From contig CALKXT010000023.1 in NCBI GenBank assembly GCA_938003685.1, forward strand, positions 1 through 32,600: a DNA stretch of 32,600 nucleotides, read 5' to 3'. Shown here piece after piece: positions 1 through 32,600 of the stretch. Below the pieces are notes generated by a model, which was not told the DNA's origin, searched no databases, and saw only the letters and a program-made list of their open reading frames with translations. The position numbers were made by a program, and so were the translations under genes. Each line of letters begins with the position of its first letter. Position 1 is the first letter of the stretch. The stretch comes from an uncultured Sulfitobacter sp. (GTDB lineage: Bacteria > Pseudomonadota > Alphaproteobacteria > Rhodobacterales > Rhodobacteraceae).

Positions 1-1
1 C

Positions 2-2845
2 ACGGTGGCCTCGGCGTTGCTTGCCAATGAGGTGCGCCTGATGGGGCGGTCGTTCAAATATCACCGTCCGCGCGGTGTGTTGACCGCGGGTAGCGAAGAA
101 CCAAATGCGTTGATCACCACGGGCGACGGTGCGCAGCGCGAACCCAATGTGCGTGCGACGGTTCAGGAAATCTATGGTGGTTTGGTCACGCGCAGTCAGA
201 ATGCATGGCCGTCACTTGGCTTTGATATAATGGCTGTGAATGACCTGGCCGCGCCGTTTTTGGGCGCGGGGTTTTATTATAAAACCTTCATGTGGCCAAA
301 GAAGTTTTGGGAAGCGGTGTATGAACCGATCATCCGCAAGGCGGCGGGCCTAGGCGGGTTAAGCGGTGAACATAACCCGGATACTTATGAAAAGGCCTAT
401 GCGTTTTGTGATCTGCTGGTGATTGGCGCGGGGCCTACAGGATTGATGGCGGCATTGGCTGCTGCTCGCGCGGGCGCGGATGTCATTCTGGCGGACGAAG
501 ACGCGCTGATGGGCGGGCGGTTAAACGTGGAAACGGGTGAGGTTGATGGTAAGCCGGGACATGTTTGGGCCGCTGATATTGTTGCTGAACTGGCGGACAT
601 GGACAACGTGCGGCTGATGACGCGCACCACGGTAACAGGTGCCTATGACGGCGGAACCTACGGCGCGTTGGAACGGGTGAACCAGCACAATGGCAGGCGT
701 GGGGATGCGCCACTTGAATGTTTCTGGCGGATTGTGGCGAAACAGTCAGTCTTGGCGGCAGGTGCGTTGGAGCGGCCTGTGGCGTTTCAAAATAATGACC
801 GCCCGGGGATCATGATGGCAGGCGCAGTGCGGTCGTATCTGAACCGTTGGGGTGTGAGTGCGGGCAAGCATGTGACGGTGTTTGGCAACAACGACAACGC
901 CCATCAAACCGCGCGGGATTTGCATGCGGCGGGCATTAATGTCGCCGCTCTCGTCGACAGCCGCCATGACGCGGTGGTCGAGGGCGCGGATTTCCCGGTC
1001 TATACAGGCGCGCAGGTTTGCAATGCGGGCGGGCGCAAAGAGCTAGAGAGTATCACAATTCGCACGGCCAGTGGTGAACAGGCGATCCAAACCGATTGTT
1101 TGGGCGTTTCAGGGGGGTGGAACCCCACGGTGCATCTGACCTGTCACATGAATGGACGCCCCACGTGGCGACCTGATATTCAAGCGTTTGTGCCGAGTGA
1201 TGGATCGGTGCCGAACATGACGGCGGCGGGTGCCTGTAACGGGGAGTTTTCGACACACGGCTGTTTGCAGGCAGGTGTAGAGGCGGCCAAGGTTGCCCTG
1301 TCAGCGCTGGGTAAAAAGGCTGGGGATATTGATCTGCCTCAAGCCGAAGATGCCCCCTATAATATGTCACCGCTATGGGCGGTTGCGGGCAAGGGGCGCG
1401 CTTGGCTGGACTTTCAGAACGACGTGTCAGTCAAAGACGTCAAACAGGCGGCGGTTGAGAATTTCAAATCCGTTGAGCATATGAAGCGCTATACCACGCA
1501 AGGCATGGCAACGGATCAGGGCAAGAATTCAAATGTCGGCGCGCTGGCTGTGCTGGCCGATGTTACGGGACGCGCGATACCTGAAACGGGGACAACGACA
1601 TTCCGTCCACCTTATTCACCAGTGGCAATTGCTGCGATGGGGGCAGGGGGGCAAGGCAAAGGCTTTGCGCCTGAACGCCTGACGACTAGTCATAGCGCAA
1701 GCGTCAAAGCAGGCGTGCCGATGATTGAGGCGGGGCTGTGGTACAGGCCCAGCTATTTCCCGCGCGGCGGCGAAACAACGTGGCGGCAATCTTGTGACCG
1801 CGAGGTTGGATTTGTGCGGGGGGCTGTGGGCGTTTGTGATGTGTCCACCTTGGGCAAGATCGACATTCAGGGACCGGACGCTGTAGCCCTGCTTGATTTT
1901 GTCTATACCAACATGTTCAGCACGCTAAAGGTCGGGCGTGTGCGCTATGGCCTGATGCTGCGTGAGGATGGGCATGTGATGGATGATGGCACCTGCGCAC
2001 GCTTGGGCGAGACTCATTATGTCATGACCACAACCACGGCAGCCGCAGGCAATGTGATGCGACACTTGGAGTTTGTAACGCAATGTTTGCATCCTGAATG
2101 GCAAGTGACGTTTACGTCTGTCACGGAGCAATGGGCGCAGTTTGCCGTTGCCGGGCCAAAATCGCGCGACTTATTGAACGGCGTGCTGGATACGCCCATC
2201 GACAATGAAAGCTGGCCGTTCATGGCGTGCGGCGCTGCATCTGTGATGGGCGTTGCGGGGCGGTTATTCCGCATCTCGTTCTCGGGGGAACATGCCTACG
2301 AGGTCGCTGTGCCTGCGCGCTATGGCGCTAGCTTGTTTGATGTGTTGGTCAAACGTGCTGAGAACATGGGTGGCGGCGCTTATGGTATGGAGGCGCTTAA
2401 CGTGCTGCGTATTGAAAAAGGCCATATCACCCATTCTGAAATCCACGGACGCACCACGGCATTTGATGTGGGCATGGGGCGGATGGTATCAGCCAAGAAA
2501 GACTGCATTGGCAAAACCATGTCTGAACGGGTCGGATTGAGGGATGAGGACCGTGAGCAGCTGGTTGGCTTTAAACCCGTTGGGGTGGTTAAGCAACTTA
2601 GCGCGGGGGCGCATATTTTTGACAAGGGTGCTGAGGCTGTCAGGTCCAATGACCAAGGCTACATCACATCGGTGGCGTTTTCGCCAGATGTCGGCAGTTA
2701 CATTGGATTGGGTTTTGTTCGGCGTGGCCCGGAACGGCACGGCGAAGTGATGCGCATGGTCGATCATCTGCGCGGGTTGCAGGCGGATGTTGAAATCTGC
2801 GCGCCTGTCTTTGTCGATCAGGCAGGAGGACGTGTGCGTGGTTGA
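2..2845 (+). CDS. soxA: Sarcosine oxidase alpha subunit (5' end outside window)
   Basis: Large subunit of heterotetrameric sarcosine oxidase, which demethylates sarcosine oxidatively to glycine and H2O2 and passes the one-carbon unit to tetrahydrofolate. The frame is open to the window edge, and the first visible residues (ASALLANEVRLMGRSFKYHR) belong inside the N-terminal domain, so the true start and probably a few tens of residues are missing. Visible domains in order: the N-terminal RSFKYHRPRG block; a nucleotide-binding motif GAGPTGLMAALAAARAG near residue 141; a pyridine-nucleotide-disulfide oxidoreductase region; and a C-terminal GcvT-like folate-binding half from about residue 580, with SGEHAYEV near residue 765. 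The roughly 947 residues present fit the usual length of about 1000. It overlaps soxG by a few bases. soxB and soxD, normally upstream, would lie outside the window. Confidence 0.95.
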   Translation, partial: TVASALLANEVRLMGRSFKYHRPRGVLTAGSEEPNALITTGDGAQREPNVRATVQEIYGGLVTRSQNAWPSLGFDIMAVNDLAAPFLGAGFYYKTFMWPKKFWEAVYEPIIRKAAGLGGLSGEHNPDTYEKAYAFCDLLVIGAGPTGLMAALAAARAGADVILADEDALMGGRLNVETGEVDGKPGHVWAADIVAELADMDNVRLMTRTTVTGAYDGGTYGALERVNQHNGRRGDAPLECFWRIVAKQSVLAAGALERPVAFQNNDRPGIMMAGAVRSYLNRWGVSAGKHVTVFGNNDNAHQTARDLHAAGINVAALVDSRHDAVVEGADFPVYTGAQVCNAGGRKELESITIRTASGEQAIQTDCLGVSGGWNPTVHLTCHMNGRPTWRPDIQAFVPSDGSVPNMTAAGACNGEFSTHGCLQAGVEAAKVALSALGKKAGDIDLPQAEDAPYNMSPLWAVAGKGRAWLDFQNDVSVKDVKQAAVENFKSVEHMKRYTTQGMATDQGKNSNVGALAVLADVTGRAIPETGTTTFRPPYSPVAIAAMGAGGQGKGFAPERLTTSHSASVKAGVPMIEAGLWYRPSYFPRGGETTWRQSCDREVGFVRGAVGVCDVSTLGKIDIQGPDAVALLDFVYTNMFSTLKVGRVRYGLMLREDGHVMDDGTCARLGETHYVMTTTTAAAGNVMRHLEFVTQCLHPEWQVTFTSVTEQWAQFAVAGPKSRDLLNGVLDTPIDNESWPFMACGAASVMGVAGRLFRISFSGEHAYEVAVPARYGASLFDVLVKRAENMGGGAYGMEALNVLRIEKGHITHSEIHGRTTAFDVGMGRMVSAKKDCIGKTMSERVGLRDEDREQLVGFKPVGVVKQLSAGAHIFDKGAEAVRSNDQGYITSVAFSPDVGSYIGLGFVRRGPERHGEVMRMVDHLRGLQADVEICAPVFVDQAGGRVRG

Positions 2846-3380
2846 TTTAATAGCAAAAACGGCCTGCGAAGGATTGTTGCCGCTGACGGTGGGCGGCAAC
2901 ACCTTGGAAGAAGTTGAGCCGGGGCACATTACATCATTGTCGCCTTTTGGTGAGGCTACGGCGATGTCCAATGTGTTGGAAACGGCGCATGGCATGAGGG
3001 TGCCAAAACCAAATCGTTCAACGGGCAAAGGCGGTGCGCGCTGCGTTTGGTTTGGGCAAGGTGAGGCCGTGTTAATTGGGCCTGCACCTGATGCATCGCT
3101 GGGCAAACACGGGGCTGTTGTTGATATTTCTGACGGCTGGGCCTGTGTCGAGCTGAGTGGTGCTGCCGCCGTTGACGTTTTGGCGCGACTGGTGCCTGTT
3201 GATTTGCGTGGTAGTGTCTTCAAGCGCGGTCATACGGTGCGTACGCAAGTCCTGCACATGACCGCGTCGATCACTCGCGTTGGGGCAGATCGATTTCAGA
3301 TCATGGTGTTCCGATCTATGGCGGTCACACTTGTTCACGATCTTCAAGAGGCTATGGCAGCGGTGGCGTCGCGCGGGTAA
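2838..3380 (+). CDS. soxG: Sarcosine oxidase gamma subunit
   Basis: Small GcvT-like subunit that completes the SoxBDAG complex. I chose the GTG at 2838 (MVDLIAKTACEG, 180 aa): the Shine-Dalgarno AGGAGG at 2824-2829 lies 8 bases upstream of it, while the other in-frame GTG at 2832 is only 2 bases from the SD. The gene overlaps the soxA stop by 8 bases, so translation is probably coupled. Recognisable family features are the N-terminal 'SPFG' segment followed by a glycine/arginine-rich turn, and the hydrophobic 'WACVELSGAAAVDVLARL' helix near residue 100. Position directly after soxA, length and composition all fit SoxG. The family is poorly conserved, so the assignment rests partly on context. 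Confidence 0.9.
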   Translation: MVDLIAKTACEGLLPLTVGGNTLEEVEPGHITSLSPFGEATAMSNVLETAHGMRVPKPNRSTGKGGARCVWFGQGEAVLIGPAPDASLGKHGAVVDISDGWACVELSGAAAVDVLARLVPVDLRGSVFKRGHTVRTQVLHMTASITRVGADRFQIMVFRSMAVTLVHDLQEAMAAVASRG

Positions 3381-3436
3381 TCTGGCGATCAGGGGCCCGA
3401 ATCCCTGCCTAGTGTAGAGTTAAGTGGAGCGATCTT

Positions 3437-3748
3437 ATGATGATGAAACCAATTGCGATGGCCGTTGCTGCGGCGTTATTGATGACCTCGGGCCCAAGTT
3501 TTGCCGCGTCCAAAAAAGCGACGGATTGCGGGCATCAGGCAGCTGTTGTTGGTGCGGTTCAAAAAGCCCGCATTGAACGCGTAAAAGAACGCAAAGTTCC
3601 AGAGCATGTCGCGGCGCAAGCAACCTGGCCTGATAGCTACAATACCGCGATCCCGCTGGTGACCCCTTGGGTGTACGAGATGAAAATGCGGGACGTCAAA
3701 AGCCAAGATTTGGCTGCGGCGTGGAACGAGATGTGTTTGGCGCAGTAA
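3437..3748 (+). CDS. Small secreted protein, unknown function
   Basis: A 103-residue protein with a clear signal peptide: MMMKPIAMAV, then a hydrophobic core and a probable cleavage after SFA-A near residue 24. The mature part is short and charged (KKATDCGHQ, RIERVKERKVPEHVA) and has one cysteine near each end, which could form a disulfide in the periplasm. Three ATG codons in a row open the gene, so the exact start is uncertain by two residues. I recognise no domain. It stands alone between soxG and dnaG and is followed by an inverted repeat at 3754-3787, so it is probably its own transcription unit. Confidence 0.75.
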   Translation: MMMKPIAMAVAAALLMTSGPSFAASKKATDCGHQAAVVGAVQKARIERVKERKVPEHVAAQATWPDSYNTAIPLVTPWVYEMKMRDVKSQDLAAAWNEMCLAQ

Positions 3749-3753
3749 TGTAG

Positions 3754-3787
3754 GATCAAAGGTGTTGGGCACCACTGGACTTTGATC
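3754..3787 (+). terminator. Inverted repeat after the small secreted protein gene
   Basis: GATCAAAG (3754-3761) is exactly complementary to CTTTGATC (3780-3787). The loop contains a smaller GGTG/CACC stem. There is no T-run after it, so it is not a classical intrinsic terminator. It may protect the 3' end of the upstream mRNA or lie in the dnaG leader. Confidence 0.35.
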
Positions 3788-3810
3788 TGTGCGACCCAAT
3801 ATAAAGACCT

Positions 3811-5775
3811 ATGAGCCTACCACCCGGATTTTTGGACGAACTACGTACCCGCGCCAGCCTGTCACAGGTGGTGGGGCGCAAGGTCATGTGGGATCAGCGC
3901 AAGTCCAATCAGGGCAAGGGCGACATGTGGGCACCGTGCCCGTTTCACCAAGAAAAATCCGCAAGTTTTCACGTCGATGATCGTAAAGGATTTTATTACT
4001 GCTTTGGCTGTCACGCCAAGGGCGATGCGATTTCCTTTGTGCGCGAGACTGAGAACGTAAGCTTCATGGAAGCCGTCGAGATTTTGGCACGTGAAGCTGG
4101 GATGCCGGTGCCAAAGCAAGACCCGCGTGCGCAGCAAAAGGCCGACAAGCGTACTGAGTTGGCTGAGGTAATGGAACAGGCGGTGCAATACTTTCGCCTG
4201 CAACTGCGCACAGGCGTGGCGGCGGATGCGCGCGCCTATCTTGAACGTCGTGGGCTAAGCGAGGCCGCGCTAGAACGCTGGGAAATCGGGTTTGCCCCTG
4301 ACGCGTGGCAGGGTTTGTGGGATGCACTGAAGGCCAAAGGCGTTTCTGACGAATTAATCCTTGGGGCGGGGCTGGCCAAACCTTCGACTAAGGGAGGCAA
4401 GCCTTATGATACGTTCCGGGGCCGCATCATGTTCCCGATCCGCGATGCGCGGGGCCGTGCAATTGCCTTTGGTGGGCGCGCGATGGACCCCAATGACAAT
4501 GCCAAATATCTGAATTCGCCCGAGACCGAATTGTTCGACAAAGGTCGCAGCCTTTATAATGTGAAAGAGGCGCGGGTGGCGGCAGGTAAGGGGCAACCCT
4601 TGATCGTGGCCGAAGGGTACATGGACGTGATTGCCCTGCAAGGCGCAGGATTTGAGGCGGCTGTTGCGCCTTTGGGCACTGCGATCACTGAAAACCAGTT
4701 GCAGATGTTGTGGCGCGTGTCGCCAGAGCCGATCATCACGCTGGATGGGGATACTGCCGGGCAACGCGCCGCGCTGCGGCTGATTGATCTGGCGCTGCCA
4801 TTGTTGGAAGCGGGACAAAGCCTGCGATTTGCAGTGATGCCAGAAGGGCAGGACCCTGATGATCTGCTGAAATCCCAAGGGGCAGGCGCGTTACAAAAGC
4901 TGCTGGACGCCGCGATGCCTATGGTGCGCCTGCTGTGGCAACGCGAAACCGACGGCAAGGTGTTTGATAGTCCTGAGCGTAAGGCCGCACTTGATAAATC
5001 TTTGCGTGAAAAGATCATGCTGATCAAAGATCCGTCAATCCGCAGCCATTATGGTCAAGAGATCAAGGATCTGCGCTGGCAGTTGTTTCGTCCACAAGCC
5101 GCCAAACGTCCGGCGGGGCGTGGTCGAAATACAGGCAAATGGCAACCTGCGCCGGAACCTCCGATGGCCAGCACCAAGGCGTCAGCTTTGGCTGCGGCAA
5201 CAGACGCGCGCACCGCTGAACATCTGCGCGAGGCGGTGATTTTGGCAGCCTTTGCGAATTGCCCGCAGATCATTGAGGATTTTGAGGGTGGCCTTGAAAG
5301 CATGACCTGCCACGACCGCACGCATGCCGTTCTGCGCGATTTGCTTTTGCGCTATGGTCATCGCGGTCCAGCAGAGTTGGGGGAACATATTTTCAACGCG
5401 CTGGGCGAAGGTGCCCTTGAAAATCTCATGTCGCAGCGCCACGTAGCGATTACGCCCTGTATTCGTAACCCCGGTGACGCCGAAATGGCGACCATGACGG
5501 TGACCGAAGAATTGGCAAAGTTGGAATCAGCGCGTGGATTGAATGCTGAAATTGCTGAAGCGACCGAAGATTTGAGCGGCGTGGCCGACGAAGGTGTGAC
5601 ATGGCGGTTAAGCGAAGCAGCCCGCGCAGCGGATCATGCCACGCGTACAGGCCAAGAAGATAAGGCTGAATATGATGTGGGCGACAATGGTGCGCGCATC
5701 AAAAGAGAAGAGCGTAGCGCACTGGATGCCCTGCTTGGCGGCATTAAATATGAGAAACCAAAGGGCCGTGGATAG
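3811..5775 (+). CDS. dnaG: DNA primase
   Basis: Synthesises RNA primers for the replisome together with DnaB helicase. The 654-residue protein has the full primase layout. The N-terminal zinc ribbon shows Cys43, His46, Cys64 and Cys67 in CPFH...CFGC. Next is the RNA polymerase core. The Toprim domain follows, with EGYMDV (Glu268) and the metal-binding DGDTAG (Asp312, Asp314). A C-terminal DnaB-interaction region comes after an Ala/Pro/Arg-rich linker near residues 430-455. The ATG at 3811 gives the usual start (MSLPPGFLDELR). rpoD follows 134 bases later, the conserved alphaproteobacterial dnaG-rpoD order. No disruption is visible. Confidence 0.98.
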   Translation: MSLPPGFLDELRTRASLSQVVGRKVMWDQRKSNQGKGDMWAPCPFHQEKSASFHVDDRKGFYYCFGCHAKGDAISFVRETENVSFMEAVEILAREAGMPVPKQDPRAQQKADKRTELAEVMEQAVQYFRLQLRTGVAADARAYLERRGLSEAALERWEIGFAPDAWQGLWDALKAKGVSDELILGAGLAKPSTKGGKPYDTFRGRIMFPIRDARGRAIAFGGRAMDPNDNAKYLNSPETELFDKGRSLYNVKEARVAAGKGQPLIVAEGYMDVIALQGAGFEAAVAPLGTAITENQLQMLWRVSPEPIITLDGDTAGQRAALRLIDLALPLLEAGQSLRFAVMPEGQDPDDLLKSQGAGALQKLLDAAMPMVRLLWQRETDGKVFDSPERKAALDKSLREKIMLIKDPSIRSHYGQEIKDLRWQLFRPQAAKRPAGRGRNTGKWQPAPEPPMASTKASALAAATDARTAEHLREAVILAAFANCPQIIEDFEGGLESMTCHDRTHAVLRDLLLRYGHRGPAELGEHIFNALGEGALENLMSQRHVAITPCIRNPGDAEMATMTVTEELAKLESARGLNAEIAEATEDLSGVADEGVTWRLSEAARAADHATRTGQEDKAEYDVGDNGARIKREERSALDALLGGIKYEKPKGRG

Positions 5776-5829
5776 AGATCACGTGACCTTTTCGCAGGAA
5801 CTTTATGAAAAAGCAGGGTATCGGCTTTA

Positions 5830-5885
5830 AGAATCACCCAAAAACCCGCATGATTCGCAAAACCGAATCACCCAACACTGATTCG
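5830..5885 (+). promoter_or_regulatory. Cluster of four GANTC (CcrM) sites and repeats in the rpoD leader
   Basis: Four GANTC sites lie in 54 bases just upstream of rpoD: GAATC 5831, GATTC 5852, GAATC 5865 and GATTC 5880. GANTC is the target of the CcrM cell-cycle methyltransferase of Alphaproteobacteria. The sites sit in a repeat array. GAATCACCCAA occurs at 5831-5841 and 5865-5875. TGATTCG occurs at 5851-5857 and 5879-5885. The central CGAATCA (5864-5870) is complementary to both TGATTCG copies, so two mutually exclusive 7-bp hairpins are possible. A regulatory role is inference. Confidence 0.6.
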
Positions 5886-5909
5886 ATTTGACCGCTGGAG
5901 GAGCAAAAC

Positions 5910-7895
5910 ATGGCCGCCAAAGATACGAACGACGATGGCAAACGAGACGAGAACGACAGCGGCCATTCGCTTGATATGAGCCAAGCTGCGGTTAAAAAGA
6001 TGATCGGTGAGGCCCGCGAGAAGGGTTATATCACATACGGTCAGCTGAATAATGTGCTGCCCCCCGATCAGGTCGGGTCCGAGCAGATCGAAGATGTGAT
6101 GTCGATGCTGTCCGAAATGGGCATCAACATTATTGAAGATGAAGACGCTGAAGAAGAAGAAGCCAAAGGCGGCACCGACATTGCCACCACGGATTCTGCA
6201 CGCGACGTAACGCTGTCAGCGGGCACTGCCGAAAAGCTGGATCGCACCGATGATCCGGTGCGCATGTATCTGCGTGAAATGGGCTCTGTCGAACTGCTGT
6301 CTCGTGAGGGCGAGATCGCGATTGCCAAGCGCATCGAGGCGGGCCGTAACACGATGATCGCGGGGCTATGTGAAAGCCCACTAACTTTTCAGGCGATCAC
6401 CATTTGGCGCGACGAATTGTTGTCAGAGGATATTCTGCTGCGCGATGTGATCGACCTTGAGGCGACATTCGGCAATACAATGGGCGAAGAAGAAACCACG
6501 CCTGTTGTGGTTCCCGGGGTGCCTGTTGCTGAGGCGAAACCGGGCGAAGAAAAAGCCGAAGTTGATGCCGATGGCAATCCTATCAGCACCGATGATGACG
6601 ATGATGATGAAGACGAACAGGCCAACATGTCACTGGCCGCTATGGAAGCCGCGCTGAAGCCACAGGTTTTGGAAGCGCTGGACATCATTGCTGATGACTA
6701 CATCAAGTTGAGCGAAATGCAGGACAGTCGGATTTCGGCAACTCTGAACGAAGATGGCTCATTCTCAACCAAGAACGAAGCAACCTATCAAAAGCTGCGC
6801 GCCGAGATTGTGCTGTTGGTGAATGAATTGCACCTGCACAACAACCGCATCGAAGCCCTGATTGACCAGCTGTACGGCATCAACCGCCGCATCATGCAAA
6901 TTGACTCTGCGATGGTGAAACTGGCTGACCAAGCCCGGATCAACCGCAAAGAGTTTGTGGATGATTATCGCGGCTATGAGCTTGATCCAAACTGGATGGA
7001 GCGGATGGCCGAAAAGTCCGGTCGTGGGTGGCAGATGTTCATCGAACGCTCATCCGGCAAGGTCGAAGAATTGCGCGCTGACATGGCGCAGGTTGGTCAG
7101 TACGTTGGTCTCGATATCTCTGAATTCCGCCGCATCGTGCAGCAGGTTCAGAAGGGTGAAAAAGAGGCCCGTCAGGCCAAGAAAGAAATGGTCGAAGCGA
7201 ACCTGCGTTTGGTTATTTCGATTGCGAAAAAATACACCAACCGCGGCCTGCAATTCCTTGATTTGATTCAGGAAGGTAACATCGGCCTGATGAAGGCCGT
7301 TGATAAGTTTGAATATCGCCGAGGCTATAAATTCTCGACCTATGCAACATGGTGGATCCGTCAGGCGATCACCCGTTCTATCGCGGATCAGGCCCGTACA
7401 ATCCGTATTCCTGTGCATATGATCGAAACGATCAACAAATTGGTCCGTACCGGGCGCCAGATGTTGCACGAGATTGGCCGCGAACCGACGCCAGAAGAAT
7501 TGGCAGCCAAGCTGCAAATGCCGTTGGAAAAAGTCCGCAAGGTGATGAAAATCGCCAAGGAACCGATTTCACTGGAAACACCCATCGGTGACGAAGAAGA
7601 CAGCCAGTTGGGTGACTTCATCGAGGACAAGAATGCCGTACTGCCCTTGGACAGCGCCATTCAGGAAAACCTCAAGGAAACCACCACGCGCGTATTGGCA
7701 TCACTGACACCGCGCGAAGAACGTGTGCTGCGGATGCGCTTTGGCATCGGGATGAACACCGATCATACTTTGGAAGAAGTTGGCCAACAGTTTAGCGTGA
7801 CACGTGAACGTATCCGCCAGATTGAGGCAAAAGCGTTGCGTAAGCTAAAGCACCCGTCGCGCAGCAGAAAGCTGCGGTCATTCTTAGATCAATAG
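5910..7895 (+). CDS. rpoD: RNA polymerase primary sigma factor (sigma-70)
   Basis: Housekeeping sigma factor that directs RNA polymerase to -35/-10 promoters. The ATG at 5910 follows a strong SD (GGAGGAGCAAAAC). The order is region 1.1 (about residues 20-95), region 1.2 ([17 protein letters not shown] near residue 113), a non-conserved region with a very acidic run (DDDDDDEDE near residue 230), regions 2.1-2.4 ([20 protein letters not shown] from about residue 431, then [13 protein letters not shown]), region 3, and region 4.2 with a helix-turn-helix ([20 protein letters not shown]) near the end. The length of 661 is normal for alphaproteobacterial RpoD. Upstream is dnaG and a GANTC-rich leader. 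Downstream an unrelated AT-rich gene begins 2 bases after the stop. Confidence 0.98.
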
Positions 7896-7897
7896 AT

Positions 7898-8575
7898 ATG
7901 TCCGGCTATGAGATGTATCGACCTGTTACATCTGATGCACAAAATATTTTCAACGAGTTTAGTCAGCTTTCGGACATGGTCTGGAAGTTCCCTAGATTTC
8001 TTGAGAATGAAACACGTATTGAGCAGGATAAGCTGGATGGTTATTTTCCGATCAGTGACCGTTCAGTTGTTATGTTGCGTACAATTAGGGCGTCCTCAGA
8101 AAGGCAGAAGCTCTTTGTAGAGTTTCCGCGATACTTGCACCAAACGGGTGTTCTTCTGACTGTAGCACTTTATGAGGCACGTTTGGTTCAGAGCGTAAAT
8201 AGAATACTGTGTCCAGAAAAGCCCGTTGACGGGCTTAATGGATGTCAGGAGTATTTACAGAAAAGCGGTTATTCTCTGGACGATTTACGCTTCGCTCGAC
8301 AAGTGGAAATCGCCCTTGTTGTGCGTCACTGTATTATTCACCTCTCCGGTTATATTGATCATCTTAGGAGGGGAGATTGGCTGATAAAGCAAATTATGAA
8401 TAAGCAATATCTAGAAGCGTGGCAGATCGATCGTGGGATTGAAGGCAATGGACCTATATTAAGCATTGAGCAAGATGATCATGGCAACCGGCTTGTTATT
8501 TGTCATACGTATGCATTTAGCATTGGCTCTCGTTTGAGAGATAATCTGTGCGAATTGATTGATCGACTAAGTTAA
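7898..8575 (+). CDS. Uncharacterised protein with a HEPN-like R-x4-H motif
   Basis: A 225-residue protein with no certain family assignment. Seen: a helical layout in which LLTVALYEARLVQSVNRIL (about residues 87-105) is followed by a short linker, GCQEYLQKSGYSLDD and then VVRHCIIHLSGYID with Arg143 and His148. An R-x4-H motif after a long helix, followed by a Gly and a basic/acidic tail, is the arrangement of HEPN domains, which are often RNases in toxin-antitoxin and abortive-infection systems. Calling it HEPN is inference from this pattern. The gene begins 2 bases after the rpoD stop without a good SD, so it probably depends on the rpoD transcript. It is AT-rich: bases 8161-8220 contain 24 G+C of 60, against 40 of 60 for 4201-4260 in dnaG. 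That suggests acquisition by transfer. No antitoxin-like partner is next to it. Confidence 0.8.
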   Translation: MSGYEMYRPVTSDAQNIFNEFSQLSDMVWKFPRFLENETRIEQDKLDGYFPISDRSVVMLRTIRASSERQKLFVEFPRYLHQTGVLLTVALYEARLVQSVNRILCPEKPVDGLNGCQEYLQKSGYSLDDLRFARQVEIALVVRHCIIHLSGYIDHLRRGDWLIKQIMNKQYLEAWQIDRGIEGNGPILSIEQDDHGNRLVICHTYAFSIGSRLRDNLCELIDRLS

Positions 8576-8761
8576 GGTGTAATACTGCTTTTCGCGTGAA
8601 TGGCAGAATGATGAGGGCGCATTTTGTTTTGACATCGGCGCTCATCTGCCCGGCGGTGCGTTGCTGATCCGGTATCATGGCCAACTAGTGCCGCAGCTGT
8701 GATTTTGACGTGTGCGTTCAAAGGTCTATCTTAGCGTAAATCCTAACGGAGAGTTCCTGAC
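8576..8761. other. Intergenic region
   Basis: A 186-base gap. I see an imperfect inverted repeat (GATGAGGGCGC near 8610 against GCGCTCATC near 8637, with a two-base bulge) and a TTGACA at about 8630. The downstream gene has its SD (GGAGAG) at the right edge. Nothing else is supported. Confidence 0.3.
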
Positions 8762-9172
8762 ATGCGTTCCCTAATCATTGCCTCCCTTTGTGCCAGCTTA
8801 CCAATTGCAGCCAATGCACAAGCGTTTCGCGCTGAAAGCCACCTGATTGTTGCCCCCCTGAATGGCAAGGATTTTGAAGTCATAGAGGCCCGTGGCGAAG
8901 GTCCGCGTGGTATATGGTGTGCGGCAGCTGATTTTGCCAAGTCGCGCCTTGGTTCCTCTGGTGGCACGCGACTGTATATCAAATCGGGTCGCGGCCCGTC
9001 AGTCGCAGCGCCGGGTCGCAAAGGCGTCGTCTTTACGACGGATCAGGCGCGCATTGATAGCAAGCCGAGCCGTGGGTATTCTGTGAGTGTGACCAAGGTA
9101 GGGTACAATCTGTCCGTTGGGCATGCCTATGGGTTTTGTCAGGACTATTGGGAGGTTTTCCCGTTCCGTTAA
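8762..9172 (+). CDS. Secreted protein, unknown function
   Basis: A 136-residue protein with a Sec signal peptide (MRSLIIASLCASLPIAANAQ, probable cleavage after ANA or NAQ). The mature domain has two cysteines, in GIWCAAADFA (Cys53) and YGFCQDYWEVF near the C-terminus. They could pair and are flanked by aromatic residues. A GGTRLYIKSGRGPS stretch in the middle looks like a beta-hairpin. The start is fixed by GGAGAG upstream. I recognise no named family; the sequence looks like a conserved Rhodobacterales periplasmic protein. The neighbouring YjbQ gene begins about 50 bases later, so co-transcription is possible. Confidence 0.8.
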   Translation: MRSLIIASLCASLPIAANAQAFRAESHLIVAPLNGKDFEVIEARGEGPRGIWCAAADFAKSRLGSSGGTRLYIKSGRGPSVAAPGRKGVVFTTDQARIDSKPSRGYSVSVTKVGYNLSVGHAYGFCQDYWEVFPFR

Positions 9173-9220
9173 GGGTGTGATGCATTGCATCGCGACATCC
9201 ATCACGTCACACACAAGCCT

Positions 9221-9631
9221 ATGCAAACGACATTTATCATAGAGACAAACGGGCAAGGGTTAACCGAATTTACACGTGACGTGGCGCGTTGGATTTCGGG
9301 GGCTGGTGATGGGTTGCTGACCTTAATGGTACGTCATACATCCGCATCGCTGCTCATTCAGGAAAACGCGGACCCAGATGTTCAAGATGATTTGCGTGTC
9401 TATTTTGCACGGCTTGTACCACCTGCAACCGATCCGGCTATGGGTTATCTGCGCCATACAATCGAAGGGCCAGACGATATGCCCGCCCACATCAAGGCTT
9501 CGATGATGCCTGTGACAGTATCCATTCCGGTCCAAAATGGATGTATGGGATTGGGCACATGGCAAGGCATCTATCTGTTTGAACATCGCGATGCACCGCA
9601 CACACGTTCGGTGGCGGCGCACTTCGCGTGA
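9221..9631 (+). CDS. YjbQ-family protein (UPF0047)
   Basis: Small cytosolic protein of the YjbQ/UPF0047 family. Family members have been reported to have weak thiamine-phosphate synthase activity, and their physiological role is unsettled. Diagnostic stretches are LMVRHTSASLLIQENADPDV and, towards the end, GCMGLGTWQGIYLFEHR, in which conserved His, Glu and Asp residues form the presumed active site. The ATG at 9221 gives MQTTFIIETNGQGL and 136 residues, the usual family size. An upstream TTG at 9185 would only add an unconserved tail. The gene converges on dodecin with 6 bases between the stops. Confidence 0.9.
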   Translation: MQTTFIIETNGQGLTEFTRDVARWISGAGDGLLTLMVRHTSASLLIQENADPDVQDDLRVYFARLVPPATDPAMGYLRHTIEGPDDMPAHIKASMMPVTVSIPVQNGCMGLGTWQGIYLFEHRDAPHTRSVAAHFA

Positions 9632-9637
9632 TATCAA

Positions 9638-9844
9638 TCAATCGTCGTCGAGCAGAAATGTGACCATCATATTCACTTGGTAATGTGAAATCTTGCCGTT
9701 CTCGACCTTGACTGATTGTTCCTTTACCCACGCGCTTACAACATTGCGCAGGGTTTTGCTGGCGCGTTCCACGCCGTTTTCGACCGCATCATCAAAGCTT
9801 TTCTTAGAGGTTGCAGAAATCTCAGTTACGCGTGCGACACTCAT
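9638..9844 (-). CDS. Dodecin (flavin-binding)
   Basis: Dodecins form hollow dodecamers that bind FMN or riboflavin pairs and buffer or store flavins. The 68-residue protein MSVARVTEISATSKKSFDDA matches the family throughout: a beta strand, then the helix SFDDAVENGVERASKTLRNV, then AWVKEQ carrying the flavin-stacking tryptophan, then GKISHYQVNMMVTFLL. The start at 9844 is chosen because AAGGAG lies 6 bases upstream (9851-9856); an ATG five codons earlier would place the start on top of the SD. A flavin-binding protein close to a riboflavin synthesis cluster is a sensible pairing. Confidence 0.93.
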   Translation of the reverse strand: MSVARVTEISATSKKSFDDAVENGVERASKTLRNVVSAWVKEQSVKVENGKISHYQVNMMVTFLLDDD

Positions 9845-9859
9845 GGTAGTCTCCTTCAA

Positions 9860-10104
9860 TTGTTAATTTACATGAAACAGTGCCCTATCAGGCGCTCTTA
9901 CAGGCTGGATTGCAAGTTCAGGCCCTTACGCAGGGCAGGCGTGGGCGAAACTTGGGTAGAAACACATGTATTTCCAATAAATTGTGGCCCCAGATATAGA
10001 GGGTGAATTCGCCACTACCCAAAACCTTGTGATTGCCCTATAAGTCTCGCCAAGTGGGCGAAACGCCCCACAAGTGAGGCAGATAAATATAAGGGGGGAC
10101 GGCC
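9860..10104. repeat. Repeat-bearing intergenic region between dodecin and nrdR
   Basis: This gap separates two divergent genes and contains several repeats. GTGGGCGAAAC occurs twice in direct orientation (9941-9951 and 10054-10064). TTGGGTAG (9952-9959) pairs with CTACCCAA (10015-10022). GCCCT (9922-9926) pairs with AGGGC (9932-9936). The second GTGGGCG copy also forms a local hairpin with the CGCCCCAC that follows. I could not identify a known riboswitch or a clear NrdR box. Confidence 0.4.
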
Positions 10105-10572
10105 ATGCGCTGCCCGTTTTGCGGAAATATTGACACCCAAGTAAAAGACAGCCGTCCGGCGGAAGATCATGTATCTATCCGGCGTCGTCGTTTTTGCCCG
10201 GCCTGTGGAGGTCGCTTTACCACCTATGAACGTGTGCAGTTGCGCGATCTCGTGGTGATCAAAACCAGTGGTAAACGCGAGGATTTCGATCGCGACAAGC
10301 TGGAGCGCTCTATCCGTATTTCCATGCAGAAGCGGCCCATTGATCCCGAACGTATCGATCAGATGATCAGTGGGATTGTGCGGCGTCTGGAAAGCATGGG
10401 TGAGACTGATGTCGGATCCAAACAGATTGGTGAGATTGTGATGGAAGCGCTGGCGCGGATTGATACCGTGGCCTACGTGCGCTTTGCCTCTGTCTATAAG
10501 AACTTTCAGGCGGCAGACGACTTTGACAAGTTTGTCCAAGAGTTGCGTCCCGACACCACACCAGAAGAGTGA
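10105..10572 (+). CDS. nrdR: Transcriptional repressor NrdR
   Basis: Nucleotide-sensing repressor of ribonucleotide reductase genes. The N-terminal zinc ribbon has Cys3, Cys6, Cys31 and Cys34 (CPFCG and [13 protein letters not shown]). An ATP-cone domain follows from about residue 49 ([17 protein letters not shown]) and binds ATP or dATP. The 155-residue length is typical. The start is supported by a G-rich SD (AAGGGGGGA). The stop codon overlaps the GTG of ribD (GTGA, 10569-10572), so the two genes are translationally coupled, an arrangement common in Proteobacteria. Confidence 0.98.
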
Positions 10573-11672
10573 CGCAAACTCGACACTCTGATCTGCGCTA
10601 TATGGCGCTGGCCCTGTCTTTGGGCCGGCGTGGCAAAGGGCGCGTCTGGCCCAACCCGGCGGTTGGCTGTGTAATCGTGAATGAAGGTCGTATTGTTGGG
10701 CGCGGTTGGACACAACCGGGTGGACGACCTCACGCTGAGACCGAAGCGCTAAAACAGGCGGGTGAGAGTGCAAAAGGTGCAACTGCCTATGTCACTCTGG
10801 AACCCTGTGCGCATCATGGGCAGACACCGCCCTGCGCGCAGGCATTGATTGATTCAGGTGTAGCGCGCGTCGTCGTTGCAACCGAAGACAGCGATGACCG
10901 CGTCGATGGTCGTGGGCTGGAGATGCTGCGCGCCGCGGGCATTTTTGTTACAAGTGGCGTTTGCGAGGCTGAGGCCCGCACCGATCATGTTGGGTTTTTA
11001 ACGCGTGTCGAACAGGCTCGCCCAATGCTGACGCTGAAGCTGGCACAATCTTTTGATGGACGTATTGCGACTGGCACTGGTGAAAGCCAATGGATCACGG
11101 ATGCCCCAGCGCGCCGCGTTGTCCACGCAATGCGCAGTCGCCATGACGCGGTGATGGTCGGTGGTGGTACAGCGCGCAAAGATGACCCCAGCTTGAATGT
11201 GCGTGATCTGGGTATAGCACATCAACCGGCCCGCATCGTGGTTTCGCGTCGTCTTGATCTGCCGCTGATGGGGAAATTGGCACGCAGTGCTGCTGAAATT
11301 CCGTTGATCCTGTGCCATGGCAAAGATGCAGACCCCGCATTGATCCACACTTGGCGCGATCTTGGGGCGACACTGTTGCCCTGTGATGTACGAGCCGCTC
11401 AGCTTGACCCCACAGACATCATGACTCAACTTGGCAGACACGGGTTTACCCGCATTTTCTGTGAAGGCGGCGGCGCGCTTGCAGCATCACTGCTTCAGGC
11501 TGATCTTGTCGACAACCTTGTCGGCTTTACGGCTGGTATGGTCATCGGTGCCGAAGGCACACCAGGCATCGGCGCTTTGGGCCTGTCACGCCTTGCCAAG
11601 GCACCACGTTTTATATTGCAGTCAACCCAAGCCGTTGGCCCCGATATTCTGCATATCTGGGCGCGCACCTAA
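10569..11672 (+). CDS. ribD: Bifunctional riboflavin deaminase/reductase RibD
   Basis: Carries out the second and third steps of riboflavin synthesis: deamination of the pyrimidine released by GTP cyclohydrolase II, then NADPH-dependent reduction. The N-terminal deaminase domain shows the zinc site HAE (His55, Glu57) and [11 protein letters not shown] (Cys80, Cys89). The C-terminal reductase domain begins at about residue 148 ([27 protein letters not shown]), with [13 protein letters not shown] near residue 296. The 367-residue length is normal. It starts with GTG inside the nrdR stop. The next gene in a usual rib operon, ribE, is displaced by a reverse-strand capsule block. Confidence 0.97.
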
Positions 11673-11707
11673 TCTATTTAATCTAGCCAAATAACCCAAA
11701 CCCGGTT

Positions 11708-13747
11708 TCACGACCTGCGCCAAAGGTGGTTCTGGCTTGCCAGCAAACCTTGGACCTTGGACAGTAGGCGGTTTGTGGCACCAGGGTGCGGTACGTCGCC
11801 CTTGGCTAATCTTTCAACAACCACTTCCACGGGACAGGCGAGGCCGGATTTAGGGTCAAAATAACGCGGGTAATCAATCAACGCTGCGTGGACGAGCCCT
11901 TCAATCGACACATCTGCACGGCGGCGTGGTGGCACATCACCGCGGTCATCTGTCAATCCCCAGCCGGCATAGAACGGTGCGCCAAAGGTGACGACATGGG
12001 TGCCGCGCAACAGCGCTTCAAATCCCAAAAGTGACGTCATGGTCCAAACTTCATCAACAACGTCAAGCAACGGCATTGGATCACTGTGATCCAGAACAAG
12101 GTCTGCGATGCCCGCCGCATCAATCGCCCCTTTGCGCAGACCCGCCTCTACATCAGGATGCGGTTTATACAGAATGACGGCATCAGGATGTACCAGTCGT
12201 GCGGCCTGAAGCAAGGCTAAATTACTGCGCACAACATCTGTCCCCGTCAGGATCGACGCATCATCCTCGACCTGTCCGGGGACCAAGATGCGTTTACCCG
12301 ATGGTAAATTGCTAAGGTCAGGCGTGGTACATTTGAGGTTATATTTACTCAATGCGCCGTCTGTCAGTGCTTTGATCAACTGTGTTGCGCGCGCCTGCTG
12401 GTCTGGACGCAATTTAGCGCGTGCTTCAATCCATTTTTCCAAACGGCTTGGGCGTGAGGGGTCATAATAAATACCCAGATCATCACAAACCAACGACAAG
12501 GGCGGGACCAGTTCTGCCCCCAACCCACGAGATCGTAAAAAGCCATCCTCAACCCGCAGCGCGTCTTCGTGACCCACCTGAGCCTTTCCAGCCCAGACCA
12601 TCCATGGCCGATCCGTGCTGCGGGCTTTGGCCGGGTCATCTTCAAATATTATTGGTTTGGTGGCACCAAAGAACCGCTGTAAAGGTTTACGCTTCCACAA
12701 ACGCATGCCGGATGCCACCCAACCACAATGATCCTCACGCCATGCCCGGGTTTGCGCATCAAGAGCGTCGATGGCGGTTTCCAAATCGCATAGCATATTG
12801 CGGTAGGGGTCGTACCATTTTGGATAAAGGATCATTGCTGCCGCAAATAACTGTGCGCGCGTCAAAACGCGCTGGCGGCGCTGCACCGGAAACTCATCTG
12901 TGGTTAAGCCCCAGCCCGCATAAAAGGGCTGTCCAAATACACGCGGTTTGTGTCCTGCATATATTGCCTCAAAGCCAATTTGTGACGACACGGTATAAAC
13001 GCCAACGGCACCTTCAAACAACGTCCATGGGCTGATCGGATCCGTCATTATTGTGATGCGGTCGTTTTCGTCTTCTGGTCCGAAATATCCGGCACGATAC
13101 CCTTGAGTGCTTTCAGGGTGCGCCTTTATGATCACGCGTGCGCCGGGGTGTTCCTCTTGGGCAAACACCAGCATTTCCAAAAATCGTGCCCGATCTGCGC
13201 CGCACGCTGTCACAGAGGCATCGCCATTGGTTTGATCAATGACCAGAACATAGCCGGGGGCAGGGGCAGGGCTGGTAGAAACAAATCCAGTGTATTTTGT
13301 TAGATGCGCTTCTTGCAGGCGCGCAATTGCCCCACGCGCCCGATTCAACAACGCTGTGTCATCCAGCGGATGTGTGGCCAACAACACCTCAAGGTCAGAC
13401 GGTTGAGCAGGATCGAAATGCATGCCGCGATGATCAATGACAAGGCCAAGCGGCGGCTGCCCTGCGCGGCCGGGATGAATAGAGCGCAACAAAGCGTCCT
13501 CAACGCGAACCACCGGAACATCGCGTTTTTCAGCAACCGCAAGTCCACGATGTGCTGTTGGGGAATTACCCCAAACCACCACGGCATCGTCCGGGCGCGG
13601 GAAACCCAAATGCAGGGAATAGCCGGAGAGCTTCAAAATACGTCGGATACGACGTTGTGTCAGGAAACCTCCATTATACACAAAAAGCCGCCGGTCCTTT
13701 TCAGGTCCGGCGGCGGGTGTATCGTATATTTCAGGCCCTAAAGCCAT
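11708..13747 (-). CDS. kpsC: Capsular polysaccharide beta-Kdo transferase KpsC
   Basis: KpsC works with KpsS to build the poly-Kdo linker on lysophosphatidylglycerol on which group 2 type capsules are assembled. The 679-residue protein has two related halves. Each carries a 'RVED' block (PVVRVEDALLRS near residue 80 and LRVEDGFLRSRGLGAEL in the second half), a 'DP..PS.LE' block, and a K-x-HP segment (IKAHPESTQG, YKPHPDVEAG). This matches the tandem glycosyltransferase architecture of the family. I chose the ATG at 13747, 8 bases after the upstream lipoprotein gene ends; a longer reading frame starting at 13831 would overlap that gene. The gene converges on ribD. Confidence 0.93.
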   Translation of the reverse strand: MALGPEIYDTPAAGPEKDRRLFVYNGGFLTQRRIRRILKLSGYSLHLGFPRPDDAVVVWGNSPTAHRGLAVAEKRDVPVVRVEDALLRSIHPGRAGQPPLGLVIDHRGMHFDPAQPSDLEVLLATHPLDDTALLNRARGAIARLQEAHLTKYTGFVSTSPAPAPGYVLVIDQTNGDASVTACGADRARFLEMLVFAQEEHPGARVIIKAHPESTQGYRAGYFGPEDENDRITIMTDPISPWTLFEGAVGVYTVSSQIGFEAIYAGHKPRVFGQPFYAGWGLTTDEFPVQRRQRVLTRAQLFAAAMILYPKWYDPYRNMLCDLETAIDALDAQTRAWREDHCGWVASGMRLWKRKPLQRFFGATKPIIFEDDPAKARSTDRPWMVWAGKAQVGHEDALRVEDGFLRSRGLGAELVPPLSLVCDDLGIYYDPSRPSRLEKWIEARAKLRPDQQARATQLIKALTDGALSKYNLKCTTPDLSNLPSGKRILVPGQVEDDASILTGTDVVRSNLALLQAARLVHPDAVILYKPHPDVEAGLRKGAIDAAGIADLVLDHSDPMPLLDVVDEVWTMTSLLGFEALLRGTHVVTFGAPFYAGWGLTDDRGDVPPRRRADVSIEGLVHAALIDYPRYFDPKSGLACPVEVVVERLAKGDVPHPGATNRLLSKVQGLLASQNHLWRRS

Positions 13748-13755
13748 AATTCTGA

Positions 13756-14889
13756 TCAATCGCCCGTCAGGGACGTCAGGCTGGCCGCCGATCCAGCAGT
13801 GCCTGTGATCGCTGAGATAACCTTGCTCCACTGTGTGAATGGTGCTTCGGTCACATAAATCGTGTCGCCATCGCGGATCACAAAATCACGGGCCATGAAC
13901 ATGCCGTTGGGCTGGGTCAGATCAAGCACATAAACCATGCGCTGTGCGCCCTGTAGATCACTGCGGCCCAACACCTGTTCTGCGATTTCCTGTGGTTCGT
14001 TGCGAAACACAAAAACACCGGTTGGGTCTGCGGTGCCTGCATTCAAACCACCAACTTGCGCGATGCCTTCGAGCGCGGACAGGTTCTGCGATTCGAACGG
14101 CACGCGGGCCTGACCACCTGTTGCGCCAAGCGCGGTGAACGATCGTGTGTCTTCCTCGACCAGAATACGATCACCGCCACGCAAAGCGATGTCGAGTTCG
14201 GGATGATCATACAGATCTTGGAACCAGATTTTACCACGCTGTTTGCCACGGATCACAGTGATCTGGGCAATTTCAGGTTCGATCGTAACACCACCAGCCC
14301 GCGCCATCATGGTGGCAAGCGTGCGGGTAGGGCGCTCAATCGCGTACACACCTTGTGCGCCAATTGATCCGATCAGCGACACGGTTGAACCATCACCCGC
14401 TGCACGGCGTACTTCGACTTGAGGATCAGGCGTCTGTTCGCCTAACTTATTGGTGATGATGCGGCGAATGGCATCAGGCGTGTTGCCGGCTGCTTTGATC
14501 CGACCTGCGTAAGGGATAAAGATGAACCCAGCGCCATCAACCTGTACTTCTTCGAGCAAGGTAGCAGGGGCACCTTCGACACCCAAGAGCGGATCATCGA
14601 CGTTTTCATACACCGTGATGCCCAAGACGTCACCGGGACGAATGGTGTCTGAGCCCAAGCGAGAAGCGTTTTTGAACGCATTTGAAAATCCAAGGGCGGG
14701 TGTGACCGCCGTCGCGCGTGTTACACGGTCATTGACCGACACGACAAAAGCATCGCCTTGGTTTTGCACGGAACCTGCAAAAATCTGACGTTTATTGGGA
14801 CCGACCTGCGGTAATCCACAAGACGAAACAACGGCCAACGCCGCAAGAACTGCGATGGGACGCGCCCACCGAAAAGGTACGGATTTCAC
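13756..14889 (-). CDS. Polysaccharide export outer-membrane lipoprotein (Wza/KpsD-like)
   Basis: Outer-membrane channel component for polysaccharide export. The N-terminus is a lipoprotein signal: a basic stretch, a hydrophobic core and a lipobox VSSC with Cys24. A polysaccharide export domain follows (DTIRPGDVLGITVYENVDDPL near residue 80), then SLBB-type beta-grasp repeats (VSLIGSIGAQGVYAIERPTRTLATMMARAGG and the later NLSALEGIAQVGGLN). The 377-residue length fits the Wza family. The start is GTG, preceded by GGAG with 11 bases to the codon. It lies 8 bases before kpsC, so the two are almost certainly one operon. Confidence 0.93.
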   Translation of the reverse strand: MKSVPFRWARPIAVLAALAVVSSCGLPQVGPNKRQIFAGSVQNQGDAFVVSVNDRVTRATAVTPALGFSNAFKNASRLGSDTIRPGDVLGITVYENVDDPLLGVEGAPATLLEEVQVDGAGFIFIPYAGRIKAAGNTPDAIRRIITNKLGEQTPDPQVEVRRAAGDGSTVSLIGSIGAQGVYAIERPTRTLATMMARAGGVTIEPEIAQITVIRGKQRGKIWFQDLYDHPELDIALRGGDRILVEEDTRSFTALGATGGQARVPFESQNLSALEGIAQVGGLNAGTADPTGVFVFRNEPQEIAEQVLGRSDLQGAQRMVYVLDLTQPNGMFMARDFVIRDGDTIYVTEAPFTQWSKVISAITGTAGSAASLTSLTGD

Positions 14890-14929
14890 TGCCCGGTCTC
14901 CTCGACCTATTCAACTCTGCCTCAAAATT

Positions 14930-14946
14930 CGTCGATTGTTTCGACG
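14930..14946. promoter_or_regulatory. Inverted repeat upstream of the capsule export gene
   Basis: CGTCGA (14930-14935) is exactly complementary to TCGACG (14941-14946), with a 5-base spacer. It lies about 40 bases upstream of the GTG start in the 116-base gap to kpsS. The size and position fit a dimeric regulator's operator. Which regulator is unknown. Confidence 0.35.
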
Positions 14947-15005
14947 TAATTAAGGTTTACATAGCGCAGAAATTCGACAAAAGCGATGAAAAATACGGAC
15001 TTAGG

Positions 15006-16298
15006 TCAGGTGACAAGGCGCAACTGTTGCCGTGGGGCCGCGGTCCCCATTTCCAGCGCATCGTAAGGGTCTTCTGGGGCAAGCATCATATCCACCACTT
15101 GGCGCAGTAATTGGCGACGCCCCCTTGCGGCGTAAAACCCGCCCGGAATCTGTGAGGTTTCAAGCAGATAGCGGCGATAGTCCTTGTAAGCGCGGTTATC
15201 AGGGCGGCTGGCACCAGCGAAAAATTCAGGCAGCGGCTGATCAGACACAAATTCGGGCTGCGCATAGACTGCACGCCCAAATACTTTCAGCGGAATTCCG
15301 CGCCACAACACCTGCTGACCTGCGGTTGAATTCACGGTCACGGCGGTACGTGCGTCATTCAAGAGTTGCGCCAACTTGCCACCACGCACGTAATGTACGC
15401 GATCAGTGACACCTAGCTTTTTGGCCAAACGCTTGATGTCACGGCGCACGGGCACGCGGCCATCTTCCAAGGGGTGTGCTTTGACCACCAAATGGTGATG
15501 TTTGGGCGCACCTTTTGCAAAACCATCAATCACCAGCTCAAGGAAATCTGACATCGTGTCGAAAGGTGAATGCATCTGGAATGAACTGTCATGTTCCAAT
15601 TGAAGTAGGGCCAGATGGTAGGGAAACCCACCCATGCGGATGCGCAGGGTCGAGATTAAGCGATCCGCCGCAAGTGCAGGCATCAGCAACAACCGTTTGA
15701 CGTAAAGTTGGAATTCCTTGGTCACAGTCAAGCTGCGATGCGGGCGAAAATTGCGGTAATCACCGTTCCGAAACATCACAAACCAATGGTACAGCGCGCC
15801 GTAAAAGATGTGCTGGCGCATGTCGCCCCAATGGCCGGGGGGCAGGGGCGCTTCCATATCCGAATTGGCAAGTGCGGTTTGCATCTGTGGGATCGACATA
15901 TCCATCAGTCGGGAATTGCCGTTTGACCCGTTACGTTCATAGGTGACCCAATAGGGCCGCATGTAGCCTTCTTCGAACACATGCACCGTAATGCCGCGCG
16001 CCTTTGCCTCTGCTACGGCTTGGGCATGGATGGGGCGCGTATCACCATAAAGCACAATGTCAGTGACACCTTTGTTGTTCAGCAATTCTGTAAATGTCTC
16101 TGGCCAATCCGCCAATTTGCCGCGAAACGGAATATAACTGCGCGGATGAAACCAAAATGCGCGATCCCCGGCATTGAACCCAACACGCCAAACGGTTGCC
16201 CCGGCAAAGCGCAGCATCTTACCCAATCTGTTAAAGAAAGGCCCGTGCGGCCCCTGCAAAAACAGAAAGACCCGGCTGTCTGGGGCAATGGCGGTCAT
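15006..16298 (-). CDS. kpsS: Capsular polysaccharide beta-Kdo transferase KpsS
   Basis: Adds the first beta-Kdo to lysophosphatidylglycerol during capsule linker synthesis; KpsC then extends it. The 430-residue protein opens with the family signature RVFLFLQGPHGPFFNRLG, followed by a WxxGFNAGDRAFW block. It also shows LYGDTRPIHAQA, VFEEGYMRPYWVT, a VVKAHPLEDGR segment near residue 275 and VNSTAGQQVLWRGIP near residue 323. The start is supported by AAAAGGACC just upstream. It lies upstream of the export lipoprotein and kpsC on the same strand with a 116-base gap, so it may head the capsule operon. No kpsM, kpsT or kpsE is in the window. Confidence 0.94.
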   Translation of the reverse strand: MTAIAPDSRVFLFLQGPHGPFFNRLGKMLRFAGATVWRVGFNAGDRAFWFHPRSYIPFRGKLADWPETFTELLNNKGVTDIVLYGDTRPIHAQAVAEAKARGITVHVFEEGYMRPYWVTYERNGSNGNSRLMDMSIPQMQTALANSDMEAPLPPGHWGDMRQHIFYGALYHWFVMFRNGDYRNFRPHRSLTVTKEFQLYVKRLLLMPALAADRLISTLRIRMGGFPYHLALLQLEHDSSFQMHSPFDTMSDFLELVIDGFAKGAPKHHHLVVKAHPLEDGRVPVRRDIKRLAKKLGVTDRVHYVRGGKLAQLLNDARTAVTVNSTAGQQVLWRGIPLKVFGRAVYAQPEFVSDQPLPEFFAGASRPDNRAYKDYRRYLLETSQIPGGFYAARGRRQLLRQVVDMMLAPEDPYDALEMGTAAPRQQLRLVT

Positions 16299-16427
16299 TT
16301 TGGTCCTTTTGATGCGCTATTTGGCATGTTCCACCACAAAAACGCGGCATAATTGTGACGCAAGCCCCTCTTGCCAGTGTGGCGGTGCAAGGTTACGTCA
16401 AGATGAACACTATCCAAGGAGACGCCC

Positions 16428-17018
16428 ATGTTCACGGGGATTATTACGGATGTTGGCACCGTTGTTGCGCTGGAACAAGCAGGTGACCTGCGCGCGCGCA
16501 TTCAAACCAGCTATGACACTGCTGGTATCGACATCGGCGCATCAATCGCCAGTGATGGTGTGTGTCTGACTGTGGTGGCGATGGGCGATGATTGGTATGA
16601 CGTGCAGATCAGCGCGGAAACCCTTGAGAAAACCAACATTGGTGCAGGATGGATCGAAGGCAAGCGCGTGAACCTTGAGCGCGCGTTAAAGGTTGGCGAT
16701 GAATTGGGTGGACATATCGTGTCGGGCCATGTTGACGGCGTGGCCGAAGTGATTGCGATGACGGACGAAGGCGACAGCACCCGCGTCACCCTGCGCGCCC
16801 CCAAGGATTTGGCGCGTTTTGTTGCGCCCAAAGGGTCAGTTGCACTGAACGGGACATCCTTGACTGTGAACGAAGTTGAGGGCTGTGATTTTGGCATCAA
16901 CTTTATCCCACACACAAAAGAGGTCACGACGTGGGGCGATGTGGCGGTTGGCGATCAGATCAATCTAGAGATTGATACGCTGGCGCGCTACGTGGCGCGG
17001 TTGGCCGAGATGTCTTGA
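16428..17018 (+). CDS. ribE: Riboflavin synthase, alpha chain
   Basis: Catalyses dismutation of two 6,7-dimethyl-8-ribityllumazine molecules to riboflavin, the last step of the pathway. The 196-residue protein has the diagnostic N-terminus MFTGIITDVGTVVAL and two lumazine-binding repeats. The first includes ASDGVCLTVV; the second begins at HIVSGHVDGVAEV and includes VALNGTSLTVNEV. The start follows an AAGGAG SD. The gene faces away from kpsS with a 129-base gap and is separated from ribD and from ribBX-ribH by unrelated genes. I saw no FMN riboswitch upstream. Confidence 0.97.
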   Translation: MFTGIITDVGTVVALEQAGDLRARIQTSYDTAGIDIGASIASDGVCLTVVAMGDDWYDVQISAETLEKTNIGAGWIEGKRVNLERALKVGDELGGHIVSGHVDGVAEVIAMTDEGDSTRVTLRAPKDLARFVAPKGSVALNGTSLTVNEVEGCDFGINFIPHTKEVTTWGDVAVGDQINLEIDTLARYVARLAEMS

Positions 17019-17021
17019 ATT

Positions 17022-17040
17022 GATCACCCACACAGTGATC
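17022..17040. terminator. Hairpin between convergent ribE and secreted-protein genes
   Basis: GATCAC (17022-17027) pairs exactly with GTGATC (17035-17040) across a 7-base loop. It lies between the ribE stop and the stop of the opposing gene. No T-run follows on either strand, so a terminator role is only suggested by position. Confidence 0.35.
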
Positions 17041-17047
17041 TAACACC

Positions 17048-17803
17048 CTATCGCTTGCGCAGAGATTTCATCACCGTGTTAATGATTGCATAGTTCTGCT
17101 TTTTGCTCCGCACGCCAATATAAGCGCCATCACGGCTCAATCTGGCGGGCGTCGTGAAACGCGCTTTATACACCTTACCAGTGGCTAAATCTGGCACACT
17201 GACAGTTGTTCCTGGCTTGATTTTCTTTCGGAATTTTCGACCGGGCGTTCTGGGTAACCTCAGAAAAACGTCAAAAAGCTTGTCTCCACTCAACCCATAT
17301 AGGCGCAACGTATCAGTGCTTGAGATATTTCCCTGCGCTTCAATCACGAAATAATAAACCGGCCCCAAGCCGGGGGCGTTATAGGATTGTAGCTTGCCGA
17401 CCTTTTGCTTGCGGTTCTTGGCGGCGCTGTCACGAATGTTGTTTGCGATCCATTCAAGCCCAAATTTGTCACCAGGCCTTGTTTCAGTGCGATTGCACGA
17501 TACCCGAAGTATAGGGCCTGGCTTAACGGTGAATATGTTAAAAGCCCGCCTGTCACGTTTCCAAAACGCCGCGTCGAGGGTGTAGTCGAAATTATAATTG
17601 AGCTTCCCGTTTGAATCTCTTTTTTGCGATGTCGAAGAGGACCAGCTGCGATCCAGCTTTACCTGAACGCCACATTTGGCAATGTTGGTGGCTTTGCCTT
17701 TGAACGGTAAATAGCCGGGGTCATAACTCTCAACGGTTTGTGCGTGTGCTGCACTAACAAACAGGACCATGCCGAGTGTGAGAAGAAGTTTTTTAAAAAT
17801 CAT
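17048..17803 (-). CDS. Secreted protein, unknown function
   Basis: A 251-residue protein with a Sec signal peptide (MIFKKLLLTLGMVLFVSAAHAQ, cleavage after AHA or HAQ). The mature chain is basic and beta-rich, with two cysteines (KCGVQVKL near residue 44 and RVSCNRTE near residue 102), and ends in a lysine/arginine-rich tail (MKSLRKR). No domain is recognised. It converges on ribE and is followed by other surface or membrane genes, so an envelope role is possible, but nothing shows it directly. Confidence 0.75.
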   Translation of the reverse strand: MIFKKLLLTLGMVLFVSAAHAQTVESYDPGYLPFKGKATNIAKCGVQVKLDRSWSSSTSQKRDSNGKLNYNFDYTLDAAFWKRDRRAFNIFTVKPGPILRVSCNRTETRPGDKFGLEWIANNIRDSAAKNRKQKVGKLQSYNAPGLGPVYYFVIEAQGNISSTDTLRLYGLSGDKLFDVFLRLPRTPGRKFRKKIKPGTTVSVPDLATGKVYKARFTTPARLSRDGAYIGVRSKKQNYAIINTVMKSLRKR

Positions 17804-17872
17804 AAAAACCGAACCTAACGCCTGTTAAAAATTGTAATTACCTCAATGTAACAGACAAATTGCACTGGGGTA

Positions 17873-17918
17873 TGTCAAGTTTGTTGGGTTTGACACATTC
17901 CTAGAGGGCGTGACAATG
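17873..17918. promoter_or_regulatory. Back-to-back TTGACA elements, probable divergent promoters
   Basis: TGTCAA (17873-17878, TTGACA on the minus strand) and TTGACA (17890-17895, plus) form an inverted pair 11 bases apart. On the plus strand TTGACA is followed after 16 bases by GACAAT, four of six matches to a -10 box, driving towards the membrane protein at 18068. On the minus strand the TTGACA could serve the secreted protein at 17803, with a poorer -10. Inferred from consensus only. Confidence 0.4.
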
Positions 17919-18067
17919 TGTGAGACGTTGCTGTTAGTGATCATATTGACGTGAAATTTGGCACGCTTGCGCTTTTCTGGCACGGCTGGTTGAGATGGGT
18001 TGAGGGATGGGGTGTTACTTGCACAAGCTAAGCGGCAACGCCTTTCGCTGTGAACTGAATAGTTAAT

Positions 18068-18418
18068 ATGTTCGATTTCTCAGTATGGCTATCTGGATCG
18101 GCATTTCTGACTGCTTTGATCTTTTTGTTAGGAAAATCGCGCCGTTCAAAGTGGGTGCTGGTAGGTAGTTTTGTTTTCTTGGCGGCGTCGTACTCATCGG
18201 AACTCTGGGCAAACAGCTATTTTTTCGAGGTCGGTTGCAAAGGCAACGCGTTAAAGGGCTTATATTGTCCAGAATGGACGATAATGACCCGCATCGCTGT
18301 CGTTCATCAGATGTCTTTGCTTTTTGCATCCCTGTATATGCGTTTCATTTTCCCTCTCATCCTGGTCTCTATTCTGTTTCTTGAATGGCGCGCTTGGATT
18401 GATACGCGTAAAAAATGA
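18068..18418 (+). CDS. Small membrane protein, unknown function
   Basis: A 116-residue protein with about three hydrophobic segments: residues 5-22, 29-45 and roughly 78-105. Between the second and third is a short loop holding two cysteines (VGCKGNALKGLYCPEW) that would lie on the periplasmic side and could form a disulfide. It ends in a short basic tail (RAWIDTRKK). No family is recognised and no strong SD is visible before the ATG, so the gene is probable rather than certain. Base composition is more AT-rich than the rib genes, like the acyltransferase that follows. Confidence 0.6.
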   Translation: MFDFSVWLSGSAFLTALIFLLGKSRRSKWVLVGSFVFLAASYSSELWANSYFFEVGCKGNALKGLYCPEWTIMTRIAVVHQMSLLFASLYMRFIFPLILVSILFLEWRAWIDTRKK

Positions 18419-18574
18419 ATGTCTAGATACTGCTGTCTTGGGTGTCACAATCAGGGATCAATCAGGTGATGCAAACCGTATCATCCCGGGCACGTGGCAC
18501 GTTTTGTAAATTTAACACCCAAAGCCTTGAAATAGAATGCCAATCCTCTAAGCGTAACGAGAACGGTTTGGGTA

Positions 18575-19642
18575 GTGATTGTGCAATCTCATCTTTTACG
18601 TGTCTATGGCGACACAGACTTTATCACGGGCCTCAGGGCAATCGCTGCAACAATGGTGGTTATGATCCATACTGGGGCATTGGCTGGTTTCGGAACAACG
18701 GGTCAAGCCATCACAGATGCTGGCAAATACGGCGTGGACATTTTTTTCGTCATATCCGGCTTTACGATTGCAAAGACATTCACAGATGCCAGAGATTACC
18801 AATCGTATCTAACAAGGCGGATCATACGCATCGTGCCCTTGTACTGGTTTATCACAACAATCGCGATCATCCTTTGGGCGTCTGGGCAGTTCTCACTGCC
18901 GTATTGGATGCAGGAGCTTGGATCAAAGCCAGATTTATACAACTATCTTATGCATTTAAGCATGGTCAGCTATCTTGACTACAGAGTTGCCAACTCCATT
19001 CTCGGCGTAGAGTGGTCTATCCCTGTTGAGGTTTTCTGGTATGTTTGCCTGCCCCTTTTGCTTTATTTTGCAAGGACCATTCGCAGAGCTGTCGGAATGA
19101 TAATTGTGTTGCTTATCGTCACTGGGATACTCAGCTATTTTCTTAAAATGATGTTTGGTACGTCGCTTCCAGCAAAGTGGTTTCCTATCGGTTATGGCCA
19201 CCTGTTCCTTGTTGGGGCCGCATCGTATTATCTGCGTGAACGCTTCCAATCGGTCACGAACCCGGCAATGAAAATTTGGATTCTTGCAGCTGTAGGTCTG
19301 TTTTTTCTGGCACTCCTTGTGGATTTTAGCGGTCGTTCAGAAATAATCGCGATATGCACCGCGATCTTGATTGTATGTGTAACCCCAGCCAGAGCATCTT
19401 TGTTGACAAAGCTCTTAACCACAAAGCCAATGCTATTTCTTGGTACAATCAGCTACAGTATCTATTTAATTCACGCAGTGGTTATTCATATACTGATCGA
19501 TGCCGCTTTATTGCCGGCTTCTGGGGTATATACGTTCTTGGTTGTCTACGGCGTGACCGTCTTGCTATCGACGGCTACATACTTGGCTGTGGAAAGGCCG
19601 ACAAATCATGCTGGTCGTAGACTTGTGGAGAACGCTCAATAG
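18575..19642 (+). CDS. Acyltransferase family 3 membrane protein
   Basis: Integral membrane O-acyltransferase of the AT3 family, which typically acetylates cell-surface polysaccharides or lipopolysaccharide. Family motifs are plain: R-x10-H (Arg21 and His32 in GLRAIAATMVVMIHTG), YGVDIFFVISGF near residue 52, and RRIIRIVPLYWF near residue 81. About ten transmembrane helices follow. The 355 residues match the catalytic membrane domain alone, without a periplasmic SGNH domain. The start is a GTG; a second GTG two codons on is equally possible. It lies close to the kps block, so capsule or O-antigen decoration is a reasonable inference. The substrate cannot be told from sequence. Confidence 0.9.
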   Translation: MIVQSHLLRVYGDTDFITGLRAIAATMVVMIHTGALAGFGTTGQAITDAGKYGVDIFFVISGFTIAKTFTDARDYQSYLTRRIIRIVPLYWFITTIAIILWASGQFSLPYWMQELGSKPDLYNYLMHLSMVSYLDYRVANSILGVEWSIPVEVFWYVCLPLLLYFARTIRRAVGMIIVLLIVTGILSYFLKMMFGTSLPAKWFPIGYGHLFLVGAASYYLRERFQSVTNPAMKIWILAAVGLFFLALLVDFSGRSEIIAICTAILIVCVTPARASLLTKLLTTKPMLFLGTISYSIYLIHAVVIHILIDAALLPASGVYTFLVVYGVTVLLSTATYLAVERPTNHAGRRLVENAQ

Positions 19643-19803
19643 TATGCATCCTGAGAAGATCTAAAACTTGGTTTCCTTGTGTGTATGGTTGAACATTTGT
19701 TTAGCACGTTCACCTGTTCTTGTGCTGCACGAACACCTCCCGGCCTCTTTTCAAGCCACGCCCTCTACGATATGTGCCACCATAAGTTAAAAGGGAAACT
19801 ACC

Positions 19804-20928
19804 ATGAATTTTGAGACACCGGGACCAGTCGAAGAAGGGCTTGCAGGCGCGATATCTCCTATTGAAGAGATCATCGAAGATGCCCGCGCAGGTCGGATGT
19901 TTATTCTGGTTGACCATGAGGACCGCGAGAACGAAGGCGATTTTGTTATCCCGGCAGAGTTTGCCGATGCGGCCGCGATTAACTTTATGGCGACCCATGG
20001 GCGCGGTTTGATCTGTTTGCCGATGACGTCGGACCGGGTCGATCATCTAGAATTGCCAATGATGGCCGTGAATAATTCCTCGCGTAACGAAACCGCTTTT
20101 ACCGTCAGTATTGAGGCCCGCGAGGGTGTCAGCACTGGTATTTCTGCGGCAGATCGCGCGCTGACCGTTGCGGTGGCGATTACGGAACAAGCGGGTGCTG
20201 CGGACATTGCAACACCCGGTCATGTCTTCCCGTTGCGCGCGCGCGACGGCGGCGTGTTGGTACGTGCGGGTCATACCGAAGCCGCAGTTGATATCAGCCG
20301 TCTGGCGGGGCTAAACCCTGCTGGTGTGATCTGTGAGATCATGAAGGAAGACGGCACCATGGCGCGACTGCCAGATCTGATTGAGATTGGTCAAAAGCAC
20401 GGCCTCAAGATTGGCACCATCAGCGACTTGATCGCCTACCGACACAAACACGACAACCTGTTGGTGGAACGCGAAAGCCGCACAGTCACATCGGCCTATG
20501 GCGGCGAATGGCTGATGCAGATTTTTAATGATCAACTGACGGGTAGGGATCATGTGGTGTTGAGTAAAGGTGATCTTTCCACGCCCGAACCTGTGCTGGT
20601 GCGTACCCATGCGCTGAACGCGCTTCAGGATATTTTGGGGCTTGGCCCCAGTTCAGCAGATGAATTGCCCCGTGCGATGCAGATCATTGCACAAGAAGGG
20701 CGCGGTGCAGTAGTGTTGTTTCGCGATTTGTTACCACGACTGCAATTGGACGAGGACGAGGAAGAAGGTCCGCGCACGGTAAAGCGCACCGGTCTTGGCG
20801 CGCAAATCATGTCGTCTATGGGGCTGAATAAACTGACCTTGCTGACTGACAACCCAGATACACGCTATTTGGGCCTTGATGCCTACAAGCTAGAAATTGT
20901 CGGCACCCGCCCGATCACGACGGAGTAA
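19804..20928 (+). CDS. ribB: 3,4-dihydroxy-2-butanone-4-phosphate synthase with degenerate GTP cyclohydrolase II domain (RibBX type)
   Basis: Converts ribulose 5-phosphate to the four-carbon precursor of riboflavin. The N-terminal RibB domain is complete: DHEDRENEGDFVIPAEFA near residue 38, HGRGLICLPM, GISAADRA and ATPGHVFPLRARDGGVLVRAGHTEA. The C-terminal RibA-like domain (from about residue 215) keeps the fold outline (VLVRTHALNALQDILG, GRGAVVLFRDLLPRL) but lacks the three zinc-binding cysteines of GTP cyclohydrolase II: the stretch after H reads ALNALQ...PSSADEL. It is therefore expected to have no cyclohydrolase activity, as in the proteobacterial RibBX variant. A separate ribA must lie elsewhere. 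It is followed by ribH after 5 bases. Confidence 0.95.
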   Translation: MNFETPGPVEEGLAGAISPIEEIIEDARAGRMFILVDHEDRENEGDFVIPAEFADAAAINFMATHGRGLICLPMTSDRVDHLELPMMAVNNSSRNETAFTVSIEAREGVSTGISAADRALTVAVAITEQAGAADIATPGHVFPLRARDGGVLVRAGHTEAAVDISRLAGLNPAGVICEIMKEDGTMARLPDLIEIGQKHGLKIGTISDLIAYRHKHDNLLVERESRTVTSAYGGEWLMQIFNDQLTGRDHVVLSKGDLSTPEPVLVRTHALNALQDILGLGPSSADELPRAMQIIAQEGRGAVVLFRDLLPRLQLDEDEEEGPRTVKRTGLGAQIMSSMGLNKLTLLTDNPDTRYLGLDAYKLEIVGTRPITTE

Positions 20929-20933
20929 TCAAA

Positions 20934-21485
20934 ATGGCAGCACATGAAGAACACACCGTTTTGCCAACCCCCAGCTTTGAAGCGCCTGTGAAGGTATTGA
21001 TTGTGGTGTCCCCGTATTATTCGGATATCGCACAGGGTCTATTAACTGGCGCAAAGGCTGAATTGGATGCGGCTGGTGTGACATGGGATGTTGTGGAAAT
21101 GCCGGGTGCTTTGGAAATTCCAACGGCGATTGGGATATCGGATCGGAGTAGCAATTTTGACGGCTACGTCGCGCTAGGCTGTGTCATTCGTGGCGAAACC
21201 ACGCATTATGAAACGGTTTGCAACGACAGCAGCCGTGCGTTGCAATTGTTAGGCTTACAAGGGCTGTGCATCGGTAACGGCATCCTGACAGTCGAAAACC
21301 GGGGCCAAGCCGAGGTCCGCGCCGACCCTGAGGGGCAGAATAAAGGCGGCGGTGCCGCAGCAGCGGCCTTGCATCTGATTGCCCTCGCTCGTAAGTGGGC
21401 GGACACAAGCAAGGGCATCGGGTTCAAGCCACTAGGGCAGGACACGCTGATGGCTGGTAAAACGGATGGATCGAACATCGCATGA
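20934..21485 (+). CDS. ribH: 6,7-dimethyl-8-ribityllumazine synthase
   Basis: Condenses the pyrimidine and the butanone phosphate to lumazine, the substrate of RibE. The 183-residue protein shows the family's conserved blocks: VSPYYSDIAQGLL near residue 27, VVEMPGALEIPTAI, the GCVIRGETTHYETVCNDSSRAL active-site region near residue 83 with its catalytic histidine, and NGILTVEN. A C-terminal tail of about 15 residues extends past the usual end. The gene sits 5 bases after ribBX and overlaps nusB by 4 bases (ATGA, 21482-21485), so all three are one operon. Confidence 0.97.
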   Translation: MAAHEEHTVLPTPSFEAPVKVLIVVSPYYSDIAQGLLTGAKAELDAAGVTWDVVEMPGALEIPTAIGISDRSSNFDGYVALGCVIRGETTHYETVCNDSSRALQLLGLQGLCIGNGILTVENRGQAEVRADPEGQNKGGGAAAAALHLIALARKWADTSKGIGFKPLGQDTLMAGKTDGSNIA

Positions 21486-21964
21486 CGACGTCGCAAGCTG
21501 GACTTTCCGGCAACCAAAAACGCAAAATGAAATCAGCCGCGCGGCTTTATGCAGTGCAGGCGCTGTTCCAGATGGAACATTCGTCGCTGACGGCTGAATG
21601 GGTGCGTAACGAATTTTTGGAACACCGTTTTGGTGCAACATATGACGGCGAAGAAATGCAGGATGGTGACGTGAACCTGTTTGCTCAAGTCCTTGAAGTT
21701 GCTGTGAATTACCAAGCTCCAATCGACCAAATGACCGACCGCGCATTGGTGGCCAAATGGCCCATCGCGCGCATTGACCCGACCTTGCGGGCGCTGTTCC
21801 GCGCCGCAGGTGCAGAATTGCGCGACACAGGCACACCGCCAAAGGTGGTGATTTCAGAATACGTCGACGTCGCACGCGCGTTCTTTCCCGATGGCAAAGA
21901 ACCTAGTTTTGTGAACGCGGTGCTGGATCCTATGGCGCGTGAAGCGCGGCCAGAGGCATTTTAG
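21482..21964 (+). CDS. nusB: Transcription antitermination protein NusB
   Basis: Binds boxA RNA with NusE (S10) in the antitermination complex that assists rRNA transcription. The 160-residue helical protein has the typical start after a short tail (KMKSAARLYAVQALFQMEHS), DRALVAKWPIARIDPTLRALFRAAGAEL in the middle, and the C-terminal signature PPKVVISEYVDVARAF followed by FVNAVLD. It starts within the ribH stop (ATGA), the standard ribH-nusB coupling. It is the last gene of the rib operon. Confidence 0.97.
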   Translation: MTTSQAGLSGNQKRKMKSAARLYAVQALFQMEHSSLTAEWVRNEFLEHRFGATYDGEEMQDGDVNLFAQVLEVAVNYQAPIDQMTDRALVAKWPIARIDPTLRALFRAAGAELRDTGTPPKVVISEYVDVARAFFPDGKEPSFVNAVLDPMAREARPEAF

Positions 21965-22030
21965 AGGTTTCAGGGGTGCTGTTAAGCAGGTTTAAGACTT
22001 AAGCAATGGTGTTGACCCAGCGGAAACAGA

Positions 22031-22050
22031 ATTTCACGCTATAGCGAAAT
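22031..22050. terminator. Palindromic hairpin between nusB and the Hint-protein gene
   Basis: ATTTCACGCTATAGCGAAAT contains the perfect palindrome CGCTATAGCG and outer complementary arms. It overlaps the stop codon of the opposing Hint gene. On the plus strand it is followed by CAGTTTTCTTG, so it could end the rib operon transcript. The T-run is short, so confidence is limited. Confidence 0.45.
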
Positions 22051-23235
22051 CAGTTTTCTTGTGTTTTTCAGATGCCTGTGGACCAATTTCTTTTGTAACA
22101 TACGTGTTGGGATCGTACATGCAGGCGCTCCAAAACTGTCAGGATCGACAGCCTCGGGAAAGAGCGTCACAAACTCTTCCCACTTTTCAGAACTAAGATT
22201 TTTTTGCGTCTCAGCGTTCATTAAAAAGCTCTCGGTCGGGGTGCCTTCCGCGAATATTACTTGATGCTTTTTAAAGATCAGATGGAAGTACTCGACGCTC
22301 TCGACACTGCTCTCAACATAAATACCGGGTAACTGTGTCAATCTAATTGCAGCGACAAGAACGGTCATTGACCCGAACATACTATGAGCAATGTTAGATT
22401 TTACGACCATGCGGTGTTGGCGTGAAACAACCAAATCTCGTTTTGGCAAGTCTGAACCCAACGCCCCTGCGCTAATCTGTACCGGGTAGAGCTTTGTATT
22501 CTTCTGGAGTTCATCGGCTTTTACGACCCGACTCATCGTCACAATCAACTCTTGAAAGCCATTATCTTGTGTCAGCACCTTATCGCCTGATTTCAGCGTC
22601 TCAATAGGCACGTCACCATGATCTGTTGTGATCAATGTTCCACGTACGAAACACGTCACACCAGTTGGTACCAAGTCACCCGCGTCCCGCATGGTATCGA
22701 TGTCAGAGTTCCAGCTAAAATCACCAAGCAGACCACCGGACGGGAGGCCAGAGAAATCAACAACCATGGTCGTGTAAAGATCTCCTACCGCAGGACTCCC
22801 TGTCAAATTTACGATCCCAGAATATGTCACGGCTAAATCTCCAGACATAGCTGCGTAGTCGGGTGACACTTCAAAGGGAAAACCATGCAATGAACCGGGC
22901 GTGGACCCTCCAAGAGGATCATCATCTTGAGTGGCCGTCGTATCGAATACTGAACTTGCAGGCTGTAGGTTGATTTCAAGCGAGGTCAGAAGTTTGGTTG
23001 TTGATAACTGATGCCAATCGTAGCCAAAGGACATATCAATGTCTGTGCCGGTAGCTCCGCCAAAGGTATATGGGTCTAATGCGTGCCATGTGAGGACTTC
23101 GGTGGTGCCATCAGCGTAGGTGGCCGTGATCGTGGCACCTTCCAAATCGACGCCACGTGAACTGGTATCGGCACGAATACCATTGACGGATTCATGTGGG
23201 TTTTCGTCAAGCCTAACAATATCAATTGAGGGCAT
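22039..23235 (-). CDS. Hint (hedgehog/intein)-domain protein
   Basis: A 398-residue protein with a recognisable Hint domain beginning at Cys195: VTCFVRGTLITTDHGDVPIE, then LKSGDKVLTQDNG, and further on SRQHRMVVKS with the conserved histidine. Hint domains can cleave or splice the peptide bond before the cysteine. In Rhodobacterales many such proteins lack a Sec signal and are believed to be exported, often by type I secretion. The first 190 residues are beta-rich and aspartate/threonine-rich (LDPYTFGGATGTDIDMSFGYD) and match nothing I know. There is no signal peptide. The C-terminus is basic (KKLVHRHLKNTRKLISL). It is AT-richer than the rib operon. Confidence 0.85.
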   Translation of the reverse strand: MPSIDIVRLDENPHESVNGIRADTSSRGVDLEGATITATYADGTTEVLTWHALDPYTFGGATGTDIDMSFGYDWHQLSTTKLLTSLEINLQPASSVFDTTATQDDDPLGGSTPGSLHGFPFEVSPDYAAMSGDLAVTYSGIVNLTGSPAVGDLYTTMVVDFSGLPSGGLLGDFSWNSDIDTMRDAGDLVPTGVTCFVRGTLITTDHGDVPIETLKSGDKVLTQDNGFQELIVTMSRVVKADELQKNTKLYPVQISAGALGSDLPKRDLVVSRQHRMVVKSNIAHSMFGSMTVLVAAIRLTQLPGIYVESSVESVEYFHLIFKKHQVIFAEGTPTESFLMNAETQKNLSSEKWEEFVTLFPEAVDPDSFGAPACTIPTRMLQKKLVHRHLKNTRKLISL

Positions 23236-23610
23236 TTCTCAAACCACCTTTTACCAGTTTCATTTTGCACAAATCAATTTTGTTTATCGTAAATAAATTT
23301 TTCCGGACGCAGATACCGGCGCAACACGCCAGTTTATGCATCGCCGAAGATGTTCAATGCACCAATGTTGAGGTTCAGGCGTGACGAAGTTAAGGAGTTT
23401 CTAAGGCACCTTTAAGGCTGCGGCAGTGCAAGCGGCATCTTGTGGTGATACTTCAGCTAAGGAGAACGCCGCAATGCGCCCGTTTCACCTATGGCCTACA
23501 GAGGGTGTGGGGGATGTTTGATTTGCGCTTTGCGCACGCACGCACCAGAAAGGCCGGGTATTATCGCTTTGGGCAGCAAGTGTAGCCACTTAGTCTATAT
23601 CAAGTTACAA
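23236..23610. other. Gene-poor intergenic stretch with phased TAAGG repeats and a possible small ORF
   Basis: No conventional gene is visible. TAAGG occurs at 23391, 23402 and 23413 (exactly 11 bases apart) and again at 23458. An AAGGAG (23459-23464) sits 9 bases before an ATG at 23474 that opens a 15-codon ORF (MRPFHLWPTEGVGDV) ending at 23521. A TGCGC-TTT-GCGCA hairpin follows 2 bases after its stop. The left part, 23236-23340, is AT-rich and probably holds the promoter of the Hint gene. Confidence 0.35.
23474..23521 (+). CDS. Possible 15-residue small ORF
   Basis: ATG with a good SD (AAGGAG, 9-base spacing) encoding MRPFHLWPTEGVGDV. There is no plus-strand gene downstream for which it could be a leader. 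It may be chance. It is reported because the SD is strong and a hairpin follows the stop. Confidence 0.2.
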   Translation: MRPFHLWPTEGVGDV

Positions 23611-23793
23611 ATCTAAAAGGTGTGACGGGACCGCACCTGCCGTCCTGTTTTGTATTCCCGGGGACCTGTATGTACAGGTGGGCGCCAGATAAATGAACCA
23701 GGGCTCAGACAGAGCCAGCTCCCTAGGATTTGCTTAAGGCCACTGGAATGTAACATAATACAAACAGGGCAGAACCCGTCACTCCTTTCAGAT
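23611..23793 (-). ncRNA. Candidate structured RNA, family unknown
   Basis: A 183-base segment whose ends are near-perfect inverted repeats. ATCTAAAAGGTGTGACGGG (23611-23629) matches the complement of 23775-23793 at 17 of 19 positions. Inside, CTGC/GCAG and then CCTGTTTTGTATT (23644-23656) pair with AATACAAACAGG (23757-23768, one bulge). The centre holds two small hairpins: ACCTGT-N4-ACAGGT (23665-23680) and GGCTC-N5-GAGCC (23702-23716). The result is a long rod with a branched centre and no coding frame. The minus strand is favoured: TTGCCG (23812-23817), a 17-base spacer and TATCTG (23789-23794) would start RNA near 23782, and the last stem is followed by CCTTTT. The size and rod shape recall 6S RNA, but I could not match its conserved sequence. 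A miniature transposable element is the alternative. Confidence 0.55.
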
Positions 23794-23807
23794 AGGGACG
23801 TGACGGG
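23775..23807. repeat. Alternative pairing partner GTGACGGG
   Basis: CCCGTCAC (23775-23782) is complementary both to GTGACGGG at 23622-23629 (the closing stem of the RNA candidate) and to a second GTGACGGG at 23800-23807 outside it. This allows two exclusive 8-bp stems. The outer hairpin also lies directly after the stop of the SRPBCC gene. Confidence 0.5.
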
Positions 23808-23820
23808 CATCCGGCAAGGC

Positions 23821-24243
23821 CTAGTTTGTGTTTTCGATGATATGGCTGCGCATACGGGTGATGTGATCATCCCAGCCTTTGTCGAGTGCGAGTGTCAGGC
23901 CAAAGGCGTCGACCCCTTGTGGTAGGCCGATGTGTTCAAGGGACAGGCGGGTGCCACCAGCGACGCTGTCCAAGGTCCATTTAACAGTGCTGACCGCATC
24001 GCCCATGGGGCCGACGGTAAAAGTGTATTCTAGATATTCAGGGGCGCGGGCGACCAAGACATCGCCCCAGATCAACTTGTCACCGCTATCGGCGCCAAAC
24101 ATCTCAAGCTTTTTGCCAGCGCTTAGTGGTGTTTTTGGGGCGTGAAACCACGTGGCCAGTTTGTCGGGCTGTGTCAGGTAGTCCCAAACCACCTCGCGGC
24201 TAGCTTGCAGGTAGATGCACTTGCGAATTGTTGTGTCGGTCAT
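23821..24243 (-). CDS. SRPBCC (AHSA1-type) domain protein
   Basis: A 140-residue START/Bet v1-like protein of the AHSA1 group, which has a hydrophobic cavity. Signature stretches are YLQASREVVWDYLTQPDKLATWF near the start, VKWTLDSVAGGTRLSLEHIGLP, and a C-terminal helix GWDDHITRMRSHI. Such genes are very often paired with an ArsR-type regulator, as here: its ATG overlaps the stop of the regulator (24240-24243). It is the last gene of a three-gene operon with a cupin. The ligand is unknown. Confidence 0.92.
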   Translation of the reverse strand: MTDTTIRKCIYLQASREVVWDYLTQPDKLATWFHAPKTPLSAGKKLEMFGADSGDKLIWGDVLVARAPEYLEYTFTVGPMGDAVSTVKWTLDSVAGGTRLSLEHIGLPQGVDAFGLTLALDKGWDDHITRMRSHIIENTN

Positions 24244-24560
24244 GTGTTGTCCTTTTCAATGGCAGATTTGAGGGCGCTCAGGCGGTCGTCCCAGAAGCCG
24301 TCGAAGTATTCAAACCAGCTTAGGACGGGCGCGAACCCTTGGGGGTTAATGCTGTTGATGCGCTCACGGCCTCTGGCCTCGACTGTGATCAACCCGCCGT
24401 CACTCAGCACAGTCAGGTGTTTTTTGACGGCGGCGCGGGTCATATCAAAGTGCCCAGAGACATCTGCAATGGTCATATCTTGGGCCGCAAGCATTTTCAG
24501 AATGTCCCGCCGGGTTGGATCGGCAAGGGCGCGAAATGTGGGTTGAGAGGGCATGTTCAT
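24240..24560 (-). CDS. ArsR-family winged-helix transcriptional regulator
   Basis: A 106-residue regulator with the SmtB/ArsR fold: FRALADPTRRDILKMLAAQ near residue 9, recognition helix region DMTRAAVKKHLTVLSDGGLI near residue 39, and the wing RGRERINSI. No metal-binding cysteines are present, as in the group that accompanies SRPBCC proteins. It overlaps both neighbours by ATGA, so cupin, regulator and SRPBCC protein are co-translated. It is a candidate to bind the twin inverted repeats upstream of the operon, which would make it autoregulatory, but the repeat could belong to another regulator. Confidence 0.93.
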   Translation of the reverse strand: MNMPSQPTFRALADPTRRDILKMLAAQDMTIADVSGHFDMTRAAVKKHLTVLSDGGLITVEARGRERINSINPQGFAPVLSWFEYFDGFWDDRLSALKSAIEKDNT

Positions 24561-24964
24561 TGTGTCACCGGGACAAAATCAAAGGCTCCGTCTTGATAGA
24601 GCATCGTGACGCAATCCGTGTCTGACACGCAGGCCGAGATATGCGCCATTTGGGCGGGCACCTCGAAATAGCTGCCAGGTCCAATTGGTGCTGCATCCGC
24701 ACCCGGAACCGCATGGGTCATCTGCCCCTCGATGACCAAGCCAAACATAGATGCGGATTTTGTATGCACGGGGCTGACGGTGCCTGCGGGCAGGCGTACC
24801 ATTGCAAAATACGCTTCGGTCCAGCGATCACCGGATAGGGGTGCAAACGCAACGCCTTCAGGTGTGGTAGCCCAATCCAGATCAGTTGGTGAAGTAAGCG
24901 TGATAAGCGGGTCTGCAAATGCCGGAGGGGCTGCGATACAGAGCGCAAATAAGAGATGTCGCAT
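24557..24964 (-). CDS. Secreted cupin-domain protein
   Basis: A 135-residue protein with a short Sec signal (MRHLLFALCIAAPPAFA-DP). The mature part is one cupin barrel: PAGTVSPVHTKSASMFGLVIEGQMTHAV (motif 1, with its metal-type histidine) and PIGPGSYFEVPAQMAHISACV (motif 2). Two cysteines near the end (ACVSDTDC) could form a periplasmic disulfide. I chose the ATG at 24964, with AAAGG upstream; an in-frame ATG at 25000 lies within the operator region. It is the first gene of the cupin-ArsR-SRPBCC operon. The substrate is unknown. Confidence 0.88.
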   Translation of the reverse strand: MRHLLFALCIAAPPAFADPLITLTSPTDLDWATTPEGVAFAPLSGDRWTEAYFAMVRLPAGTVSPVHTKSASMFGLVIEGQMTHAVPGADAAPIGPGSYFEVPAQMAHISACVSDTDCVTMLYQDGAFDFVPVTQ

Positions 24965-24966
24965 AG

Positions 24967-25029
24967 GATACCTTTCATGTGATACCTTTTGGTATCTCAT
25001 TAATTAGATACCAAAAGGTATTATGTCAA
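24967..25029 (-). promoter_or_regulatory. Promoter with twin inverted-repeat operators
   Basis: GATACCTTTTGGTATC (24981-24996) and GATACCAAAAGGTATT (25007-25022) are inverted repeats of one another and each is internally palindromic (GATACC-N4-GGTATC). A degraded half copy GATACCTTTC lies at 24967-24976. On the minus strand TTGACA (25024-25029) is a consensus -35, and the 17 bases after it are almost exactly the first operator. An AT-rich -10 region lies near 25000, between the two operators. Repression by a dimeric HTH protein is the natural reading. Confidence 0.75.
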
Positions 25030-25062
25030 GCGCCAATAAATGCGACGTTAATCGGCAGATGC

Positions 25063-25821
25063 TTACTCAGGTGTTTGAATGAAGTTGTAGGCCTGCAATT
25101 CCTCGGGCAGCAGCACGTAAATCTCGTTTGGCGGTGTGGCCAAAGCATGGCGCATGACTAGCGGGTCAATCCCCATGTCATCAAGGTAGGTCATAACCTC
25201 GCCCTGTCCGCGCTGTATGTCTTCCACGGCAACAAAGGCGGGCAATAGCGTGCTTTCGCCAAAGTAATGCTGATGAACTCCCACAGACGCAGTTTCGGGA
25301 ATGTCACGCATCACACCAGAGGCCAGTAGATAGGGACAGGCGGAATAACAGATGTCACCATCGCGCAGGGCGGTGTTTAAAGCAGCCTCTCGCAAGTACC
25401 GACCCAATTCGAGGGCGTCGCGCACCGATCCGCCGGGTGAATTGAGAAGGACGCGGGCAGGGGCAGGGGAAAGTTCATCGATTTGTTTGCTGATGCGGGC
25501 GGCGTCACCCGCAGTGATTGCACCCTCTAGTAAAATACTGGCCCCGGCTTCAATCACTGTGAGGGTAAGGCGATCAGGCAGTGGGGTTGTGGGCATTGGT
25601 TGGCCGGGTGCGGGGGCGCGATCTTGGCGGTAACGGCGGGTCTGATCACCGGGTTTGATTGGTTCAGTCAATGATGGCGCACGTGGCCCAAATCCTGGCA
25701 GGCGCAGACCGTCGCGCAGATCACCCCAAAACAGAAGCGCGGCCAGTAATAGTTGAAAGATCAGCACCCCCATCAAGATGCGGCCCACCGGGTTGCGGTG
25801 TTTTGGGGTGGTGTCGTTCAT
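25063..25821 (-). CDS. Membrane-anchored ClpP-like protein
   Basis: A 252-residue protein with one N-terminal transmembrane helix (about residues 13-32), a proline-rich linker and a ClpP/crotonase-fold domain. Key elements are VLLNSPGGSVRDALELGRYL (residues 124-143, the oxyanion-hole GG), CYSACPYLLASG with Ser160 as the likely nucleophile, and VGVHQHYF with His183 or His185 as the likely base. This is the pattern of periplasmic serine-protease-like proteins in Alphaproteobacteria whose substrates are unknown. Its start overlaps the stop of the upstream coiled-coil membrane protein gene (ATGA, 25818-25821), so the two are co-translated and may act together. Confidence 0.85.
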   Translation of the reverse strand: MNDTTPKHRNPVGRILMGVLIFQLLLAALLFWGDLRDGLRLPGFGPRAPSLTEPIKPGDQTRRYRQDRAPAPGQPMPTTPLPDRLTLTVIEAGASILLEGAITAGDAARISKQIDELSPAPARVLLNSPGGSVRDALELGRYLREAALNTALRDGDICYSACPYLLASGVMRDIPETASVGVHQHYFGESTLLPAFVAVEDIQRGQGEVMTYLDDMGIDPLVMRHALATPPNEIYVLLPEELQAYNFIQTPE

Positions 25822-27122
25822 GAAGACTTGATCGGCGTTATGTGTGCAGGGGTGTCTGTTTGTGTGTCAGCAGGGGGAGGGGGTGCAGCGACATGCCCGT
25901 TCATTGCCTCTTCTACATCGCGCACAGCGGACAGGGCGGCACGCAGTTCGGCCAAGGTCATTGTATCTTCGACAGCTGCACCTTCACGGCCTGATCTGAT
26001 CGCGGTTTGAGTGATGGCTAGAATAAACACCAACACAGCGGGCAGTAGATCAATTGCGATCGCCCCAGCCCAAGAGGGGATAAAGTTGCGCGCATACAGG
26101 ATAACGGCGTCGGCGCTGGAAATCGGGGTATAGGTGGTTTCGGTGGGCGGTGGCATGTTCAAAACAGATTGCGCAGCGCGTTCCAGCGTTGTGGCGCGTT
26201 GGGCAAGTACTTCAAGCACCGAAGTGATTGTCGCGCCTTGTGCAGTGCGGTTTTCGGCACTGTTGCCATCAAGTTCGGGCAGAACGACCGACGCTGACAG
26301 GTCCTGCGCGGCGCGTTCCACCAGTGAGGCCACAGACAATTGGCGCAATTGGGTGATCAAGCCTGCCAACCGCACGGCCTGTTCTGAAAACTCAACGGAT
26401 CGTGCATCAACTGGACCGGGTTCAACCGTTAACGCGCGCATCCGGCTGAGGATTTGATTGCCTTCAACAAAGGCGGCGTTGACCAGCGGTGTCTGGGTTG
26501 CAATCTGGGCTTCTAGCCCGCTGAGTTCCGCAGATTTCTGACGCAACACGCGAAAAACTGCGCCACGTCCGGCCAGACCGGATAGATTGCCTGTGGCTTC
26601 TTGTTCGCTTAGGTCCTCAAAACTTTGCCGTACGCGTGCCACATCGCGCTCCAAACCTTGGGCTGACAGGGCAATTTCGTGGGCACGTTCGAGCGATCCT
26701 TGATATTCTTGCACCGTGTTGGCGAGATGTTGTTCCACTGCTGCTGACCCGGCAAGGGCGGCGGCGTTTAACCATGATGACATCGCCACAATGGCGAGCG
26801 AGCCAAGCCCCATTGCGCCGAGTAAACCAATGCGCGCGCGGGTGGTTCGCACCGCTGGGAAAAGGCGTAACATATACGACCAGAACACAAAAATCCCAAC
26901 CGAGACTGCAACTGAATAGGCAATTGCGGCAAAGGCCGACATCGCACCGGTGTCATCTAGCAAAGAGGAAACACCCAGATAGGTGTAAATTCCCGAGGCC
27001 ACAGCCAACACCCCCAGCGCAGTCCCAGAGAATGTATCCAACCACGTTAGATGTCCCTCAAGTTCACGGGCATAGCGTACGCCGCGTGCCTCAGACTGCG
27101 TCATTGGTTTGCGATCTGTCAT
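25818..27122 (-). CDS. Membrane protein with coiled-coil periplasmic region, unknown function
   Basis: A 434-residue protein. Three hydrophobic helices lie near residues 32-52, 61-85 and 97-117. A long helical, coiled-coil-like region follows (EQHLANTVQEYQGSLERAHE through to about residue 330). A fourth helix lies near residues 350-375, and a cytosolic tail with a helix and a Pro/Thr-rich end completes it. I chose the ATG at 27122 (MTDRKPMTQSEARG) with GGGGA upstream; an in-frame ATG at 27200 would run through the intergenic region shared with mmcB. No family is recognised. The overlap with the ClpP-like gene suggests a two-component membrane complex. Confidence 0.8.
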   Translation of the reverse strand: MTDRKPMTQSEARGVRYARELEGHLTWLDTFSGTALGVLAVASGIYTYLGVSSLLDDTGAMSAFAAIAYSVAVSVGIFVFWSYMLRLFPAVRTTRARIGLLGAMGLGSLAIVAMSSWLNAAALAGSAAVEQHLANTVQEYQGSLERAHEIALSAQGLERDVARVRQSFEDLSEQEATGNLSGLAGRGAVFRVLRQKSAELSGLEAQIATQTPLVNAAFVEGNQILSRMRALTVEPGPVDARSVEFSEQAVRLAGLITQLRQLSVASLVERAAQDLSASVVLPELDGNSAENRTAQGATITSVLEVLAQRATTLERAAQSVLNMPPPTETTYTPISSADAVILYARNFIPSWAGAIAIDLLPAVLVFILAITQTAIRSGREGAAVEDTMTLAELRAALSAVRDVEEAMNGHVAAPPPPADTQTDTPAHITPIKSS

Positions 27123-27201
27123 TGAAATCCCCTGTCTCACCAGAAGGTAAGATAGGCGAGCGGTGGGCAAATACCAATGTCTTACCAAAAGGATTGCCAA
27201 T

Positions 27202-27216
27202 GTTCATGAAATGTTC
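27202..27216 (+). promoter_or_regulatory. LexA (SOS) box upstream of mmcB
   Basis: GTTC (27202-27205), seven bases, GTTC (27213-27216). This direct repeat is the LexA operator described for Alphaproteobacteria (GTTC-N7-GTTC). It ends 12 bases before the mmcB ATG and lies in the divergent gap, so it could also affect the membrane protein gene on the other strand. Confidence 0.75.
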
Positions 27217-27228
27217 ATATATTTATGA

Positions 27229-27699
27229 ATGATACAGAACCTGCTTCAGACCACCCCTTCCAACCTGCAACCCGGCCAACTGCTCGCGCGTGGGGTGTCC
27301 CGGCATCTGGTCAGTCATGGCTTTGCCTGCGTTGAGGAACTGGTGCCGACACGCGGGCTGCGCGTTGATGTGATGGCACTGGGACCAAAGAGTGAAATCT
27401 GGGTGGTAGAGTGTAAATCATCTCGTGCAGATTTCATGACTGACAATAAATGGCAGGGCTATTTGGAATGGGCGGACCGATTTTTTTGGGCTGTCGATGA
27501 GGATTTTCCAACCGATCTCTTGCCCGAAGAAACCGGGCTGATCATCGGAGATTCCTATGGTGGCGAGATTATGCGCATGGGACCAGAAACCAAACTGGCC
27601 TCGGCGCGGCGTAAAGTGATGGTTCAAAAGTTCGCCGTCCACGCAGCGCGGCGGTTGCATCGTTTGCGTGATCCGGGATTGATGTCTGATTGGGGCTAG
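27229..27699 (+). CDS. mmcB: MmcB-family DNA repair protein (putative endonuclease)
   Basis: A 156-residue protein of the MmcB family, implicated in mitomycin C resistance in Caulobacter and predicted to be a PD-(D/E)XK nuclease. The motif is visible: RVDVMAL with Asp47, then EIWVVECKSS with Glu61 and Lys63. It is followed by the conserved SRADFMTDNKWQGYLEWADR and the DRFFWAVDEDFP segment. A LexA box lies directly upstream, which fits SOS induction. The ATG at 27229 gives the family start. It converges on a small conserved gene with 6 bases between the stops. Confidence 0.92.
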   Translation: MIQNLLQTTPSNLQPGQLLARGVSRHLVSHGFACVEELVPTRGLRVDVMALGPKSEIWVVECKSSRADFMTDNKWQGYLEWADRFFWAVDEDFPTDLLPEETGLIIGDSYGGEIMRMGPETKLASARRKVMVQKFAVHAARRLHRLRDPGLMSDWG

Positions 27700-27705
27700 C
27701 CGACC

Positions 27706-27894
27706 TTAGCGTTTGCCGCCACCTGCACGTTGGGCCGCTGCCATGATTTCTTCTGCAATCTCAACAGCTTCGTCCGGGGTGAAGTCCATTGGTATTTCAA
27801 TGCCGTTGCCCTCAATGAACAACCGCACCATGCCCGCATCGGTTGGGCCGATTTGCAGATTCGCTTCAATGTCGCGTTCGGTGTTAATGCCCAT
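27706..27894 (-). CDS. Small conserved protein, unknown function
   Basis: A 62-residue acidic protein: MGINTERDIEANLQIGPTDA, then RLFIEGNGIEIPMDFTPDEA and the helix VEIAEEIMAAAQRAGG. The start at 27894 is supported by GGAGAAG just upstream; an upstream ATG at 28023 in the same frame would overlap the divergent acetyltransferase gene. It looks like one of the short conserved Rhodobacterales families. The beta-hairpin plus helix suggests a compact single domain. No function can be assigned. Confidence 0.8.
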   Translation of the reverse strand: MGINTERDIEANLQIGPTDAGMVRLFIEGNGIEIPMDFTPDEAVEIAEEIMAAAQRAGGGKR

Positions 27895-27964
27895 GATCTT
27901 CTCCACGTTGATGGGCGCTATCGCTAGCGTGGGCCGTGTTGGAAAGCAAGGTTGAAAGGCAAGC

Positions 27965-28480
27965 ATGTCTGGCCCCATGATGTTCCCCATGGATATGGAA
28001 ACGATAGAGATACGCAAATTCACCCCGGCGGACCGGGATTGGTTGATTGTACAACATGAACAGCATTACGCGCGTGAAGAAGGGTTTGATGCGACGTTCG
28101 GGGTATTGGTGAGCGAAATCATAGATGCCTTTCTGTTGGATCATGATCCGACCTGTGAGGCGGGGTGGATCGCGTGGCAGGGCGCACAGAGGTTGGGCAG
28201 TATCTTTTGTGTTCGCTTAGATGCGCAAACCGCAAAGCTGCGGCTCTTTTTACTTATGCCTGAGGCGCGTGGACTGGGGTTGGGCAAACGCATGTTGGCA
28301 ACATGCATGGGGTTTGCAAGAGACTGTGGATATCAGCGCATGCAGTTGTGGACACACGAATCTCATGCGGCGGCGGGCGCGCTTTATGCGAAGACGGGCT
28401 GGGTTTTGGGAGAGACAAAGCCAGTTGTCTCTTTCGGCAAAGAAAATGTTGAACAAACTTGGACAATCACATTGCCCTAA
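27965..28480 (+). CDS. GNAT-family N-acetyltransferase
   Basis: A 171-residue acetyltransferase. The acetyl-CoA pyrophosphate loop is visible as MPEARGLGLGKRML (residues 99-112), followed by a helix and LWTHESHAAAGALYAKTGWVLGE (motif B region near residues 127-149). The N-terminus reads IEIRKFTPADRDWLIVQHEQHYAREEGFD, similar to GNAT domains found fused to or beside MarR-type regulators. The ATG at 27965 has GAAAGG 5 bases upstream; Met5, Met9 or Met11 are possible later starts. The substrate is unknown. Confidence 0.9.
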   Translation: MSGPMMFPMDMETIEIRKFTPADRDWLIVQHEQHYAREEGFDATFGVLVSEIIDAFLLDHDPTCEAGWIAWQGAQRLGSIFCVRLDAQTAKLRLFLLMPEARGLGLGKRMLATCMGFARDCGYQRMQLWTHESHAAAGALYAKTGWVLGETKPVVSFGKENVEQTWTITLP

Positions 28481-28515
28481 GGAAATAACGGTGCATTTTT
28501 GGAAGTCTTAGGGTC

Positions 28516-28543
28516 TTGCAATCTGATTGTATGGCCGCTAAAT
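28516..28543 (+). promoter_or_regulatory. Probable tRNA-His promoter
   Basis: TTGCAA (28516-28521), a 16-base spacer and CTAAAT (28538-28543), followed by a C-rich stretch, 11 bases before the tRNA. The match to consensus is only partial. Confidence 0.35.
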
Positions 28544-28554
28544 CCCCTATCAAT

Positions 28555-28631
28555 GCCGCCTTAGCTCAGTTGGTTAGAGCACTGGTTTGTGGAACCAGGG
28601 GTCCCCCGTTCAAGCCGGGGAGGCGGTACCA
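28555..28631 (+). tRNA. tRNA-His (anticodon GTG)
   Basis: The complete cloverleaf is visible. The acceptor GCCGCCT pairs with AGGCGGT. The D-arm is AGCTCAGTTGGTTAGAGC. The anticodon stem CTGGT/ACCAG encloses TTGTGGA with anticodon GTG at 28589-28591. The T-arm CCCCG-TTCAAGC-CGGGG and an encoded CCA complete it. The first pair is G1-U72, the discriminator is A73, and the base before G1 in the gene is T. It therefore lacks the extra G-1 normally found on histidine tRNA, a loss known for many Alphaproteobacteria. Confidence 0.97.
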
Positions 28632-28679
28632 CCCCCCCCATCCGATTAAAAGTTTATAAATTGTTGCTTCGCTTTAATG

Positions 28680-28758
28680 GTTTGCGCCTGCGGCGCGCGT
28701 GCGTGAGAGGCCAGCCCCTCACACACCCCGGGATATTTGCGGCCAAAAAGAATGGGGG
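28680..28758. repeat. Probable Rhodobacterales-type intergenic repeat
   Basis: GCGCCTGCGGCGCGCG, a GAGAGGC-CA-GCCCCTC hairpin (28705-28720), CACACCCCGGGATATTTG and CGGCCAAAAAGAATGGGG in this order. From memory, GC-rich hairpins followed by a CCCGGGATATTT and CCAAAAAGAA stretch recur between genes in Rhodobacterales. I cannot confirm the copy number here. Confidence 0.4.
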
Positions 28759-29052
28759 TCAGTCAATTTTGACGGTTTGGCGGATTTTTCCGGTGAGGCG
28801 ATCATAGATCAGGATGTGATTGTCGGTGGTGATGATAGCGTACCAATCCGCGCCTTGCGTAAAGGTAGAGGCGGTTTTGCCATCGGGCAGGGTGATTGTA
28901 CTGGGCAGATCAACACCTTTGCCAGACAGGCGCGTGACAAGCAGGCCAATCACTACTAAAACGCCGCAAATCATCACGGCGGTCAGCACCGTCACCAACC
29001 GCCGCAGGAATCGCAAGTTTGCCGGTTCAATCGGGTCTATAGGATCATCCAT
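28759..29052 (-). CDS. Small single-pass membrane protein, unknown function
   Basis: A 97-residue protein: an acidic N-terminus (MDDPIDPIEPANLRFLRRL), one transmembrane helix near residues 19-40, and a small periplasmic beta domain (DLPSTITLPDGKTASTFTQG, then WYAIITTDNHILIYDRLTGK). The periplasmic part resembles one blade of a beta-propeller. The ATG at 29052 is shared base for base with the divergent pseudouridine synthase start (CATG), so each gene's leader lies in the other's coding sequence. It looks like a conserved Rhodobacterales protein next to rluD. Its function is unknown. Confidence 0.8.
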   Translation of the reverse strand: MDDPIDPIEPANLRFLRRLVTVLTAVMICGVLVVIGLLVTRLSGKGVDLPSTITLPDGKTASTFTQGADWYAIITTDNHILIYDRLTGKIRQTVKID

Positions 29053-30082
29053 GTCGCACCGCCGTATCACATTTAATATCGCGGACGCGCCGCCGCCCCG
29101 CCTTGATAAGGCGCTGGCGCGCGATGTGCCAGAGGACGCGAACCTATCGCGCACCCGTTTGGGGCGTTTGATCGAAAATGGGGCTGTTATGATCGCAGGC
29201 CAAGTGGTGCGCGACCCACGTGCGCGCGTTGCTGTGGGGGATCAGGTCGATATTGATATCGAAGAGGCCGAGGAAAGCCATATCCTTCCCGAGGACATCC
29301 CGCTTGAGATCGTCTTTGAAGATGATGATTTGGTGGTGATCAACAAACCGACAGGCATGGTGGTGCATCCTGCGCCGGGCTCACCCTCTGGGACGCTGGT
29401 GAATGCGCTAATGGCGCATTGCGGTGATAACCTATCAGGTGTGGGGGGCATGAAACGTCCCGGTATTGTGCACCGGATTGATAAGGACACCAGTGGATTG
29501 CTGGTGGTCGCTAAATCAGATGCCGCACATCATGGGCTGGCAAAGCAATTTGAGAAACATACGGTCGAACGCTATTATCAGGCAGTCGTCTATGGTGTTC
29601 CGGATGCGAATGACCCACGCTTGCGTGGCATCAAGGGCGCGTCATTTGAACCCGGAAATATTTTAAAGCTGACCACGCAATTGGCGCGCCACAAGACGGA
29701 TCGGCAACGCCAAGCGGTGCTTTTTAATGGCGGGCGTCATGCGGTCACGCGCGCACGCACGGTTGAGCGGTTCGGCACGCCGCCTATTTTGGCATTGATG
29801 GAATGTTGGCTTGAAACGGGACGCACGCACCAAATTCGGGTGCATATGGCACATGCGGGACATGGGCTGGTTGGGGATGCGACATATGGGGGGAAACGCA
29901 AACTGCCCAAAGCCGCCTTGCCAGAGATTTCAGCTGAGGCGGTGAAAGCCTTTCCACGGCAAGCATTGCACGCGGCTGTTTTGGGGTTTGAGCATCCTGT
30001 GACAGGTGAAAATGTGCGCTTTGAGGCACCATTACCGCAGGACATGATGGATTTACTGGATGTGATGCGACTTGCTGTGTGA
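29051..30082 (+). CDS. rluD: Large-subunit rRNA pseudouridine synthase (RluD type)
   Basis: Converts specific uridines of 23S rRNA to pseudouridine. The 343-residue protein has an N-terminal S4 RNA-binding domain (LDKALARDVPEDANLSRTRLGRLIENG near residue 16) and an RluA-family catalytic domain: DDLVVINKPTGMVVHPAPG near residue 93, GIVHRIDKDTSGLLVVAK with catalytic Asp144, and CWLETGRTHQIRVHMAHAGHGLVGD. The start at 29051 follows a weak GGAT. RluC is a possible alternative identity; RluD is preferred from the S4 domain and overall similarity. rpoH follows after 192 bases. Confidence 0.93.
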   Translation: MSHRRITFNIADAPPPRLDKALARDVPEDANLSRTRLGRLIENGAVMIAGQVVRDPRARVAVGDQVDIDIEEAEESHILPEDIPLEIVFEDDDLVVINKPTGMVVHPAPGSPSGTLVNALMAHCGDNLSGVGGMKRPGIVHRIDKDTSGLLVVAKSDAAHHGLAKQFEKHTVERYYQAVVYGVPDANDPRLRGIKGASFEPGNILKLTTQLARHKTDRQRQAVLFNGGRHAVTRARTVERFGTPPILALMECWLETGRTHQIRVHMAHAGHGLVGDATYGGKRKLPKAALPEISAEAVKAFPRQALHAAVLGFEHPVTGENVRFEAPLPQDMMDLLDVMRLAV

Positions 30083-30194
30083 TCTGGTCGACCTCTAACT
30101 TTGTTAGAAAAAGCACATCCGCGTGAGAGCACAGCCCTGTTACTTCTTATTAACAAAGATTGTGGCATTATTAACTAAACCGTTCGGTTCAGCA

Positions 30195-30223
30195 CTTGAA
30201 AGTCATGCAGGTGCCGCCCATAT
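30195..30223 (+). promoter_or_regulatory. Sigma-32 (RpoH) type promoter upstream of rpoH
   Basis: CTTGAAA (30195-30201), a 15-base spacer and CCCATAT (30217-30223). This matches the heat-shock consensus CTTGAAA-N11-16-CCCATNT. It is about 50 bases upstream of the rpoH ATG, so transcription by RpoH itself is expected. Confidence 0.7.
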
Positions 30224-30232
30224 TGATGTTAA

Positions 30233-30268
30233 GCCTATAAACATAGGCCCCTAAACTGGGGAAAGGGA
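30233..30268 (+). promoter_or_regulatory. Tandem hairpins in the rpoH leader, next to the SD
   Basis: GCCTAT-AAAC-ATAGGC (30233-30248) is followed at once by CCC-TAAACT-GGG (30249-30260), which runs into the SD AGGGA (30264-30268). Both stems are short and A/U-rich or loop-rich. The position allows a temperature-sensitive leader, but that is inference. Confidence 0.4.
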
Positions 30269-30274
30269 CAAGAC

Positions 30275-31171
30275 ATGGGAAACTACGCAAATTTACCAGC
30301 GCCAACGCCGGAAGGTGGTTTGAACCGCTATATGCAGGAAATCCGCAAGTTTCCGCTGTTGGAACCGCAAGAAGAATACATGCTGGCGAAAGCTTGGGCT
30401 GAAAAAGAAGACACCCAAGCCGCACACCGCATGGTGACGTCACACCTGCGCTTGGCGGCAAAAATCGCCATGGGCTATCGTGGTTACGGTCTACCCCAAG
30501 CCGAAGTGATTTCTGAGGCGAACGTGGGCCTGATGCAGGCGGTAAAGCGCTTTGACCCTGAAAAAGGTTTCCGGTTGTCGACCTATGCCATGTGGTGGAT
30601 CAGGGCGTCGATTCAAGAGTTCATCCTGCGCTCGTGGTCCTTGGTCAAAATGGGCACCACGTCGGGCCAAAAGAAGCTGTTTTTCAACCTGCGCAAAGCC
30701 AAAAACAAGATCGGCGCGCTAGAAGAAGGCGATCTGCGTCCAGAAAACGTGACAACCATCGCTACGCAATTGGGTGTGACTGAGGCTGAAGTGATTTCAA
30801 TGAACCGCCGGATGTCTGGTGGGGATGCATCATTAAACGCCACGGTTGGGTCTGACGGTGAAGGCACCATGCAGTGGCAGGATTGGCTGGAAGATGATGA
30901 TGCCGATCAAGCGGGTGACTATGAAGCGCGCGATGAATTGGAAACGCGCCGTGAAATGTTGGCCGAAGCCTTGGGCGTCTTGAATGAACGTGAAAAAGAT
31001 ATTCTGACACAACGCCGTTTGTCGGATGAAACTATCACGCTTGAGGACCTGTCTGGTCAATACAATGTCAGTCGTGAACGTATTCGCCAGATCGAGGTGC
31101 GCGCGTTCGAAAAACTGCAAACGCGGATGCGCGAACTGGCCGCCGAAAAAGGGTTGATGGCAGACGCCTGA
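30275..31171 (+). CDS. rpoH: Heat-shock sigma factor RpoH (sigma-32)
   Basis: Directs RNA polymerase to heat-shock promoters. The 298-residue protein contains region 2 (HLRLAAKIAMGYRGYGLPQAE, FDPEKGFRLSTYAMWWIRASIQEFI), the diagnostic RpoH box QKKLFFNLRK (residues 132-141), and region 4.2 ([20 protein letters not shown] near residue 250). The ATG at 30275 follows AGGGA with 6 bases. A sigma-32 type promoter and two small hairpins lie in the leader, and an intrinsic terminator follows at 31205. Alphaproteobacteria often have two rpoH paralogues; which one this is cannot be told from the window. Confidence 0.97.
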   Translation: MGNYANLPAPTPEGGLNRYMQEIRKFPLLEPQEEYMLAKAWAEKEDTQAAHRMVTSHLRLAAKIAMGYRGYGLPQAEVISEANVGLMQAVKRFDPEKGFRLSTYAMWWIRASIQEFILRSWSLVKMGTTSGQKKLFFNLRKAKNKIGALEEGDLRPENVTTIATQLGVTEAEVISMNRRMSGGDASLNATVGSDGEGTMQWQDWLEDDDADQAGDYEARDELETRREMLAEALGVLNEREKDILTQRRLSDETITLEDLSGQYNVSRERIRQIEVRAFEKLQTRMRELAAEKGLMADA

Positions 31172-31204
31172 ACCTCGTCAAATTTTGGCCGCGATTACAC
31201 AATA

Positions 31205-31232
31205 GAGCTTTGGGGAAACCCAAGGCTCTTTT
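31205..31232 (+). terminator. Intrinsic terminator after rpoH
   Basis: GAGCTTTGGG (31205-31214), a GAAA tetraloop, CCCAAGGCTC (31219-31228, one G-U pair) and TTTT. This is the clearest rho-independent terminator in the window. Confidence 0.85.
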
Positions 31233-31257
31233 GCCGTTGATATGCCGGAGAAAAACA

Positions 31258-32232
31258 ATGCCTGATCCAGAAAACCTGCAAGCCCAACTGATGCAACTCA
31301 TCATGCAGGCCGATTTCACGTCAATCGACGGATCAGTGACGATGATGGACGAAATCATGTCGCTGCTTGCTCAGATGGAAGAGGCAGGGGGTGCTGTATC
31401 GCCCGAAATTGAGGGCCTTCTTGAACTGATGATGCAAATGCAGGCGCTGGCTGTAAATACCGACGCCGCACTGATGGCAAAGGATTATGATGGGGCTGAG
31501 GCGCTTTTGGGTGACATTGAGGGCATTACAGGAGTCAGTTATGCGGATGATCCGCCACTGAGCGCGGAAGCTGATGCAGTTTTTGATGCGATTGAGGCCG
31601 GGGATATTGCTGGGTTAAAAACTGCTCTTGTCGGTTTTGATGTCAATGCAGGGCATGGCACCTTTGGGGCCACACCCTTGTATAGGGCAATGTCAGATTT
31701 CGAACCCTCAGCCGATATTATAGGGATGCTACGCGCACAGGGTGCTGATCCGGCACTTGGTCTGGTGGGGGACAGCACTGTTTTACACGGGGCCGCGTTT
31801 GGCAACTATGGTGATTGGGATCAGCGGGATGTGAATGATCTGGTGACCTCATGCTGCACAGCCTGTGAGGGCTTGCTGCAAATACGCACCCCAAAACTGG
31901 GCTGGACGCCGCTGCATTTTGCGCTGATGGAAAGTAATCGTGAGATCGCGATTGCCTGTCTTAAAAATGGGGCGGACCCGAACGAGCGGTTCGGCACCAC
32001 CAATCCACCAACCTATGGCAGTGGCGATACGCCGTTGCATGCAATTTTTTACCAATCCGATCTGGTAGCGCTATTGCTGGACAATGGGGCGGATGCCAGC
32101 CTGCACAATACTGCCGGACAGACGGTGATCGAAGCCGCACAAGCAGCGCTTTCTGGTGAGATTGATGCTGATTTTGCTGCGGATGTGCAGGCAAGCTTAG
32201 ACTTGATAAAAGCGCGCAACACACCAAATTAA
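31258..32232 (+). CDS. Ankyrin-repeat protein
   Basis: A 324-residue protein. The first 110 residues are helical, rich in Met and acidic residues (LMQLIMQADF, MMDEIMSLLAQMEEAGG). Ankyrin repeats follow: a diverged unit IEAGDIAGLKTALVGFDVNAGHGTFGATPLYRAM near residue 112, then ADPALGLVGDSTVLHGAAFG, GWTPLHFALMESNREIAIACLKNGADPNERF near residue 218, and GDTPLHAIFYQSDLVALLLDNGADASLHNTAGQTV. A cysteine-rich link SCCTACEGLL lies between repeats. The ATG at 31258 has GGAGA upstream; an earlier in-frame ATG at 31210 would lie in the terminator. Probably a cytosolic protein-binding scaffold; its partner is unknown. Confidence 0.88.
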   Translation: MPDPENLQAQLMQLIMQADFTSIDGSVTMMDEIMSLLAQMEEAGGAVSPEIEGLLELMMQMQALAVNTDAALMAKDYDGAEALLGDIEGITGVSYADDPPLSAEADAVFDAIEAGDIAGLKTALVGFDVNAGHGTFGATPLYRAMSDFEPSADIIGMLRAQGADPALGLVGDSTVLHGAAFGNYGDWDQRDVNDLVTSCCTACEGLLQIRTPKLGWTPLHFALMESNREIAIACLKNGADPNERFGTTNPPTYGSGDTPLHAIFYQSDLVALLLDNGADASLHNTAGQTVIEAAQAALSGEIDADFAADVQASLDLIKARNTPN

Positions 32233-32284
32233 TGGACAGCTGCATTAGGGCAGCGATTCTGAATGACAATTCAATAGGTGTGGC

Positions 32285-32554
32285 ATGGCAGGTGGTTGGG
32301 CAAAAGACGGTGCTGTATCGGAACAGATTGAGGCATCAATTTCGGATGAACTGGCACGGATGAAGGCGCGTAAAACGCCAGTGGGCGACAGCCTAACCCA
32401 TTGTGCGGAATGCCAAGAACCTATCCCAGAGGCGCGCCGCGCGGCCCTGCCGGGGGTCAAACTGTGTATCGAATGTGTGCGGGAACGGGATGCAGCATAT
32501 CAAATCCGCGGCGGCATTAACCGACGCGGATCCAAAGATAGTCAACTAAAATAA
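32285..32554 (+). CDS. DksA/TraR-family C4 zinc-finger protein
   Basis: An 89-residue protein with a short helical N-terminus and a DksA/TraR zinc finger: HCAECQEPIPEARRAALPG with Cys40 and Cys43, then LCIECVRERD with Cys61 and Cys64. It lacks the long coiled-coil of full-length DksA, so it belongs to the short YbiI/TraR-like group, which may act through the RNA polymerase secondary channel. The start follows AGGTG. It stands alone, 52 bases after the ankyrin gene. Confidence 0.9.
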   Translation: MAGGWAKDGAVSEQIEASISDELARMKARKTPVGDSLTHCAECQEPIPEARRAALPGVKLCIECVRERDAAYQIRGGINRRGSKDSQLK

Positions 32555-32600
32555 TACCCCAGGTGCCAATACCTTAGCGTTTGGTACAGATACCGCTGAC
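32555..32600. other. Window end, no feature
   Basis: 46 bases after the zinc-finger gene stop. I see nothing supportable in them. Confidence 0.3.

Follow-up and report, generated by a model that had tools for sequence, protein, structure and literature searches.

A minus-strand rod RNA of a Sulfitobacter-like roseobacter matches 6S RNA just below the Rfam gathering score

6S RNA is an established family of RNAs that dock onto RNA polymerase and damp transcription, and the 6S RNA of E. coli is known to refold upon release. The 6S RNA of Rhodobacter sphaeroides has reportedly been the subject of an earlier paper, and our search of the literature found no paper on 6S RNA in Dinoroseobacter shibae. 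For Ruegeria pomeroyi DSS-3, one report describes a 6S RNA of 158 nt, detected by RNA-seq and Northern blot, whose level is higher in carbon limitation than in nitrogen limitation (PMC4809877). The ssrS loci of beta- and gammaproteobacteria are described as adjoining zapA, ygfA (FAU1) and EVE genes, in a source according to which SsrS and FAU1 are widely paired among proteobacteria, alphaproteobacteria included (PMC7641849).

Here we analyse a locus in a 32,600-nucleotide stretch of DNA (the window; contig CALKXT010000023.1) from an uncultured Sulfitobacter sp. An initial annotation had singled out 183 bases between a Hint gene and an SRPBCC gene as an unannotated structured RNA candidate that resembles 6S RNA in size and rod shape. 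Our analysis leaves us all but certain that the minus-strand rod RNA at this locus is an ordinary 6S RNA, encoded by the ssrS gene of a Sulfitobacter-like roseobacter. It compares with the reported R. pomeroyi RNA (PMC4809877) in its roseobacter origin and in its length, about 160 nt against 158 nt, a likeness that sets a predicted RNA beside a described one. With the ssrS loci described for beta- and gammaproteobacteria (PMC7641849) it shares the RNA family and a dedicated locus, but the roseobacter gene differs from them in lying between nusB and mmcB. A Pfam scan of ten proteins of the window showed no homologue of FAU1 or ZapA.

Match to the 6S RNA family

Comparison with the Rfam covariance model of 6S RNA (RF00013, 6S/SsrS), which had been proposed as the way to check the candidate, returned a full-length match. 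It runs from 23778 to 23624 on the minus strand, covers model positions 1-187 of 187 and scores 45.4 bits (E 8e-8 per genome; E 4.6e-8 in 451 bases). The gathering score of RF00013 is 46.4 bits, so the match fails the cut-off by 1 bit; a default Rfam scan therefore overlooks the 6S gene of the window, hence its unannotated look. Scanned over its full length at gathering scores, the window gave a tRNA as its sole match, a result that would mislead if taken by itself. When positions 23400-23850 were compared with Rfam and matches up to E 5 were admitted, RF00013 was the single family found. Across the genome of the window, an assembly that is 84.6% complete, RF00013 matched once, with no second locus. 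Since the gathering cut-off is a curation limit and no biological feature, the locus is still filed under 6S RNA.

The resemblance to the RF00013 family comprises the full-length minus-strand match, the closing stem, the central bubble, the apical arm and the single copy. Apart from the missing bit, the locus departs from the model in a shorter distal-arm tip, where deletions leave 155 nt to span the 187 model positions; in our reading, this short distal arm is probably the cause of the low score. The earlier likening to 6S RNA in size and rod shape was thus right, and the model matches on the strand that had been proposed. What was not borne out is the notion of something new: the element is an already known housekeeping RNA, and neither a miniature inverted-repeat transposable element (MITE) nor a novel RNA class.

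Promoter, ends and conserved fold

The region is bounded by the terminal inverted repeat that had drawn attention to it, in which 23611-23629 and 23793-23775 are identical at 17/19 positions; no inverted repeat with up to 3 mismatches arose in 100 shuffles of the window. The CTGC/GCAG pair was likewise found as described, at 23772-23769 / 23640-23637. Over the 183 nt the folding energy of the minus strand is -74.6 kcal/mol (z -4.41), a value reached by 0/200 shuffles, against a z of -2.55 for the plus strand, where 3 shuffles were as good. The conserved 163-nt RNA alone has a z of -2.92 (3/200 shuffles as good), and this drop on trimming means that the extreme 183-nt value owes part to the outer 10 bp. 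The better fold, the conserved promoter and the RF00013 match together mark the minus strand as the correct one. Two program-made open reading frames (85 and 91 codons) run across it.

The promoter suggested from the sequence (TTGCCG-N17-TATCTG) proved to be real. Its -35 element, TTGCCG, occupies 23812-23817 and its -10 element, TATCTG, 23789-23794, both on the minus strand. In an alignment (A2) of 21 of the 57 genus genomes having a DNA match, the window included, the TTG, the 17-base spacing and TANNNT are present in 21/21 members. Conservation of both boxes at this spacing places the RNA start near 23782. The conserved promoter was absent from the output of a generic sigma-70 scan, which gave one promoter-like site within the RNA and one terminator-like site; shuffles give about as many.

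This start lies inside the inverted repeat, as does the -10 element, so the outermost ~10 bases at both ends belong to promoter and flank. Judged by duplex energies of the 14 bases on either side, pairing continues outward through the -10 box for 9-10 bp in two rows only, those of the window (-12.1) and of G013 (-10.6), its closest relative. In L045 (-10.7), L034 and L053 (-7.5 for both) the added pairing is short and G/C-rich, at 4-5 bp. Averaged over the 21 rows, flank pairing was no better than with shuffled partners (60/300 shuffles as low), and with the window and G013 left out 219/300 shuffles were as low. We therefore rejected the outer 10 bp as part of the RNA, as they hold the -10 box and their pairing is not general across the 21 rows. 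Together with the start set by the promoter, this gives a 6S RNA (ssrS) of about 160 nt at 23620-23782 on the minus strand, whose ends we infer from promoter spacing and the closing stem, with RF00013 and a family model (R1, below) placing it alike. The 183-base span first drawn does contain the RNA, but overshoots it by ~10 bases at either end and includes the -10 box of the RNA itself. After the 3' arm comes a short run of U (CCUUUU) in the window, as had been remarked; the other 20 aligned genus members do not keep it as a group. As a separate observation, the 5' arm GTGACGGG (23775-23782) has an exact inverted copy in the promoter spacer, at 23800-23807, which is found in the window and G013 and in none of the remaining 19 aligned rows.

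The fold of the RNA, read on the minus strand, begins with a closing stem in which the 5' arm GUGACGGG (23775-23782) pairs with the 3' arm CCCGUCAC (23622-23629). The 5' side of the central bubble, AGUGGCCUUAAGCAAAUCCUA (23724-23744), was placed by the Rfam alignment and contains a UGGCC that is invariant in 39/39 rows. The 3' side carries the hairpin ACCUGU-ACAU-ACAGGU (23664-23679), with 94.9% of cells paired over 39 rows, and the apical arm GGGAGCUGG...CUGGCGCCC (23680-23723) ends in a covarying tip hairpin. These 39 distinct rows (alignment A3) combine the window with 8 genus relatives and the best 30 of the RF00013 matches from 176 family genomes; as the best-scoring matches were chosen, the alignment leans to sequences that fit RF00013.

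The compensatory changes that the initial annotation had proposed to look for are present in the stems. In A3, a structure of 36 pairs has 89.0% of its cells paired, compared with 84.8% in shuffles, and 55 cells changed on both sides, compared with 14.7 +- 3.2; sliding the structure by 1 to 3 columns leaves at most 55.0% paired and 21 both-side changes. Pairs with a both-side change number 11 against 7.1 in shuffles (1/500 as high); further pair types were no more numerous than in shuffles (94/500 as high; 159/500 in a second covariation run). An alignment of 53 sequences fitted to the model (A4), a procedure that leans towards the structure, has 112 both-side changes against 27.8 +- 4.4 in shuffles. 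The bulk of the signal comes from the apical hairpin, where 4 of 6 pairs have both-side changes, seen in 6, 7, 8 and 10 of the 39 rows.

A3 aligns the closing stem poorly, with 72.1% of cells paired, and covariation of this stem is clear only in the model-fitted A4, where 87.2% of cells are paired and 6/8 pairs have both-side changes; for the CUGC/GCAG pair, the paired fraction in A3 is 75%. RNAalifold run on A3 gives the apical arm together with the hairpin on the bubble's 3' side; it did not return the closing stem, and paired the 3' closing arm with GUGGC of the bubble rather than with the 5' arm. A second helix, GGCC/GGUC (23741-23738 / 23666-23663), has 100% of cells paired and excludes the ACCUGU/ACAGGU hairpin. 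The RNA thus has the make-up of a 6S rod, with a closing stem and an apical stem-loop on either side of a large central bubble and with compensatory changes, for which the evidence is strongest in the apical arm.

Genomic setting and rival readings

We compared the gene neighbourhoods of 20 relatives (10 of the genus and 10 of other genera), mostly on long contigs and 12 kb each. Each of nusB and mmcB is present in 18/20, and in the 16/20 that have both, these two genes flank the 6S gene, which is on the strand opposite to nusB. In the genome of the window, a Hint_2-domain gene (22039-23235, minus strand) sits between nusB and the 6S gene. No Hint gene occupies this place in any of the 20 relatives (0/20), and other genus members have 11 full-length relatives of it (63-75% identity), all at a distance from the 6S genes there, which suggests a moved gene.

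Within the genus Sulfitobacter, 57/58 genomes have exactly one RF00013 match each, that of the window counted, and 37/58 score above the gathering score, the best with 60.2 bits. A DNA-similarity search over a sample of 98 genomes found the element in 56/57 other genus members, the exception being G016. The same element had no match in a phage collection and one in a plasmid collection, on a 1.58-Mb replicon of Pseudorhodobacter turbinis. This plasmid-labelled replicon carries a 6S gene (42.7 bits) along with ribBA-ribH-nusB (L193, NZ_CP039965.1, 1503882-1512084), and so holds apparent core genes.

These data bear on what else the region could be. The terminal inverted repeat, at 17/19, is what one might take for the ends of a MITE; the outer part of that repeat is not generally conserved, however, and it is the inner stems that covary. 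Many copies per genome had been named as the sign of such an element, and the candidate survives this check, since the genome holds one copy. Moreover, 55/56 matching genus relatives have one DNA match (G031 adds one 66-base piece), and the location from nusB to mmcB is kept in 16/20 relatives, so that we regard a transposable element here as extremely improbable. A novel class of structured RNA that is like 6S RNA in shape alone is equally improbable: it would account for a score beneath the gathering cut-off and for 155 nt in place of 187 model positions with the distal-arm tip deleted, but it sits poorly with a full-length RF00013 match at E 8e-8 per genome, with same-genus copies that pass the cut-off at up to 60.2 bits, and with the lack of any other 6S match in the 84.6% complete assembly.

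The third reading makes the region a terminator or 3' untranslated structure belonging to the ArsR and SRPBCC genes, a pair whose final stop codon ends at 23821. The two genes are on the same strand as the RNA, 38 bases separate the SRPBCC stop from the inferred RNA start, and a few U residues follow the stem. Yet the SRPBCC gene adjoins the 6S RNA in just 2/20 relatives (L092 and L095), the RNA carries its own conserved promoter, and conservation does not extend to the U-run; we consider the chance that this reading is correct to be negligible.

Presumed function and detection across Rhodobacteraceae

By analogy with described members of the family, the RNA of the window would bind the RNA polymerase holoenzyme with the housekeeping sigma factor, its central bubble imitating a melted (open) promoter, and would damp transcription as nutrients run low. 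Polymerase may then copy the 6S RNA into a short pRNA, upon which the RNA would be released. The 5' side of the bubble, AGUGGCCUUAAGCAAAUCCUA, whose conservation is the one observation here that bears on polymerase binding and pRNA synthesis, is the presumed open-promoter mimic and putative pRNA template, with a start predicted near 23737-23736 from E. coli data. The conserved helices on the bubble's 3' side, either of which excludes the other, would fit a refolding at release. A more ambitious proposal, that roseobacter 6S RNAs form a short-armed subclass in which the near-invariant exclusive helices ACCUG/CAGGU and GGCC/GGUC act as a release switch with a tuning unlike that of E. coli, strikes us as speculative and improbable.

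Beyond the genus, detection depends on the model. We built the family model R1 from 39 of these 6S sequences, that of the window among them; it matches the window at 23782-23620 with 168.5 bits, a score that includes the contribution of the window's sequence to R1's alignment. In a sample of 198 Rhodobacteraceae genomes, 22 had no RF00013 match under the stricter filters applied to large samples, and R1 recovered 11 of the 20 listed among these 22 where RF00013 was silent. Sampled across the class, 136/190 genomes match R1, the window's own included. In G016, the lone genus member without an RF00013 match, R1 found nothing.

A rescan of seven loci against Rfam under permissive filter settings gave four RF00013 matches below the cut-off (L197, 45.9 bits; L196, 44.2; L193, 42.7; L194, 42.4). 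The other three, all from Rhodobacteraceae (L184, L185 and L195), had no RF00013 match at E 0.01 and score 150-163 bits with R1. The Rfam model is thus a poor detector of 6S RNA in Rhodobacteraceae. No 6S RNA was found by either model in G111, G130, G155, G165, G210, G251, G253, G254, G258 and G016, and these genomes may reflect absent sequence, divergence or true loss. Two genomes have two 6S-like matches each, G105 (on C260 and C266) and G436 (on C74 and C114), which may be duplicate genes or mixed assemblies.

For the family as a whole, RF00013 matches 176/198 sampled genomes (E up to 0.001) and exceeds its gathering score in 45/198. The default Rfam threshold for 6S RNA therefore loses most of the Rhodobacteraceae copies, and a missing 6S annotation in this family says little.
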